NCBI RefSeq assembly: GCF_014204325.1
Contig: NZ_JACHKT010000013.1
Span: 62,001 to 126,000 of the forward strand
Direction: 5' to 3'
Length of the DNA stretch: 64,000 nucleotides
From: Arcicella rosea
GTDB lineage: Bacteria; Bacteroidota; Bacteroidia; Cytophagales; Spirosomataceae
Shown piece after piece: positions 1 through 64,000 of the stretch (position 1 is the stretch's first letter; each line of letters begins with the position of its first letter). The translations under genes were made by a program, and so were the position numbers. The notes under the pieces are model-generated. The model ran no database searches. It was not told the DNA's origin and saw only the letters and a program-made list of their open reading frames with translations.

Positions 1-567
1 AAATGATGCACGTGGCAAATTATAATTATCATTAGTAGTTTGTGCTTTATTCAAGATAGGTACTCCCAACATCATCCCATTTTTACCAACACCGCCATGC
101 GACTGAAGTAAATGATACAAAAACAAGGCTCTTAAACCGTAAGCTTCTCCTTTAATACGAGTTCCAAACAATTTACTTGCACCAGCATCAGCAACCCATT
201 GAACTTTATCAACTTCTCCTAACATCAAGTTTACGTATTGGATTCCTGTGAAGCAGTTTGTCCATTGGTCTGCTGGGTTGTTAGCGGGTGTCCACTGACC
301 AGTAGCGATTCTCAAATAACCATTGTTTTGATCATTGGTCACAGCATCATCAGTTGCGACATCATTAAATGACCAGAAGTTTGTTGGAATTCTATTGTAT
401 CCGTTCATTAAAATACCATAAGGGAAACGTGCATCATTGGGTAAATATGCCGTTGCTTCCAATTGTCTGTTATTTTCTTGAGCTGGTTCGATGAGGTCTT
501 GGCATCCACTGAGGAAGACCGAGACTGACACCAACATTACCAATATTCCTTTTATTTTATTTGACAT
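1..567 (-). CDS. SusD/RagB-family outer-membrane glycan-binding lipoprotein, N-terminal part (truncated by window edge)
   Basis: An open frame of 189 codons starts at ATG 567 and runs off the window at base 1 with no stop, so only the N-terminal part is visible. Residues 1-22 form a lipoprotein signal ending in LSGC followed by QDL. The downstream text (GYNRIPTNFWSFNDVATDDA, then a segment around YGLRALFLYHLLQSHGG) is the usual SusD start, in which alpha-helical TPR-like segments bind the glycan. Proteins of this family sit on the cell surface and cap a SusC-type TonB-dependent transporter. The gene starts 29 bp after the stop of the susC at 597-3638, so the two form a pair, the second of a tandem duplication. 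It is not the same protein as the SusD at 3723-5612. Confidence 0.9.
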   Translation of the reverse strand, partial: MSNKIKGILVMLVSVSVFLSGCQDLIEPAQENNRQLEATAYLPNDARFPYGILMNGYNRIPTNFWSFNDVATDDAVTNDQNNGYLRIATGQWTPANNPADQWTNCFTGIQYVNLMLGEVDKVQWVADAGASKLFGTRIKGEAYGLRALFLYHLLQSHGGVGKNGMMLGVPILNKAQTTNDNYNLPRASF

Positions 568-596
568 GATATAATATTTCGACATTAATTTAAAAT

Positions 597-3500
597 TTAG
601 AAAAGCGCTTTTACGCCTAAGTTAAATAATCGTGTTTGTGGAGAGCTACCAACATTCAACTCTAAAATTTCCCTTTGTGACGAAACTGTCAGTAAATTAA
701 ATCCATTCACATATATACCGAATTCTTTAACCAATGATTTCGTCTTTAACAAACTCGTCAAGTCGTAAGAAATTTGAACTTTCGTTAAATCAAATCTATC
801 AGTTTTATAAAGCCAGAAGTCTGAAGGACGGAAGTTGTTAGTTCCTGCTAATGTCGATAATCTTGGGTAAGTAGCAGTTTCTTTAGTAGCTTCTGTCCAG
901 CGATTTCTTACCACTTCAGAATATTTGTTTTCTCCAGATACCCAGAAATACGAACCTTGACGCATTGCATTTGCACCAAATCTACCTGTGCCAAGTGCGA
1001 AAAAGGTCAATTTTTTCCATTGTGCAGTAAAGTTTACTCCTATCGTCATTGGTGCTCCAAAAAAGCCCCCTTTTCCTAAGAATACTTCGTCACGTTGGTT
1101 GATGATACCATCACCGTTTTGGTCTTTGTATTTGATGTCACCAGGTTTAACCAGTCCGAGTGCCTGTTGCGAAGGAGAGTTTTGAATATCGCTTTGGTCT
1201 TGGAAGAAACCTAAGTTTTGTAAACCCCACATCGCATCAAGTGCTTTTCCTTGACGATTTTGATAAGCGTCTTCGTATATTTCTGCTCTTTTTGTAGCCT
1301 TTGTATCGTAATACGTACCGTTCAATCCCAATGACATATTCAACTCGCCTACTCTCTTGTTAACATTTACACCAAAATCAAAGCCTATGCGTTCGTCTTC
1401 ATTATAATTCACGTAGGGAATAAACGATGAATATAAAAAGCCACCAGGCTGACCTGTTTGAAAATAGTTTGGAAATAAAACATTTGATTGGATGATATTT
1501 CCTTTGATTTTGTTGTAGAAAAACGAAGTATTTAATGTTAATAATTTCTTGAAAAACGAACCTTCAATACCAAACGTCAACTCTTGTCTTTGTGGGAAAA
1601 CCATGTTTGGGTTATCTCCTCTACGTGATACCGTTGATTGAAAACCTGTACCGTCTTTCCAGCCATACCAGTCACCTAAGTTCGAATAAATGCCTTGGTA
1701 TAGGTAATATTCATTGATGTCTAAATCAGTATTCAAGATACTTGCCGATGCTGTTAGTTTTAAATCATCTACTACACTCGAGTTTTTCAAGAAACTTTCT
1801 TGACCGATTCTCCAACCCAATGAAAGTGAAGGAGATAAAGCAGCTCTGTTTGCTTCTGGTAATTTAGCTGAAACCACATAAGCAGCACTAAAATCTAAAT
1901 AGTATTTATGGTCAAAATTATAACTTGCCAAAAATCCTAAGTTTGCATTACTTGTTCTGTGGTAAACTGCTGAGGCGGATTGTTGGAATCCGTTAGCTAA
2001 TAAGATAGTTGAAAAATTATGCTTTTCGCCAATTGTTTTATCGTAGTTTAATTGACCAGAAAATGCAATTGTTTGACGATAAGTATTATTACTTACGTTT
2101 TGAGTTCCCGATCTTGTATCTTGACCATAAACTGTAAGGTTACTTATCAAATCCGTTCCACTATAATTATTCCAAGTAGGAGCAAAAGTTGCATAAGTAT
2201 AATTGTAAGCCAATGTATAAGAAGTAGCGTAGTCAACCGAGAAATTAGTTTTAAAACTCAAGCCTTCTAAAACATTTCTCAAATCAGCCTTAATACCTGT
2301 ATTAAACTGAAATTGTCTATTTGCATTTTGGTTATTTCCTCCTGCATAAGTTGTTGCAATACCGTTTGTTTGATCTAACTGCGTTCCTCCAAGGAAATAC
2401 TTTCCATCTATGATATTGTTACTATTTTGTAATAAAATTTGCGATGCAACATCATCCTTTTCAACTAAATCAATAGGAATTAATGGTGAAAATCTATTTG
2501 GACGAATGGTAGCAGCATTGTTCCAATGGTTTGTATTTACTCCTCTTCCCGTATTGAAAATTGCGGCAGCATCTGCATTCAATGAAATAAACTCATTTAG
2601 GTTTACATCAATATTTCCTCTAAAATTCAAACGATCTGAACTGTTATTGTTTTTTGACTCACCAAAATTCAAAAGCGAACCTTGCGTAGAATAACCAATA
2701 TTAGTGTAATATTTTACTCGCTCATTTCCACCAGTAATTTCTGCGGTAGCATCATGACGACCAAAAGAACTTGATAAGTATTCTGGCGAATAAAAATCTA
2801 CATTCGGATAACGGTATGGGTTACGACCAGAAGAGAAGTTGAATATCTCGTTTTCTGAGTATAAAGGAGTCAATCCATCATTTTTTCTGGCTTCGTTATA
2901 CAATGTCATATACTCCCCAGATCCCAAAAACTTTGGATAACTTTTTGGAAGGTTTATTCCACTGTTAACTCTAAGATTCAAAGTATTTGATCCAGATTTT
3001 CCTCTTTTAGTGATAATATTCACAACACCTTTAGCTGCACGGCTACCGTACAAAGCAACTGCATGAGCTCCTTTCAGGAATACGATTTGGTCTATCTCAG
3101 TAGGTGCTACGTTTCCAAGTTCACGAGGAACACCATCAATCATGAATAAATAGCTTCCCATACCCCAGTTACTATTTCCATTAAAACCAGGCACTAAAGC
3201 ATCCATTCCATCAAGTGGAAAGGTGAAATAGTTTTTGTCTAATAATTCTTTTGCATCTACCTGTGATACACCGCTCATCAAATCTCGTTTTTCAACGTCA
3301 CGAAATGGCAAACGAACAAAGTCCGCTTCTTGTCCCACCTGCATCCTAATTTCAACGATTGGCTTTATAACTGTTACGTGATAAGTTTTGTACCCTTTTG
3401 CAGATACTGACAACACCTCATCAGATGGAACGGCTATCGTAAATGTTCCTTGTTCATCCGTAGTAGTTGTCTGACTGCCTTCAGCAGAGCAACTTACTGT

Positions 3501-3638
3501 AGCCCCAACAATGGGTTTTTTATCAGGTCCCAAAACGGTAGCCCTGATTTTAAAAATTGGAGCGTCTTGTGCAAAAGTTTTAGCATTTGAAAAAGCCAAT
3601 AACGTACACAAAACAGTTAGTATTTTTATAAACTTCAT
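597..3638 (-). CDS. SusC/RagA-family TonB-dependent transporter with atypical N-terminus
   Basis: This 1013-residue protein has a signal peptide ending near FSNAKTFAQ, a carboxypeptidase-regulatory-like beta-sandwich (about residues 30-100), a plug domain (FMIDGVPRELGNVAPTEIDQ, then LYGSRAAKGVVNIITKRG near 195-212) and a beta-barrel ending in LFNLGVKALF. It imports oligosaccharides across the outer membrane with its SusD partner, powered by TonB-ExbBD. The segment between sandwich and plug lacks the usual VVVVGYG-like TonB-box text seen in the neighbouring SusC at 5625-8780. It lies 84 bp downstream of the susD at 3723 and 29 bp upstream of the partial susD, in one minus-strand run with the first pair. 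The glycan is inferred to be xylan-derived from the adjacent enzymes. Confidence 0.93.
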   Translation of the reverse strand: MKFIKILTVLCTLLAFSNAKTFAQDAPIFKIRATVLGPDKKPIVGATVSCSAEGSQTTTTDEQGTFTIAVPSDEVLSVSAKGYKTYHVTVIKPIVEIRMQVGQEADFVRLPFRDVEKRDLMSGVSQVDAKELLDKNYFTFPLDGMDALVPGFNGNSNWGMGSYLFMIDGVPRELGNVAPTEIDQIVFLKGAHAVALYGSRAAKGVVNIITKRGKSGSNTLNLRVNSGINLPKSYPKFLGSGEYMTLYNEARKNDGLTPLYSENEIFNFSSGRNPYRYPNVDFYSPEYLSSSFGRHDATAEITGGNERVKYYTNIGYSTQGSLLNFGESKNNNSSDRLNFRGNIDVNLNEFISLNADAAAIFNTGRGVNTNHWNNAATIRPNRFSPLIPIDLVEKDDVASQILLQNSNNIIDGKYFLGGTQLDQTNGIATTYAGGNNQNANRQFQFNTGIKADLRNVLEGLSFKTNFSVDYATSYTLAYNYTYATFAPTWNNYSGTDLISNLTVYGQDTRSGTQNVSNNTYRQTIAFSGQLNYDKTIGEKHNFSTILLANGFQQSASAVYHRTSNANLGFLASYNFDHKYYLDFSAAYVVSAKLPEANRAALSPSLSLGWRIGQESFLKNSSVVDDLKLTASASILNTDLDINEYYLYQGIYSNLGDWYGWKDGTGFQSTVSRRGDNPNMVFPQRQELTFGIEGSFFKKLLTLNTSFFYNKIKGNIIQSNVLFPNYFQTGQPGGFLYSSFIPYVNYNEDERIGFDFGVNVNKRVGELNMSLGLNGTYYDTKATKRAEIYEDAYQNRQGKALDAMWGLQNLGFFQDQSDIQNSPSQQALGLVKPGDIKYKDQNGDGIINQRDEVFLGKGGFFGAPMTIGVNFTAQWKKLTFFALGTGRFGANAMRQGSYFWVSGENKYSEVVRNRWTEATKETATYPRLSTLAGTNNFRPSDFWLYKTDRFDLTKVQISYDLTSLLKTKSLVKEFGIYVNGFNLLTVSSQREILELNVGSSPQTRLFNLGVKALF

Positions 3639-3722
3639 AATTTTCGTTTATCTGTTTGAATATTGAATATTAGTAATGGTAGGTAGGAAAATATCCTACC
3701 ATTACATTTCATAATTAGACTC

Positions 3723-5612
3723 TTACCAACCTGGATTTTGAGGGAACTCTAAATATAAATTTACATCGTTTGTCTTCATTGGTAACCAGTAATGTTTCGC
3801 TGTAAACTTACGTTCCAAGATTACCGTTTCTCTTAAATTCAACACTCTGTTTTCTTTAGAATCTTTGGCAGGGTCAAGAGTACTTGCTCTATCAAACTCA
3901 ACAGCTTTTTTAAGTGTGTACGGGTTTTCTGTCAATAATAACCAGCGACGAAGGTCGTTGAAACGGTGTCCTTCAAAAGCAAGTTCAACAGCTCTTTCAC
4001 GTCTTACTTCGCTCATAAAAGTTTCTACGCTACTCAAGAACTGTGGAGCAACAAAACCAACACCTGCTCTTGTTCTCAAAGTATTTATTGCATCTACCGC
4101 AGTTTTAGAATATCCCGGAGATTTTCCACTTGGACCACCATAGGCTTGTGCTGCCGCTTCTGCATACATCAGATAAACATCAGCAAGTCTCATGTATGGA
4201 ACTTTGATGTTAAGGCTTTTATCGTAGCTATAACCTAAATCGAATTTGTTGGCTGTTCTTGGGATAAATTTATAATTTAAGTATCCCGTTCTACTTCCAC
4301 TTGCAACATCTCTGTAGGTTCCTCTTGTATGCAAATTCGCATAGCGGTTTATCGTTTCTGACGCATTAGGGATATTACCATTTACCATTTTCATGCCGTC
4401 ATAAACGATGTCATTATAAAAACGAGGGTCTCTACCTTTCCAAGGCAATTCTGGATTATATCCTGATACTGGATCTGGTTTTGTTGCATCAGCAATTGGT
4501 AAACCATTTGCCATACCATACATATCAACATAATTAGCAGTTGGGAGGAATTTGGTATCTCCTTCACTGATAACCAGTGGGGTATATTGTTTGGCAGTAC
4601 CATACGTTGAACCATGTGCACCATAATATGGCCCTGTAAAAATTGCTTCTGTGCCTCCTGGGAGTGCCCAGTTTTGTCCAGTTGTATAAAAATTTGTGGA
4701 ATATTTATCAAAAGGAAGTAAACTATGAGGTGCTTGTCCGCTTTCGCAAAGACTTAATAATTCTGCTGCCGCATCTGCTGCTTTTTTACAATATTCAACA
4801 TTATATGTTCTACCACCACCTGAAACTGAGTTCATTAAAGGACTACCAGCCCACAAATAGTTTTTGGCCAAGTAGCCAAGCGCCATTATTTTATTAATAC
4901 GAAGTGTATTTTTACCAAGTGTTCTTCTACCAGCAGTGGTTGCATCCCAATTTGTTGGAAGTAAGTCGGCAGCTTCTCTAAAATCTTTGGCTGCTTTTTC
5001 GGCACACTCACTGTATTTCAAGCGTGGTAATGTCAATTTTTGGTCACCAGGCAATACAGTATCAATGTATGGAAGCCCACCAAAAAATTGCATAAACATG
5101 AAGTGATACCAGCCTCTAAAAAACAATAACTGTCCCTTGATTAAGTCTTTTTCTTCTTGGGTTGCATCATTCATTTTATCAAGATTGGCAAGACCCATAT
5201 TGGCCTTACGAATACCATACCAACCCAAACCATACAATGACTTTGTAAAACGGTCGTCATTCGTAGAGTTATTATTTCGGTCAAGCCAGCCAGCTTGCCA
5301 TCCGTCAAAGTTTCTTTGCCATCCCCAGAAATCTCCGTTATCAATTTTTACGCCAAAGTGTCCTGTTGCTGAAACTGATTGTATTTCATCATCACCCCAG
5401 TTGAATGAACTAGTCCAATAACCGTTTGAGAAATCAGGAATGGTATGATAAAGTTCTTCTGTGAATCCTTGAAAACTTACAAAATTCTTGTAAGCATCTT
5501 GGTCAGATACTGCCGCTTGTGGGTCACGATCCAAAAACTCTTTACAAGAAGTTAATCCTGAAGTCATGGAAAGGAATAAAGAGGCAATTAGAATATTGAT
5601 TTTCTTTTTCAT
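3723..5612 (-). CDS. SusD/RagB-family glycan-binding lipoprotein
   Basis: The 629-residue product begins with a lipoprotein signal (SMTSGLTSC, Cys23 the likely lipidated residue) followed by KEFLDRDPQAAVSD, a standard SusD opening. The body contains the family helical segments (YHFMFMQFFGGLPYIDTVLPG) and the C-terminal SusD-like block with RRERAVELAFEGHRFNDLRR and a terminal FPQNPGW. It is expected on the cell surface, binding long or branched xylan fragments and closing the SusC pore. It is 12 bp downstream of the SusC gene at 5625-8780, so the two are clearly translated from one transcript. At 629 residues it is longer than the two SusD proteins of the second locus (576-577), which fits a different ligand. 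Confidence 0.95.
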   Translation of the reverse strand: MKKKINILIASLFLSMTSGLTSCKEFLDRDPQAAVSDQDAYKNFVSFQGFTEELYHTIPDFSNGYWTSSFNWGDDEIQSVSATGHFGVKIDNGDFWGWQRNFDGWQAGWLDRNNNSTNDDRFTKSLYGLGWYGIRKANMGLANLDKMNDATQEEKDLIKGQLLFFRGWYHFMFMQFFGGLPYIDTVLPGDQKLTLPRLKYSECAEKAAKDFREAADLLPTNWDATTAGRRTLGKNTLRINKIMALGYLAKNYLWAGSPLMNSVSGGGRTYNVEYCKKAADAAAELLSLCESGQAPHSLLPFDKYSTNFYTTGQNWALPGGTEAIFTGPYYGAHGSTYGTAKQYTPLVISEGDTKFLPTANYVDMYGMANGLPIADATKPDPVSGYNPELPWKGRDPRFYNDIVYDGMKMVNGNIPNASETINRYANLHTRGTYRDVASGSRTGYLNYKFIPRTANKFDLGYSYDKSLNIKVPYMRLADVYLMYAEAAAQAYGGPSGKSPGYSKTAVDAINTLRTRAGVGFVAPQFLSSVETFMSEVRRERAVELAFEGHRFNDLRRWLLLTENPYTLKKAVEFDRASTLDPAKDSKENRVLNLRETVILERKFTAKHYWLPMKTNDVNLYLEFPQNPGW

Positions 5613-5624
5613 GATTTTGATTGA

Positions 5625-8600
5625 TTAGAATGTGATGTTTAAACCAAGGTTATAACGTCTAACAGTTGGATATGCCCCTTGCTGAGAAAATTGAGCTCCA
5701 CCAAAGTTTGCTTCTCTATCATCAGGCATTTTGCTCCAAGCAATTAAATTATTCCCGTTTAAGTAGATTCTTAATCCTGCAAGACCTAATTTCCTACTAG
5801 CTCCCGATGTTAAACTGTAAGCAATTTCTGCGTTTTTAAGTCGAACATACGAGCCATCGAACAAATACTGTGTACCACGGTAATAATCGGCAGGAGTTGA
5901 TGACCAACGAGGAATTGGAATACCTTCAGCATTAGATGGCGACCAATATTCTCCCTCTTTATAAACCGTATTTTTTTGGTTTACTAAACTTGCAAAGCCA
6001 ACCTGACGACTAACATTATTCACTGCATAGAATTGAACGAATGCCGTGAACCCTTTCCAGTCTAATCCAAAAGTAGCATTATAAGTATTTTGAGGCCAGT
6101 TTGTATAACCGAATGGTACACGGTCTTGTGCATCAATTACACCATCGCCATTATAATCAACTATGTAAAGATTCCCTGGTAATTTTTGGTTATCCTGTGC
6201 ATTATGAATTGTACTTCCATACAACTGATCCCAAGTATTATATTTTCCTTCACTTACATAAGAGTACTCCTGATTGATTGCCTTACCTTCAGTTTTTTGA
6301 TAATCAGGTAGTAACTCTGGGTTTGCTGCTTCGATAATTTTATTTTGTGTATGAGTCATGTTTAAATCAGTCCACAAACGAAATTTACCGAGCGTTTTAC
6401 TAATGTGTAGCTCCAGTTCATAACCACTTGATTTTACTTGGCCTAAGTTGGCTACTGGTGGTGCTGCTCCATAATATGAAGGCACATCTTGACGATTTCC
6501 TAACAAAATTTTGGTTCTATTGTCACTGAAAACGTCAGCCTTGGCTTTGATGAGACCTTTTAGTAATTCCACATCAACTCCGACATTAAATTTCTCTGAT
6601 TCTTCCCACTGAACTGTTGGGTTACCAACTCCTGTTTGTCTGTATTGTCTGTATGGACTTTGCTCTGCTGCTTCCCCAGTAGTACCTAATCTTGCCAATC
6701 GCTCGAAAGCCCATTGATCTAAATAAGGCCATCTTATCCCAAGATTATCAAATCCTGTCTGTCCGTACGAAAATCTCAATTTCAATAAATCAATCGCTCT
6801 TATTGATTTAATAAATTTTTCATTCGACAATATCCAGTTTACCCCTCCAGATGAGAAATAGTTGAATCGATAGTCAGAAGCAAATTGCTCTGAACCGTTA
6901 TAAGCACCATTATATTCTATGGTGTACTTGTTGTTAAAAGTATACGTCGTTCTGAATACCCAGTCTTCTCTGTATGTAGGCACTATACTTCCGTTGGCAA
7001 ACACGTTTCTGTTCATCAATCCCATCGCAGTCAAAAAATGCTTCCCTCCAAGGTTTTTTGCGTAATTCAATTGGAATTGGTAAAACAAACGTCGCTGACT
7101 CGCTCCAATATTACCAGCAGCTGGAGACCATCGGATACCTTCCTGAAAATCAAATCCCGTCACTCCATCTACCGCTTGTTTATAGGTTACGATTCCCGTT
7201 TCTGGGTCTATCCATTTCAACTGTGCGTCATTATACAAATCATTAATCCCTCTATCACTTTCCACAAAAGTGTTATCAAAAGATATATTTCCAGTAAACT
7301 TTAATCCCTTGATGAGTCTTCCTAAATCCTGCTCAAGCGAGAAGTCTGTTGTTATTTGAGCCGTAGTGGTGTTAGCAACTCCACCTAATCCAAGTATTCT
7401 TGCTGAGTTTTCCGCTTTTTGTTCATTGGGTGCGTAAAAACCCCATGAGCCATCTGAATATCTGGGTAAAATAGCGTCTGGTGCAGCGTTGTAAGCATCA
7501 ATCCAAGCTCCATACTGCCCACCCCCACCAGTAAAGCCCCAAGGTGTTTTTCTGACACCATACGAACCAGAAATGTTAGTTTTGAATAAAGTACTTGGTG
7601 ACAATTGAAAATCAAGATTACTACGAACGTTTAATCTGTCAAATTCAAATCCTTGCTTATAACCTCTGTTATTATCATACACTCTGAATAAATCAGCTTC
7701 ATGCAATACATCGGCACTCGTAAAGTATTTCACAAAGTCGGTACCACCACTAATGTTAATGTTTGCGTTATTAGAAATTGCATTTTTTCTAAATAAAGCT
7801 TCTTCCCAGTTAACATTTGGATAACGCTCTGCTTCTGCTAAATTGGCAGGGTTTCTGTACTTTTGAAGAATTGCTTCTGGTAAAAAGTTTCTCCAACCAT
7901 CTGGTCTTGCTGCGAGTTCGTATTCAATTGCCTGATTTCTGATGGTTAATCCATCATAAGAATCATACTTCTCAGGTAACTTTGAAGCTGATTTCATGAT
8001 TGTATTCACCGTAGCTCTAATTGTAGCTTTACCAGTTTTCCCTCTTTTTGTGGTAATTAGGATTACCCCATTCGCTCCCCTAGAACCAAACACTGCAGTT
8101 GCCGAAGCATCCTTCAATACTGTTACGGCATCAACAGAACTAATATCAACAGAATTCATTGGACGTTCAACACCATCAACTAGGATAAGTGGAGCTGAAT
8201 TATTTGGGCTACTAATACCACGAATGATTATCTGTGGATCTTCTCCTCCCGGTATCCCTGTTCCTGAGCTGGTAATAAGCCCCGGTACATTTCCAGTCAG
8301 AGCAGCTCCGATACTTGATACACCGCCTGCACGCTCCAGTGTTTTACCTGTTGCTTGTGTCACCGCAGCAACAACACCTTCTTTCTTTTGTTTTCCGTAG
8401 CCAACAACTACAACCTCATCCAAAGCAGATTGGAATTCTTCCAATACAACATCAATTGAAGTTTTGTTACCAACGAGAACCTCCTTCGTAATGAAACCAA
8501 TAGAACTAAAAACTAGAATTGATTTAGGCGTACAAGCTATAGTGAAAACACCATCCTTACTTGCACTTACTCCTCTGGGGGTTCCCTTGATACTAACGGT

Positions 8601-8780
8601 TGCTCCGGGAATCCCTTCCCCTGAAGCGGACTTTACAGTCCCTTTTACTGTTTGAGCTTTTAACGAAAAGCCCGAAAACCCAATCAAAAGGGAAATACAC
8701 CATACAATTAAATACAGCTTTTTCCGAAAGATTGAAATGGATAAGTCAAATTGTTTCATAGGTAAATAAATATGATTCAT
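5625..8780 (-). CDS. SusC/RagA-family TonB-linked outer-membrane transporter
   Basis: A 1051-residue TonB-dependent transporter: signal peptide, carboxypeptidase-regulatory-like domain (VKGTVKSASGEGIPGATVSI), canonical TonB box region (LDEVVVVGYGKQKKEG), plug (ILVDGVERPMNSVDISSVDA; FGSRGANGVILITTKRG) and a long beta-barrel ending YNLGLNITF. It is the first gene of the tandem susCD set and the one nearest the shared regulatory motif at 8835-8874. An internal ATG at 8759 (MKQFDLSIS) would give a cleaner signal peptide and is a reasonable alternative start; no ribosome-binding site decides between them. Function is uptake of xylo-oligosaccharides by context. Confidence 0.95.
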   Translation of the reverse strand: MNHIYLPMKQFDLSISIFRKKLYLIVWCISLLIGFSGFSLKAQTVKGTVKSASGEGIPGATVSIKGTPRGVSASKDGVFTIACTPKSILVFSSIGFITKEVLVGNKTSIDVVLEEFQSALDEVVVVGYGKQKKEGVVAAVTQATGKTLERAGGVSSIGAALTGNVPGLITSSGTGIPGGEDPQIIIRGISSPNNSAPLILVDGVERPMNSVDISSVDAVTVLKDASATAVFGSRGANGVILITTKRGKTGKATIRATVNTIMKSASKLPEKYDSYDGLTIRNQAIEYELAARPDGWRNFLPEAILQKYRNPANLAEAERYPNVNWEEALFRKNAISNNANINISGGTDFVKYFTSADVLHEADLFRVYDNNRGYKQGFEFDRLNVRSNLDFQLSPSTLFKTNISGSYGVRKTPWGFTGGGGQYGAWIDAYNAAPDAILPRYSDGSWGFYAPNEQKAENSARILGLGGVANTTTAQITTDFSLEQDLGRLIKGLKFTGNISFDNTFVESDRGINDLYNDAQLKWIDPETGIVTYKQAVDGVTGFDFQEGIRWSPAAGNIGASQRRLFYQFQLNYAKNLGGKHFLTAMGLMNRNVFANGSIVPTYREDWVFRTTYTFNNKYTIEYNGAYNGSEQFASDYRFNYFSSGGVNWILSNEKFIKSIRAIDLLKLRFSYGQTGFDNLGIRWPYLDQWAFERLARLGTTGEAAEQSPYRQYRQTGVGNPTVQWEESEKFNVGVDVELLKGLIKAKADVFSDNRTKILLGNRQDVPSYYGAAPPVANLGQVKSSGYELELHISKTLGKFRLWTDLNMTHTQNKIIEAANPELLPDYQKTEGKAINQEYSYVSEGKYNTWDQLYGSTIHNAQDNQKLPGNLYIVDYNGDGVIDAQDRVPFGYTNWPQNTYNATFGLDWKGFTAFVQFYAVNNVSRQVGFASLVNQKNTVYKEGEYWSPSNAEGIPIPRWSSTPADYYRGTQYLFDGSYVRLKNAEIAYSLTSGASRKLGLAGLRIYLNGNNLIAWSKMPDDREANFGGAQFSQQGAYPTVRRYNLGLNITF

Positions 8781-9177
8781 TTAATAAATAATATGAAATT
8801 ACTTTTGCAAAATAAGTTGATGAGGAAAAAATAGAGTAGCACTAATCACTATATATATATTACAAATGTTCAGTAATCTTGGAAAGTGTCAATTTCACAC
8901 CATTATTATTCAAAAAATTGAATAGATGTTCCTAAAATGAACATTATGGATACCAATTATGGCTAATTATAGTAGTAATTATTTTTGTTAGGTAAGTAAA
9001 TAGCCCTTTTTGCAGAAATTAGTAATAAATAGATAAGTAGCACATTCTATCGTTTTGAGAATTATAAGGACACTTTAGTTGATTGTTTAAAAAACAATTG
9101 ATGTACATACCAAAAAAAAGTTCTCTATTTCCTGAATTACCAGTAATAGAGAACCTAAATTCTTGAATTAAAAAAAA
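8781..9177. other. Intergenic region upstream of the xylan susCD set
   Basis: About 400 bp separate the susC start from the stop of the upstream esterase. No gene was found. It contains the bipartite motif shared with the GH10 promoter region, a TGTTC...GAACA dyad near 8933-8947, a second copy of AGTAGCAC at 9036-9043 and an AT run near 8849-8862. Confidence 0.7.
8835..8874 (-). promoter_or_regulatory. Shared xylan-locus cis element, copy 1 (upstream of susC)
   Basis: On the plus strand AGTAGCAC (8835-8842) is followed after exactly 20 bp by CAAATGTTCAGT (8863-8874). The same two blocks with the same 20-bp gap occur upstream of the GH10 gene at 17699-17738. CACCAT also follows at nearly the same distance in both (8898 and 17761). 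It lies about 55 bp upstream of the susC start. It does not match the Bacteroidota TAnnTTTG minus-7 consensus, so an operator is as likely as a promoter core. Confidence 0.5.
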
Positions 9178-10032
9178 CTATTTTTGATGAAAACTATACC
9201 CCATCAGCGAAAGCATTTTTTCAGCATAACGTTTGCCAAGTTCTCGATAACCTGCTGCATTAAAGTGTAAATTATCAGCAGCATCTGTACAGCCACTTGA
9301 TGAAATTACATGGGCATTTTTGATTGTTTCTGGTAACGTGGCTATAATTTTATTCATACTTGCACAAATACCTCCTTGGTCGGCATTTACGGTTTCACCA
9401 GCTAACAAAGGTACTTTTTTTGCTTTTAGATGAAGGTCACCTATCAAGTTATCATACACTCCTTTCACTTTTTTTGTCCAGAGTGAGTCATTCGTATTAG
9501 ATTCTCCTTGATGTAATAAAATACCTTTAATCACACCGTCTTTTTGTGCTAGTTTTGCCATTTCTACCAATCGACCATACGGATTTCCATCATATTCTTT
9601 TACCATATTTCTAAGCCAATTGGGTGTAGTAGTCACATAAGATTCATAGTTATTTTTATCAAAAAGCTCTATTTTACAACCACCAACAGCAACATTAATG
9701 ATACCTATTCTAACTTTTTCAGGAAGGTTGGCAAGCATTGCTCTTCCAAAATAGTCAACAGGTGTAATTCCTGTGTAGCAACGACATAAAGGAGGAACAG
9801 CCGTGTACCAATTGCCTTTACTCCTACCTAAATTGGGGCAATCTACTGCTTCCATTACCTGAAAACGGCTATCGACATTGACGGTATCCTGAGGCTCAAA
9901 CTTGGCATTACCTTCCATATTGGATTGCCCAAAACTCAAGAAAATGTAAAAGTTTTTGTCTTGTGAAAGAGCCTTAAAACTTGTAACCAATAGACTGATT
10001 ACCAATAAAAAATATAATCTCTTCTTTACCAT
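9178..10032 (-). CDS. Secreted acetylxylan esterase, carbohydrate esterase family 6-like
   Basis: The 284-residue protein carries a signal peptide (to about ALSQ, residue 24) and then the SGNH/sialate-O-acetylesterase motif FGQSNMEG with the likely nucleophile Ser37. A second block, LLHQGESNTNDS, and a C-terminal DNLHFNAAGYRELG provide the conserved Gln/Glu and the Asp-His pair. Family members remove O-acetyl groups from xylan, opening the backbone to xylanases and xylosidases. The gene starts 1 bp after the stop of the GH43 gene at 10034 and is the last enzyme gene of a minus-strand run beginning with GH10. Family assignment rests on motif order; substrate is inferred from the xylan context. 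Confidence 0.82.
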   Translation of the reverse strand: MVKKRLYFLLVISLLVTSFKALSQDKNFYIFLSFGQSNMEGNAKFEPQDTVNVDSRFQVMEAVDCPNLGRSKGNWYTAVPPLCRCYTGITPVDYFGRAMLANLPEKVRIGIINVAVGGCKIELFDKNNYESYVTTTPNWLRNMVKEYDGNPYGRLVEMAKLAQKDGVIKGILLHQGESNTNDSLWTKKVKGVYDNLIGDLHLKAKKVPLLAGETVNADQGGICASMNKIIATLPETIKNAHVISSSGCTDAADNLHFNAAGYRELGKRYAEKMLSLMGYSFHQK

Positions 10033-10033
10033 T

Positions 10034-11986
10034 TTATTTAAACTGGATGCTTTTGATATTCAATAACTTACTTTGTTCTTTCGGAAATTTGATAAAAACA
10101 TCGTGATGCCCTGAAATACCTTTTAATTTTTTTGTGAGTGTTTTCCAAGAATCATTCGTTTCAGTAAAAGGCATAGTAGCAATCAGTTTACCTGTTCCTA
10201 AATCATCAAGCCAAATCTCCATTTTTCCAGCACTTTTTGCCGTCATTTGAACTTGAATTTGCGAAGCAGATTTACTTTTATTGCCCAAATCAACACCTGA
10301 AATCATCAACCAACCTCCTAAATTTGAATCATTAGTAACGGCTTCTTCCGTTCCAATTTTTACTTTTTCTACTCCATAGTAGTTACTGTATCCAACAGCT
10401 GGAAGTTCTGAAAAACCATCTTTACAAACAAATGAATCAAAATCAGCAGATTTTCCTTCGGCAAATAGCCCTACACTTGTGCCAACCCATGAATTGTAAT
10501 TAGGTTGGGTTTTATCAAGATTAATAAGACTGATACTTTCTCCGATTTTAGTCCAATTCTTACCGTTGACACTTGCAAAAGCTGTTAAGTCATGTTGATT
10601 TCTAGTTACCTTTAGCCAAACGACATCTCCAAAAGTATTTGGAATTGAGAAAGATGTTTTACCGAATTGGAAAAAAAACTTCTTGCCGTTTTCAAATCCA
10701 CTGTAGAGATGTGCAAATACCTTTTGGTCACCATTAGTCATATAAATACCTGCTTTTACAGTTGACTCTGAGGCATTTATATCAACTTTGGTTACTGCAG
10801 AATAATAATGGTCAGTTTCTTTTTGTACGATACTTGTACGAGTACTATCTGGTAATAATCGTAACCAGCCTTTTCTAGCATCTAATGAATAACGATTGGC
10901 ATCTTTTTTACTGAGGAAATGCCAGCTTAGTGCCAAAGGAGTTTGGTCAAACTCATCTGAATCAACACTTCTCCATAAAATTCCTGATTTTGGAAGTATA
11001 GGTTTAGCTATGGGTAATGTTGTTGGTGCCATTCCCCAAGGTCTGTCGCCTTCCCAAATAACGGGATATAATGATGTTTGACGACCCAAACCCGACCAAT
11101 CATTTCCATCATATTTTTCATAACTCTGACCAATAGTCCACCAAGTACCATCAGCCAACTGAATTGGTGCGGAAATATGATTAGGGCGACGGAAGCCTGT
11201 TTTGGTATCTGTTATAGGTTTAAAAAATTCTCCAAGACGTTCCCATTTGGTAGAATCACTGGTAAGAGCAGTACCTCTAAGTACGTACTGCCCTCCAGAT
11301 ACATCGCCAGCGGGAAAGTAATAATAATAACCATTTCGCTTACACATTACTGGGCCTTCTGCCCAGCTATATTGTAATTTAGCATTAATCCAGTCAAGGT
11401 CAATTACAGAAGATGTAAGTTGCCCATCTTTCCCTAGTTCTTGTAAACGGTTGGTTTTTTGTCCATTTTTAATGACCATATAAGGCTTACCATCATCATC
11501 CACAAAGATGGAATTATCATAACCTAAAGGCCCAGTTTTAGGATTTGATTTTACTTGAACAGGTTCAGTCCAAGGTCCTGATGGAGAATCTGCTTTTGAA
11601 AACCATTGTCCATTTGCAGAAAAATAAATCCAATAAGAGCCATAAAAATAAGTAATTGCTCCTTGCCAAGTACCAGCAGATGGTCTGTCGGTTACCCAAT
11701 TAGCTTTTTGTGGTGGTAATACACGGCTGATAACTTTCCAATGAACAAGGTCTTTAGAATGATAAATCGGCATGTAAGGCGTAAAATGGAAGCTTGAGCC
11801 ACAATGATAAAAATCGTCTCCAACTTTAATCATTGTAGGATCTGGATGATCGCCAGGTAAAACAGGATTTACAAAAGTTTTTACTTCATCGTAAAATGAA
11901 GCGTTACTTTGGGCATAAATCTCATTTGAAGTGAATGATAATACAATACTTAAAAGAGGTAAGTATTTCAAAATAATATTTTTCAT
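10034..11986 (-). CDS. Secreted GH43 beta-xylosidase/arabinofuranosidase with C-terminal carbohydrate-binding-like module
   Basis: 650 residues with a signal peptide (to about IYAQ). The five-bladed GH43 propeller opens with PVLPGDHPDPTMIKVGDDFY (catalytic base Asp), continues with GYDNSIFVDDDGKPYMV (pKa-modulating Asp) and SWAEGPVMCKRNGYYYY (acid Glu). From about residue 330 a beta-sandwich of the GH43 C2/DUF1349 type follows, and the last 120 residues (VEKVKIGTEEAV ... DVFIKFPKE) look like a CBM6-type module. The likely role is removal of xylose or arabinose from xylan oligosaccharides outside the inner membrane. It lies 132 bp downstream of the next GH43 gene and 1 bp upstream of the esterase. 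Confidence 0.88.
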   Translation of the reverse strand: MKNIILKYLPLLSIVLSFTSNEIYAQSNASFYDEVKTFVNPVLPGDHPDPTMIKVGDDFYHCGSSFHFTPYMPIYHSKDLVHWKVISRVLPPQKANWVTDRPSAGTWQGAITYFYGSYWIYFSANGQWFSKADSPSGPWTEPVQVKSNPKTGPLGYDNSIFVDDDGKPYMVIKNGQKTNRLQELGKDGQLTSSVIDLDWINAKLQYSWAEGPVMCKRNGYYYYFPAGDVSGGQYVLRGTALTSDSTKWERLGEFFKPITDTKTGFRRPNHISAPIQLADGTWWTIGQSYEKYDGNDWSGLGRQTSLYPVIWEGDRPWGMAPTTLPIAKPILPKSGILWRSVDSDEFDQTPLALSWHFLSKKDANRYSLDARKGWLRLLPDSTRTSIVQKETDHYYSAVTKVDINASESTVKAGIYMTNGDQKVFAHLYSGFENGKKFFFQFGKTSFSIPNTFGDVVWLKVTRNQHDLTAFASVNGKNWTKIGESISLINLDKTQPNYNSWVGTSVGLFAEGKSADFDSFVCKDGFSELPAVGYSNYYGVEKVKIGTEEAVTNDSNLGGWLMISGVDLGNKSKSASQIQVQMTAKSAGKMEIWLDDLGTGKLIATMPFTETNDSWKTLTKKLKGISGHHDVFIKFPKEQSKLLNIKSIQFK

Positions 11987-12118
11987 GTAGGTAAATTTTA
12001 ACTTATGTATTCAAATAAAATTAGGCCTCTCTTTTACACAAGAAGCCTATTGATTTATTTAGAATGCTTACAATAAGCCGTAGCGTCGGTCTATTGCAAA
12101 CATTATTAATGCGAGTAA

Positions 12119-13687
12119 TTACTTATTAATAATAAGATTGTCTTGTATTTTAAAAAAATCGAAGTCAGCATAACCACCTATATTTTTGGTGGCATAGTTG
12201 AATAAACCAAAACGATAACCCATAAAATGCGGAATGGTATAAGGCATTTTGATAGCTTCGCCAATCGGTTTCCAAACTTTTCCATCTAGGCTGTAAAAGA
12301 AATAACCAGTGTCAGCTCGATTTCTAAAATCACATTGTGCCATTAAAAAAATGGTGTTTTGTTGAAGCGGTACTTTTTGGATTTCAACAGGTTTTCCAGA
12401 AGAAGCACTATACATTACGATTGATTTTTCTCCATTTTCAATTTTCACACCTACCAAACCAAAGTTTTTTTGTAAAAGACTTAATCCAGCAAAGTCTCCT
12501 TCTTTCATATTTGAAATATCTAAAGACGTAATTCCAGCACAAACTGGGTCAATGGTTCGCTGAGTAAGCGTGTTTCTAGCTAATACAAAACTGCTATCAA
12601 TTCTGCCCGTTTTTAATCGTAAATATCCTTTTCGTTCAGAAACCGACCATAAGTTATTGTCAGGATTATGGTTCCATTGCCAAACTAATGGCAATTTTGA
12701 TTCTCCTTTTTTACGAGTAAATTCATCAGAATTAACGAGATTTGGAATCAATCCTTTACTGGCTGGAAGGTCTAATTTTTCTGGAACTTTACCATTTTCG
12801 CCTAATACTGGCCAACCGTCTTCCCATTTTACTGGTACTAAATAGGGAATCCGACCAACTCCACCAAAATCACGGAATAGGTACGAATACCATTTTCCGT
12901 CGGGTGTGTCAATCAATCCTCCTTGAGCTACTCCTAAATCTTGGAATCCCACTTTTCCTTCCCAAGGCCCTGTAATTTTATCAGCTCGGTGAATTATCAC
13001 AGTACGCATACCGCCACGAGGCCAGCTGATATTGAATAAATAATATTTACCATTTACTTTAAAAAGCTGAGAACCTTCTGCGGGTAAACCACCGTTAGTT
13101 CCCGAAGGAGTACTGGCGTTTTCAATAATTACTTGTTCTGTACTTCCTTCTTTTACGCCAGACACATCAGCATTTAGTTCTACTAATTGTAGTTTCCCGC
13201 TACCATAAATCAAATAATTACGACCGTCATCGTCAAAAAATAAAGTCTGGTCATGATAAGAAGGTTTGAAGGAAATGGCTTTCCAAGGTCCTTTTTCGAT
13301 GTTTTTAGTAGTATAAATATGCGTTCTTCCAGTTGTTTGTGCAAAAGTCGTCACATAATAAGTACCATTATGAAACCGCAAGCTACTTGCCCATGAACCT
13401 CTGCCATAAGTACTTTTGCCATTACGAAGACTCAAATCATCTACATTTGCTAAAGTATCATAAGCATAGCCAAGCATTTCCCAGTTTACCAAATCTTTTG
13501 ATTTCATAATAGGTACTCCAGGACTCATGTGCATAGTTGTGCTACTCATGTAGTATGTATTTCCAACACGAATCATAGCCATATCTGGCACATCTGCAAA
13601 GATGATTGGGTTTTGTGCCTGCTTTACTTGTGCAAATATGTTTTGACTAAGTATTAATAATATTGGAAACAGAAATCTCTTTGTCAT
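12119..13687 (-). CDS. Secreted GH43 glycosidase (xylosidase/arabinofuranosidase)
   Basis: 522 residues; the signal peptide ends at about NIFAQ. GH43 landmarks are NPIIFADVPDMAMIRVGNTYY (catalytic Asp), SYHDQTLFFDDDGRNYLI (middle Asp) and GLPAEGSQLFKVNGKYYLF (catalytic Glu). After about residue 310 (LVNSDEFTRKKG) comes a beta-sandwich typical of the GH43_12-like architecture. It differs enough from the 650-residue GH43 downstream that the two probably act on different linkages, for example terminal arabinose versus xylose. It lies 56 bp downstream of the cytoplasmic-type GH43 gene on the same strand. Exact specificity cannot be read from the sequence. Confidence 0.88.
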   Translation of the reverse strand: MTKRFLFPILLILSQNIFAQVKQAQNPIIFADVPDMAMIRVGNTYYMSSTTMHMSPGVPIMKSKDLVNWEMLGYAYDTLANVDDLSLRNGKSTYGRGSWASSLRFHNGTYYVTTFAQTTGRTHIYTTKNIEKGPWKAISFKPSYHDQTLFFDDDGRNYLIYGSGKLQLVELNADVSGVKEGSTEQVIIENASTPSGTNGGLPAEGSQLFKVNGKYYLFNISWPRGGMRTVIIHRADKITGPWEGKVGFQDLGVAQGGLIDTPDGKWYSYLFRDFGGVGRIPYLVPVKWEDGWPVLGENGKVPEKLDLPASKGLIPNLVNSDEFTRKKGESKLPLVWQWNHNPDNNLWSVSERKGYLRLKTGRIDSSFVLARNTLTQRTIDPVCAGITSLDISNMKEGDFAGLSLLQKNFGLVGVKIENGEKSIVMYSASSGKPVEIQKVPLQQNTIFLMAQCDFRNRADTGYFFYSLDGKVWKPIGEAIKMPYTIPHFMGYRFGLFNYATKNIGGYADFDFFKIQDNLIINK

Positions 13688-13743
13688 TTAAACCGCATTT
13701 AATGAGAATTACTAATACTTAATAGCCTTGAATAAAATTAGGC

Positions 13744-14760
13744 TCAAGAATAAGGTTCAATTGTCTGAATTTTTCCATCCACATCGTAAGTAATTTCAGT
13801 GACTTTTACGCTTCGTAAATGCGTTACTCCTTCTGAAAGGCTTGAATCGTGATAGAAAAGATACCATTTTCCATCTACTTCACAAATAGAATGGTGTGTC
13901 GTCCAACCAACTACAGGATTCAATATTCTACCTTGATAAGTAAATGGGCCATACGGATTATCACCAGTAGCATAACAAAGGAAATGTGTATCGCCAGTAG
14001 AATAAGAAAAGTAATATTTTCCTTGATAAAAGTGCATCCAAGACGCTTCAAAAAAACGTCTTTCGGTGTCCCCAGCTAATAATGGATTTCCATTTTCATC
14101 CAAAATCAATACTTCTTTGGGTGCTTCTGCAAAGCCAAGCATATCATCCCTGAGTTTAGCAACTAATGGATTAAGTGCTGCTTCATTTGCTTGAGGTTCT
14201 TGATTTTCGGCTGAGTATTGATTATTTCGGTAGCTTTGAAGTTGTCCGCCCCAAAGTCCACCAAAATACATGTAAAAAGAACCATCTTTGTCTTCAAAAA
14301 CCGCTGGGTCAATTGAATAACTTCCTTCAATTGGCAAAGGTTCTGCTACAAATGGACCAACGGGTGAATCAGACACTGCAACACCAATCTGAAAAATATT
14401 ATCTGATTTTTTGGCGGGAAAATATAGATAATACTTTCCTTCTTTGTGTGCAGCATCTGGTGCCCACATTTGGCGTTCCGCCCACGGAACATCTTTTACA
14501 TGAAGTGCAATACCATTATCAATCGCTTCACTTGTTACAGAATCCATCGAAATTACATGATAATCTTCCATCGCAAAATGGCTTCCTAAATCATCAAAAG
14601 GGATACCTGCTTCAATATCATGTGAAGGATAAATATAAATTTTACCATTAAATACATGAGCCGAAGGATCGGCGGTATAAATATGTTTTACAAGCGGTTG
14701 CGAAATCGCTCTGCGATTCAACTCCTCAAAATCAATATGTTCTATGCTTACTTCTGGCAT
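13744..14760 (-). CDS. GH43 beta-xylosidase without signal peptide
   Basis: 338 residues with no signal peptide. The catalytic base is probably Asp31 in YTADPSAHVFNGKIYIYPSHD. The central SIDPAVFEDKDGSFYMYFGG holds the modulating Asp, and FFEASWMHFYQGKYYFSYS probably holds the acid Glu. It resembles the compact single-domain GH43 subfamily-1 enzymes that cleave short xylo-oligosaccharides. Lack of an export signal and position 12 bp downstream of the symporter gene fit an intracellular enzyme that finishes oligosaccharides brought in by that transporter. The start ATG 14760 is 12 bp after the symporter stop. Confidence 0.87.
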   Translation of the reverse strand: MPEVSIEHIDFEELNRRAISQPLVKHIYTADPSAHVFNGKIYIYPSHDIEAGIPFDDLGSHFAMEDYHVISMDSVTSEAIDNGIALHVKDVPWAERQMWAPDAAHKEGKYYLYFPAKKSDNIFQIGVAVSDSPVGPFVAEPLPIEGSYSIDPAVFEDKDGSFYMYFGGLWGGQLQSYRNNQYSAENQEPQANEAALNPLVAKLRDDMLGFAEAPKEVLILDENGNPLLAGDTERRFFEASWMHFYQGKYYFSYSTGDTHFLCYATGDNPYGPFTYQGRILNPVVGWTTHHSICEVDGKWYLFYHDSSLSEGVTHLRSVKVTEITYDVDGKIQTIEPYS

Positions 14761-14772
14761 TTGTCAATAATT

Positions 14773-16245
14773 TTATGCGTTTCTTCTTTGCTTTAATTCT
14801 TTTTCAAGTTTCAATTCCATGGTTTTGTCAATTTCGTACCAAATGACTAAAATGGCCCCTAAAATGAAAATTATTCCAGGATAAATACTTACCGACATCT
14901 TGATACCTGAAACAGCCTCGGCTGTTTGGTCAGCTTTTTCGGCAATGTATCCATAGTTAGATAACAATGTTGCTCCGATAGCACCACCGATACTTAAACC
15001 AGCTTTTAATCCAAAAATCATGGCAGAAAAAATGATGGCTGTCGCTCTGCGGTTATTTTTCCATTCGCTATAATCTGCTACATCGGCAATCATTGCCCAA
15101 AGTAAAGGAATCGTTACGCCATAAGTAAAACCGTGTAAGAGCTGAGTAACAAACACAATTCCTATTGAATCTCTGGCATAAAAATTAAACATGATTAAAC
15201 ATAAAGCCGAAAGTGTTAGGAATATGCCAAAAACATTACGTTTCCCAAATTTATCAGCCAAAGGTTTTGAGAACATAATTCCCACAATCATCATAATAAT
15301 TCCACCAGCGTTGAATAAACTATTTGCTGAAGTTGGAGCATCTTCAGGCCATTCAAATTTCCCTAAACCCAAACCTGTAATAAATTGATTCAAGCCTTCG
15401 ATAAAATGGTTAAAACCTATTTCTTGCAGGAAAGTAGCTTGTGCAACAGGATTTAAGTAATATTTAAAATAATAAATATACATACCCCCTTTTAGCGATA
15501 AAGTAATGAAAATCAATATCGTTAAGGAAAGCATAATTACCCAAGGACGATTTTTTACTAAATCTGAAAGGTCTTGACTTACGCTACTTTTTTCTTGTTT
15601 GGTGGGTAATACTCTTTCTCTGGTAGTAAGAAATGTGATTAGAAAACAGACCACTCCAATTGTAGCAAAGAAAAACATTACTTTTTCAAAGCCAACAGCT
15701 TTATCACCATGTCCTAGTGAAATTGCTAGAGGTAATAATAACGATTGAATGATAAACTGAGCCACCATTACCGCCACAAATCTATACGATGATAAACTGT
15801 TACGGTCGGCCATATCGCCCGTCATTACGCCACTTAGTGCCGAATAAGGTAAATTATTGGCAGAATATACAAGCACCAATAATAAATAGGTGATTAATGC
15901 GTAAATAACCTTACCATCTTCACTAAAATTGGGCGTGGAAAATGCTAGAAGTGCTATGACCCCAAAAGGAACAGAAGTCCAAAGAATCCATGGACGAAAT
16001 TTTCCCCAACGAGTACTGGTTCTATCGGCAATTAAGCCCATGGCTACATTAAAAAATGCACCAATGATTCCACCCGTAAAAATCACCAAACTGGCTTTCC
16101 CTGCTGGTATTTTATATACATCGGTATAAAAATATGCCAAGAAGGTCATTAATGTTTGAAAAATTAAATTGGCGGCTAAATCTCCAAGGCTATAGCCAAC
16201 TTTCTCTAAAACAGATAATTTCTGTACTCCTTTTTCTTTATTCAT
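14773..16245 (-). CDS. GPH-family (MFS) sugar:cation symporter for xylosides
   Basis: 490 residues with about twelve hydrophobic segments. The opening KLSVLEKVGYSLGDLAANLIFQTLMTF is typical of the glycoside-pentoside-hexuronide:cation symporter family. GLIADRTSTRWGKFRPW is the family loop 2-3 signature, and MIADVADYSEWKNNRRATA near residue 385 is the second conserved loop. It should sit in the inner membrane and import xylose or xylo-oligosaccharides with Na+ or H+. The gene lies 10 bp after the GH10 stop and 12 bp before the intracellular GH43, a classic xylanase-transporter-xylosidase order. Two inserted loops (around ERVLPTKQEKSS and LQEIGFNHFIEGLNQ) are longer than in MelB-like members. 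Confidence 0.9.
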   Translation of the reverse strand: MNKEKGVQKLSVLEKVGYSLGDLAANLIFQTLMTFLAYFYTDVYKIPAGKASLVIFTGGIIGAFFNVAMGLIADRTSTRWGKFRPWILWTSVPFGVIALLAFSTPNFSEDGKVIYALITYLLLVLVYSANNLPYSALSGVMTGDMADRNSLSSYRFVAVMVAQFIIQSLLLPLAISLGHGDKAVGFEKVMFFFATIGVVCFLITFLTTRERVLPTKQEKSSVSQDLSDLVKNRPWVIMLSLTILIFITLSLKGGMYIYYFKYYLNPVAQATFLQEIGFNHFIEGLNQFITGLGLGKFEWPEDAPTSANSLFNAGGIIMMIVGIMFSKPLADKFGKRNVFGIFLTLSALCLIMFNFYARDSIGIVFVTQLLHGFTYGVTIPLLWAMIADVADYSEWKNNRRATAIIFSAMIFGLKAGLSIGGAIGATLLSNYGYIAEKADQTAEAVSGIKMSVSIYPGIIFILGAILVIWYEIDKTMELKLEKELKQRRNA

Positions 16246-16255
16246 TGGGTCAAAT

Positions 16256-17377
16256 TTATTTTGCTACTTTAAGATTTAATACAGCATGATATGCTTTTTT
16301 AGGCTCTAAAGCTCTATCGAACAACAAAGGATAATTAGTACGATTACGGATTGGGAAACCATTTAACCATGAGTGACTATCATCTACACCCCAAAAAGTA
16401 ACTCTACTAATTTTTTCTTTATGTTTCAAGAAAAGTTTAAAAATATCTGTATAGCGATTTGCTAAAGCTGTTTGTACTGAATCTGGCAAAGTATCTTTAT
16501 AGGGATTCATTGCGGGACTTTCAGCAAATCGTTGATTTACATCAGCCCCTCTTAAATCCCAAGGGTTAGGTAATACGGTAAGGTCTAGTTCTGTAAATGC
16601 CACTTTGATACCTAATTTAGAAAATTCAATAATAGAGTCTTCAATATCTTTCAAGTTCAAGTTGTTAATACTCCAATGCCCTTGAATACCTACCCCGTCT
16701 ATTTTTGTGCCACTTGCTTGCAATTTTTTAATGATTTCAATCGCTCCTTTGCGTTTAGCTGGTTGCTCAATATTGTAGTCATTATAGTACAATGCTGCAT
16801 TTGGGTCGGCTTTGGCAGCTAAGTCGAAAGCTTCTTTGATATAGCCTTCTCCTAACTTATTAAAAAAAACTGATTTGCGTAATGTTCCATCTTCATTCAG
16901 TGCTTCGTTCACCACATCCCAACTATTGATTTTTCCTGCATATCTTCCTGCAACAGTATTAATATGTTCGGTCATAAATATACGTATCGAATCTGCACTT
17001 TTTATTTTACTTACAAACCTTGGTAATTGTGAATGCCAAACCAACGTATGCCCCACAACGTACAAATGATTTTTTTGTCCATATTCAACATACTTATCTG
17101 CTAAATCAAAATTATATTGATTTGGTCTAGGATGAATAACCTGAGATTTCATGATGTTCTCAGGAGTAATGGCATTAAATTCTCGCTTAATTAACACATT
17201 TGCTTTTTCATTTCTTTCCAAAATATGTTCTGTACCCAAGGCTGTACCTATCAAAAAATCTTCTTGATAAGCCGACTTTAGCGATTGAGTTTTGTTCTGA
17301 CTCAAAGACAAATGAATAAATGAAACACAAAGCAAAAGTGTGCAATAAAATGATTTTATTATTTTATTATAATTCAT
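16256..17377 (-). CDS. GH10 endo-1,4-beta-xylanase
   Basis: 373 residues: signal peptide to about SLSQ (residue 27), then a single GH10 (beta/alpha)8 barrel. SWDVVNEALNEDG places the acid/base at Glu158, and VAFTELDLTVLP places the nucleophile at Glu263. GHTLVWHSQLP and GVGIQGHW are further GH10 landmarks. There is no binding module or lipobox, so a periplasmic or secreted enzyme acting on oligosaccharides is likely. It is the first gene of a minus-strand run (GH10, symporter, three GH43, CE6). Its upstream region carries the shared xylan cis element and a leader hairpin. Confidence 0.95.
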   Translation of the reverse strand: MNYNKIIKSFYCTLLLCVSFIHLSLSQNKTQSLKSAYQEDFLIGTALGTEHILERNEKANVLIKREFNAITPENIMKSQVIHPRPNQYNFDLADKYVEYGQKNHLYVVGHTLVWHSQLPRFVSKIKSADSIRIFMTEHINTVAGRYAGKINSWDVVNEALNEDGTLRKSVFFNKLGEGYIKEAFDLAAKADPNAALYYNDYNIEQPAKRKGAIEIIKKLQASGTKIDGVGIQGHWSINNLNLKDIEDSIIEFSKLGIKVAFTELDLTVLPNPWDLRGADVNQRFAESPAMNPYKDTLPDSVQTALANRYTDIFKLFLKHKEKISRVTFWGVDDSHSWLNGFPIRNRTNYPLLFDRALEPKKAYHAVLNLKVAK

Positions 17378-17486
17378 AATTTCTGGTATAAATATATATA
17401 TATATAATTGATGATTCTGTTTAAAAAAATACTTTATCTAATATCATTTCTCTTTTCAATGCTATACGTTTCAAATAATTTTCAGA

Positions 17487-17520
17487 GAAAAACTGCTCCA
17501 AATAAGAAATTGGGAGCAGT
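17487..17520 (-). terminator. Terminator-like hairpin in the GH10 leader
   Basis: Read on the minus strand, ACTGCTCC (17520-17513) pairs with GGAGCAGT (17499-17492) and is followed directly by TTTTTC. It lies between the putative regulatory element at 17.7 kb and the GH10 start, so it could be an attenuator, or the terminator of a lost upstream gene. Confidence 0.5.
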
Positions 17521-17698
17521 CCAATAATCTAATAATCAGTCTTTACAAATGAGTTTTGAGATAATTTAGTACATTTATCGTCACAGTTAAATAGGAAGGA
17601 AGTAAGACGGCTGAATTTTTCCATGAGATTGTTAAATATGATTATTTTGTCTAAATACTTTTTTGAGGATGTAAAGTAAGTAAATCAATAAAAAATTA

Positions 17699-17738
17699 AG
17701 TAGCACATATCGTCATATCTACGTACCAAATGTTCAGT
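17699..17738 (-). promoter_or_regulatory. Shared xylan-locus cis element, copy 2 (upstream of GH10)
   Basis: AGTAGCAC (17699-17706), exactly 20 bp, then CAAATGTTCAGT (17727-17738) on the plus strand, identical in both blocks and in spacing to 8835-8874. Here the second block is part of a perfect 13-nt dyad, TGTTCAGTGAACA. Confidence 0.5.
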
Positions 17739-17991
17739 GAACATAAAATTGTTAAATAAACACCATAAATATTACCATAATTGGTGCTAAATCCTCGGAA
17801 TGTGTAGGAAAATTGGAAAAGAGAATAGTAGAAGTAATTTTACTTTTCTATTTTTGAAGTGAAATAAATATGACTTGATACACTAAAAATTGAATAAGAT
17901 GGAATCTATTTTTAAGAAGGTGTAGCCATGCAATTGATTGCTTTTTTCTATTTGGAGAGTTAAATCAAGGATAACAGTATCTGGCTACTCT

Positions 17992-18500
17992 TTATATTTG
18001 GTAATCTTTAAAATAGCCTTCTGTGGCAACATCCACAAATAAACCTAAAGCACCAATAGTATTATTTTCCCCTAAGTGTTCATTAACAACTAAAGAAGGC
18101 TATTTGTTATCATTTAAAAACAGTTTAATTGTATTAAATGATAACGGCAAACATAATCATCGGCTCTACCGTTAGTCGGACGAATGTAGATACAATCGTA
18201 TTTTGAATTATCAGCATTGATTCGGTACGCCACTCCAATAAAACCACGGTCGAACGGTGAAGCCGTTTTTAACAATCTACTCAGTACTTTTACTTCAATA
18301 ATACCATCTTTAAAATCAAGGTCTTTAATCCGTACAAAAGTAGCCTCATCTACTTTCTTTACGGTAGAATCTTTGATTACTTTCAACACTTTCATCCCTT
18401 CAAGTTTTTTAAAAGACATGAATACTTGGTTGGGAATCAAATTATTTAATTCAAGCTTAGTATATTGAGCGATTGAAGCCTCAGTAATAATTCTAGTAGA
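17992..18500 (-). pseudogene. Remnant of a secreted beta-sandwich (laminin-G/DUF1080-like) domain protein
   Basis: An N-proximal part (about 18500 down to 18114) reads ...ITEASIAQYTKLELNNLIP, then FMSFKKLEGMKVLKVIKDST and GFIGVAYRINADNSKYDCIY, and ends in YIRPTNGRADD before running into CRYHLIQLNCF and a stop. A C-terminal part (18090-17992) reads NNTIGALGLFVDVATEGYFK-DYQI-stop in the same direction. Together they look like the two ends of one jelly-roll domain whose middle is missing. There is no ATG start: an in-frame TAA lies just upstream near 18511, and the nominal start at 18440 is TTG. Short inverted repeats (18011-18022 with 18094-18105; 18106-18117 with 18134-18145) sit exactly at the break. 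The exact family is not certain. Confidence 0.65.
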
Positions 18501-18509
18501 GCAACAAGA

Positions 18510-18795
18510 CCTTTATTTTTTGTACTTGAATATTCCGAAGCTTGACAGAATTTTTAAAGTAATTGTTGAATAACAAAATCGAGTATTACAAACGTTTAGC
18601 TCAACTGCCGAAGAGCGTTATCTGGATTTTCTTGAACGACACTCAGATTTAGCCTCTCGCCTACCTAATACTCAAATTGCTTCATACTTAGGAATCACTC
18701 CCGAATTTTTGAGTAAGATTCGTAAAGATTTAAATAAACCAACCAGTAAAGAGTATTTTTTTATATTTTTCATTTTTGTACAAATACTTCTTTGA
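18510..18795 (+). pseudogene. C-terminal remnant of a Crp/Fnr-family regulator
   Basis: Reading plus-strand frame from 18529 gives NIPKLDRIFKVIVE, an in-frame TAA at 18571-18573, then QNRVLQTFSSTAEERYLDFL, ERHSDLASRLPNTQIASYLG and ITPEFLSKIRKDLNKPTSKE before a stop at 18793. This is the linker helix and the winged-helix DNA-binding part of Bacteroidota Crp/Fnr regulators. The cyclic-nucleotide-like N-terminal domain is missing, and one codon has become a stop (TAA where CAA, Gln, is expected), so it cannot make a functional protein. Confidence 0.75.
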
Positions 18796-18883
18796 ATAGT
18801 TTTATTTTTCAGGATGTCTTAATCGAATATCTTAATTACACGCTAAACATATTACTATAAAAATGACAAGTAATCTATATAAT

Positions 18884-19815
18884 ATGAAACTACTTTTTAT
18901 CTTCTTTTTTGCTATTTCAAACCTTGTACAAGCACAAAAATCATTGGTTTTATGGTATGATAAACCTTCAGGCAATGTATGGGAAAGAGCTTTGCCCATT
19001 GGCAATGGTAAAATTGGAGCGATGGTTTATGGAAATGTAGCTCAAGAGATTTTACAATTAAATGAAACTTCTGTCTGGACGGGTAGCCCCAATAGAAATG
19101 ATAATCCAGATGCACTGGCTTCATTACCTGCTATTCGTCAATTGGTTTTTGAAGGAAAACAAAAGGAAGCTGAAATCTTGGCTGGAAAAACAATACAAAG
19201 TAAAAAATCAAACGGACAGATGTTTCAACAGGTTGGAGTATGGGTTGGAAAGTAAATTGGTGGGCTAGAATGCTAGACGGAAACCATGCACATTTATTAA
19301 TTCAAAATCAATTATCACCTTTAGGTGTAAATGCAGCGGGTGGTGGTACTTATCCAAATTTGTTTGATGCTCACGCTCCTTTCCAGATTGATGGTAATTT
19401 TGGTTGTACTTCTGGCATTGCAGAAATGCTGGTGCAAAGTCATGATGGTGCAATCCATTTATTGCCTGCTCTCCCTGATTTTTGGAAAGAAAAAGGAAGT
19501 ATTTCTGGCTTAAAAACTCGTGGTGGTTTTGAAATTCTAAAAATGACTTGGGCGAACGGAAAAGTAACAAGCTTACAAATAAAATCTAATATTGGCGGAA
19601 ATTGTCGTTTGCGTATCACAACAGCTATCAAAGGACAAAAATTCAATTTACAAACTGCAAAAGGAGAAAACAGTAATCCATTATTTATGACGGAAGAAAC
19701 GGAGAAACCAATCATTTCGCCTAAAGCAAGTATTAAATTGGCGACAATTCCTTCGACTTTCTTATATGATTTTGCTACCGAAAAAGGTAAGATTTATACC
19801 TTTAATGTGCTATAA
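18884..19815 (+). pseudogene. GH95-like alpha-L-fucosidase with large internal deletion
   Basis: The N-terminal part (signal peptide, then LVLWYDKPSGNVWERALPIG, QLNETSVWTGSPNRNDNPDA) is a clear GH95 start. It ends near residue 120 at GQMFQQVG. The frame is then lost, and the next frame continues directly with [20 protein letters not shown] and [20 protein letters not shown], the GH95 C-terminal third. Several hundred residues including most of the catalytic domain are absent. The join sits in ACAGGTTGG (19228-19236), which reads as part of QQVG in the left frame and as T-G-W in the right frame, so a 9-bp microhomology deletion with frameshift is the simplest explanation. The better start is ATG 18884 rather than 18863. 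Confidence 0.85.
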
Positions 19816-19827
19816 AAGACTACAAAG

Positions 19828-20085
19828 CAAAACATGAGTCATCCCGAATTTTTTCTTTGAATAATGAGGTTTAGGACAATTTGAACGGTTTTTATATTTA
19901 TTATTGTATAGTCCTTACTTTTCTTGTCTTGAAACAAGAAAAGTAACAAAAGAAATTCAAGAATTCCTAAACTCGCTTCGCTCAAACAGTAGGAATTCAT
20001 TACCCATCAATCATAAAAAAGCGGTCAAAACTATTTTTTTGACCGCTTTTTTATGATTTTAAAATTCGGGATGACTCATGTTTTG
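19828..20085. repeat. 258-bp element with perfect 25-bp terminal inverted repeats (MITE-like)
   Basis: Bases 19828-19852 are the exact reverse complement of 20061-20085. Inside are two more perfect stem-loops: 13 bp (19915-19927 with 19934-19946) and 20 bp (20011-20030 with 20037-20056, 6-nt loop). There is no open frame. Diverged copies of the 20-bp stem and one end sequence occur at 34716-34786. No clear target-site duplication was seen. It lies between the GH95 remnant and the rhamnosidase, which converge on it, so it may also serve as a bidirectional terminator. Confidence 0.75.
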
Positions 20086-20112
20086 AAATTCATTTTCAAA
20101 ATACGTGATTTC

Positions 20113-22794
20113 CTAAAGCTCCATCACAAAAGTATATTTGCCTGAACCTAATCCCATTGTTCCGTCTGAGCCCACACTTTGCTTTGTACCATTTTCAGTA
20201 ATTGAACTGATTTTTTGTGTTGGAAAAGTCAGCGTAGCGGTAGTATTTGCTGGAATTTCTACTTCCCAAGTCAGTTTTCCATTTGCTATTTTCCAAGCAG
20301 AAGCCACTACTCCATAATTGGTTTTCAAGCTTCCTTTGGCATAAGTAAGCCCCCCTCCTATTTGTGGTTTTATGATAATTTCTTTATAGCCTGCACCATC
20401 AAATTCTTTAGTATCAATCCCTGCAATATTTCTGTACATCCAGTCGCCTACTGCTCCATAAGCATAGTGATTGAAGGAAGTCATGCCCGGGTCTTGGAAA
20501 GTACTGTCTGGTTTCATACTGTCCCAACGTTCCCAAATAGTGGTAGCTCCATGTGTTTTGATTGGATATAACCAAGACGGATAAGTGTCTTGCAAAAGCA
20601 ATTTATAAGCCACATCATTTCTACCAAATCGGCTCAAAACTGGATTCAAGAAAGGCGTTCCTAAGAAACCTGTCGTTAAGTGATAATTGTACGATTTGAT
20701 ATTTTCTACCAATCTTTCTAAGGCTTGCGGTCGAAGTGTTTCTGGCAACATATCAAATTGTAAAGCCAAAATATAAGCCGTTTGCGTTTCAGAAATCAAT
20801 TTTCCAGAAGCTGTCATGTACTCGTTTTGGAATTGTGTTTTGACTCTTCCCAAAAGCTTTTCATAGGTTTGCACATCCTCAGTTTTACCTAATATTTTAC
20901 CAGTATTAATCATTAACTGCACGCTATAAGCATAAAAACATTGTGCCACCAAGTAATTATCTGTAATAGCTGATTTCATTCCAATCATTCCTTTTGAATC
21001 ATCAACACGGTACGAAAGCCAATCAGCAAACTGAAAACCAGTATTCCATAAATCATTTTTAGCTACTTTATGGATATACTCCACACTTTTCTTCATGGTT
21101 TCATATTGCGTTTCAAGTACTTGTTTGTCGCCAAAAGCTACATAAACATTATATGGAATAATAATGCCAGCATCGCCCCAACCAGCGGCTTGCGAAGGAC
21201 CGTCATTCAATACATTCGGAATCACGTGTGGTACTGCTCCGTTTGGAAATTGGTCTGCCGTGACATCTTTTAACCATTTTACAAAAAACTGATTGGCATT
21301 GAAATTATAAGAAGCTGTTCTTGAAAATACTTCGGCGTCACCTGTCCAACCTAAACGCTCATCACGCTGCGGACAGTCGGTTGGTACGTCCAAGAAATTA
21401 CCTTTTTGTCCCCATTGAATATTTTTTTGTAATTGATTTACCAAAGCATTTGAGGTCTCAAAATTCCCTGTTTGCTCCATATCCGAATACAAAGCATAAG
21501 CCGTAAAATCTTCTGGATTGATTTTTCCATCCACTCCTTCTACTCGCACATATCTAAAACCAAAAAACGTAAATCGTGGCTCAAAGAAATCTTTACCATT
21601 ACCACTTAAAATATAAGTAGCCTGAGCTTTTGCCGAACGAAGATTGGCAAAGTATGGATTTCCGAATTTATCCATCATCTCAAAATGCGAAAGTGTAATT
21701 TTATCGCCAGATTTTCCTTGTGCAGAAAGCGTTATCCAACCCACCAAATATTGTCCAAAATCTAAAATTGTTTCACCATTCGTTGCCTTAAATACTTTTA
21801 CTGGCTTAAACGTTTCATGTTTTTTAATGGGTTCATTTATTGAAGCATTCAGATAATCTGTCGGGAAGTTTTTCTCTACTGCATTTTTCCAATTTGTATC
21901 ATTGAATGCGATACTTGCCCAATTAGCTGTTCTTTTAAGAGCGTCAATTACTTCGCCATCATAAATTTCAGCGAAACGAATATCACTTTCTGCTACTTTC
22001 CAAGAATTATCCGAAATAACACTTTCCTTTGAACCATCAGAGTAAGTCAATTCCAATTGAAAAAGTAAGGCTGTTTCTTTACCATAAATATTTTGCTGAT
22101 GCAACCAAGCCAAACGAGTTCTGTACCAACCACTTCCTAAAGTTGCACCGATTGCATTTTTTCCAGAAGTCATTAAACTCGTAACGTCATAAGCTTGGTA
22201 TTGCAAATGTTTGTTGTAGCTCGTCCAGCCCGGAGTCAAGAATGCGTCGCCTACTCTTTTGCCGTTCAATTGAATTTCGTATAAACCTCTTGCCGTTACA
22301 AAAGCCGTAGCATTTACGATTTTCTTTTTTGATTCAAAACTCTTTCTAAACATCGGCACAACACCATTTACAGTATCGTTGACAAAGCCCGAACTTATCC
22401 ATTTTGCTTTCCAATCGCCTTTGTTTAAAGCTGTTTGAAAATTGGCAGAAGTCCATTCCGACGTTTGTCCTTGATTATCCCAAGCTCTTACTTGCCAAGT
22501 AATAAGCGTATTAGAAGGAAGCTTTTCACCTTGATAAGCATTAAAAATAGAAGAAGAAGCATTTACTTTCCCACTCGACCAAACCTCCTTTTTCCCATTT
22601 TTTACTTGTATTTCGTAAGCTGTTTGTTTTACATTTTTCTTATCAGAAATTAATTGCCAAGCAAATCTTGGTCTTTCGGCATCAATTCCAATTGGATTTT
22701 TTAGATTTTCAGTCGTTAAATATTGGAGCTTTAATTGGGCAAAAACAGCGTTTGCCATTAAAAAGCAAAAGAGAAAGATAATTTTTAGCTTCAT
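20113..22794 (-). CDS. Secreted GH78 alpha-L-rhamnosidase
   Basis: 893 residues; signal peptide ends at NAVFAQ. The N-terminal beta-sandwich region contains NPIGIDAERPRFAWQL and the RGLYEIQLNGKRVGDAFLTP block typical of Bac_rhamnosidase N domains. The catalytic (alpha/alpha)6 domain has FLDVPTDCPQRDERLGWTGD near residue 470, the GH78 acid-site signature, and TSFNHYAYGAVGDWMYRNIAG near the end of the barrel. It releases terminal L-rhamnose from rhamnogalacturonan, rhamnosides or gums. It stands alone on the minus strand, 230 bp downstream of the kduD-like gene, with which it may share pectin use. Confidence 0.93.
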   Translation of the reverse strand: MKLKIIFLFCFLMANAVFAQLKLQYLTTENLKNPIGIDAERPRFAWQLISDKKNVKQTAYEIQVKNGKKEVWSSGKVNASSSIFNAYQGEKLPSNTLITWQVRAWDNQGQTSEWTSANFQTALNKGDWKAKWISSGFVNDTVNGVVPMFRKSFESKKKIVNATAFVTARGLYEIQLNGKRVGDAFLTPGWTSYNKHLQYQAYDVTSLMTSGKNAIGATLGSGWYRTRLAWLHQQNIYGKETALLFQLELTYSDGSKESVISDNSWKVAESDIRFAEIYDGEVIDALKRTANWASIAFNDTNWKNAVEKNFPTDYLNASINEPIKKHETFKPVKVFKATNGETILDFGQYLVGWITLSAQGKSGDKITLSHFEMMDKFGNPYFANLRSAKAQATYILSGNGKDFFEPRFTFFGFRYVRVEGVDGKINPEDFTAYALYSDMEQTGNFETSNALVNQLQKNIQWGQKGNFLDVPTDCPQRDERLGWTGDAEVFSRTASYNFNANQFFVKWLKDVTADQFPNGAVPHVIPNVLNDGPSQAAGWGDAGIIIPYNVYVAFGDKQVLETQYETMKKSVEYIHKVAKNDLWNTGFQFADWLSYRVDDSKGMIGMKSAITDNYLVAQCFYAYSVQLMINTGKILGKTEDVQTYEKLLGRVKTQFQNEYMTASGKLISETQTAYILALQFDMLPETLRPQALERLVENIKSYNYHLTTGFLGTPFLNPVLSRFGRNDVAYKLLLQDTYPSWLYPIKTHGATTIWERWDSMKPDSTFQDPGMTSFNHYAYGAVGDWMYRNIAGIDTKEFDGAGYKEIIIKPQIGGGLTYAKGSLKTNYGVVASAWKIANGKLTWEVEIPANTTATLTFPTQKISSITENGTKQSVGSDGTMGLGSGKYTFVMEL

Positions 22795-23034
22795 GATAGT
22801 ATTTAAATTGGATAAAATATATAATTAAGTTATTGGAGATGAGTGTATTAAATCTTTTACCATTCTTTAATTAAGACAATTACTTACTCAATACCAAATA
22901 AGTATAAATATATCTTGGAATAAAACAAGTACTCTCATGTACCTACCTTTAAATACGTTATTATTTCACGCTACACTACCTTGTCCTGCCTATAACAAAT
23001 TAATTGAGCATTGCCTTAAAATCTTAATCAAATA

Positions 23035-23063
23035 AAAAAACGCCCCGTTTCCAAGGCGTTTCG
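23035..23063 (-). terminator. Rho-independent terminator after the kduD-like gene
   Basis: On the minus strand AAACGCC and GGCGTTT form a stem around a 10-nt loop, followed by a run of T. It starts about 30 bp after the stop of the dehydrogenase gene. Confidence 0.75.
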
Positions 23064-23091
23064 ATTGTATATAAAGTGTTTAGGAAATCGT

Positions 23092-23862
23092 TTATCTTCC
23101 CATCCAACCGCCATCTACGGTCAAGATTGTTCCTTGAACATATTTTGAAGCATCTGAACAAAGGAAAACTGTTGCTCCTTTAAAGTCTTCGGTTTCTCCC
23201 CAGCGTCCAGCAGGAATTCTGTCTAAAATACTTTTTGAACGATTTTCGTCTCCACGCAAAGCTTCCGTATTATCTGTAGCGATATAACCCGGTGCAATGG
23301 CATTCACGTTAATTCCTTTTGATGCCCATTCGTTGGCGAAAGCTTTTACTAAACTTCCGATAGCACCTTTACTTGCCGCATAACTCGGCACATTAATTCC
23401 TCCTTGGAAAGTCAACAAAGAAGCAGTAAATACGATTTTCCCAGAACCTTGGCTTATCATCATTTTACCAATTTCACGAGTAAGAATAAATTGAGCATCT
23501 AAATTGATACTCAATACATTATCCCAATATTCATCTGAATGTTCAGCAGCAGGATTTCTTAAAATCGTTCCTGCATTATTTACTAAAATATCAATGACTG
23601 GAAAATCCGTTTTTACTTGGTTGATAAAAGTATAAAGAGCATTTCTATCAGAAAAGTCACATTGATAAGCTTTGAAATTTCTGCCTAATGCCTTTACTTC
23701 TTTTTCCACTTGGCTTCCTTCAAGTTCTAATGATGCCGAAACGCCAATAATATCCGCACCAGCTTCTGCCAGAGCTAAAGCCATTGCTTTTCCGATGCCT
23801 TTTTTACAACCTGTTACTAATGCTATTTTGCCATCAAGGCGGAATAAATCGAGTGTGTTCAT
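23092..23862 (-). CDS. kduD: KduD-like SDR, 2-dehydro-3-deoxy-D-gluconate 5-dehydrogenase
   Basis: 256-residue classical short-chain dehydrogenase. The NAD(P) motif TGCKKGIGKA starts at residue 18, NNAG is at 95-98, and the catalytic triad is probably Ser148, Tyr161 and Lys165 (SYAASKGAIGS). The opening LFRLDGKIALVTG and the C-terminal GTILTVDGGWMGR closely follow KduD, the cytoplasmic enzyme that reduces 2,5-diketo-3-deoxygluconate in the degradation of unsaturated uronates from pectin or related polysaccharides. This fits the PL26-like lyase at 46.8 kb, which would yield unsaturated galacturonosyl sugars. KduI and later pathway enzymes are not in the window. Confidence 0.85.
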   Translation of the reverse strand: MNTLDLFRLDGKIALVTGCKKGIGKAMALALAEAGADIIGVSASLELEGSQVEKEVKALGRNFKAYQCDFSDRNALYTFINQVKTDFPVIDILVNNAGTILRNPAAEHSDEYWDNVLSINLDAQFILTREIGKMMISQGSGKIVFTASLLTFQGGINVPSYAASKGAIGSLVKAFANEWASKGINVNAIAPGYIATDNTEALRGDENRSKSILDRIPAGRWGETEDFKGATVFLCSDASKYVQGTILTVDGGWMGR

Positions 23863-24074
23863 TCTTTTTTTGTTATAAATCTTTTACAATAACCTCATTT
23901 GTGTTACAAAACAATATACTTTTTAAGTTATTCAAGCAATCTCTTTGAAATATTATATAGAAAAGGAGCATTTCAACAGTATGTATATTTAATTAGTAAA
24001 ACTTAAGAACATTTATACTGAACAATATATGTATTTTCGTACGATATTTTTTCTAAAATTATTATATTTTTTAC

Positions 24075-24125
24075 TTTTTATTCCTGCAAATTTAAAATTT
24101 TATTTTAAATTTGCAGGAATAAAAA
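24075..24125 (+). promoter_or_regulatory. Perfect 23-bp palindromic arms just upstream of the DUF4143 ATPase gene
   Basis: Bases 24075-24097 are the exact reverse complement of 24103-24125, separated by 5 nt; the core is TTCCTGCAAATTTAAAA. The palindrome ends 7 bp before the ATG, so it would overlap the promoter or leader. A related imperfect palindrome overlaps the start of the paralogous gene at 36026-36064, which supports an operator role. Confidence 0.6.
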
Positions 24126-24132
24126 TGAGATT

Positions 24133-25314
24133 ATGATTCAAAGAGAAATTAGTTCAGAATTACTTTTTAGAGTAAACCATTTTCCTGTTTCGGCAATCTT
24201 AGGCCCAAGACAAGTAGGAAAAACAACTTTGGTAAAAGCTATTCAAAGAGAGCTACCAAAAGAAAGTATCTATTTTGACCTAGAGATACCATCTGATTTG
24301 AATAAATTTTTATCCGACCCCGAATTATTTCTCAAAAACTTACAGCAACAAACTGTTATTTTAGACGAAATTCATCGGCTTCCTAATATTTTTGTCTTAC
24401 TCCGTGGTTTAATCGACCAACAACGTGAAGCTGGGCGATTTATACTTTTGGGTTCGGCTTCGCCAGATTTATTGAAAAATACAGCTGAATCGCTCGCTGG
24501 ACGAATTTCATATTTAGAAATGCATCCATTGCATTATCGTGAAATTGCACCAGAGAATTATCAAAACCACTGGCTTTGGGGTGGATTTCCAGCAGCATAC
24601 TTAGCAAAAAATGAACGTATCAAAAATATTTGGCTAAATGATTTTTTGATGAGTTACCTTGAAAGAGATTTGCCTCAATTAGGGCTTGCAGTTTCGCCAT
24701 TACTCATGCGCCGACTTTTGATGATGCTTGCCAGTATTCAAGGTGGAATTTTAAATTATTCTACTTTGGCAAATTCACTGGGTGTAAGTCAACCAACAGT
24801 AAAAAATGCCATTGACTTTTTGGAACAAGCCTTTTTAGTGCGTCGTTTACAGCCTTATTTTATAAATATTGGTAAACGCCTAGTGAAAAGTCCTAAAATT
24901 TATATTCGTGACAGTGGACTTTTGCATCACTTATTGAATGTAAAGGATTTTAATAGCCTTTTAGGGCATATAGTAGCTGGCGGTTCTTGGGAAGGTTATA
25001 TCATTCAGGAAATCATCAGTATTTTACCACAAGATACTCTCCCTTTTTATTATCGTTCTCAGGATGGTGCTGAATTAGATTTAGTTATTGAACAAGGCTT
25101 AGGGATTAAACTTGCTATAGAAATCAAATTATCCGACTCTCCTACCCTTTCAAAAGGGAACAGTATTTCTTTACAAGATTTAGGTAATCCGCCGCTACTG
25201 GTTGTTACGCCCTCAGCTCAAGATTATGAACTTCGACCGAACGTTTGGGTTTGTTCAATTGCTACTTTGGCACAAAACTTAACGAAGTTTGGCTTAAATA
25301 TTTATCAACTTTAA
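24133..25314 (+). CDS. AAA_14/DUF4143-family ATPase (paralogue 1)
   Basis: 393 residues. N-terminal AAA+ domain: Walker A GPRQVGKTT (24-32), Walker B VILDEIH with Asp78-Glu79, and a sensor-like LGSASPDLL. The C-terminal DUF4143 half has a winged-helix stretch (YSTLANSLGVSQPTVKNAID), VKSPKIYIRDSGLLH, and a nuclease-fold-like signature (DGAELDLVIE ... LAIEIK). Family members are common, usually solitary and of unknown cellular role. It is homologous along its whole length to the protein at 34851-36026 (roughly 45 percent identity by eye). It points toward the rep-par block and is convergent with the small gene at 25330. A perfect palindrome precedes the start. Confidence 0.85.
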   Translation: MIQREISSELLFRVNHFPVSAILGPRQVGKTTLVKAIQRELPKESIYFDLEIPSDLNKFLSDPELFLKNLQQQTVILDEIHRLPNIFVLLRGLIDQQREAGRFILLGSASPDLLKNTAESLAGRISYLEMHPLHYREIAPENYQNHWLWGGFPAAYLAKNERIKNIWLNDFLMSYLERDLPQLGLAVSPLLMRRLLMMLASIQGGILNYSTLANSLGVSQPTVKNAIDFLEQAFLVRRLQPYFINIGKRLVKSPKIYIRDSGLLHHLLNVKDFNSLLGHIVAGGSWEGYIIQEIISILPQDTLPFYYRSQDGAELDLVIEQGLGIKLAIEIKLSDSPTLSKGNSISLQDLGNPPLLVVTPSAQDYELRPNVWVCSIATLAQNLTKFGLNIYQL

Positions 25315-25329
25315 ATTCTTGTTGAATCT

Positions 25330-25734
25330 TTACGACTTTCCTAAAACCTGCGTCATGTAATCATCCGCCATTTCAATCAAAGCTTCAGAATGTAATAATT
25401 TGCTGTAATCTATTCCTTGAAGTGCCAAGGCGTGTACAAGTTGATTTAATGTAGATGCTTTCCCTTTGCCTTGTAACAATGCTTTATACTGAAAATATTT
25501 GATTCCGAGCGGTTCTAAAACATCTTGCATTTTCAAAGGAGTGTTATCTTCTGGCATTTTGGTGGTATTGAAAAGCAATTGTAAAACCGTGGTGTAAAGT
25601 TTTGCATAAAAGAAATTTGCTACTTCTTCATCAGCTAAAATCCTATTGAGTTTTTCTAATAAGTCTGGACAAAGTGATTGATTGATTCTATTTGCATCGC
25701 CATTGATTTGTGAAATCTCTTTGTCAGAAAGCAT
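25330..25734 (-). CDS. Small helical protein of unknown function
   Basis: I do not recognise this family. The longest frame begins at 25779, but the ATG at 25734 (MLSDKEISQINGDANRINQS) is preceded by AAGGAGGG, one of the few good Shine-Dalgarno sequences in the window, giving a 134-residue protein. It is predicted soluble and mostly alpha-helical, with no signal peptide and no clear catalytic motif (LEKLNRILADEEVANFFYAK; GKGKASTLNQLVHALALQGI). It is convergent with the DUF4143 ATPase gene with a 15-bp gap and lies downstream of parB beyond a terminator, so it is probably a separate unit of the replicon core. Confidence 0.55.
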   Translation of the reverse strand: MLSDKEISQINGDANRINQSLCPDLLEKLNRILADEEVANFFYAKLYTTVLQLLFNTTKMPEDNTPLKMQDVLEPLGIKYFQYKALLQGKGKASTLNQLVHALALQGIDYSKLLHSEALIEMADDYMTQVLGKS

Positions 25735-25925
25735 ATTCCCTCCTTGGCTCGTACTACCTTTTATGACAACGTAATTCATAATTTTAAAACATTAAATTGT
25801 GGAATCTTGAATTTATATACAAAAATTATCAAATTCCGCTAAATTAAAAAGTCTTTATTGCTTGATTCTTAATTTTAAACACATCTTAACACAAAAAACA
25901 ATGAGCATACATTCATTTTTAAAAC

Positions 25926-25958
25926 AGAAATCCTGAGGAATTCAGCCTCAGGATTTCT
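25926..25958 (-). terminator. Terminator downstream of parB
   Basis: Perfect 13-bp stem (25926-25938 with 25946-25958) with a 7-nt loop; on the minus strand it is followed by GTTTTAAAA. It lies about 65 bp past the parB stop and probably ends the rep-parA-parB transcript. Confidence 0.7.
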
Positions 25959-26021
25959 ATTGATTTGTTGGCAAAGAACGATTGCCCTCTCTCCTATTCT
26001 ATTTTATATTGTCAAAAAACT

Positions 26022-26963
26022 TTAAAGAATACCTAAATAGGCTCCATATTCTTCCAAAGTATTCCTTAAATTATCAAAATCTTCTTTACTTCTACTTGCA
26101 TAAACCTTTTCTGTTTTTGCTGTTAAAGTATTCATCCAAATACTTAAATCATGTGTACTTTCTTCTGATTTACTATTTTTGATATTTAGCTTTACTCCTA
26201 AAGCACTTGCTTCTACTATTTTTTCAATCTCACTTATTGCTGTAATTGGCTCAATGTTTTCTGAGATTCGTCCTAAAGTTTGAATGACTTTTTTATCAAT
26301 CTTCTTTTTTCCTGTCAGAATTTCATTTCTTAATGTAGGTTCTATTTTAGATAATCCTTCTGCAAATTGTCCATCTCTTTTAATCGTCGAAGCACCTACA
26401 TTATACTCTTTCGCAAGTTTTTCAACGGTTCTGCCTTTTTCTTGTGGACTAGCATTGGGTTCATTGTGGACCCAATGACCCGATCTATCGTACTTGCCCG
26501 GCCCCGTTTTTTCATTCAAAAATCTTAATCCACGGAAATATGAAATTTGTTCCGAACTAAGGTTTCGTCTTCCTAATTGTAAATCAATCATGTAATCTTT
26601 CACTTCCTCTTTGGAATTGAAAGGCATGAGTTGCACACTAAAATTCAAATTGTGCTGTTTACAAATCTGAAAACGGTTATGTCCGTCAACCAAAATATAT
26701 ACTGGCTCGTTTGGATACTCAGCATTTGCTTCAATCGCACTTCGTTTGGTTTCCCACAAAGTCAAAGCATCACGACAGCCATTTTTCAAAATATTTTGTT
26801 CTAACAAAGAAAACTCTTCCGCACCCAGAGGTGGAATAAACATTCTGAGTTCTTCCAGTACTTCTATACTCTTTTTTACTTGCTCGTCAGATATTAATTT
26901 ATTATTGACAAAAGTGCTTTTTGTGGTTGCTGCAATGGCTTTTCCTAAATCTAGTTTTTTCAT
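26022..26963 (-). CDS. parB: ParB-family partition protein
   Basis: 313 residues. The N-terminal ParB/sulfiredoxin-like domain spans about residues 40-140 with NAEYPNEPVYILVDGHNRFQ, the DGHNR box being typical. It is followed by a helix-turn-helix region (VEKLAKEYNVGASTIKRDGQ, about 175-200) and a C-terminal helical segment likely to dimerise. ParB binds centromere sites and stimulates the ParA ATPase, ensuring plasmid segregation. The gene begins 8 bp after the parA stop. A sequence inside it (26451-26475) repeats 13 bp of the large palindrome at 30794-30846 and is itself an imperfect dyad, a possible secondary ParB site. Confidence 0.85.
   Translation of the reverse strand: MKKLDLGKAIAATTKSTFVNNKLISDEQVKKSIEVLEELRMFIPPLGAEEFSLLEQNILKNGCRDALTLWETKRSAIEANAEYPNEPVYILVDGHNRFQICKQHNLNFSVQLMPFNSKEEVKDYMIDLQLGRRNLSSEQISYFRGLRFLNEKTGPGKYDRSGHWVHNEPNASPQEKGRTVEKLAKEYNVGASTIKRDGQFAEGLSKIEPTLRNEILTGKKKIDKKVIQTLGRISENIEPITAISEIEKIVEASALGVKLNIKNSKSEESTHDLSIWMNTLTAKTEKVYASRSKEDFDNLRNTLEEYGAYLGIL
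26451..26475. promoter_or_regulatory. Possible secondary partition site inside parB
   Basis: AGCATTGGGTTCA at 26451-26463 is identical to 30806-30818 in the origin palindrome, and it is followed by TGGACCCAAT, giving an imperfect dyad. The sequence also encodes protein, so this is only suggestive. Confidence 0.35.
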
Positions 26964-26971
26964 CTTTCCTC

Positions 26972-27925
26972 TTATTTAACCAATTGAAGGTATTCAATGT
27001 ATTCATTACAGAAATCAGCGTACAATTTGGCTGCTTCTGAAGCACCAGAAAACTTTGAAATGGTATTCAACATTACTTGTGCTTTTTGAAAATCGACCAA
27101 ATGCTTAATTTCTGTTTTGAAAATCCTGATGGGTAAATTTGCTCTAATGGCTTCTTTAATATTATCATGCACCGAATTCTTTTTAACCATCGTAAAAACC
27201 AAACCATCGATATCCAACATAGGATTTAGGTTTTTCTTTACATCATGTACTTTATCCAATAAAGTATTTACGCCTTTCATCGCCGCCATTTCAGGCAACA
27301 TTGTTACCAAACAAGCATCTGAAGCATACATTGCCGAAACCGTTAACTTACCCAAAGAAGGCGGACAATCTATCAAAACATAGTCAAATTCGCTCAATAG
27401 AGGAATAATACGGTTTTTAAGACGTAAATCTCCACCAGTCAATAATATTAGTTCGTATTCTGCTTTGGCTAAATCAATATCCGATGGTGACAAAAATAGG
27501 TTTTCTTGAATTTGGACAACAGGAAATTCTGCATCATTTATCAGCGAATCTGCTACTTGTACTTCTGGATTTTCAATACCAAGAATTTGCGATAAATTTC
27601 CCTGTGGGTCAAGGTCTATCATCAATACTCTAAAACCTTTGTTTGCCAAGGCTTCTCCCAAACACGAAACCGTGGTTGTTTTTCCAACTCCTCCTTTATG
27701 ATTTACAACCGAGACAACTCTTGCTTTTTGATATAAATCTTTAGAATAACCATATTTCATCAAAACGCCTTCTAATGCTACCAAATGGTTTTCATTCAGC
27801 TTTCGGTTTCCTGCTACTGCTTGTCTTAAAGTACCAGAAGGTAAAGATGCTTCTTTTTCAATACCCGCTATCGACAAAGCAGGGTTATGTCTAAAGAACT
27901 TTAAAGCATTTTCTTGTGTAAGCAT
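26972..27925 (-). CDS. parA: ParA-family partition ATPase with N-terminal DNA-binding domain
   Basis: 317 residues. Residues 1-65 form a helix-turn-helix-like domain (SIAGIEKEASLPSGTLRQAV), as in type Ia ParA proteins that repress their own operon. The deviant Walker A motif KGGVGKTT is at 77-84, followed by VLMIDLDPQGNLSQILG and DYVLIDCPPSLGKL. It is a cytoplasmic ATPase that moves ParB-centromere complexes over the nucleoid. It is followed after 8 bp by parB and preceded by two inverted repeats (27951-27989, 27999-28031), probable autoregulatory operators. It lies 255 bp downstream of rep on the same strand. Confidence 0.93.
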   Translation of the reverse strand: MLTQENALKFFRHNPALSIAGIEKEASLPSGTLRQAVAGNRKLNENHLVALEGVLMKYGYSKDLYQKARVVSVVNHKGGVGKTTTVSCLGEALANKGFRVLMIDLDPQGNLSQILGIENPEVQVADSLINDAEFPVVQIQENLFLSPSDIDLAKAEYELILLTGGDLRLKNRIIPLLSEFDYVLIDCPPSLGKLTVSAMYASDACLVTMLPEMAAMKGVNTLLDKVHDVKKNLNPMLDIDGLVFTMVKKNSVHDNIKEAIRANLPIRIFKTEIKHLVDFQKAQVMLNTISKFSGASEAAKLYADFCNEYIEYLQLVK

Positions 27926-27950
27926 TTCTAAATAATTTTAGGTTTTATTA

Positions 27951-27989
27951 CATATCTGTTACAAACTTAATTTTTTTGTAACAGATATG
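27951..27989 (-). promoter_or_regulatory. Candidate ParA operator, 15-bp inverted repeat
   Basis: CATATCTGTTACAAA (27951-27965) and its exact reverse complement (27975-27989) are separated by 9 bp and lie 26 bp upstream of the parA start. The N-terminal HTH of ParA makes autorepression here plausible. Confidence 0.55.
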
Positions 27990-27998
27990 CAACAAAAC

Positions 27999-28031
27999 AA
28001 ATGTATAATCTTTGTAAATAATTATACATTT
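27999..28031 (-). promoter_or_regulatory. Second inverted repeat upstream of parA
   Basis: AAATGTATAAT (27999-28009) pairs exactly with ATTATACATTT (28021-28031). It lies immediately beyond the first inverted repeat, between rep and parA. It could be an operator or part of the promoter; the sequence does not match the first repeat. Confidence 0.4.
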
Positions 28032-28180
28032 TCAAAAAATACCTCAAAAATTGCTAAAACAATAGACAGAGATTCAAATCTAGTTGAAAAATTGAAATTG
28101 AAATGAGATAAAACTTGACGGGCTACACTATACGTTAAAAGGATTATTTAATAATCAAAAGATGAGACGACAGATTTTAA

Positions 28181-29602
28181 TTATACAAGATTGATTCCCA
28201 TTTTCTTCGCTTCTTTTTGTAAAGCAATTGCTTCAGGACTAGCATGAATTTGCTGTTTGTAAGTACTTTCTACAATTGAAATAATCGCACCGTTGAAAGA
28301 TGGATTAATGTCTAAATATTGAATGATATTTTCTGCAGAAACAATATCTTGAAAATGTTTTTTGAATGATTCAAAAGCAAACTGGGTTTCCAAAGAAGTA
28401 CTCAATTTATTCACTACAAATTCATAGCAATTTGAATCCGTTTTCAGCAACTCAGTAATTCTATTCTGGCAATAAGTATGATACTTCTTTTTTAAATTGA
28501 ACACATTCATGTTCAAACCTTCTTCTCTAGCTTTTTCTAAATGTGCTTTTTTCTTTTTTTCTCTTTCTTCTTTTTGCTTTGATTCTTTTTCTTTCAATAA
28601 AACAGCAAACTTCTCATCTTCCAACAATTGAATGATATAACCAATAACATTTCTGATTAGCTTTCCTCCTTTAACTTCAGCCAACACATAACTAACTGTT
28701 TCTTTGATTTTTTGCAGTGGATAAACTTTCAACCATTTTTGAATCAATTCTTCCGAAGCTCCGTATTCTCCTAGCAATTTTAAAAATTCTGTAACTTCCT
28801 TATTTTCAGGAGTACTTTTCTTACTTTCTTTGATTAATTCATACGTTGCTTCCTCAATATCATCATTCGGTACCGAAATATTGGCATTTCGCTGAATGGT
28901 AAAAACTAATATGACGACAGTATTTCCCTTTTTTCTTTCTTCATAAGTGAAATACAAATCGCTGGTTTCTTGCAATTCTTTTTGAGCAACGTTGATTACT
29001 CTTTTTCGAAAATCAGTGTATTTGGCATAACGGTCACCCAGACCCAAAATATCTTTGAGTTTTTCTACTTCAAATTTAAAAGTGCCCAATCGTTCAGATT
29101 CCTTACAGAATTCATAAAATCTGATAGCATAAATACTCTTCAATTGCAAAAGTGAACGAATATCAATAACTGTGAAATTGGTTTTCAATTGCAACAAATA
29201 AGGCGTTAAAGTAGGAGAGAAGTCTATATTAAACTTTCCTAAGCCATTGTTGTAAGTATAACCCGCAATGATGGTCGTGTTGATTAAACCACCGTCAAAC
29301 TTGTTGTATATTGTTTTCTTTAGAAAATTATCTAATTCGATATTAATCCTAGAATAAATGGCGGTGGTACTAATCCCCGTGATTTTCTTAAACTCTTGTA
29401 CTGAAATTGTGATAGTGTCTAGTCTGTCTTTGGTATGATCTATTTTTGAAATCATGTGCAAAAGTATTTTTACCTGTATCGTACTCAAATCATATCGAGC
29501 ATTGATTACAGGATTACTTTTTACTAACTTGAAGGGTGAATTCGATACGGCTGCCATTGCACTAGCAACTTTATCCGTTTTTTTATTTCCCATAACTATC
29601 AT
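28181..29602 (-). CDS. Rep_3-superfamily plasmid replication initiator
   Basis: 473 residues. The first 240 carry the twin winged-helix Rep_3 initiator domain: NARYDLSTIQVKILLHMISK, IYAIRFYEFCKESERLGTFK and DYAKYTDFRKRVINVAQKEL-like text (ILGLGDRYAKYTDFRKRVIN). The C-terminal half is charged and helical (a coiled-coil-like KEKESKQKEEREKKKKAHLE at about 345-365). Such proteins bind iterons as monomers to open the origin, and as dimers they repress. The tandem iterons begin about 125 bp upstream of the start. ATG 29593 (MGNKKTDK) is an alternative start. At 473 residues it is longer than typical Rep_3 proteins (250-350), the excess being C-terminal. Confidence 0.9.
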   Translation of the reverse strand: MIVMGNKKTDKVASAMAAVSNSPFKLVKSNPVINARYDLSTIQVKILLHMISKIDHTKDRLDTITISVQEFKKITGISTTAIYSRINIELDNFLKKTIYNKFDGGLINTTIIAGYTYNNGLGKFNIDFSPTLTPYLLQLKTNFTVIDIRSLLQLKSIYAIRFYEFCKESERLGTFKFEVEKLKDILGLGDRYAKYTDFRKRVINVAQKELQETSDLYFTYEERKKGNTVVILVFTIQRNANISVPNDDIEEATYELIKESKKSTPENKEVTEFLKLLGEYGASEELIQKWLKVYPLQKIKETVSYVLAEVKGGKLIRNVIGYIIQLLEDEKFAVLLKEKESKQKEEREKKKKAHLEKAREEGLNMNVFNLKKKYHTYCQNRITELLKTDSNCYEFVVNKLSTSLETQFAFESFKKHFQDIVSAENIIQYLDINPSFNGAIISIVESTYKQQIHASPEAIALQKEAKKMGINLV

Positions 29603-29725
29603 GAAACATAGTAATCAACAGCGGACAGAGACATCTAAATTTTAATAATCGCTTGCAATTTAATACTTCATGAGTAATCAACAAAATCCTTTAAATATAT
29701 TTTTAGGAGCATTCTTACACAATAC

Positions 29726-29857
29726 ATTCATATTGTCTCTAGTCTGCATTCAATTTGTCTCGCTTATACATTCATATTGTCTCTAGTCTGCATTCAATTT
29801 GTCTCGCTTGTGCATTCATATTGTCTCTAGTCCGCATTCAATTTGTCTCTATATTGC
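29726..29857. repeat. Origin iterons, tandem block: six 22-bp direct repeats
   Basis: ATTCA-NNNN-GTCTC begins at 29726, 29748, 29770, 29792, 29814 and 29836, a strict 22-bp period. Centres alternate TATT and ATTT, so the true unit is 44 bp repeated three times; the TATT copies are followed by TAGTCTGC (or TAGTCCGC) and the first two ATTT copies by GCTT. They lie about 125 bp from the rep start, where the initiator would bind to start replication and control its own gene. Confidence 0.93.
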
Positions 29858-30126
29858 CTTTTAATATACTCATAATCAATAACTTATGCCTCCTAAAATA
29901 CTTAAAAGAATATAAATAATAAAATCAACAAAGAATAAAACATTGATGTTTATCTATTTTTTTATTCTTTTTTTAAAGATTTTCAATAATATTTTCTGTT
30001 ATACTGTTTTTCAAGGGTTTATTGCTTCATTTTAAATTTAATTCACTTGAAAGCAACAATATATTTAAATAGTTTCTTAGAATTCTGCATGGATTTGTAG
30101 ATTATTCTTAAAATTGTCAATGAGAC
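29858..30126. other. AT-rich region between the iteron blocks (candidate duplex-unwinding element)
   Basis: No gene. The stretch is extremely AT-rich, with T runs near 29950-30000, and is flanked by iteron blocks on both sides, as expected for the melting region of an iteron origin. No perfect TTATCCACA DnaA box was seen here by eye. Confidence 0.5.
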
Positions 30127-30753
30127 ATTCAAAAAGTCTCACTTCTCACTCTTTTCAACTATTCCGTTTGCGAATTATTAATTCAAATTGTCTCTTTTCT
30201 ATCTTTTGAATGTTCTTTGATGACATTCAAAAAGTCTCTCTTCTAATATGTGTTAAAGATTCATTGATGTTTTTAAACTAATTCAAATTGTCTCATTTCA
30301 ACAATTTCTCAATCTCTGAATTTAGTTATGAATTATGATTAATTCGTTCAGTTGCTTGATAGATAAGCACTTATCTGTGCATTCAATTTGTCTCACTTGA
30401 TAGCGTATGACTATACTTTTTTCATCTGAAAGAATACATTCAAAAAGTCTCGTTTTAAAAATGATTGAAACTTTAGCCTTTTGAACAATAATTAATTCAA
30501 ATTGTCTCACTTTACTCTGATAAGAGCATTCAATTTGTCTCTTTTATAAGTACTCTATTAAACTTTATGACTCTAATAAATACATTCAAAAAGTCTCTAT
30601 TAGAGATTTAGCTGTCTTTAAAGTATGCTTAAATAATTCATTCAAATTGTCTCTGTTGGACATTCAATTTGTCTTAGTTTAAATAAACCATAGTAGCAAA
30701 TAATTAGGATAAATTGATGTGAGAATGATATGTATAAGCATTCAAATTGTCTC
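30127..30753. repeat. Origin iterons, dispersed block: twelve phased copies of three variants
   Basis: ATTCA-NNNN-GTCTC starts at 30127 (AAAA), 30181 (AATT), 30225 (AAAA), 30281 (AATT), 30381 (ATTT), 30438 (AAAA), 30495 (AATT), 30528 (ATTT), 30584 (AAAA), 30640 (AATT), 30662 (ATTT, last base T) and 30740 (AATT). All are in the same orientation as the tandem block. Spacings are 54, 44, 56, 100, 57, 57, 33, 56, 56, 22 and 78 bp, close to multiples of 11. A palindrome AGATAAG-CA-CTTATCT lies at 30361-30376. No gene overlaps it convincingly. Confidence 0.92.
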
Positions 30754-30793
30754 ACTTATCGAAACGGCTGTTTTCAGTTATATGAAAAGGGGT

Positions 30794-30846
30794 TTATTTA
30801 CAGATAGCATTGGGTTCACAATGAACCCAATGCTATCTGTAAATAA
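30794..30846. promoter_or_regulatory. Perfect 25-bp inverted repeat, candidate centromere (parS-like)
   Basis: Bases 30794-30818 are the exact reverse complement of 30822-30846 with a 3-bp centre; the core is AGCATTGGGTTCA. It closes the iteron region on the side away from rep. The same 13-bp core occurs in an imperfect dyad inside parB. A terminator is less likely because there is no gene ending here and no T tract directly after the stem. Confidence 0.55.
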
Positions 30847-31223
30847 TATTAAATAATGCCTTTAGTGTGAATGGATGGCTTTTTGAAAAATGTGTTGAAT
30901 ATTATTGTCCAAAAAGAGTTTCCAGAAAGTCATTTGACAGCTTTACTTTGAAAAAAAACCTTCTAATGATTCATTTAGAAGATGCTTGTTGGAAGGAAAT
31001 AATTACAGTACATAAGATTTATGGAAAATAGGATTTACAATAAACCTTTTTGTATTATTATTAAAGTACAAAATAATTAATTCAATATTTTATGTAAATG
31101 TCTATCCTTTAATGTATTATGCTTTATAAGTAATTTTTAAATCATATTTAATCGTATTCAATTAAGTAAAATATTTACCTGTAGATTTTGGAAGATTAAT
31201 TTGAGAAATTATAGATTTTCCCC
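30847..31223. other. AT-rich intergenic stretch with no recognised feature
   Basis: About 380 bp between the palindrome and the HD-hydrolase stop. I see no open frame, repeat or hairpin worth naming. Confidence 0.5.
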
Positions 31224-31802
31224 TTAGTTTCTCCCAAAAGCTTCGTTCAATTCCGAAGTTGTGTATTGCCAAATACTTTCAGAACCTTTTTGAATACCTT
31301 TTACTTTTTCAAAAACGGTTTCGTAGCTTACGTTAAATTCTGTCCAAGTACCGCCTTGGTTAGAACGATTTTGTAATATGGGTTGAAGTCTATCCATTGT
31401 TTTGGCAAATTTTGCTTCATTACTTTTTCCCTCTTCAAATTCTAACCAAATATCAATAAATTCCTGTGTTTGGTTTGGCGGTAAAATACCAAAGATGCGT
31501 TGTGCTGCAATAAATTCCTCATCTGTATTCACATGGTTTTTTGTAGTATCGTACAGAAAAGTATCGCCAGCATCAATTTCTACAATATCATGAATCAATA
31601 CCATTTTTAAAACTTTCAATACATCAATAGGTTCGTTGGAATGTTCGGCTAAAACCAACACCATCATTGCCAAATGCCAACTATGTTCGGCATCGTTTTC
31701 GTGCCTGTCGCTATTGAATAATTTCGTTTTACGTTGAATATACTTTAGTTTATCAATTTCCTTGATAAATTTAAATTGCTTTAAGAGTTCGTTAACTTTC
31801 AT
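31224..31802 (-). CDS. HD-domain phosphohydrolase (YfbR/HD_3-like)
   Basis: 192 residues. The metal-binding HD pattern is visible as HENDAEHSWHLAMM (about residues 33-46), then LIHDIVEIDAGDTF (about 69-82), with a further Asp downstream. Family members are mostly metal-dependent nucleotide monophosphatases of the YfbR type acting in the cytoplasm. The gene is divergent from a Crp/Fnr regulator, with about 95 bp between starts, which may regulate it. Substrate cannot be told from the sequence. Confidence 0.8.
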   Translation of the reverse strand: MKVNELLKQFKFIKEIDKLKYIQRKTKLFNSDRHENDAEHSWHLAMMVLVLAEHSNEPIDVLKVLKMVLIHDIVEIDAGDTFLYDTTKNHVNTDEEFIAAQRIFGILPPNQTQEFIDIWLEFEEGKSNEAKFAKTMDRLQPILQNRSNQGGTWTEFNVSYETVFEKVKGIQKGSESIWQYTTSELNEAFGRN

Positions 31803-31897
31803 GGTAATCTTCTTTTAATTATTCCTATTTTTAATTTTAAGTTTGCAAAGGAAATATCATTTTTAGCTATTTAAAAGGACAATTGTCTCGCAATAAA

Positions 31898-32479
31898 ATG
31901 CTCAGAATAAATAAAGAATTATTGAATTTTTTGGGGCCACTTTATCATTCAGATACGGAAGGTAATATTATTGAGCAGACTTTCCAGCCGAAGAGTCAAA
32001 TATTACTTGAGCATAAACAAGTGTTTTCAGTCTATATCATCAAAAGTGGTATTGCTAAATGTTACTTAACGGAAGATACAGGTGCAGATTTTATTCAGGA
32101 ATTCTTTGGCGAAGGATGGATATTTGGAGAAATTGAGGCAATCAGAGATGACCTAAGTTTTTGTAATATTGATGCTATTTCTGAAGTTATTATGTATAAA
32201 ATTTCTAAGGATTTTTTTTATAATTTACTCAATACAAATGAAGTTTTTAATCGTTTGATATTAAAAACTTTAGCCAACAAAATATATTACAAGGCCATTC
32301 GCCATTCTTACAATCAATCTCATCCCGTTGAATCTAAATTATTGAGATTGAAAGATGATTTTGCAGACTTAGCCAACTTGATTTCTAAACAAGAAATCGC
32401 TAATTATTTGGGCATTACAACAAGAAGCCTTAACAGAACACTCAAAGAATTGAAAGTAAAAGGTTTAATGAATTTTTAA
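31898..32479 (+). CDS. Crp/Fnr-family transcriptional regulator
   Basis: About 193 residues from ATG 31898 (MLRINKELLNFLGPL); the longer reading from 31883 would use TTG. The N-terminal cupin-like cyclic-nucleotide-binding fold is recognisable (SVYIIKSGIAKCYLTEDTGA, then FFGEGWIFGEIEAIRDD), and the C-terminal winged helix reads LISKQEIANYLGITTRSLNR. The effector pocket lacks the Arg of true cAMP receptors, so the ligand is unknown, as in most Bacteroidota members. It lies divergent from the HD hydrolase, next to the replication origin. Confidence 0.85.
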   Translation: MLRINKELLNFLGPLYHSDTEGNIIEQTFQPKSQILLEHKQVFSVYIIKSGIAKCYLTEDTGADFIQEFFGEGWIFGEIEAIRDDLSFCNIDAISEVIMYKISKDFFYNLLNTNEVFNRLILKTLANKIYYKAIRHSYNQSHPVESKLLRLKDDFADLANLISKQEIANYLGITTRSLNRTLKELKVKGLMNF

Positions 32480-32731
32480 AAGTGAATAGGAGAGGGGAGT
32501 AGTTGAAAAAGAGTACAGAAATTTCTTGAAAATATCGTTTTGAAATAGAGTGAGAAATGATTGATGGCTGATTTTCTCTTTCTTTATACAAATCCACTTA
32601 GATTAATTTGAAAGATAAAGTATCTCAATTGATAAAGACGATTTTGATTAGCGTTCAAATAAATAATCACAACAGCTTAATTATTGTAGAAAAATGATTT
32701 TTATCATTCCTTTCTTGTGTAATTTTGTATT

Positions 32732-34645
32732 ATGATTGAAAGACCAATAACTGACTGGTTGCCTCTGACCAAAAAAGAGGTAGAAAAACGTGGATGGGAC
32801 GAGTTAGATGTGATTCTAATTTCGGGAGATGCCTACGTAGATCATCCTGCCTTCGGAACGGCTGTAATTGGACGTATCATCGAAAGTGAGGGTTTCAAAA
32901 TTGCGATTGTGGCTCAACCCAACTGGAAAGATGATTTACGTGACTTTAAAAAATTAGGAAAACCAAAATACTTTTTTGGCGTAACGGCTGGCTGTATGGA
33001 TTCTATGGTGAATCATTATACTGCCAATAAACGTTTGCGTTCAAACGATTCATATACGCCTGGTGGAGAAGCGGGTTATCGTCCAGATTATGCTACTACG
33101 GTTTATACCAAAATATTAAAAGAGCTTTATCCCGATGTTCCAGTTTTAATTGGAGGTATTGAGGCTTCGCTTCGCCGTGTTACGCATTACGACTACTGGC
33201 AAGATAAATTGTTGCCTTCTATCCTATTCGATTCGGGTGCTGATATGTTGGTTTATGGCATGGGAGAACAACCGCTACGTGAGATTTTACGTTTGGTAAA
33301 ACAAGGCGTTCCTTTGAATACCATTCGTAATGTCAATCAGATTTCTTACTTACAACCTGCAAGCGAAGCACTTGGAGAGTTCAATAACTGGGATACTGTT
33401 GAGATTTCAAGCCATGAAATTTGTTTGCAAGACAAAATTAAATACGCTGCCAATTTCAAAGTAGTAGAAGTTGAATCGAACAAATGGCAAGCGAACAGGA
33501 TTATTCAGAAAGTAAGCGACAAGATTTTGGTAATTAATCCTCCTTTTAAAACAATGGAGGAAAAAGAAATGGATATTTCTTTTGATTTACCATATACTCG
33601 TATGCCACATCCGAAGTATAAAAAAAGAGGACCGATTCCATCTTATGAGATGATTAAGTTCTCAATTAATATGCACCGTGGTTGTTTTGGCGGATGTAGT
33701 TTCTGTACGATTTCGGCACATCAGGGCAAATTTATTGCTTCTCGAAGTGAAAAGTCGATTATGAAAGAGGTTGACCAAATTGTGAAACATCCAGAATTTA
33801 AAGGCTATATTTCAGATTTGGGCGGTCCTTCGGCGAATATGTATCAAATGAAGGGAAAAGATGAATCAATTTGTAATCGTTGCCAAAGTCCGAGTTGTAT
33901 TCACCCTGTGATTTGTTCAAATTTAGATACTTCGCATACGCCTTTGACGGAGATTTACAAAAAAGTAGATGCTCATCCAAGTGTTAAAAAAGCATTTGTA
34001 GGTTCGGGAGTTCGTTATGATTTATTGGTGGATGATTTCAATAAAAATAACCAAGACGGCAACCATGATATTTACATGGAACAATTGGTTACTCGCCACG
34101 TTTCTGGTCGCTTGAAAGTTGCTCCTGAACATACTTCTGATGCTACTTTGCGAGTAATGCGTAAGCCTTCGTTTAAGTATTTCAGAAAGTTCAAGGAAAA
34201 ATACGATAACATTCAAGCGAAGCATAACTTGAAACAGCCTTTGATTCCTTACTTTATTTCTTCGCACCCTGGTTGTGAAGAAGCTGATATGGCAAATCTT
34301 GCTGCTGAAACCAAGGATTTAGGTTTTCAATTAGAACAAGTACAAGATTTCACTCCTACGCCGATGACGGTTGCCGAAGTGATATATTATTCTGGCGTAC
34401 ATCCATATACTTTATTGCCTATCAAAACGGCAAAAACGAAAGAGGAAAAGCAGAATCAGAACAATTACTTTTTCTGGTACAAACCAGAATTTAAAGATTG
34501 GATTCGTAAGCGTTTGCACAAACTCAATCGCCCAGACTTAGCTGACCGACTTTTAAAAAGTCAAAAGCAAGCGGCTATCGACAAAATCATCGGTGAAAGC
34601 GAATCAGCAAAAGCAAAAAAGAGAAAGAATTATTTTAAGCGATAG
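32732..34645 (+). CDS. YgiQ-family radical SAM protein
   Basis: 637 residues. The N-terminal half has the YgiQ block (ITDWLPLTKKEVEKRGWDEL, then LISGDAYVDHPAFGTAVIGR). The radical SAM cluster motif CFGGCSFC has its cysteines at 318, 322 and 325, and is followed by TISAHQGKFIASRS. Later text (RVMRKPSFKYFRKFKEKYDN; EQVQDFTPTPMTVAEVIYYS) is also family-typical. A second Cys group, CNRCQSPSCIHPVIC, lies about 385-400. The reaction of this widespread family is not established. TAATTTTG at 32720-32727 matches the Bacteroidota minus-7 consensus, very close to the ATG. No operon partner is seen. Confidence 0.93.
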   Translation: MIERPITDWLPLTKKEVEKRGWDELDVILISGDAYVDHPAFGTAVIGRIIESEGFKIAIVAQPNWKDDLRDFKKLGKPKYFFGVTAGCMDSMVNHYTANKRLRSNDSYTPGGEAGYRPDYATTVYTKILKELYPDVPVLIGGIEASLRRVTHYDYWQDKLLPSILFDSGADMLVYGMGEQPLREILRLVKQGVPLNTIRNVNQISYLQPASEALGEFNNWDTVEISSHEICLQDKIKYAANFKVVEVESNKWQANRIIQKVSDKILVINPPFKTMEEKEMDISFDLPYTRMPHPKYKKRGPIPSYEMIKFSINMHRGCFGGCSFCTISAHQGKFIASRSEKSIMKEVDQIVKHPEFKGYISDLGGPSANMYQMKGKDESICNRCQSPSCIHPVICSNLDTSHTPLTEIYKKVDAHPSVKKAFVGSGVRYDLLVDDFNKNNQDGNHDIYMEQLVTRHVSGRLKVAPEHTSDATLRVMRKPSFKYFRKFKEKYDNIQAKHNLKQPLIPYFISSHPGCEEADMANLAAETKDLGFQLEQVQDFTPTPMTVAEVIYYSGVHPYTLLPIKTAKTKEEKQNQNNYFFWYKPEFKDWIRKRLHKLNRPDLADRLLKSQKQAAIDKIIGESESAKAKKRKNYFKR

Positions 34646-34715
34646 ACATTGGGAGATATAAATTTTGAGTTTTGAATTATGAAATTTCATTACTTATAAT
34701 TTGTGTCTTATCATT

Positions 34716-34786
34716 CAAAAAGCGGTCGGAAATTCAGTTTTCGACCGCTTTTTTGATTTTAAAAATTTGAGATGATTCATGTTTCA
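34716..34786 (+). repeat. Diverged copy of the hairpin/end sequence of the 19.8-kb element, downstream of ygiQ
   Basis: AAAAAGCGGTCGGA and TTCGACCGCTTTTTT pair around a short loop (about 34716-34756). The following AAAAATTTGAGATGATTCAT resembles the right end of the 19828-20085 element. It lies about 70 bp after the ygiQ stop, so it can also act as that gene's terminator. Confidence 0.6.
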
Positions 34787-34850
34787 AATATTGTATAAAA
34801 CTATTTTAGGAGTTTAAAATCGTTAGCCAATTGATATTCACAATTTAAAC

Positions 34851-36026
34851 TTAACCTTGTAATTCTTTCATTAAATCTACCAAAGAAATAGTTTTTACTC
34901 CTTCAGCAGAAGGATAGCTTTCTTTTCCGGGATAAACTACGTATCGTTTTGTAGCTTTTATGTCTTCACAGCCCAAATAAAAACCTTTAGAAACTGTAGG
35001 TGATAAAGAACGTTTTATCTCAATGGCATATCTTTCTTGATTGTTAATTTCAATGACTAAATCTATTTCAGCTCCTGCTGAAGTTCTGTAAAACCAAAAT
35101 GTTAGCCCTTGAGGTAAACAAGCAATGATATTTTCAATAACGAAACCTTCCCAACTTGCTCCAACAATTGGATGCCCCAACAAATCGTCTTGAGTAGTAA
35201 GGTTTAGCAAAGCGTGAGTCAATCCACTATCACGAATATAGACTTTGGGCGTTTTGACTAATCTTTTCCCAACATTTCCAGACCACGGCAGAATAGTTCT
35301 GACAAGAAATAAATCTTCTAATAATTCAATATATCGCTTTACAGTTGGAATGGTTATTCCCAGACTTGCCCCTAATTGTGCCGTATTTAGTTGTCCTCCT
35401 TGATGATGTGCCAACATCGTCCATAACCTCCGTAATGTTACCGCAGGAATCCTTGTTCCCAATTGTGGAATATCTCTTTCAAGATAAGTGCTGATAAAAT
35501 TTTGTCGCCATCTAAAACTGGCAGCGTCTGTTTGTGCAAGAAAACTATCTGGAAAGCCACCTCTAAGCCAAAGTATATCAATATTGGTTTCGCTTAGAGA
35601 ATAGACTTCTAAAGCTGTCAAACCTGTCAATTCTTTGTACGCAATCCTACCAGCCAAAGATTCCGAAGACTGCTTCAAAAGGTCAAGTGATGCAGAACCT
35701 AAAATCAGGAATTGAGCAGTTCTGAAACCTTGTCTTCTTCGGCGGTCAATCACACCCCTCAATACTGCAAATAGTTCAGGTACACGCTGAATTTCATCCA
35801 AAATAATAAGTTTCCCTTTGTGTAATTCAAAATAGGCTTCTGGGTCATTTAACTTTGCTTGGTCAATAGGGCTTTCCAAATCAAGATAAATCGGTTCAGG
35901 ACTTAGTGATAATGCTATCTCTTCCGCAAGTGTTGTCTTTCCAACCTGTCTGGGACCCAAAATACTTACTGCTGGAAATTCTTCGAGCAATTCAATGATT
36001 TCAACTTGGCTATTTCTTGCAATCAT
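34851..36026 (-). CDS. AAA_14/DUF4143-family ATPase (paralogue 2)
   Basis: 391 residues. Walker A GPRQVGKTT is at 24-32, exactly where it lies in paralogue 1. Walker B reads LIILDEIQRVPE, followed by ILGSASLDLLKQSSESLAGR. The C-terminal DUF4143 part contains NTAQLGASLGITIPTVKRYI (winged helix), VKTPKVYIRDSGLTHALLNL and AGAEIDLVIE ... YAIEIK. Cytoplasmic; function unknown for the family. It points inward toward the replication region, mirror-wise to the gene at 24133. An imperfect palindrome (TCCTTGTAA / TTGCAAGGA) overlaps its start codon at 36026, suggesting that it or a partner binds there. Confidence 0.85.
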   Translation of the reverse strand: MIARNSQVEIIELLEEFPAVSILGPRQVGKTTLAEEIALSLSPEPIYLDLESPIDQAKLNDPEAYFELHKGKLIILDEIQRVPELFAVLRGVIDRRRRQGFRTAQFLILGSASLDLLKQSSESLAGRIAYKELTGLTALEVYSLSETNIDILWLRGGFPDSFLAQTDAASFRWRQNFISTYLERDIPQLGTRIPAVTLRRLWTMLAHHQGGQLNTAQLGASLGITIPTVKRYIELLEDLFLVRTILPWSGNVGKRLVKTPKVYIRDSGLTHALLNLTTQDDLLGHPIVGASWEGFVIENIIACLPQGLTFWFYRTSAGAEIDLVIEINNQERYAIEIKRSLSPTVSKGFYLGCEDIKATKRYVVYPGKESYPSAEGVKTISLVDLMKELQG

Positions 36027-36064
36027 CCTTGTAATTATAATATTGTAATTTATATTTGCAAGGA
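36026..36064 (-). promoter_or_regulatory. Imperfect palindrome overlapping the start of DUF4143 paralogue 2
   Basis: TCCTTGTAA (36026-36034) faces TTGCAAGGA (36056-36064), with one mismatch, around an AT-rich centre of short dyads. The outer half-site resembles TTGCAGGAA of the palindrome upstream of paralogue 1 and CCTAGTAATTATA at 36206-36252. Confidence 0.5.
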
Positions 36065-36114
36065 CAAATATATCGAAATAATTATAATTAGTAGCCGAAT
36101 GAACAAAAAACTAC

Positions 36115-36156
36115 CAAAAATCGGTCGGGAAAATGAATTTTTCAGACCGATTTTTG
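36115..36156. repeat. Hairpin of the CGGTC...GACCG family
   Basis: CAAAAATCGGTC (36115-36126) pairs exactly with GACCGATTTTTG (36145-36156), ending in T-rich sequence on both strands. It resembles the stems at 20011-20056 and 34716-34756. No gene clearly ends here. Confidence 0.6.
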
Positions 36157-36205
36157 ATTTAAAAAATTCCTTCGATAATTTAATAACTTTGTCTTTCTCA
36201 ATACC

Positions 36206-36252
36206 ATTATCCTAGTAATTATAAATTAGAGTATTATAATTACTAGGATAAT
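36206..36252. repeat. Perfect 18-bp inverted repeat, orphan operator-like palindrome
   Basis: Bases 36206-36223 are the exact reverse complement of 36235-36252 (loop 11 nt); core CCTAGTAATTATA. It resembles the half-site at the start of DUF4143 paralogue 2 (CCTTGTAATTATA), but no gene starts within 300 bp. Confidence 0.65.
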
Positions 36253-36374
36253 GTTTCTTTTTTAATACTTTAGAACAGTTTAAGAAATTAATAACCCTTA
36301 TCCAAATTCACAAAATTTGAAACTATCAAAAAATTAAAGATATTGTTTCTTATAAGAGAAAAAAACGATAAACA

Positions 36375-36419
36375 ATAGGCTCAATTTTGAAGCAAATTTG
36401 CTTTAAAGATTGAGCCTAT
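36375..36419 (+). terminator. Terminator-like hairpin without an upstream gene
   Basis: ATAGGCTCAAT (36375-36385) pairs with ATTGAGCCTAT (36409-36419), with an inner AAGCAAATTTGCTT dyad, followed by ATTTTTAAC. No plus-strand gene precedes it, so it may mark a short untranslated transcript starting near the palindrome at 36206-36252, or a lost gene. Confidence 0.45.
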
Positions 36420-36553
36420 ATTTTTAACAAGTCGATAATTTATTTAAACGATATAAGATAATATATGAATAATAAAAGAACTTTTGTCATTTATTGAAAA
36501 TTTAAGATTAAAAATTTTGTAGAAATAATCAACGTAGATTACCTTAGCCGTTG

Positions 36554-36973
36554 ATGACAAAGGCAATATTAAAATATCTCCTCTCAATTAGCATTCTCTT
36601 GTTGGGTCTTAGCAATCAGCTAAACGCTCGAACAAACAGAGAAGCTGCTCTTTTTGCCCCAGTCAAAAACATTAATGTTGGCACACATCAACATGGTTTA
36701 ACCAATATCTTTACTGCTTTATCTTTTGAAAATCGTGAGAATTTATTCTTTGATTGCGAGGAAGAGCATGAGGAAGATGACGATGATAAAGAAAGTTATC
36801 TCTCTCAAAAAAAGAATTTAGTTAATACTTATCTTGCTGCTGCTCCTTTTTTTAGTTGGTACACAAAACTTTTTTTAGTACTCAATACTTCTCAAGTCTT
36901 ACATTTCGGTAAGCATTTTTCACATTTCCCTCTTTATAAATTATTCATCGTATTCAGTGTGTTCAGAATATGA
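36554..36973 (+). CDS. Small exported acidic/histidine-containing protein of unknown function
   Basis: 140 residues or fewer; the first in-frame ATG is 36554 (one codon upstream is TTG). An N-terminal signal peptide (LKYLLSISILLLGLSNQLNA) is clear. The mature part contains a strongly acidic patch, DCEEEHEEDDDDKES, and several His residues (GTHQHG; HFGKHFSHF), plus a hydrophobic stretch, AAAPFFSWYTKLFLVL, that may be a membrane anchor. I do not recognise the family. It precedes the efflux operon by about 160 bp on the same strand. Acidic and His residues could bind cations, but that is only a suggestion. Confidence 0.55.
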   Translation: MTKAILKYLLSISILLLGLSNQLNARTNREAALFAPVKNINVGTHQHGLTNIFTALSFENRENLFFDCEEEHEEDDDDKESYLSQKKNLVNTYLAAAPFFSWYTKLFLVLNTSQVLHFGKHFSHFPLYKLFIVFSVFRI

Positions 36974-37133
36974 TTCCTTTGCTTTTAGTGATAATTTGAT
37001 ATTTCACTAATCTTTCCCCATTCCATTTTCATTCTTATTAACAACATTAATAGGCTGTCAACTAGCACTATACGTCTTTTTGTACCCTATACAATCTAAA
37101 ATTTCCAGAACCATATATTTAAAGAAAATGATC

Positions 37134-38219
37134 ATGAAAAAAAATCTCATCATCATGAGCTTGGGTGCTTTGTTATGCTATACAAGCTGTGAATCTAAAA
37201 AAGATGAAGAAAAAAAGGAAGAATCTAAGCTATTGGTTACCAGTCCTATCCTAAAAGATACTACTATTACCAATGATTATGTTTGTCAGATTCATGCCAT
37301 TCAGCACATCGAACTAAGAGCGTTAGAAAAAGGCTATTTAAAACAAATTTTTGTGGACGAAGGTAAGTTTGTGAAAAAAGGACAACTTTTATTTCAAATT
37401 CTACCTGTTCAATATCAAGCAGAAGTACAAAAAGCAGAAGCAGAAGCCAATTTTGTGGAAGTAGAATATAAAAACACCAAATTATTGGCAGACAGTAATA
37501 TCGTGTCTCGCAATGAGTTAGCCCTAGCAAAAGCCAAATTAGATAAAGCAAAAGCCGAGTTAGCTGTCGCCAAAGTACACTTAGGTTTCACCGAAATCAG
37601 AGCACCTTTTGATGGCATCATCGACCACTTTCAAGTAAGATTAGGAAGCCTTCTGAATGAGGGCGATTTACTTACAACGCTTTCGGACAATAGTAAAATG
37701 TGGGTTTATTACAATGTTCAGGAAGCTGAATATTTGAATTATAAAGCTACTACGCAAGGGAATAAATTGATGACCGTAAACCTGTCGATGGCAAATCATC
37801 AATTATTCGACCATCAAGGCGTAGAGGAAACCATTGAAGCTGACTTCAATAACGAAACAGGTAACATTGCCTTCAGAGCCACCTTCCCGAATCCAAAAGG
37901 ACTTTTACGTCATGGCGAAACTGGTAATATCCAAATGGTTGTGCCTTTCAAAAAAGCGTTGATTATTCCTCAAAAAGCCACTTTTGAAGTATTAGAAAAG
38001 AAGTATGTTTTTGTGGTAGGAAAAGACAATGTCGTGCATTCAAAAGAAATCACTATCAGTGCTGAAATGCCTGATTTATATGTAGTTAAGAGTGGTGTTT
38101 CAGCGAATGACAGAATACTGCTTGAGGGAATTCGTAAGGTAAAAGACAATACGAAAATAGTATATGACTACGAAGAACCACAAAAAGTTCTTGCCAATTT
38201 AAGAGTATATGCTGAGTAG
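37134..38219 (+). CDS. RND efflux periplasmic adaptor (membrane-fusion lipoprotein)
   Basis: About 361 residues from ATG 37134; the longer frame to 37080 begins with TTG and adds a non-signal sequence. The lipoprotein signal MKKNLIIMSLGALLCYTSC is followed by a charged linker. Then come the barrel-sandwich/lipoyl half motif (LRALEKGYLKQIFVDEGKFV), an alpha-hairpin of KAEAEANFVEVEYKNTKLLA type, TEIRAPFDGIIDHFQVRLGS and the beta-barrel domain. It bridges the inner-membrane pump encoded 26 bp downstream and the outer-membrane channel. It belongs to the AcrA/MexA type. Confidence 0.92.
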   Translation: MKKNLIIMSLGALLCYTSCESKKDEEKKEESKLLVTSPILKDTTITNDYVCQIHAIQHIELRALEKGYLKQIFVDEGKFVKKGQLLFQILPVQYQAEVQKAEAEANFVEVEYKNTKLLADSNIVSRNELALAKAKLDKAKAELAVAKVHLGFTEIRAPFDGIIDHFQVRLGSLLNEGDLLTTLSDNSKMWVYYNVQEAEYLNYKATTQGNKLMTVNLSMANHQLFDHQGVEETIEADFNNETGNIAFRATFPNPKGLLRHGETGNIQMVVPFKKALIIPQKATFEVLEKKYVFVVGKDNVVHSKEITISAEMPDLYVVKSGVSANDRILLEGIRKVKDNTKIVYDYEEPQKVLANLRVYAE

Positions 38220-38245
38220 TAATAACGATTCAAAAAACTAATAAT

Positions 38246-41200
38246 ATGTTTAATAAATTCATCAAGAGACCAGTCTTGGCCATCATATTATCGCTCGTTA
38301 TTATTTTTATGGGCGTACTGGCAATCAAGACACTGCCTACTTCGCAGTTTCCTTCAATTGCTCCTCCGATGGTAATGGTTTCAGCATCTTATCCGGGTGC
38401 AAGTGCCAAATCACTGGCAGAATCAGTGATTATTCCTTTGGAACAATCTATCAATGGTGCTTGGGGCATGAAATACATGACTTCCGATGCTACCAGTGCT
38501 GGTGAGGCAAATATTCAAATTGTATTCAATTTGGGTACTGACCCAGACGAAGCTTTAGTGCAGGTTTCAAACCGTGTTCAACAGGTAACCAATAAGTTAC
38601 CTGCTCTTGTACAGAGGGAAGGAGTAGTAATTACGCCTATCATGCCAAGTATGTTGATGTACGTTAATTTGTTCAGTAAGGACAAAAACGCCAACATGAA
38701 ATTCCTTTTCAATTATGCAGGGATTAACATGATTCCTGAATTACAAAGGATTAATGGTGTGGGACAAGCTAAAATTTTGGGTAGCCGCCAATACGCTATG
38801 CGTGTTTGGCTGAATCCAGATCGTATGAGAGCCTATAATATTTCACCAGATGAAGTAATGGAAGCCCTCAACGACCAAAGTGTGATTGGTAAAGCGGGAC
38901 GTATAGGGAGAGGCGATGGTAGTCGTTCGGAAGCTTTGGAGTATGTTTTGGCGTATTCTGATAGATTTAGTAAGCCAGAAGAGTACGAAAATGTAATCAT
39001 CAGAGCGAATCCAAATGGTGAAATTCTTCGCCTAAAAGATGTGGCAGAAGTAAAATTGGGTAGTGAATATTACGATATTTATTCTAACCTAAACGGAAAC
39101 CCATCAGCGGCGATTGTCTTGAAACAAACTTATGGTAGTAATGCCAGTGAAGTAATTGGAAAAGTAAAAGAACAGTTGGAGCAATTAAAAAAATCTTTCC
39201 CTCCGGGAATGGATTATGAAATCAGTTACGACGTTTCTAATTTCCTTGATGCTTCCACCGAAAACGTAATTCATACTTTACGAGATGCTTTTATTTTGGT
39301 GGCATTGGTGGTATTTATCTTTTTGGGCGACTGGCGTTCAACGCTGATTCCTACGATTGCTGTGCCTGTTTCCTTGATTGGTGCGTTTATGTTTATGCAA
39401 CTTTTCGGGTTGACCATCAACATGATTACGCTTTTTGCCCTAGTATTAGCGATTGGTATTGTGGTCGATGATGCGATTGTCGTCGTCGAGGCCGTCCATG
39501 CCAAGATGGAAGAAGAACATCTTTCGCCTTATAATGCCGTCAGAAAAGTAATTGGTGAAATCAGCGGTGCGGTAATTGCCATTACTTTATTAATGACAGC
39601 CGTATTCGTTCCAGTAGCCTTTATGACTGGGCCAGTAGGGATTTTCTATCGACAATTTGCGATTACGATGGCAACCTCTATCGTCATTTCAGGTTTCGTT
39701 GCCCTTACGCTTACGCCAGTACTTTGTGCCATGATTTTGAAAAATAATCATGGAAAACCAAGAAAGAAAACATGGTTGAACAGAGTTTTGGATAGTTTCA
39801 ACAGCGGTTTTGAAAAACTGACGGGTAAATATGTGGGTTTATTAAGGCTAATTGTAAACCGAAGAGTACTTACATTCGGAATATTAATCGCCTTCAGCTG
39901 TGGTATTTTTGGGATAACTACCATTTTACCTTCGGGCTTTATTCCTTCTGAAGATCAAGGGATGATTTACGCCATTATTCAAACGCCTCCGGGTTCAACT
40001 TTGGAAAGAACCAATGATATTTCTGGAAAATTACAAGAAATCATTCAAAAAGTAGAAGGCGTACAATCGGTTTCATCAATCGCTGGTTATGAAGTATTGA
40101 CAGAAGGTAGAGGTTCAAATGCAGGTACTTGTTTGATTAACTTAAAGCCTTGGTCGGAACGCAAGCATTCGGTGAATGAAATCATTTATGAATTGGAAGA
40201 AAGAGCCAAGGAAATACCCGGAGCGACCATCGAATTCTTCGACCCGCCAGCAGTGCCCGGTTATGGTGCAGCGGGTGGTTTTGCCTTACAATTGTTAGAT
40301 AAAACCAACTCTGGTGACTATAAACAATTGGAAAGAGTAAAAAATGATTTCATGAAAGAACTGGGAAAACGTAAAGAGCTAACAGGCTTATTTACTTTCT
40401 TCAGTGCGAATTATCCGCAATATGAAATTGAAATCGATAACCAATTGGCGATGCAAAAAGGTGTTTCTATCGGTAATGCCATGAATACTTTGTCGATTTT
40501 TATTGGTAGTACTTACGAACTCGGTTTTATTAAATTCCAACGTTTTTTCAAAGTATTCGTGCAGTCAGCACCAGAATATAGAAGACTTCCGACGGATATT
40601 TTGAAACTGTATGTAAAAAATAATCGTGATGAAATGGTGCCGTTTTCTGCCTTTATGAGAATCAAAAAAGTACAGGGAGCAAACGAAATTAACCACTACA
40701 ACATGTACAATACCGCCGCCATCAGAGGTGCTCCTGCAAAAGGATACAGTAGTGGTGAAGCCATTAAGGTGATTCAAGAAGTAGCCAAAGAAACCTTACC
40801 ACAAGGATTTGATATTGACTGGGCGGCACTTTCAAAAGACGAAACAATGCGTGGAAATGAAGCCATTTACATTTTCCTTATCGTAGTTGTGTTTGTGTAT
40901 TTCGTTTTGGCAGCACAGTATGAAAGTTTCTTGATTCCATTATCGGTAATTTTCTCACTGCCTGCGGGTATTTTTGGTTCGTTTTTATTACTGAAATTGA
41001 TGGGCTTGGCAAACGATATTTATGCACAAGTAGGACTCGTCATGCTGGTTGGTTTACTGGGTAAAAATGCAGTTTTGATTGTAGAATTTGCCATGATGAA
41101 ACATAAGGAAGGTTTTACTGTAAGAGAAGCGGCTATCGAAGGTGCAAAAGTACGTTTCCGTCCAATTTTAATGACATCCTTCGCCTTCATCGCAGGTTTG

Positions 41201-41437
41201 ATTCCGTTGATTCTTGCACATGGTGCTGGGGCAATTGGTAATCATACCATCGGAGCGTCGGCACTTGGCGGTATGCTTTTCGGAACAGTTTTCGGCGTAA
41301 TAATCGTACCGGGCTTGTACTACATTTTTGGTACTTTGGCAGAAGGTAGAAAGCTGATTAAAAACGAAGATGATGACCCATTATCTGAAGACTTTGTTCA
41401 TTCAATTGATAGTTTCCCCCAACCCGAAGAAGAATAA
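38246..41437 (+). CDS. RND multidrug efflux inner-membrane transporter (HAE1/AcrB-like)
   Basis: 1063 residues. It opens MFNKFIKRPVLAIILSLVII and has two sets of six membrane helices and two large periplasmic loops. The proton-relay pair is Asp408-Asp409 in GIVVDDAIVVVEAVHAKM, and GLLGKNAVLIVEFA marks the second half. It exports drugs or other amphiphiles using the proton gradient; the DD motif and overall text fit HAE1 multidrug pumps rather than metal (CusA) pumps. The stop overlaps the start of the outer-membrane factor gene by one base (TAATG), so translation is coupled. Confidence 0.95.
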   Translation: MFNKFIKRPVLAIILSLVIIFMGVLAIKTLPTSQFPSIAPPMVMVSASYPGASAKSLAESVIIPLEQSINGAWGMKYMTSDATSAGEANIQIVFNLGTDPDEALVQVSNRVQQVTNKLPALVQREGVVITPIMPSMLMYVNLFSKDKNANMKFLFNYAGINMIPELQRINGVGQAKILGSRQYAMRVWLNPDRMRAYNISPDEVMEALNDQSVIGKAGRIGRGDGSRSEALEYVLAYSDRFSKPEEYENVIIRANPNGEILRLKDVAEVKLGSEYYDIYSNLNGNPSAAIVLKQTYGSNASEVIGKVKEQLEQLKKSFPPGMDYEISYDVSNFLDASTENVIHTLRDAFILVALVVFIFLGDWRSTLIPTIAVPVSLIGAFMFMQLFGLTINMITLFALVLAIGIVVDDAIVVVEAVHAKMEEEHLSPYNAVRKVIGEISGAVIAITLLMTAVFVPVAFMTGPVGIFYRQFAITMATSIVISGFVALTLTPVLCAMILKNNHGKPRKKTWLNRVLDSFNSGFEKLTGKYVGLLRLIVNRRVLTFGILIAFSCGIFGITTILPSGFIPSEDQGMIYAIIQTPPGSTLERTNDISGKLQEIIQKVEGVQSVSSIAGYEVLTEGRGSNAGTCLINLKPWSERKHSVNEIIYELEERAKEIPGATIEFFDPPAVPGYGAAGGFALQLLDKTNSGDYKQLERVKNDFMKELGKRKELTGLFTFFSANYPQYEIEIDNQLAMQKGVSIGNAMNTLSIFIGSTYELGFIKFQRFFKVFVQSAPEYRRLPTDILKLYVKNNRDEMVPFSAFMRIKKVQGANEINHYNMYNTAAIRGAPAKGYSSGEAIKVIQEVAKETLPQGFDIDWAALSKDETMRGNEAIYIFLIVVVFVYFVLAAQYESFLIPLSVIFSLPAGIFGSFLLLKLMGLANDIYAQVGLVMLVGLLGKNAVLIVEFAMMKHKEGFTVREAAIEGAKVRFRPILMTSFAFIAGLIPLILAHGAGAIGNHTIGASALGGMLFGTVFGVIIVPGLYYIFGTLAEGRKLIKNEDDDPLSEDFVHSIDSFPQPEEE

Positions 41438-42882
41438 TGAAAACAATAAGCAATAAAATCACCCACCAATGCTTGGGATTCTTTGTCTTAGCATTATCGG
41501 TTTCGGCTTGTGTCGTACCCGTTAACATCGTTGAAAAAAAGGAAAGTAAATATACCCCTGAGCGTTTTAATAACGCTCAGGACTCTACCAACACAGCAAA
41601 AACTGTTTGGAAGAATTATTTTACAGATCCTAATTTATTGTCATTGATTGACACCGCTTTGCATAATAATCAAGAATTAAACATTACGTTACAAGAAATT
41701 GAAATTTCTCAGAACGAAATAAGTGCTAGAAAAGGGGAATACTTACCTTTTGTGAATCTTGGCGGTGGAGCTGGTGTTGACAAAACATCAAGATATACCA
41801 GTCAAGGAGCGAGTGATGATATTTCAGAAATAAAACCAGGTAGAGCAACGCCCGAAATCTTACCCAATACTTATTTGGGTGCTTTTGCCCGTTGGGAAGT
41901 AGATATTTGGCACAAACTTCGTAATGCTAGAAAAGTGGCAGTTGCTAATTATTTAGCATCTGTCGAAGGGAAAAATTTCTTAGTTACTAATCTTGTTTCT
42001 GAAATTGCTAATTCTTATTATGAATTGATGGCATTGGATAATCAATTAGACATTATCCAAAAAAACATTGATATTCTTAATAATGCTCTAACGATTATTA
42101 AATTAGAAAAAGATGCGGCAAAAGTAAGCGAATTGGCAGTACGTAGATTTGAAGCAGAGGTTTTTAAAACGAAAAGTCTTCAGTATAAAATTCAACAAAA
42201 TATTGTTGAGACTGAAAACCGTATTAATTTCCTTGTAGGTAGATTCCCGCAACACGTTCAAAGGAATTCAGAACATTTTAATGAATTAATTCCAACAAAA
42301 ATGTATGCGGGTGTTCCATCTCAATTATTGGAAAATAGACCTGATATTAGACAAGCGGAATTCAAATTAGGAGCGGCAAAGCTAGATATAAGTGTTGCCA
42401 AAGCTAATTTTTATCCATCACTGGGGCTTTCGGCTTCTTTGGGATTACGCTCGTTCAATCCTATTTATTTGGCAAGTATTCCTCAGACGTTGATGTCTTC
42501 TTTGGCAGGAGATTTAGCTGGTCCATTAATCAATAAGAATGCTATCACGGCGACTTATAAAAATGCCAATGCTAAGCAGATACAAGCTGTTTATAATTTT
42601 GAACGTACCATTCTGAATGCTTATATCGAAGTAGCCAACCAATTATCAAATATTGATAATTTGGAGAAAAACTACACGATGAAGAACAATCAGGTGCAGG
42701 CACTTACACAATCAACAGGCATATCGCTCAAGTTATTTAAATCAGCGAGAGCTGATTACATGGAAGTATTATTGACTCAGCGTGATGTCTTAGAATCAAG
42801 AATGGAACTGATTGAAACCAGAATGCAACAAATGAATGCCCTTGTAAATACTTATCGAGCACTGGGTGGCGGTTGGAATTAG
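41437..42882 (+). CDS. RND efflux outer-membrane channel lipoprotein (OprM/NodT family)
   Basis: 481 residues with a lipoprotein signal (LALSVSACVVP). It has the two repeated TolC-like halves: ALHNNQELNITLQEIEISQN, RWEVDIWHKLRNARKVAVAN, LENRPDIRQAEFKLGAAKLD and VAKANFYPSLGLSASLG. It forms the trimeric exit duct for the pump. The start codon overlaps the stop of the pump gene. The operon ends with a strong terminator at 42897-42932. Confidence 0.94.
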   Translation: MKTISNKITHQCLGFFVLALSVSACVVPVNIVEKKESKYTPERFNNAQDSTNTAKTVWKNYFTDPNLLSLIDTALHNNQELNITLQEIEISQNEISARKGEYLPFVNLGGGAGVDKTSRYTSQGASDDISEIKPGRATPEILPNTYLGAFARWEVDIWHKLRNARKVAVANYLASVEGKNFLVTNLVSEIANSYYELMALDNQLDIIQKNIDILNNALTIIKLEKDAAKVSELAVRRFEAEVFKTKSLQYKIQQNIVETENRINFLVGRFPQHVQRNSEHFNELIPTKMYAGVPSQLLENRPDIRQAEFKLGAAKLDISVAKANFYPSLGLSASLGLRSFNPIYLASIPQTLMSSLAGDLAGPLINKNAITATYKNANAKQIQAVYNFERTILNAYIEVANQLSNIDNLEKNYTMKNNQVQALTQSTGISLKLFKSARADYMEVLLTQRDVLESRMELIETRMQQMNALVNTYRALGGGWN

Positions 42883-42896
42883 TGAATTGATTTTTT

Positions 42897-42932
42897 AAAA
42901 CTCCTTTTGGTAATCTTATCAAAAGGAGTTTT
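42897..42932 (+). terminator. Rho-independent terminator of the efflux operon
   Basis: Perfect 13-bp stem (42897-42909 with 42920-42932) with a 10-nt loop, followed by a T run. Confidence 0.85.
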
Positions 42933-43477
42933 TTTTTAGACCAAAACCGTCGCTTCAACGATTTTTGAGTACTTCTTTGGCAAAAGTAAATCAGCATTCA
43001 TTTAAATTTCTACAAATTATCTCCAACATTTTTCCTACAAAAACAACTGCTGTAATATTTTACTTACGAACACAAAGCTTCTGTGAGATTACTTATTCTG
43101 CATTCTGTACTCACTAAGTTTCATCCCTGTTTTAGCTATTAAAAATTGAATTTTTCGAGAATAAAGTAATTAAATGGCTTTAAATGAAGGAGGTTTTGAT
43201 GAATTTGGGAACGAGAAATACTAAATCCCCAATTCTGCTCTTTATGTATCACTTTTCTTTATAAGTAGAAAAGCCTAAATCGTCCTTAAATCGAACAGTC
43301 ACTGTAACAAAATCGAACACTTTAATAATTGTTTAAAAATATTAAGTTATTGAAAAACAGCTGTTTGTGTTTTTTGGCATAGTTCTGTTAATACTATTGG
43401 CATGATTGAAAAAATGTAAATATTAAGCATTTAACCTCAAACTTTCAAATAAATTTTAATTTCTAAAAAACAAGAAA
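42933..43477. other. Intergenic region upstream of the small exported protein
   Basis: About 545 bp. No supported gene, repeat or RNA was found. The last 150 bp presumably hold the promoter of the gene at 43478. Confidence 0.5.
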
Positions 43478-43876
43478 ATGAAAACTTTAGTAAAAACTTT
43501 CGCAATCGCTTTATTCACAACAGTATCATTCTTTGCTAATGCAAGTACAGATACTAACGACGCTACAAACGCTAAAAAAACTTTTACAGTAGGCGTTTAC
43601 CAAACAATTAATACATTGAAAATGAATGTAATGATTGAAAAATTAGCAGGAAAAAACGTAACGGTTTTTTTAAAAAATGAAGATGGAAATGTAATTCACA
43701 CCGAATACATCGGTAAGAAACAAACAGTTTACCACGGAAAATTTGACTTAAAAGAATTAGAGGATGGTAAATATAGCTTTGAAATCAGCGATGGAAATAC
43801 AAAAATCGTGAAGAATGTACAAGTTGGAACAACTAAACCAGTATCATCTTCTGATCGTTTTATTTCGTTGAACTAG
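43478..43876 (+). CDS. Small exported protein with a beta-rich domain, function unknown
   Basis: 132 residues. The signal peptide ends near FFANA; the mature part (about 110 residues) is beta-rich and Lys-rich: NVMIEKLAGKNVTVFLKNED, YHGKFDLKELEDGKYSFEIS. It resembles the short periplasmic proteins of the DUF3244 kind that are common and abundant in Cytophagia and Flavobacteriia. I cannot name a function. It stands alone between two terminators. Confidence 0.75.
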   Translation: MKTLVKTFAIALFTTVSFFANASTDTNDATNAKKTFTVGVYQTINTLKMNVMIEKLAGKNVTVFLKNEDGNVIHTEYIGKKQTVYHGKFDLKELEDGKYSFEISDGNTKIVKNVQVGTTKPVSSSDRFISLN

Positions 43877-43913
43877 TTATTGTTTAACAGCTAAACCTAT
43901 CAATTCCTATGAA

Positions 43914-43981
43914 TTACGAGTTTTGTTTCAAAACTCGTAAAAAAACAAAAGCGGATTATTCGATAAGAGTAATCCGCTTTT
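43914..43981. terminator. Two consecutive hairpins between convergent genes
   Basis: TTACGAGTTTT pairs with AAAACTCGTAA (43914-43924/43930-43940), followed by A-rich sequence. AAAAGCGGATTA then pairs with TAATCCGCTTTT (43947-43958/43970-43981), followed by TTG. They can terminate transcription from both sides. Confidence 0.75.
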
Positions 43982-44000
43982 TGTTTGACTATATGTTACT

Positions 44001-45875
44001 TTACTCTAAATTAACCTCCTGATTTTTAGGATACTTAACGCTATATTTCAAAATATGTTTTTTCTCCTGCTTGGCTGGAAGCTGGTATTTCCAAGTAAGT
44101 ATTTTACTTTCTTTATCCAGCGTGGCATCTTTGTACTCTTGTTCGTCCACCGTAATTTCTTTCGTCGTTGAAATCGGGAATTGGTCTTGAATAACAATGT
44201 TAATACTTTGCTGCTTATTATTTCTTACACTGATTTCAAAGCCTCTATTTTCATTTTTGTAATTACTCAAAAACTGCTTGGTGCTAAATTCTTTTAATCT
44301 TTTTCGTTCAATGATAATGCCTTTGTCTCTTCCCAAAGAAATATTGAGTGTATCGCCAGCATGACGAACATCGAGGATTGATTTACCTAAATATGCACCT
44401 TCTAAGTAAAGGTTTACTTCACCTTCCAATAAATTAAGGTCTTGCCAGTCAATTAACTTAGCTGTCAAGAAAGCGTCTTTTTCTATTTTTGGCACAGCAA
44501 AATACTCATACAATGCTGGTACAGTTTGGTTTTTAATATCAACCGAATACATTTTACCATCATTCAAAATCGTATAAGGAATTTCAATTTCAAAAGTTAA
44601 AGTAGTGGGCTGATACTTTTCTGTAGCAACTAATGGGGCAGAACGAGCAGCACTTATAGTACTGACTGCACCTGTCATACTCTTCTTATGTTGAACACCA
44701 TAGCCAACCACTACTACTTCGTTGAGTTCCTGTTTATCTTCTTCCAAAGCAATATTGATGATTTTACCATTGATATATGCTTCTTGTCTTTTAAAACCGA
44801 TATAGTTAAAAACTAAGTACTGGGCATTCTCAGGGAGCTTTAAACTATAGTTTCCTTCTGAGTCCGTTGAAACACCTATCGTAGTTCCCTTTACATTAAT
44901 CATTACACCGGGTAAAGGTAAATTTGTGCCTCTTTCAGTTACTTTTCCTGAAATTTCGTTGGCATTATGTATTACTGGTGAGCTAAATGCCATTGATTGG
45001 GTTTCTCCAAAACGTAAATACCAAGGTTCTAAATTCGGAGCGATGCCACTTTCGGTTGGGTCACCGTTTGAGATAGTGAGTTTTACATCTTTCCAATCTT
45101 CACCAGAACTTTGATATACATTGGCTTTGAGCGATAAATCTATCGGATTGCTAATGTCTTTTACTCTTAAATCATAAGTAGCAAACCATCCTGCATTTTT
45201 TACAAAATAGCTTACATCGAAAGAAGAACTACCCATTTCTTTAGCTGAAACAGTCACTAAAATATCGCTAGTTGCGTACTCTTTGTTATTGTTCAGGGCT
45301 CTTAACTGATAGTCGATTGTACGAATACTGCTGTCTATTTTTTGGATAGTTTTTTCATACTCAATTTGTTTCAAGAGTACTTCCGAAAGTCTATTTCTTT
45401 GAAAATCAACAGCTTCTTTTAAATCTGTAGTTTTCACACCAGTATTGCTTCCGCCGATGGATTGATTTTTAGTGAGGATGGTTTCTTCGTTTTTGAAGAC
45501 TGCCAACATACTTTTTTCAACTCTTAATTTAGCTTTTAGACTTGCTTGTTGGTTTTCTAGCGTAGAAGTTTCTTCACGTCGCTTTTGTTCGTTGAGGTAA
45601 TTCGTTTGATGGATAACCGACAAAATGGTAAAATTTCCGAAGCCTTTTACTTGAATACTTTGTACATCAATGTTGGGAGAAATGCCCGAAAAAACTAATT
45701 CGGTTTTGCCAGCTTGTAGATTTGCTTTGGCTTTTCGGCTCACTTGAGCACCACTGGTGAAAACGGTTACTTGCTCAATTTTGGAGCTAACATTTTGCTT
45801 TTTGCCTTGGGCGAAGGTCATTTTTCCTCCGAAAACAAGAAGGCAAAATAGGTAAAGTGCGATAGTTCTTTTCAT
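44001..45875 (-). CDS. DUF4139 (MuiA-like) protein with inserted carboxypeptidase-regulatory/TonB-box-like segment
   Basis: 624 residues with a signal peptide (to about TFAQG). The N-terminal DUF4140 region (KIEQVTVFTSGAQVSRKAKA) and the DUF4139 domain (VSYFVKNAGWFATYDLRVKD; later EIPYTILNDGKMYSVDIKNQ) make it a mucoidy-inhibitor-A-type surface or periplasmic protein of unknown role. Between the two halves of DUF4139, about residues 305-400, lies a complete carboxypeptidase-regulatory-like domain (ISGKVTERGTNLPLPGVMIN) ending in LNEVVVVGYGVQHKKSMTGA, the same text that opens SusC transporters. No barrel follows. It is transcribed convergently with the small exported protein. Confidence 0.85.
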   Translation of the reverse strand: MKRTIALYLFCLLVFGGKMTFAQGKKQNVSSKIEQVTVFTSGAQVSRKAKANLQAGKTELVFSGISPNIDVQSIQVKGFGNFTILSVIHQTNYLNEQKRREETSTLENQQASLKAKLRVEKSMLAVFKNEETILTKNQSIGGSNTGVKTTDLKEAVDFQRNRLSEVLLKQIEYEKTIQKIDSSIRTIDYQLRALNNNKEYATSDILVTVSAKEMGSSSFDVSYFVKNAGWFATYDLRVKDISNPIDLSLKANVYQSSGEDWKDVKLTISNGDPTESGIAPNLEPWYLRFGETQSMAFSSPVIHNANEISGKVTERGTNLPLPGVMINVKGTTIGVSTDSEGNYSLKLPENAQYLVFNYIGFKRQEAYINGKIINIALEEDKQELNEVVVVGYGVQHKKSMTGAVSTISAARSAPLVATEKYQPTTLTFEIEIPYTILNDGKMYSVDIKNQTVPALYEYFAVPKIEKDAFLTAKLIDWQDLNLLEGEVNLYLEGAYLGKSILDVRHAGDTLNISLGRDKGIIIERKRLKEFSTKQFLSNYKNENRGFEISVRNNKQQSINIVIQDQFPISTTKEITVDEQEYKDATLDKESKILTWKYQLPAKQEKKHILKYSVKYPKNQEVNLE

Positions 45876-45929
45876 TCGTTATGTAGTTTTTGAGTTTAAA
45901 TATTTTAATAATGAGAGTAATATGCTTTC

Positions 45930-46613
45930 TTAAAGACCGATCACCTTAAAATCCGAAATCTCCTGATGCGAGAAAGTAGAACGAAAACCAAAGTAAGATG
46001 CTGGTGGAAAATGCTTGTCTTTCGCTTCAAAAAGTTTTTCATCATCAGCCCAAAAGCTTGTCATATTATCATTAACGATAATTTTGATTTGATATTCATG
46101 ATTGGGCTTTAATAAATATTGGGCTTCGCTTTTTTCGGCTAAAAGTTTTCTTTCTCCTGCTTCATACTTTCTGAAACGAGTTGTTTTGTTGGTATTGCCG
46201 CCCATGCCCACATAATACATTTTTAAATTATCGTAGTCTTCAAATTTTCCAGTACGAGTAAAGAGATTGGTATTCTTTGGGTCTTCTGCCAACCAAAAAA
46301 CATTCAAATCCGAAAGGCGGTCGTTTACGCCACCGTTCAAAACAAACTTTCGTTTAAAAGTAATCATATAATTACCTTTTAGTTTTTGATTGAACCAAAC
46401 GCTTACACCACCTTTTGTATCCAGAACAAGCTTATTATCAATAGTATATACTTTAGAATTGGGCAGAGGTTCTATTTCTGAAACCCATTTTTTAGGATTG
46501 AGTACTCCTTGAAAATCTTCAGAAAAAAGGATTTTATTATGATGAATTTGAAGCTTGCAAGCGATTAGTATATTTAGTATAGAGACAATAAGTACAAAAT
46601 TTCTTTTATTCAT
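45930..46613 (-). CDS. Lectin-fold lipoprotein, DUF6250/DUF1961-like
   Basis: 227 residues. The opening MNKRNFVLIVSILNILIACK could be a lipoprotein signal with Cys19. The rest reads as a concanavalin-A-like jelly roll: FSEDFQGVLNPKKWVSEIEP, GGVSVWFNQKLKGNYMITFK, DLNVFWLAEDPKNTN and FRSTFSHQEISDFKVIGL at the end. Such domains accompany pectin/rhamnogalacturonan loci in Bacteroidota, and the neighbour on the divergent side is a PL26-like lyase, so a glycan-binding or lyase-accessory role is plausible. The family name is from memory of the motif and is moderately sure. Confidence 0.6.
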   Translation of the reverse strand: MNKRNFVLIVSILNILIACKLQIHHNKILFSEDFQGVLNPKKWVSEIEPLPNSKVYTIDNKLVLDTKGGVSVWFNQKLKGNYMITFKRKFVLNGGVNDRLSDLNVFWLAEDPKNTNLFTRTGKFEDYDNLKMYYVGMGGNTNKTTRFRKYEAGERKLLAEKSEAQYLLKPNHEYQIKIIVNDNMTSFWADDEKLFEAKDKHFPPASYFGFRSTFSHQEISDFKVIGL

Positions 46614-46773
46614 GGCGTTTAAACAATAGTTTTAGGTTAAAATTGGGTAAAAATACAGATTAATTTGCTTTCTAGCCTTGAGCTGAGCGCAATAAACTTG
46701 CATTTTTCCAATAGGTTTGAAGTTCAAAATGACAGTCAAAGTACTCAGCAGCTAACTCTCAAAATAACAATAT

Positions 46774-49488
46774 ATGAAATCACCTTTTTCGTTTACTCGT
46801 CGATCATTTGTTAAAAATTCAATGATTGCCGCAGGTTTACCTTTGTCTTCTTCTATTGATTTTTCGAAAGAAAATCAATCTGTTTTCGTTCCAGAACCCA
46901 ATGCAGTGTCTTTAGCTTGGTTAGATAAACAAGTTTCTCCATTTTTCAGAGGAACGACTTGGGGAACACCTTGGGCAAAAGGTTTACATAAAAAGGGAAC
47001 AGAATTTACCTTAAAAAGTAATGGAAACGATATTCCTACTCAAACTTGGCCTTTGGCATTTTGGCCAGACGGAAGTTTAAAGTGGACAGCCCATGCCATC
47101 AGTAAAAATGAAAAATTAGCTGATAATATTCAGTTGAAAGTTGGAACACCTGTAAAACCAACGGTTTCTTTAAAGATTCAAGAAGGAGCGGATAGCATCA
47201 AAATTGACACAGGAAAAATTCAATGTGAAATTAATAAAAAAGGACAAACCTTGATTACTTCTTTACAAAGAGATGGTCAATTAATAGCACAAAATGGCAA
47301 ATTGGTTTTGTCTGTTCAAGATAATGTAGAAGCTGGAGAAACATTTAAAATTGATACTTTTGAAGGAAAAATTGATAAAGTAAGTATTGAACAAAGTGGC
47401 GACATCAGAGCTGTTGTGAAGATTGAAGGCTCGCATCAAAATACGGCTTCTAAAAGTTTATTGCCTTTCGTCCTTCGTTTGTACTTCTATGCAGAAGCGG
47501 AATCTATCCGAATGATTCATACCATTATTTATGATGGCGACGAAAACAAAGATTTTATCAAAGGTTTGGGCATTCGCTTTTCTGTGCCTATGAAAGAAGC
47601 TTTGTATGATAGACATATCCGTTTTGTTGGAGAAAACTCAGGCGTTTTTACAGAAGCCGTACAAGGTTTATCAGGTTTGAGAAGAGATGCAGGAAGAACC
47701 GCTTTAGATGCCCAAATAGGAGGGAAGTCGGTTACGCAATTGCCTGATAATGTGCTGAAAAACATTCAATACATTCCCGCTTTTGGAGATTATACTTTAT
47801 ATCAAGGTTCGCCAGATGCTTTTGATATTCAGAAAAGAACGAAAGCGGGACATTCGTGGATACAATCTGCATTCGGTGGGCGTGCCAGCGGAACGGGCTA
47901 TTTCGGTACGCCAAAAGGAGGAATTGCTTTTGGAATCCGAAATTTTTGGCAAAGTTTTCCTGCACAAATTGATATTAAAAATGCTCATACAGAACAGGGA
48001 GAAGTAACTTTATGGTTTTGGGCACCCAAATCGCCAGCGATGGATTTACGTTTTTACCATGATGGAATGGGGGAAGACACGCACGAAAAACAATACAGTG
48101 CTTTAGATATTACTTATGAAGATTATGAACCAGAATTCGGCAGACCTTTTGGCGTGGCTCGCACCAGTGAGGTACAAATTTGGGTTTTAGCTGAAACACC
48201 TTCTGGCGAAAACTTGGTAGAGATTGCCAAGCAGATTCAAGAACCAGCTTTATTGGTGGCTTCGCCAGAATACTTGGCTCAAGTAGGAATTTTTGGTAGT
48301 GCTTTTTCTGTACCTGAAAAAACTGCTTCAGCCAAAAAACAAGCGATTGAAAATCAACTAGATTTTTACTTTGATTATTATAAAAAGCAAATCGACCAAC
48401 GTCGTTGGTATGGTTTCTGGAATTTTGGCGATGTCATGCACAGTTATGATAACGACCGACACGTTTGGAAATATGATGTAGGCGGTTTTGCTTGGGATAA
48501 TTCAGAACTTTCAACAGATTTATGGCTTTGGTATTATTTCTTGAGAACAGGCAGAAATGATGTTTTCAGAATGGCAGAAGCCATGACTCGCCACACGGGC
48601 GAAGTAGATGTGCATCATATCGGGCGTTTTAGTCCGCTAGGTTCTCGCCATAATGTACAACACTGGGGTTGTAGTGCCAAACAGTTGAGAATCAGCACGG
48701 CAGCCAACCGTCGTTTTTATTATTACTTAACGGCAGACGAAAGAGTAGGGGATTTGATGCGAGAGCAAGTAAATGCTGATAGAACACTGAGAACGATTAT
48801 TCCAGGAAGAAAAATCGGACAAAAAGCACCTGAATCAGACCCTAAAGGCGAACTAGCAAGTGTTTCTTTTGGAACAGACTGGGGTGCATTGTCGGCCGCT
48901 TGGCTCACAGAATGGGAGCGTACTGAGAACCAACAAGTAAAAGCCAAATTACTCAACAGTATGCGTACCATTGCTGAACAAGCTCATGGCTTTTTGACAG
49001 GTGGTGCCATTATGGAATTGGCAACAGGGAAATTCCGTCAGGAAGATGCTAAAAAACTGTCGGTTTCACATTTGAGTGCTGTGTTTGGCTTGGCTGAAAT
49101 TTGTGCTGAACTGATTGATGTAGTAGATATGCCTATTTTTGAAAAAGCTTGGTTACAGTATTGTCAATTATACAATGGCACAGCAGAAGAACAAATAGCA
49201 GCGTTGGGCGAAAGTTTGAAAAAATTGAATTTAGAACAAGGTCACGCTCGTCTAACCGCCTTTGTTGCTAAACGGAGTAAAAATGCTGAATTAGGAAAAC
49301 GTGCTTGGAAAGAGTTTTATGGAGGAGAAGGAGGTATTAAAAAGCCATCTATTCAAATTAAAAAATTAGTTGGACCAACAGTACTGAATCCTGTAGAGGA
49401 AGGCATTGCAATTTCTACCAATGGCGTAGCCCAATGGGGTTTAGCAGCGATGCAATGTTTGGCTTTTGCAGGAAATGAACTAGAATAG
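46774..49488 (+). CDS. PL26-like exo-rhamnogalacturonan lyase (PcRGLX/YetA-like)
   Basis: 904 residues. The N-terminus has a twin-arginine-like export signal (FTRRSFVKNSMIAAGLPLSS). The N-terminal beta-sandwich contains LAFWPDGSLKWTAHAIS, a hallmark of the PcRGLX/YetA family. The central and C-terminal parts hold RRWYGFWNFGDVMHSYDNDR, VGGFAWDNSELSTDLWLWYY and GRFSPLGSRHNVQHWGCSAK, typical of the (alpha/alpha) toroid. PL26 enzymes release unsaturated galacturonosyl-rhamnose from rhamnogalacturonan I ends. The gene is divergent from the lectin-fold lipoprotein and convergent with the susD at 49569. KduD and GH78 elsewhere in the window would process its products. Confidence 0.82.
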   Translation: MKSPFSFTRRSFVKNSMIAAGLPLSSSIDFSKENQSVFVPEPNAVSLAWLDKQVSPFFRGTTWGTPWAKGLHKKGTEFTLKSNGNDIPTQTWPLAFWPDGSLKWTAHAISKNEKLADNIQLKVGTPVKPTVSLKIQEGADSIKIDTGKIQCEINKKGQTLITSLQRDGQLIAQNGKLVLSVQDNVEAGETFKIDTFEGKIDKVSIEQSGDIRAVVKIEGSHQNTASKSLLPFVLRLYFYAEAESIRMIHTIIYDGDENKDFIKGLGIRFSVPMKEALYDRHIRFVGENSGVFTEAVQGLSGLRRDAGRTALDAQIGGKSVTQLPDNVLKNIQYIPAFGDYTLYQGSPDAFDIQKRTKAGHSWIQSAFGGRASGTGYFGTPKGGIAFGIRNFWQSFPAQIDIKNAHTEQGEVTLWFWAPKSPAMDLRFYHDGMGEDTHEKQYSALDITYEDYEPEFGRPFGVARTSEVQIWVLAETPSGENLVEIAKQIQEPALLVASPEYLAQVGIFGSAFSVPEKTASAKKQAIENQLDFYFDYYKKQIDQRRWYGFWNFGDVMHSYDNDRHVWKYDVGGFAWDNSELSTDLWLWYYFLRTGRNDVFRMAEAMTRHTGEVDVHHIGRFSPLGSRHNVQHWGCSAKQLRISTAANRRFYYYLTADERVGDLMREQVNADRTLRTIIPGRKIGQKAPESDPKGELASVSFGTDWGALSAAWLTEWERTENQQVKAKLLNSMRTIAEQAHGFLTGGAIMELATGKFRQEDAKKLSVSHLSAVFGLAEICAELIDVVDMPIFEKAWLQYCQLYNGTAEEQIAALGESLKKLNLEQGHARLTAFVAKRSKNAELGKRAWKEFYGGEGGIKKPSIQIKKLVGPTVLNPVEEGIAISTNGVAQWGLAAMQCLAFAGNELE

Positions 49489-49502
49489 CTAATGTAATAA
49501 AT

Positions 49503-49547
49503 TGAGTGAATTGTGGTTTTATATTCTATTTATCCACAATTCACTCA
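49503..49547. terminator. Hairpin between convergent PL26-like and susD genes
   Basis: Perfect 14-bp stem (49503-49516 with 49534-49547), 17-nt loop, AT-rich flanks. It probably terminates transcription from both sides. Confidence 0.65.
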
Positions 49548-49568
49548 TTTACAACTTAAAACTCACAA

Positions 49569-51302
49569 TTACCATCCTGGGTTTTGTAGCATTGCTGGTG
49601 CTTTGCGTACTTCTGAATCTGGAATTGGTAATAAATACATTTCTGGACGGAAATTATGACGTCTGATAGACTCAGTTACTTCATACGTATAAGTTGTTCC
49701 GTTTTTGATAATTCTCATACGCTTGTTGAAACCATTGTTAACAACCATCGCAATTTTCCAACGACGAATATCATTCCAACGGTGGTCTTCAAAAGATAAT
49801 TCGATACGGCGTTCATTTCTGATAACCTCTCTCATTTCTTCTTTTGCCATGCCCGCTTTCAAACCATAAAGATTATTTGCTCCTGGCTCAATACCTGCTC
49901 TTTCACGAAGTTCAATCAATTTAGGATAAGCCAATTCTGGTTTTCCAGTTTCGTTGATAGCTTCGGCGTAGTTCAATAATATTTCGGCATAGCGTAATAA
50001 AGGCCAGCCTCTGTTAGTATTAAAACTACTATTGGCAGAAATGTTTACATCACACATTTTACGAGTATAATATCCTGTCGTTTGTCCTGACACAGTAAAT
50101 CCATCTGAAGCAGCACCTTCATGTGTATAAACGGGTCTTAGTGCATTGGCAGAAGCCAAGTAATATAAAGATTCGTTATAGACGATAGAATAACCAAATC
50201 TAGGGTCACGGTCTTTATAAGGATTTTTCGGGTCATAACCAGAAGTAGCGTCTGTAATGGCTTTTCCGTTTTTCATTGGGAAAGCATCTACCAAGTTTTG
50301 AGTTGGTACAGCGTTATTTCCACCACCTCTGGTTGGCATATTATAAAAACCTTCCATATCACGGTTTGCAGGACGGTTTTGGAAGAAAATATATTCTGGA
50401 TTTACTCTTTCCAAAAATACTTGTGCAAAACCATTACCTGGTGCAGTGATATTATCTTTATACAAACTGTATTCGTTTGAATTGATAACTGCCAATGCAG
50501 CGTCAGCCGCTTTTTGCCAATGTGCTACATCATAGGTTGGGTTACTTACAATTTTAGCTAAATCAGCATTTTGTGTTTCAGCACCACCATTGAACAATGG
50601 ACTTGCCGCATTCAACAAAACTCTTGCTTTTAATGCCAAACAAGCACCTTTTGTGATACGTCCATAATCTTGCTCAGAATACTCATTTTTACTTGGTAAT
50701 TGTGCCGCAGCAGCGTCCAATTCGCTAGTTATGTAGCTTACACATTCTGCATAAGAATTACGAGGTTCATTAATAAAATCGGTAATTTCATATACTTTAT
50801 CATTCACCAAAGGCACACCGCCAAAACTAATTAATAGCCAATGATAATACCACGCTCTCAAAAAGCGAGCTTCTGCCACCATTTGAGTTTTCAGTTTGGC
50901 AGATAAAGGTGCTTGTGGTAATTTTTGTAATAATAAATTTACTCTACGGATATTGGTATAAGGTGTTGACCAAAATTCAAAGAATGGAAAATTGGTCGGA
51001 CTTACCGTTCCGCTGTAGAGTACAACTGCTTTTTGACCAGTACCAGAGTAACGATATTCAGCGTCGTCGGTTGCTTCTTCAGTATTTCCGTGAGAATCCC
51101 AACGGCCTTTGTTAAAGCTAAAACCCACGTCGCTATAAATACGAAATAAGAAAGCCATTGTACGAGTACTATCGCTAAAAACCGTTTCCTCGGTTAAAGC
51201 ATTTGTTTTTGGGTCGAGGAAATCATCAGAAGGTTTGCAAGCGGCAAGGCTACCAATGATACATCCAATTAACAATATTTTTTTCATGACTATTTTCTTC
51301 AA
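49569..51302 (-). CDS. SusD/RagB-family glycan-binding lipoprotein
   Basis: 577 residues. The lipoprotein signal ends at GSLAACKPSDDFLD; an inner ATG at 51287 (MKKILLIGC) is an equally good start. Family blocks are present: ARFLRAWYYHWLLISFGGVP, RNERRIELSFEDHRWNDIRR and a terminal MLQNPGW. It should cap the SusC encoded 14 bp upstream at 51317-54442. It is the last gene of the minus-strand tandem susCD set in the second locus, and its glycan is inferred to be rhamnogalacturonan-derived. Confidence 0.94.
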   Translation of the reverse strand: MKKIVMKKILLIGCIIGSLAACKPSDDFLDPKTNALTEETVFSDSTRTMAFLFRIYSDVGFSFNKGRWDSHGNTEEATDDAEYRYSGTGQKAVVLYSGTVSPTNFPFFEFWSTPYTNIRRVNLLLQKLPQAPLSAKLKTQMVAEARFLRAWYYHWLLISFGGVPLVNDKVYEITDFINEPRNSYAECVSYITSELDAAAAQLPSKNEYSEQDYGRITKGACLALKARVLLNAASPLFNGGAETQNADLAKIVSNPTYDVAHWQKAADAALAVINSNEYSLYKDNITAPGNGFAQVFLERVNPEYIFFQNRPANRDMEGFYNMPTRGGGNNAVPTQNLVDAFPMKNGKAITDATSGYDPKNPYKDRDPRFGYSIVYNESLYYLASANALRPVYTHEGAASDGFTVSGQTTGYYTRKMCDVNISANSSFNTNRGWPLLRYAEILLNYAEAINETGKPELAYPKLIELRERAGIEPGANNLYGLKAGMAKEEMREVIRNERRIELSFEDHRWNDIRRWKIAMVVNNGFNKRMRIIKNGTTYTYEVTESIRRHNFRPEMYLLPIPDSEVRKAPAMLQNPGW

Positions 51303-51316
51303 ATAAGGTTAAATAC

Positions 51317-54300
51317 TTAGAATGTGGCACTTATGCCGAGGTTAATTAACCTCTGAGGCGGATAACTTACTCTGTCCGTTCCAGAAGTAATCTCTGGGTC
51401 GAACTGATACAGTTTACTTAATTTAGTAAACGTAAGTAAGTTAGAACCATTCACATAAATACGGATTTGCGGAATACCTAGCTTTAGAGAGAACTTGCTT
51501 GGTACTTCAAAATTTACCTGAGCATTACGCAAACGAAGGTAGTCGCCTGGAATAAACCAGAATGTAGAAGGATAACCTCCTGGATCACTAATCCCACCTA
51601 ATAAAGTAAGACGTGGATATTTGGCATTATCTCCTAATTCTGGTGTCCAAGCTTGCTGGTGTATAGCGGTTAAGTTTGATGAAAACGCACGGATAGATTC
51701 AGCGGTACCTCTTACGTTAAAGTTGAGAGCTCCCTGAAAATTGGCACTGATACTAATACTCTTATAACGAACTCCCAAATTGATACCATAAACAGTATTT
51801 GGTGTATTCGGATTTCCCGTTACCGACATATCATAACCATCAATTTTGCCATCATTATTCAAATCGGCATATTTCAAATCGCCTGGTTGTACTGGTACAG
51901 CCGTTTTAGGGCTACTTGCAATATCATCCGCATTTTTATAATAACCAATAAAAGTATATGCTCTGATTTGTCCGATACTATTACCAGTGTAAGCTTGGTA
52001 TGGATACAGAGAACTAGGTTCGTCTTGGAAAATGATTTTGTTTTTTGCAACAGAGTAATTTCCTTTGATTGAATAAGAGAAACCATTACGAGTAGGACTT
52101 TGATAACCCAATTCTAATTCAAAACCACGGTTGTTTACTTTACCAATATTTACAGGGGGTAAACCTTGTCCGAAAATAGCAGAAACCGTTCCACGAGTAG
52201 TAAGGATGTCATAACGATTATTGTCGAAGAAATCTACGCTACCAGTAAGGGAGCTATTCAATAATCCGAATTCTAAGGCAACGTCTAGTTTTTTCTCTTT
52301 TTCCCAAGTTACGTCGTTATTAGAAAGTGTTCCTTCAAATACACCATTGTAACCATTACTAGAATATCCGAAGTTTGGTTGTACCACACCGTTACCCGTA
52401 CCATAGTTTTGTTGATAATAATACGAGAAACCACTTCCCAAAGCATCATTACCCACAATACCATACGAACCACGAATTTTAAGCATATCAATAGTTTTGT
52501 AAATACCTGTTTGTTGGAAGAAAGGCTCTTCAGAGATATTCCAACCTGCCGAAGCCGCTGGGAATAAACCAAAACGCTTATCACTCACAAAACGGTCAGA
52601 ACCATTATAGGCAGCATTCAATTGTAATAAATAACGGTTTTTATAATCGTATCCTAAACGCCCCGAATATCCTTGGAAGTTATTAGGAATAAAATTGTAA
52701 ACATTATTACCGTTAGAAGCTGTAGTTGAGTTACGATTCATCAAAGCCAAACCATACACGTGGTGAGCTTTGTTAAAAGTTCTATCATAATTCAAGATAA
52801 ACTGCATATTGAATACTCTTGAAGTACTTCTTGGGTCATACCCAAGAAAGAATCTTCTTACTCTATACACGTTAGGGTCACGTGGTTCGTAAGTATCTGT
52901 ACTTGCATTATAAAGGAAAGATGGGAACTGGTCACGTGTCATACTTCTTGTATAAGCGTAATTGCTAGTGAAAGAAACACGACCTTGAATATTCAAACCT
53001 TCCGTAATAAAATTCAATTTCTGTTTAGCCGAACCAATGAAGTTAATATTACTTTCATTACTCTGGCTATAGCCATAATACGACAAACGACCAATTACGT
53101 TGTTTACGTTATAACTTGGGTTTTCGTTACGACTCCAAGAACTATATCCTAATGAACCATCTGGATTATAAATCGGATAGGCAAAAGGTGCTAAAGTAGC
53201 GAAACTACTATAATCATAAAACAAATCGTTATAACCAAATGGGCTACCAACTTGTGGCGTATTTACTTGGGCAAAGTTTCCGTATAAATCCAAACGTAAG
53301 TCAAGTGTTTTGGTAACACTCATGTCAAGATTTGAACGATAATTATAACGTTGGTGGAAATAATTACTGTTTACGCCTTGTCCTTGACCGTAATCTTTCA
53401 ACATCCCATCTTGATTCAAATAACCTACTGAAACAAAGTATTTTACTCTTTCTGTACCACCCGATAAATCAAGGTTTCCTCTGTATTGCTTACTGAAAGT
53501 TTTGAATAAAGCTTCTTTCCAGTTCACATTTGGATGACCGTAAGGGTCGGCACCACTTTTGTATAAAGCTAAATCTTCATCAGTAAAACGAGGTTTGAAA
53601 GATGGACTTGGGTTAGCAGCATTATCATTAATTTGTGCTTGGTTGTAAAGTCTAGCACTTTCATAAGCGTCTAAATAACTCGGAATTTTTGTAGGTTGCG
53701 AAAGAGCTGTTTCTACTCTTACCGAAATTTGTGGCGGTCCTGCTTTTCCACGACGAGTTGTAATTACAACAACACCGTTTGCACCTCTAACTCCATAAAT
53801 AGCTGTTGTAGAAGCATCTTTCAAAATAGATAAACTTTCAATTTCGTTCGGGTCAATTCTTGCAAATTGGTCATAAGAAAACTCAACGTCATCTACAATA
53901 ATCAATGGACGGTTATTACCATTATATGAACTTACACCACGAATGAAAAAGTTAGCACCATCAGCCCCAGGACGACCAGAAGGTTGTTGCGAGAAAAAAC
54001 CTGGTAGCTTACCTGCCAAAGCATTTTGTAAACTGGCAGCAGGGTTTTCACGAATTTCACGACCAGAAACCGAACTTACAGAACCCGTCAAAGTAAGTTT
54101 TTTCTGTTGTCCAAAACCAACAACCACAACTTCCTCTAAACTTTTTTCATCAGCTTCTAAAATAATATTGAGGTTTGATTTGTTGGCAACCAGTACTTCT
54201 TGTTGTTTATACCCCAAAGAACGAAAGATTAATACGCCACTTTGTCCTTTAAGTGTAATTCGGAACTTCCCGTTTTCATCGGTTAAAGTACCATTAGTCG

Positions 54301-54442
54301 TTTTCCCTTTTTCGAAAACGGATACGCCTGGCAGGGTCTCTTTGGCATCAGCGACAACACCACTGACGAGCTGCCCCTGTGCGTAAAGTGAACCGCTAGT
54401 GAAGGCGGTAAGGAATAACAGGATATATATTAGTTTTTTCAT
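51317..54442 (-). CDS. SusC/RagA-family TonB-linked outer-membrane transporter
   Basis: 1041 residues. The signal peptide ends at SLYAQ; a carboxypeptidase-regulatory-like domain follows (VSGVVADAKETLPGVSVFEK), then a canonical TonB box segment (LEEVVVVGFGQQKKLTLTGS), a plug (IIVDDVEFSYDQFARIDPNE; YGVRGANGVVVITTRRG) and a beta-barrel ending LINLGISATF. It lies 35 bp after the susD at 54478 and 14 bp before its own susD partner. Role: outer-membrane uptake of pectin-derived oligosaccharides, judged from the neighbouring lyase and regulator. Confidence 0.95.
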   Translation of the reverse strand: MKKLIYILLFLTAFTSGSLYAQGQLVSGVVADAKETLPGVSVFEKGKTTNGTLTDENGKFRITLKGQSGVLIFRSLGYKQQEVLVANKSNLNIILEADEKSLEEVVVVGFGQQKKLTLTGSVSSVSGREIRENPAASLQNALAGKLPGFFSQQPSGRPGADGANFFIRGVSSYNGNNRPLIIVDDVEFSYDQFARIDPNEIESLSILKDASTTAIYGVRGANGVVVITTRRGKAGPPQISVRVETALSQPTKIPSYLDAYESARLYNQAQINDNAANPSPSFKPRFTDEDLALYKSGADPYGHPNVNWKEALFKTFSKQYRGNLDLSGGTERVKYFVSVGYLNQDGMLKDYGQGQGVNSNYFHQRYNYRSNLDMSVTKTLDLRLDLYGNFAQVNTPQVGSPFGYNDLFYDYSSFATLAPFAYPIYNPDGSLGYSSWSRNENPSYNVNNVIGRLSYYGYSQSNESNINFIGSAKQKLNFITEGLNIQGRVSFTSNYAYTRSMTRDQFPSFLYNASTDTYEPRDPNVYRVRRFFLGYDPRSTSRVFNMQFILNYDRTFNKAHHVYGLALMNRNSTTASNGNNVYNFIPNNFQGYSGRLGYDYKNRYLLQLNAAYNGSDRFVSDKRFGLFPAASAGWNISEEPFFQQTGIYKTIDMLKIRGSYGIVGNDALGSGFSYYYQQNYGTGNGVVQPNFGYSSNGYNGVFEGTLSNNDVTWEKEKKLDVALEFGLLNSSLTGSVDFFDNNRYDILTTRGTVSAIFGQGLPPVNIGKVNNRGFELELGYQSPTRNGFSYSIKGNYSVAKNKIIFQDEPSSLYPYQAYTGNSIGQIRAYTFIGYYKNADDIASSPKTAVPVQPGDLKYADLNNDGKIDGYDMSVTGNPNTPNTVYGINLGVRYKSISISANFQGALNFNVRGTAESIRAFSSNLTAIHQQAWTPELGDNAKYPRLTLLGGISDPGGYPSTFWFIPGDYLRLRNAQVNFEVPSKFSLKLGIPQIRIYVNGSNLLTFTKLSKLYQFDPEITSGTDRVSYPPQRLINLGISATF

Positions 54443-54477
54443 AAATTCTAATGAATTTTATTATGCTTGAGTCAATT

Positions 54478-56208
54478 TTACCAACCTTCGTTTTGGATTA
54501 AACTTGGGTTTTTCAAAGTTTCATCATAAGGAAGCGGCATGTAATAAAGTCTTTTTGTAAAAACCATATTACTGATTTGTACAGGCGTATAATTGAAAAC
54601 ACCATTCGTTTGAGTAGTGGTAATTCTCATGCCCATTAAAGCTCCGCTCAAAGCGGTTTCTCCAATTTTCCAGCGACGTAAATCCCAGAATCTATGTTCT
54701 TCAAAAGCTAATTCAATTCTACGTTCGTTTTGAATCAAAGTTCTTAATTCTTCTTTCGTAATACTTGCCTTGATGCCATAACGATTATCCGTTCCAGCTT
54801 TAATGCCTGCTCTTTTACGCACTTCGATTACTCTTTTTACAGCATCTTCAGTTTTGTCGAGTTCATTCAAAGCCTCAGCAGCATTCAAAATAATTTCAGC
54901 ATAACGGAATAGCGGAAAGTTGTGGCTTTGATTGGTGTAAGTAGTATTATTAGAAAAATCAGCCATAAACTTTCTGAGATAATAGCCCGTTCTGGTTTGT
55001 ACTATATTGCCACCTGGTTTGTCTTTTCCACCTTCAAAAGTTTCAACGCTACGTCTTAACCAAGTTTGTCCGTTGAAGAAAACCGTTAAAGCCAAACGTG
55101 GGTCACGGTCTTTATAAGGATTTTGCGGAGCATATCCAGAAAGTGGATTGCTGATTTCTAATCCATTATTCATCGGAAAAGCATCTACCAAATTTTGTGT
55201 TGGACTCGTCAAACCTTGACTAGCCGCTGGCGACCCATATCCGATTGGTGCATTCAAACTTTCAATAGAAGTATTGTTTGAGCCTTGTTTTGCAAGGATA
55301 ATTTCCGTGTTTTTCTTCACCGTGAAAATATTATTGTACGAAGCTTGCAAAGCGTAGTAATTCAAATTAATCAATTCGTTGTTTGCATCAAGTGCTTTTT
55401 GCCAACGAGCAGCATCATAAGTAGCGTAGCCATTCAATGTTTTCAAATTGGCATTTGTACTTACTCCACCACCATTAAACAATGGGCTAGCCGCATACAA
55501 TAACAAACGAGACTTTAATGCAATGGCTGCACCTCTTGGGATTTTCCCCCATTGGTTATCCGAAATTGGTTCAGGTAATAAATTGCCTTTGATGGCGTCA
55601 CATTCGCTTACAATATAGTTTACACATTCTTCGAAGGTGTTTCTTGGTAAAGACAAATTATCTTCAATCGTGAATACTTTATCGGCAATTAACGGAACGC
55701 CACCATATCTTTTCAGCAATTCGAAATAGAGGTAAGCTCTTATAAACCTAGCTTCGGCTTTCCAAGTAACAATACTTGCTGGCGTAGCGGGTACTTTATC
55801 AATATTGGCCAAGAAGATATTTACTCTTCTGATTCCCGCATAGCTATTTCCCCAATATGGGTCTGGGTTGTTCAATACGCTGATGATTCCGTTGGTGTAA
55901 TATTCAATAGCACGATTAGTTCTTGAAGGAATCGCATCGCCAGCACCAGCATCTAGGAAATCGCCACCAATTCGGTTGAAACCCGTTGGAATATAATTGT
56001 AAATATCATTCAAGAAAAAAACTGCCAACGTAGCATTTTTATCTTGTTCATCCCAAACCAAATCCTCTTTAATCCAATCACGAGGTTCGGTTTCTACTCT
56101 TTCACAGCCCGTCCACGACATCGACAGTACCAGTAAAAGAAGGCTTGTATATAATTTTTTATTCATTTTTTTCAGAAGTTTGGAATTGTGTGATGTGAAT
56201 ATTCTCAC
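54478..56208 (-). CDS. SusD/RagB-family glycan-binding lipoprotein
   Basis: 576 residues in the longest frame, but ATG 56166 (MNKKLYTSLLLLVLSMSWTG then Cys) gives a proper lipoprotein signal and is the preferred start. Family blocks: ARFIRAYLYFELLKRYGGVP, NERRIELAFEEHRFWDLRRW and a terminal LIQNEGW. It pairs with the SusC encoded 27 bp upstream at 56236-59259. It resembles the SusD at 49569 along its whole length, so the tandem probably arose by duplication, but enough differences remain for separate ligands. Confidence 0.93.
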   Translation of the reverse strand: MRIFTSHNSKLLKKMNKKLYTSLLLLVLSMSWTGCERVETEPRDWIKEDLVWDEQDKNATLAVFFLNDIYNYIPTGFNRIGGDFLDAGAGDAIPSRTNRAIEYYTNGIISVLNNPDPYWGNSYAGIRRVNIFLANIDKVPATPASIVTWKAEARFIRAYLYFELLKRYGGVPLIADKVFTIEDNLSLPRNTFEECVNYIVSECDAIKGNLLPEPISDNQWGKIPRGAAIALKSRLLLYAASPLFNGGGVSTNANLKTLNGYATYDAARWQKALDANNELINLNYYALQASYNNIFTVKKNTEIILAKQGSNNTSIESLNAPIGYGSPAASQGLTSPTQNLVDAFPMNNGLEISNPLSGYAPQNPYKDRDPRLALTVFFNGQTWLRRSVETFEGGKDKPGGNIVQTRTGYYLRKFMADFSNNTTYTNQSHNFPLFRYAEIILNAAEALNELDKTEDAVKRVIEVRKRAGIKAGTDNRYGIKASITKEELRTLIQNERRIELAFEEHRFWDLRRWKIGETALSGALMGMRITTTQTNGVFNYTPVQISNMVFTKRLYYMPLPYDETLKNPSLIQNEGW

Positions 56209-56235
56209 AAAAATCTCAGAATTATTCGTCTATGC

Positions 56236-59200
56236 TTACAATTTTAAATTCACGCCAAAATTGATAAGTCGTTGAACTGGATAATTACTTTGATAGCTTT
56301 CTGGGTCAATTGATTTATCTTTATTGAACGTAAATACATTCACTGCATTCGCAAAGAATCTTACCGAATTCACGTTGATTTTACCCGCCAATTTTGTTGG
56401 TAAAGTAAAGCCAACTTCGATGTTTTTCAAGCGAACATAATCCCCAGAACGCACCCAGTAAGATGAAGTAGCCTGATTATACACATTTGAACCAATCCAA
56501 AGACGTGGATAAGTAGCATCTGTATTAGTAGGCGTCCAACGGTCTAAATGTTGTTCAAATGCTTGACCGAATCCACCATTTTGAAAAGCGAAAGTAGAAG
56601 CATTATTTAAGTAAATATTTCTGTTGGCAACTCCTTGAACCAAAGCAGAGAAATCAAAAGCTTTCCAGCTAAAACCTAAACTAGCTCCGAAAGGAATTAC
56701 TGGTTTGGTATTACCAATCGCCGTTTGGTCTAATTGGTTAATAAGCCCATCATTGTTAAGATCTTTGTATTTAATATCTCCTGCTTGTGGCGTGTAACCA
56801 ATAATACTTGGTGCGCTAGTGGCTTCTGCCGTAGTTTGGAATAAACCATCTGCTTGATAACCGAATGCTTGTCCTACTCGCTGACCAGTACGTTGCATCC
56901 AAGCAAAAGGCTGATTTACTTCGTCAAAATATAATACTTTTGATGATTGAACTCCTGCATTTACTGTGGCATAAATACTTACATTTTTGATGTTCTTTTG
57001 ATATAAAAGTTGTACATCTAATCCCGAGTATTGATTTCGTCCGATGTTTTCGTTCGGATAAGTATTTCCTAATAAAGCGGTGTTACGTCCACGTTGCGTC
57101 AACAAATCGTAGTACTTCATGTGATAATACTCGAAAGTAAACCCTAATTGTTGATTGAAAAGCGAACCTTGCAATCCGACATTCAACTTATTAGCTTTTT
57201 CCCAAGTAATATTTGTATTGGCGATTGGTAGTTCCGTAATCGAAGTATTTGAACCAGCACCTGTACCAAAAAATGCACTGCTGCTATCAAAATATCGTTG
57301 GATGTACGAGAAGTAACCTGGATTATCATTTCCTGTTTTTCCATAAGAACCATATAATTTCAGGTACGAAAGCCATTCTTGAGATTTCAAGAAATCTTCT
57401 TGACTGATGTTCCAAGCTAAACCAACCGATGGAAAGAAACCATATTTAGTTGTACCACCATCTGGGTAACGGTTAGAACCATTCAAACCAAAAGCCATTT
57501 CAAGAATATACTTTTTTGAATAGTTGTAGCTGAATCTTCCTGAAGTTCCAGTAAAAGTTAAAGGCAAATCCGAACCTGCTACTGAATTTTGACGGTTCGC
57601 TAAAAGTAAACCAGTGAAACCATGTTCGTTGAAAGTACGGTCATAACCCAAAGTCAATTCCAAATAGTCTGAACGTCCTTGATAATCAATTCCATTGGCA
57701 TTCAGCTGGTCGCTGTTTGCACCAAATTGTTGGTAACTCTCTTGTCCAGTAGGAGAAAGGTTTCTTTGAAAAACTGCAAAGGTTTTAGGACGAAGAATAT
57801 TTTCAGAAAGCGTAGCATAATAAGAACCTGTAGCTTTTACCCATAAACCTGTTGTTACTTCATCCAAAGTTCTTTTCAAGTAAAAGTCAGCTAACATATC
57901 TCTTTTAAAATTCTGCTGATAACCAGAACCAACTGTTTGTGCCCAAATGTTACTTTGGAATTGTTGCGAGCCGGCATAAGATTTATCTGGATTATAAACA
58001 GGATACGCATTGTTTGGCGTATTCATGATGGAGCTTAGAATTGAACCTGTGCTAAAACCCGCATCATTACCATTCAAGATTCTTCCTAATAAGTAAATAC
58101 CGCCTGATAACTTTGAGTTTAATTGTAAATCAACATTCGAACGAAGTGTGTATGATTTAAAATTGTTGTTAGTACTGTAGGCATTTATATCGCTTTGTTT
58201 CAATAAACCTGATTGATTGATGTGGTCGAATGAAACAAAGTATTTAGAGAAACTATTACCGCCACTCGCACTAAAAGTATAACGGTCTTGTCTTGAAGAA
58301 GAATTCAATACTTGGTCTTTCCAATTTATATCTGGATATAAATATGGGTCTGAACCTGACTGATAACCTTGTAAGGCTTGTTCAGAATATACAGGAGCTA
58401 AACCATCGTTTTTCAAAGCCTCATTATACAAAGTAGCATAATTGAAAGAATTTAATGCTTTCGGAAAACGCAATGGTTGTTGAATGGCTGTTTGTGCCGT
58501 AAACGACATTCTCGCAGTGTTTGGATTTCCCTTGCGAGTTGTAATGACTAACGCTCCGTTAGAACCACGCACACCCATCATGGCTGTAGAAAGTGCATCT
58601 TTCAACACCGTAATCGACTCAATTTCTTCTAGGTCAAAAACAGTTAATTGACGAGGAATACCATCAATAATAACCAGTGGGCCTTGATTTCTTAATGAAA
58701 TACTTGTGCCATCATTACCGGGCTGACCAGTAAACTGATTTGTACTGATACCCGCCAATCTACCAGACAAAGCACTGATGACCGAAGTAACGGCTGATTT
58801 CTGTAAATCATTATTGAATACCGCTTGAGAAGACGAAGCCGTCAAATCACTTTGAACGGTAGTATTGAACAAACGACGAAGTGGTTTTGAACGAAGTACT
58901 GCTGGGTTTTTACTGCTTAGTACTATGATTGGCGAAACTTTATCGCCCACCACATAATCCATAATTTTTGTACCCGAAGCAAAGATTTCTAATTTGTCTC
59001 CTTTATTCGCTCCAATCGTCAGCGAACCCGCTGCATCAGAAATTGCTTTAAGTCCTTTGGTTTTGTTGTTAATCCTGATATTTACCAAAGGCTCTTCGTT
59101 TTCGTCGATGATAACGGGCGAAAACACTTCTAGCTCTGTTGCTTTAGTTTGGTCAGACTGTGCCACCATCAACATCGCATTAAACATTAGCATTGTCGTC

Positions 59201-59259
59201 AAGGCAATCCTACACAAAGGAAACCAGTAGAGACTGCGTTTACGTATAAATTTTATCAT
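56236..59259 (-). CDS. SusC/RagA-family TonB-dependent transporter with atypical N-terminus
   Basis: 1007 residues. The signal peptide (to about MLMVAQ) is followed by a short beta-sandwich (IIDENEEPLVNIRINNKTKG). Where SusC proteins normally show VVVVGYG there is instead NPAVLRSKPLRRLFNTTVQS. The plug (GPLVIIDGIPRQLTVFDLEE; GVRGSNGALVITTRKG) and barrel (ending LINFGVNLKL) are intact. This mirrors the atypical SusC at 597-3638. It is the first gene of the second tandem set, divergent from the hybrid sensor gene, the likely activator. It should import the first rhamnogalacturonan oligosaccharides sensed by that regulator. Confidence 0.93.
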   Translation of the reverse strand: MIKFIRKRSLYWFPLCRIALTTMLMFNAMLMVAQSDQTKATELEVFSPVIIDENEEPLVNIRINNKTKGLKAISDAAGSLTIGANKGDKLEIFASGTKIMDYVVGDKVSPIIVLSSKNPAVLRSKPLRRLFNTTVQSDLTASSSQAVFNNDLQKSAVTSVISALSGRLAGISTNQFTGQPGNDGTSISLRNQGPLVIIDGIPRQLTVFDLEEIESITVLKDALSTAMMGVRGSNGALVITTRKGNPNTARMSFTAQTAIQQPLRFPKALNSFNYATLYNEALKNDGLAPVYSEQALQGYQSGSDPYLYPDINWKDQVLNSSSRQDRYTFSASGGNSFSKYFVSFDHINQSGLLKQSDINAYSTNNNFKSYTLRSNVDLQLNSKLSGGIYLLGRILNGNDAGFSTGSILSSIMNTPNNAYPVYNPDKSYAGSQQFQSNIWAQTVGSGYQQNFKRDMLADFYLKRTLDEVTTGLWVKATGSYYATLSENILRPKTFAVFQRNLSPTGQESYQQFGANSDQLNANGIDYQGRSDYLELTLGYDRTFNEHGFTGLLLANRQNSVAGSDLPLTFTGTSGRFSYNYSKKYILEMAFGLNGSNRYPDGGTTKYGFFPSVGLAWNISQEDFLKSQEWLSYLKLYGSYGKTGNDNPGYFSYIQRYFDSSSAFFGTGAGSNTSITELPIANTNITWEKANKLNVGLQGSLFNQQLGFTFEYYHMKYYDLLTQRGRNTALLGNTYPNENIGRNQYSGLDVQLLYQKNIKNVSIYATVNAGVQSSKVLYFDEVNQPFAWMQRTGQRVGQAFGYQADGLFQTTAEATSAPSIIGYTPQAGDIKYKDLNNDGLINQLDQTAIGNTKPVIPFGASLGFSWKAFDFSALVQGVANRNIYLNNASTFAFQNGGFGQAFEQHLDRWTPTNTDATYPRLWIGSNVYNQATSSYWVRSGDYVRLKNIEVGFTLPTKLAGKINVNSVRFFANAVNVFTFNKDKSIDPESYQSNYPVQRLINFGVNLKL

Positions 59260-59704
59260 AGTTTTGTTTTTTTGAATTTTTGCAATCGTTTTTTATGAAT
59301 ACTCATAATGAAAAAAGGAATGAAGTTTGAACTACATTTTATCAAATATTAAATTTGAATAATGCAAAAATAATTAATGAAAATTCGCCAATAGGGTGGT
59401 TTTTTCGTATAAAAAGGGGGTTAAAATCACAGAAAAGAAATCATACAATGCCATTTCAATCATTTCAGGCGATAAATCAAGGTATAAATGTCAAAAACGT
59501 TATTTTGATTGTATCCACGAGTATTTTAATTGAAGAATCCTTTGTAGGGAATAAACATATTTTATTTTCTAATTGAGGAGAAGTTTTTGCTATTCCCCTT
59601 TAGTATCATAAACTTTGTAAGATTTTGATAGCGTTTTAGGCTATTGAAATTTAATCAACCGCTGAAAAGAAAGAAATCTGAATGGCAATGTCCGTTACTT
59701 ATTT
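59260..59704. promoter_or_regulatory. Divergent promoter region between susC and the hybrid sensor gene
   Basis: 445 bp with no supported gene. On the minus strand TATTTTTG (59372-59365) fits the Bacteroidota minus-7 consensus about 105 bp upstream of the susC start, but no well-spaced minus-33 element was seen. The hybrid sensor's AraC domain would be expected to bind here. Confidence 0.4.
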
Positions 59705-62700
59705 ATGAAGTATTATCTATTAAACATACTCTTGATTATTTCACTTGTTCCTAAACTTTGTTTGGCACAAGTAAACACAGAAAAATTTCGCTTTGAACAT
59801 CTCACTGTAAACGAAGGCTTACCCCATAGTGACGTCATGTTTGTCGTACAAGACCATTCGGGTTTTATCTGGACGGGCACTAATAATGGTATTAGTCGTT
59901 ATGATGGCTATGAACTAAAGAAGTATGATATTCCCGTCAATCCAGACAATGGCTTACCCAGTAATCGTATTCATGCTTTACATGTTGATAAAAAAGGATC
60001 GCTATGGATTGGAACAGAGAGTGCAGGACTTAGCTTATTGGATGTACACCACGACCGAATTATTAATATTACAGAAAGGGCAAATTCGGAAGTTAATAGA
60101 ACATTAATGAAATTGCTGAGAGTCTCGGATGTTGTGACGATTGTAACAGACGATTTAGGACGCATTTGGGTAGGAACAAGTAAGAATGGACTATTTGTAT
60201 TAAAAGTAAATGAAGAAAACATACTTGAAAGCATTCAGCAAATTACGATTAATAAAAAAACTGCTTACAGGGTTTCTAGTTTAGTTTTTGACAAAGACGG
60301 TTATGTTTGGATTGCTACTCGTTCACAAGGTTTGTGGTATGTTTTACCAAAAAGCTCAACGATTCATCGTTCGGCATTAGCGATAAATTATTTAAGAGCT
60401 TTCCATGTAGATACAAGAGGAGACCTTTGGGTAGCCACTAGCGAAGAGCTTTATTGGGTGAGTAAAGCAAAACGACTTACCTCAAAAGGACATGAAGTAA
60501 CCTTAGGAAATATTTCGGAAGTAGAGTGTATTTTTTTAGATTCGTTCAATCAATTATGGGTTGGCACAAATTATGGCTTACGTTTTTGGTCGCCAAAAAG
60601 TCAGATTAAAACTGGCGAGATTCCGATTGATATTCAAAAAGCAACAGTTTTTTTACCTTTGGATGATGACCCTAGTAGTATCAATTCGGGAAGAATTCAC
60701 CAAGTATATGAAGATAACAATAATACACTTTGGCTAGCGGCTTCGGCAGGTGGGCTGAATAGGGTTAATTTACACAGAAAACCATTTTATAGTTTACAGC
60801 GGAAATTTGAGCAACATCCCACGTTGCCCAACAATTACGTCAACTGTATTCGTAAAGATGTTAAAAATAATTGGTTATGGATTGGTACTCGAAATGGTTT
60901 TTCAAAGTATGATTTAACAACAAATACTTACCAAAACTACATCAGCAAACAATCGTCAGGTGATGCCACTGTTGTAGATGTTTCTGCTTTCTGCCAAAAT
61001 AATGATGGAACACTTTGGGTTGGTACAAGGTATTTGGGGATTTTTAAACTGAAAGACGGTAAAAGGGAACAGTTCATACAAATTACTCCAGATTTAAGTC
61101 TGTATAATACAAGCATTGAAAAGATTATTGAAGACCGTTTCGGGAATATTTGGTTAGCTACTTTTGAATTGGGCTTGTTACGTTTAGACAAGGAAGGAAA
61201 ACTATTAGAAAGGTATTGGGGCGAACATAATCCGCTGATAAGTAATCAGTTTACATTTTTAATGTACGATGCTTCAAAAGATATTTTGTGGGCAAGTACC
61301 CGAGATAAAGGGGTTTTGAAAATTCAAGTTCAGGATAAAGGCGTTAAATTATTAAAACAATTTAGTTATGATGCCAATAATAAAAACAGCTTGAGCGGGA
61401 ATTATGCTTGGCCACTTTTGCAGGATAAAAATAATAATATTTGGATTGGAACAATTGGTGCTGGTTTGAATAAAATTTCTACAAACGCTGAAGGAAAAGA
61501 TTTGGTTCAAAGGATTAATTTGCCATATCCTAATATCGAAAGTATGGAAATTGATGCCGATGGAAACCTGTGGATTGCGGGTGACGGTTTATTGAAATTC
61601 AACCCATCATCAAGTCAATGGCTTCATTACGATGTGGCTGATGGCTTGCAGAGTAACTCTTTCAAAGTAGGAGCATCCACAAAAGCCGCCGATGGCACTT
61701 TGTACTTTGGGGGTATTCGTGGGCTTACTTATTTCAATCCTTCAGAAATTCGTCCAGACTTAAAGGCGTCGGTTATCAGGTTAACAAATTTCAAAATTTA
61801 CAATAAACCCGTTCAAATCGGAGAAGAAATTAATGGGAGAGTAGTTCTTGAAAAGCCCTTAGACCAAACCCAAAACATTACAATTAAAGATAAGGAGAAC
61901 GATTTTTCAATAGAGTTTGTGGGCTTAAATTATAATAACCCACACAAAAATGTATATGCTTACAAACTTCAAGGATATAATAAAAATTGGGTTTACACAA
62001 GTTCAAAGCAAAGAATGGCTAGTTTTGCCAACCTTTCAGCAGGCGAATATTCTTTGATAGTAAAAGTATATAACGGAGAAGGAAGATGGTCGAAGTCTCC
62101 AGCGATTCTAAATATTACAGTGTTGCCACCTTGGTATAAAACTTGGTGGGCTTATACATTATATACTTTCCTGATTGTTGGTGCTTTTATCTTATATCGT
62201 AGGGCAAGTTTAGCCCGACAAGCCTTAGAAAACACTTTGGCTTTAGAGAAATTTAAAGTAGAAAAAGAAAAGGAAATTACAGATTTGAAACTCCGTTTTT
62301 TCACCAATGTTTCTCATGAATTGCGTACGCCACTTACTTTAATTTTGGGGCCGATGGAAGAATTAATGTCGATTGAAACCAAAATGAAGGACAAAATCGT
62401 ACTAATGCACCAACAAACTCGGAAATTATTAGAGCTTGTCAACCAATTGTTGGATTTCAGAAAAGTAGAATCAGGTCATGTTTCCTTGCGGGCTAGTCAA
62501 GGAAATATTCTTAGTTTTATTCAAGAAATATTCTTGATTTTTAAATTGAAAGCAGATGAATCTCATTTTGATTATGCCATAAGTATTCCAACAAAACCCG
62601 TCAATATGTATTTTGACTGGAGTAAACTAGAGATTATTCTGACGAATCTGTTGTCTAACTCATTCAAATATACGCCAGAAAGAGGTAAAATTAGAATAGC

Positions 62701-63886
62701 AGTTGCAACAGTTGGTTCGCCTGAAATAGAAGCCGTTTTTGCCAATAAAAAGCTTATTGATAATTACTTAGAGATACAGGTGCAGGACTGGGGGATAGGA
62801 ATGAAAGCTGATGAAATTGATAAAATCTTTGATCCATACTTTCAGGCTTCGCATACCGAAACCATGAAAATTATGGGTACTGGGATTGGTTTGTCTTTGG
62901 TAAAACAATTTGTGGAAGCTCATGGGGGTGAAGTTTATGTAAAAAGTGAAGTAGGGCAGGGGACAACCTTCTTACTAAAATTACCATTTGGGAAAGCTCA
63001 TTTGGAGGCTCATGAAATTTATTCGGAAAGTACAGAATTTAAAAAAGCAACTGTTAGCAATACTGTGTCAGTTGTAGAAAATATTGATTTAGAAAAAACA
63101 CCAGTAAAAGTGCCGCATACTACTCGTATCTTGATTGTGGAAGATAATGAAGAATTACGCTTGTACTTACAACAACTTTGTGAAGCAAATTATGAAGTTT
63201 TTACCGCAGTAGATGGACTAGACGGTTGGGAAAAAGCTTTACAACTTTTACCAGATTTAGTGATTAGTGATGTGATGATGCCAATGAGCGATGGCTTGGA
63301 ATTATGTAGAAAAATCAAACAACATCCTAAAACCACACATATTCCTGTGATACTTTTAACGGCAAGAGTAGCAGCTGTTCATGAATTAGAAGGTTTAGAA
63401 ACTGGAGCGGATGAATATATGGCTAAACCATTTAACCCGCTGATTTTGAGTGCTAAAATATTGTCTATGTTACAAAGTAGGTTGTTACTTCGAGAATATT
63501 ATCAGAAGCAATTGTTATTAGAACCGACTCAAGTAGATATTCCAGATGAAACAAAGCAATTGCTAGAAAAAGCAATGGCAATTATTGAAGATAATCTGAG
63601 TGATTCCGATTTTAATGTACAAGTATTAGTACGAGAAATGGGGATGAGTCAATCAGCATTTTATCGTCAGATTAAAGCCATTACTGGTCAATCGGTAGTA
63701 GAATTTATCCGTGATATTCGCTTGAAACGTGCTGCTCAATTATTGAGTACAGGTAATTTGCGTGTTTCGGAAGTAGCCATGATGGTCGGGATAGAAGACA
63801 TTAAATACTTTAGAAAGATGTTTCAAGGGATTTATAATATGCCCCCTTCAGAATACGCCAAACAACAACGTGGCAATGTGGGGTAA
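59705..63886 (+). CDS. Hybrid two-component system sensor/regulator (HTCS) of the second utilisation locus
   Basis: 1393 residues. Signal peptide 1-22; periplasmic two-component-regulator propeller repeats (SGFIWTGTNNGISRYDGYEL near residue 55, repeated GRIWVGTSKNGLF-type blades to about 680); a Y_Y_Y domain (YAYKLQGYNKNWVYTSSKQR); one transmembrane helix at about 813-833. A histidine kinase follows (NVSHELRTPL, His871; ATP-binding IGLSLVKQF), then a receiver domain with phospho-acceptor Asp1189 (LVISDVMMPMSDG) and a C-terminal AraC-type HTH (MSQSAFYRQIKAITGQSVVE). It senses an oligosaccharide in the periplasm and activates the divergent susCD genes directly. All key residues look intact. Confidence 0.95.
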   Translation: MKYYLLNILLIISLVPKLCLAQVNTEKFRFEHLTVNEGLPHSDVMFVVQDHSGFIWTGTNNGISRYDGYELKKYDIPVNPDNGLPSNRIHALHVDKKGSLWIGTESAGLSLLDVHHDRIINITERANSEVNRTLMKLLRVSDVVTIVTDDLGRIWVGTSKNGLFVLKVNEENILESIQQITINKKTAYRVSSLVFDKDGYVWIATRSQGLWYVLPKSSTIHRSALAINYLRAFHVDTRGDLWVATSEELYWVSKAKRLTSKGHEVTLGNISEVECIFLDSFNQLWVGTNYGLRFWSPKSQIKTGEIPIDIQKATVFLPLDDDPSSINSGRIHQVYEDNNNTLWLAASAGGLNRVNLHRKPFYSLQRKFEQHPTLPNNYVNCIRKDVKNNWLWIGTRNGFSKYDLTTNTYQNYISKQSSGDATVVDVSAFCQNNDGTLWVGTRYLGIFKLKDGKREQFIQITPDLSLYNTSIEKIIEDRFGNIWLATFELGLLRLDKEGKLLERYWGEHNPLISNQFTFLMYDASKDILWASTRDKGVLKIQVQDKGVKLLKQFSYDANNKNSLSGNYAWPLLQDKNNNIWIGTIGAGLNKISTNAEGKDLVQRINLPYPNIESMEIDADGNLWIAGDGLLKFNPSSSQWLHYDVADGLQSNSFKVGASTKAADGTLYFGGIRGLTYFNPSEIRPDLKASVIRLTNFKIYNKPVQIGEEINGRVVLEKPLDQTQNITIKDKENDFSIEFVGLNYNNPHKNVYAYKLQGYNKNWVYTSSKQRMASFANLSAGEYSLIVKVYNGEGRWSKSPAILNITVLPPWYKTWWAYTLYTFLIVGAFILYRRASLARQALENTLALEKFKVEKEKEITDLKLRFFTNVSHELRTPLTLILGPMEELMSIETKMKDKIVLMHQQTRKLLELVNQLLDFRKVESGHVSLRASQGNILSFIQEIFLIFKLKADESHFDYAISIPTKPVNMYFDWSKLEIILTNLLSNSFKYTPERGKIRIAVATVGSPEIEAVFANKKLIDNYLEIQVQDWGIGMKADEIDKIFDPYFQASHTETMKIMGTGIGLSLVKQFVEAHGGEVYVKSEVGQGTTFLLKLPFGKAHLEAHEIYSESTEFKKATVSNTVSVVENIDLEKTPVKVPHTTRILIVEDNEELRLYLQQLCEANYEVFTAVDGLDGWEKALQLLPDLVISDVMMPMSDGLELCRKIKQHPKTTHIPVILLTARVAAVHELEGLETGADEYMAKPFNPLILSAKILSMLQSRLLLREYYQKQLLLEPTQVDIPDETKQLLEKAMAIIEDNLSDSDFNVQVLVREMGMSQSAFYRQIKAITGQSVVEFIRDIRLKRAAQLLSTGNLRVSEVAMMVGIEDIKYFRKMFQGIYNMPPSEYAKQQRGNVG

Positions 63887-63975
63887 ATATGAATTGGCAG
63901 TGATAAATTATGAATAATAGATACTGATTACGGTATATTATTTATCTGATTACTTGACAATTTTTCTAACTGTAG

Positions 63976-63996
63976 CGGCAACCCTTGCGGTTGCCG
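63976..63996. repeat. GC-rich short hairpin at the window end
   Basis: CGGCAAC (63976-63982) pairs with GTTGCCG (63990-63996). It is more GC-rich than its surroundings and lies about 90 bp after the hybrid sensor stop. It may be a terminator or the edge of a repeat cut by the window. Confidence 0.35.
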
Positions 63997-64000
63997 ATTG

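Follow-up and report, generated by a model that had tools for sequence, protein, structure and literature searches.

The window analysed here, a stretch of 64 kb within a 135.8-kb contig of Arcicella rosea, contains the gene of a Rep_3-type initiator, rep, which adjoins a tandem block of iterons; parA and then a parB-like gene lie beyond rep (Table 1). The Rep protein carries both winged-helix domains of Rep_3 initiators, as judged by profile matches (PF01051, 3e-28; PF21205, 2e-17; Rep3_N at residues 26-167 and Rep3_C at 178-236) and by its predicted fold. RepE and pi are the closest solved folds in a Foldseek search (RepE 2z9o, 2e-10), and domains 2-3 of RctB give a weak match (8e-5). The Rep_3 gene that a first-pass annotation had placed next to the array is thus supported by domains and folds. 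In the AF2 model of Rep (mean pLDDT 77.5, pTM 0.42), a helix spans residues 195-213 of WH2; D197 sits in the WH2 recognition helix and is the equivalent of D203 in RepE. The C-terminal half of the protein lacks a Pfam match, and parts of it are conserved among related proteins; residues 240-473 (window 28181-28880) are predicted by AF2 to be helical, including a 57-residue helix at 332-388. The parB-like protein (26022-26963) has no match in Pfam or NCBIfam and is perhaps a divergent centromere-binding protein. Two genes for AAA_14/DUF4143 ATPases, at 24133-25314 and 34851-36026, flank the origin module.

Table 1. Features of the rep locus and its iteron array, in window coordinates.
Feature	Position	Strand	Basis
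parB-like gene	26022..26963	-	position and inspection by eye
parA, partition ATPase, domain 69-239	26972..27925	-	Pfam AAA_31 5e-48
rep, Rep_3-type initiator, 473 aa	28181..29602	-	Pfam, AF2 model, Foldseek
T block, six iterons at 22 bp, centres TATT/ATTT	29726..29849	+	motif matches, 44-bp repeat
Iteron T1, TATT	29726..29739	+	exact motif match
Iteron T2, ATTT	29748..29761	+	exact motif match
Iteron T3, TATT	29770..29783	+	exact motif match
Iteron T4, ATTT	29792..29805	+	exact motif match
Iteron T5, TATT	29814..29827	+	exact motif match
Iteron T6, ATTT	29836..29849	+	exact motif match
A+T-rich gap, candidate unwinding element	29850..30126		base composition
D block, twelve dispersed iterons, every centre an A-tract	30127..30753	+	motif matches
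Iteron D1, AAAA	30127..30140	+	exact motif match
Iteron D2, AATT	30181..30194	+	exact motif match
Iteron D3, AAAA	30225..30238	+	exact motif match
Iteron D4, AATT	30281..30294	+	exact motif match
Iteron D5, ATTT	30381..30394	+	exact motif match
Iteron D6, AAAA	30438..30451	+	exact motif match
Iteron D7, AATT	30495..30508	+	exact motif match
Iteron D8, ATTT	30528..30541	+	exact motif match
Iteron D9, AAAA	30584..30597	+	exact motif match
Iteron D10, AATT	30640..30653	+	exact motif match
Iteron D11, ATTT	30662..30675	+	one mismatch, last base
Iteron D12, AATT	30740..30753	+	exact motif match

The array is built from a bipartite site. In the window, ATTCANNNNGTCTC has 17 exact matches, all on the plus strand and all within 29726-30753, as against 0.12 expected in the shuffled window (maximum 1 in 100 shuffles). 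The 18th copy, ATTCAATTTGTCTT, has a single mismatch at its last base, so that the eighteen same-strand copies with fixed ATTCA and GTCTC ends described in the first-pass annotation stand as 17 exact sites and one with a mismatch. The whole genome (5.31 Mb, 77 contigs) contains 22 exact matches, i.e., the 17 in the array and five scattered ones. A reversed control pattern matches four times in the same genome; the five outside the array are background only, and the genome-wide search proposed with that annotation found no similar density elsewhere. GAGACWWWWTGAATG was matched in 23 of 150 family genomes, 14 times in A. rosea and once in each of the other 22, and a second array of such sites was found neither in the own genome nor in the 149 others.

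Read in the sense of rep, the iteron is GAGAC-N4-TGAAT, a 5-4-5 register. The T sites are direct repeats at 22-bp spacing beside rep, as expected of iterons, which are about 17-22 bp long in Rep_3 replicons (PMC4980987). The centres are distributed as had been claimed: TATT occurs three times, in the tandem (T) block only; ATTT six times, three tandem and three dispersed (the mismatched copy counted); and AATT (five) and AAAA (four) in the dispersed (D) block only. Since the T block consists of three copies of a 44-bp unit with two iterons each, TATT and ATTT alternate strictly in it. The D sites start 22-100 bp apart, with no clear helical phase in their spacings by eye, and their centres follow the order AAAA, AATT, AAAA, AATT, ATTT, AAAA, AATT, ATTT, AAAA, AATT, ATTT, AATT. 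Comparison of the 18 sites indicates that the site extends past 14 bp: the dinucleotide AA at -4,-3 (rep sense) is present in 12/12 dispersed versus 2/6 tandem sites, and a G follows TGAAT in 15 of the 18.

The gap between the T block and D1 measures 277 bp and is 79% A+T (86% at 29900-29999); by composition it is a candidate unwinding region, which would open during initiation. The inferred minimal origin would comprise the T block and this gap, outside of which lie the 12 D sites, one of them mismatched, as additional iterons with the same arms. Neither the gap nor the 1.3 kb upstream of rep contains a DnaA box that matches TTATCCACA with at most one mismatch, and a conserved DnaA box in the gap is no rule across related replicons. 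Such boxes are common in the origins of iteron plasmids, in varying number, and are not counted here as a defining feature. Just past the last iteron, at 30794-30846, lies an inverted repeat whose 25-bp arms match perfectly around a loop of 3 nt, and of which this is the sole genome copy within three mismatches; it is perhaps a terminator shielding the array from the gene at 31224-31802.

Arrangement of the sites in related replicons

The genome holds five Rep_3 genes, each with its own same-strand bipartite array; the arm pairs are GAGAC..TGAAT, ACGAC..ATGGG, ATAAC..TTAGG, ATAAC..AGAGT(GT) and GCAAC..TGTAG. Four of the five arrays, and most of the related ones counted, consist of a T block, an A+T-rich gap of about 218 bp and D sites. 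In a set of 58 replicons, the rep-sense strand carries 547 sites and the opposite one 25. The T block has five or six sites in 43 of these, mostly 21-22 bp apart, and a D site is present upstream of T in 52. The gap between T and the nearest D site is 179-298 bp in 44 of the 52 (median 218 bp); the eight exceptional replicons have their nearest upstream site 32-33 or 375 bp away. Sites upstream of T are absent from contig C14 of the own genome and from loci L076, L139 and L141, and a run of three sites is lacking in L065 and L112. The C14 array is reversed, with its dispersed sites between T and rep, and shows no T-D difference in centres. The D tier can be regularly spaced itself, as in L089 (G020:C1), where twelve dispersed iterons 43-46 bp apart are followed by a 242-bp gap and five tandem sites. 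Contig C6 of the own genome carries two different Rep_3 genes with different arms, at 138462 and 184359, 46 kb apart, and may be a two-origin replicon or a fusion.

A motif search of the DNA upstream of rep yielded these arrays. Arms were selected by eye from motif lists; those kept had the form xxxAC or xxxAG, and arrays built otherwise were dropped, which partly accounts for the constant A in the fourth position of arm 1. A set of 40 loci comprised long Reps from the upper part of the list, among the matches listed; L116 and L120 (other repeat form) and L118, L121 and L144 (too few copies) were dropped from it. From a set of 20 loci, L084, L085, L088, L090 and L092 were dropped (short upstream DNA or no clear array of this form), and from a set of 30, L051, L058, L060, L062, L064, L066 and L067 (register unclear or no clear array); 15 others of the latter set duplicated places already covered by longer stretches, or belonged to the own genome. 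In addition, 17 outside plasmids from PLSDB were inspected, of which eleven gave clear arms; the arm of Paenibacillus is a weak call. No clear arm was obtained for pBM19 (upstream cut off), Parageobacillus, Bernardetia, Methylomagnum, Geobacillus and Thiothrix. Tandem as well as dispersed sites are present in the plasmids of Runella rosea, R. slithyformis (a near copy of surveyed replicons) and Aureispira. Those of Niallia, Aureibacter and Alkalihalophilus are mainly tandem, and the two-tier plan is therefore not general in Rep_3 replicons. As comparative findings, the succession of T, gap and D with arms specific to each replicon, and the T-D differences and the link of residue 197 to arm 1 described below, look new.

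Centres and flanks of tandem and dispersed sites

The T and D sites were compared in 65 replicons, i.e., the 58 described above and seven previously omitted, with AAAA, AAAT, AATT, ATTT and TTTT counted as A-tract centres. Such centres are present in 174/334 T sites and 191/280 D sites. Per replicon, the A-tract share is higher in D in 20, lower in 4 and equal in 38 of 62 (sign test, p 0.0015); by arm type, it is higher in 11, lower in 2 and equal in 9. The dinucleotide AA at -4,-3, a feature that was singled out by inspecting the window itself, occurs in 150/334 T and 189/280 D sites, with D exceeding T in 41 replicons, falling below it in 12 and equalling it in 9 (p 8e-5), and with 16 arm types up, 3 down and 3 equal. 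Both trends persist without the window array. Exact arms are found in 283/334 T and 247/280 D sites, which is not a significant difference (22 up, 13 down, 27 equal, p 0.18), and arm mismatches were for this reason rejected as a gauge of weak sites. Centre, flank and arms taken together, all three criteria apply to 56/300 T and 111/247 D sites in the 58 replicons. An early count of A-tract centres in 23 replicons had given 86/98 for D and 76/129 for T, and a second one, in 58 replicons, 16 up, 4 down and 33 equal; both split T from D by nearest neighbour, by which D10 and D11 of the window fell into T. A recount requiring runs of three or more sites gave 19 up, 2 down and 35 equal.

On average, D sites are nearer the consensus than T sites and are therefore read here as probably the stronger binding sites for Rep. 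Of the explanations that the first-pass annotation had offered for the variable centres, graded sites for one initiator thus gain some support from this comparative trend in centre and flank. A review noted in 2016 that evidence for both strong and weak Rep sites in the origins of plasmids was lacking at the time (PMC4980987). The present origins constitute many natural test sets for this question, each with one Rep, 5 to 18 counted sites and two tiers of differing centre and flank.

The centre variants could also be without function, reflecting the duplication history of an ordinary iteron origin, so that the T-D difference would be historical only. The three 44-bp units of the T block are in line with this, as is the cyclic order of the D centres (AAAA-AATT-ATTT, P 0.011), which resembles the remnants of a larger repeat unit; moreover, T and D have the same A-tract share in the 38 replicons mentioned. 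However, no homology is detectable between the D spacers of the window in the seven pairs compared (z -0.3 to 1.9), and if the centre were free spacer, many different D centres would be expected. Yet the 12 centres take three values, all A-tracts, compared to 7.5% A-tract tetramers in the spacers. The excess of A-tracts in D among arm types likewise argues against a purely historical difference. Alternation of T centres bears on both sides. In 33 blocks with at least two centres, neighbours are alike in 41 cases versus 54.9 expected (P 0.0002) and sites at lag 2 in 55 versus 43.1 (P 0.0016). With one replicon per arm type it is not significant (median P 0.18 and 0.12), which speaks for a merely historical difference, but it becomes so (median P about 0.01) once six blocks of four plasmids from outside the family are added. 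Because these blocks were picked for variability, alternation across replicons is suggestive only. Altogether, a history without function is considered rather unlikely. Tandem iterons that alternate two centres are also seen in another phylum, in L172 (Thermoanaerobacterium pMU3262) and L164 (a Mesobacillus foraminis plasmid); the former has the arm TGAAT in common with the window iteron.

Secondly, the grading could be the reverse, with strong and cooperative T sites and weaker D sites that act by number. This is the situation suggested by F, where the incC iterons deviate more than those of ori2, and Reps are described as binding neighbouring iterons cooperatively, dependent on their placing (PMC4980987). 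In the present origins, the features taken to mark strong sites, AA at -4,-3 and A-tract centres, are nevertheless commoner in D, and arms in D are no less exact than in T. A reversed order of strength is considered improbable.

Arm 1 and residue 197 of Rep

WH2 of RepE contacts the GTGAC half of the F iteron, i.e., GTG and the complementary GtCA (PMC4980987), and WH2 should therefore read GAGAC in the window. In 77 proteins, which include the seven replicons added last, the residue at position 197 follows base 3 of arm 1: G goes with D in 21/21 and C with H in 14/14, A with N in 23/32 (others L 4, S 3, A 2) and T with D in 7/10 (others N 3). Among the exceptions to A-N, ATAAC goes with L in four cases and with S in one, ATAAG with S in two and CTAAC with A in two. 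The pairs would be chemically sensible, with Asp facing the C opposite G, Asn facing A, and His facing the G opposite C. The first 59 proteins had given GAC-D 16/16, CAC-H 10/10, AAC-N 17/22 and TAC-D 7/8. Among the eleven outside plasmids with clear arms, all nine with GAC, AAC or CAC (from Bacillota and Bacteroidota) obeyed the rule, in a test that was not blind because arm and residue were shown together.

Among residues 25-239 of 33 proteins, one per arm type or outside plasmid, position 197 is the top column for base 3 (z 13.3, next 7.7). For bases 1-2 of arm 1, positions 194 and 196 are among the high-ranking columns, although T144, which lies outside WH2, comes ahead of them as the top column for base 2. 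No strong residue column was found for arm 2 (largest z 4.6). In a tree built without the recognition helix, the base changes 11 times and the residue 10 times, but the well-supported branches hold only 2-3 independent base-residue pairs, a number too small for testing. No two co-resident replicons in the count have both arms in common (0/49 pairs versus 3.2 expected, P 0.03, arms redealt); sharing of arm 1 alone (8/49 versus 10.5 expected, P 0.26) is not below chance. Searches found no paper on iteron specificity of the Rep_3 WH2 recognition helix, nor, among the papers listed for four genera by name, one that mentions iterons; they covered literature outside subscription journals and are no proof of novelty. 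A link between arm and residue would allow the prediction of iterons, and perhaps of compatibility groups, from Rep sequences in poorly studied plasmids of Bacteroidota and Bacillota.

These data also bear on the second explanation of the first-pass annotation, that two proteins share the sites. A second protein might read some of the centre classes, or the D block might be a partition centromere for a ParB-like protein, in keeping with the parA and parB-like genes adjoining rep and with the ParB2 sites that V. cholerae ori2 has close to its regulatory region (PMC6090056); but a single arm pair finds both tiers in 52/58 replicons and, in the comparison of arms with Rep, arm 1 follows a Rep residue, which makes either variant very improbable. 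One initiator suffices for both tiers.

A model of the origin and its counterparts in known systems

In the window, negative GC skew prevails to the left of the array and skew of mixed sign to its right, consistent with an origin at the array. Over the 135.8-kb contig (C13, 4-kb bins), cumulative skew is lowest in the bin ending at the array (88-92 kb), with a second low 8 kb further along. The skew likewise turns at rep in contig C16 of the same genome. Given the flip at the array, a chromosomal origin was considered; it was set aside because dnaA has its best match on a different contig, because the genome has five Rep_3 genes and because the closest named relatives in the plasmid collection are on records labelled complete plasmids. 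Since no exact end overlap was found in the 135.8-kb contig, its plasmid status is something we infer. The iteron origin beside a Rep_3 gene that was originally suggested is upheld by the domains and folds of Rep, the sign change in GC skew and the relatives on Emticicia records labelled complete plasmids, and the array very probably marks where a large plasmid starts to replicate.

On the reading that is considered probable, a large plasmid-like replicon (136 kb or more) starts replication here with one Rep_3 initiator, T serving opening and D control. Judging from the site itself, a Rep monomer would read GAGAC-W4-TGAAT in rep sense. By analogy with RepE, WH2 would read GAGAC, with D197 at the third base, and WH1 the TGAAT half; the 4-bp centre would then separate the contacted halves, and an A-tract in it may help by its shape. 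Rep bound to the six tandem sites would open the adjoining A+T-rich gap. The twelve D sites would bind Rep away from the T block and pair with T, and such titration and handcuffing, as in the systems compared below, may limit copy number and set incompatibility. Competition for Rep and pairing of T with D follow proposals made for ori2-incC of F and for RepFIB with its two sets of iterons (PMC11983097, PMC13028717), as well as for the control region of Vibrio ori2 (PMC6090056). A more specific scheme for the Rep_3 plasmids of this Bacteroidota family is put forward tentatively, as a possibility: a two-strength iteron code, in which weak, often alternating T sites start replication and strong A-tract D sites past the melting zone set copy number, would go together with a residue-base code of WH2 (D/N/H to G/A/C) that keeps many co-resident replicons compatible.

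The F iteron, GTGAC-AAAT-TGCCC, has the same 5-4-5 register, and with two 5-bp halves four bases apart, the window iteron is a normal Rep_3 iteron. In F, ori2 has four GTGAC-AAAT sites with the centre AAAT throughout and arm 2 TGCCC (one CACCC), and incC has four sites within two mismatches with the centres AAAC, AAAT, GAAC and AGAT. The variable centre does not, therefore, set the window apart from classical iterons, as had been supposed: the array belongs to a known kind, and fixed ends with a variable centre are already known from F. The FIA replicon of F (ori2/oriS, repE, incC) resembles the window in its Rep_3 initiator, RepE, in the tandem iterons before rep, and in having a second iteron set for control and partition genes nearby (PMC13028717). 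However, the iterons for control are found downstream of rep in F, on the opposite strand, and are more degenerate than the other set, whereas the candidate control sites of the window lie upstream, past the A+T-rich gap, on the same strand, and are more consensus-like. A further difference is that DnaA binds in oriS of F (PMC13028717).

RepFIB of F-like plasmids also has two iteron sets, for origin and control, with handcuffing proposed, and its control block alone displaces the replicon; unlike in the window, the control iterons (E-K) lie downstream of rep (PMC11983097). In V. cholerae, ori2-min and ori2-inc combine activating tandem iterons and an A+T-rich region with neighbouring regulatory initiator sites, but RctB control there involves 39-mers of another sequence and Dam methylation (PMC6090056), whereas one arm pair serves both blocks of the window. 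Counterparts in plan are also pEMTOL02 and pEMTOL03 of Emticicia oligotrophica, whose records are labelled complete plasmids with a linear topology field. Their Reps are 35% (pEMTOL02) and 37% (pEMTOL03) identical to the window Rep over about two thirds of the protein, and both share the succession of T, gap and D, with the arms ACTAC..ATGGT and four D sites in pEMTOL02 and ACGAC..ATGGG and three D sites in pEMTOL03, compared to twelve in the window. The layout of the D tier, upstream, on the same strand, past the likely unwinding region and consensus-like, differs from that in F, RepFIB and Vibrio ori2.
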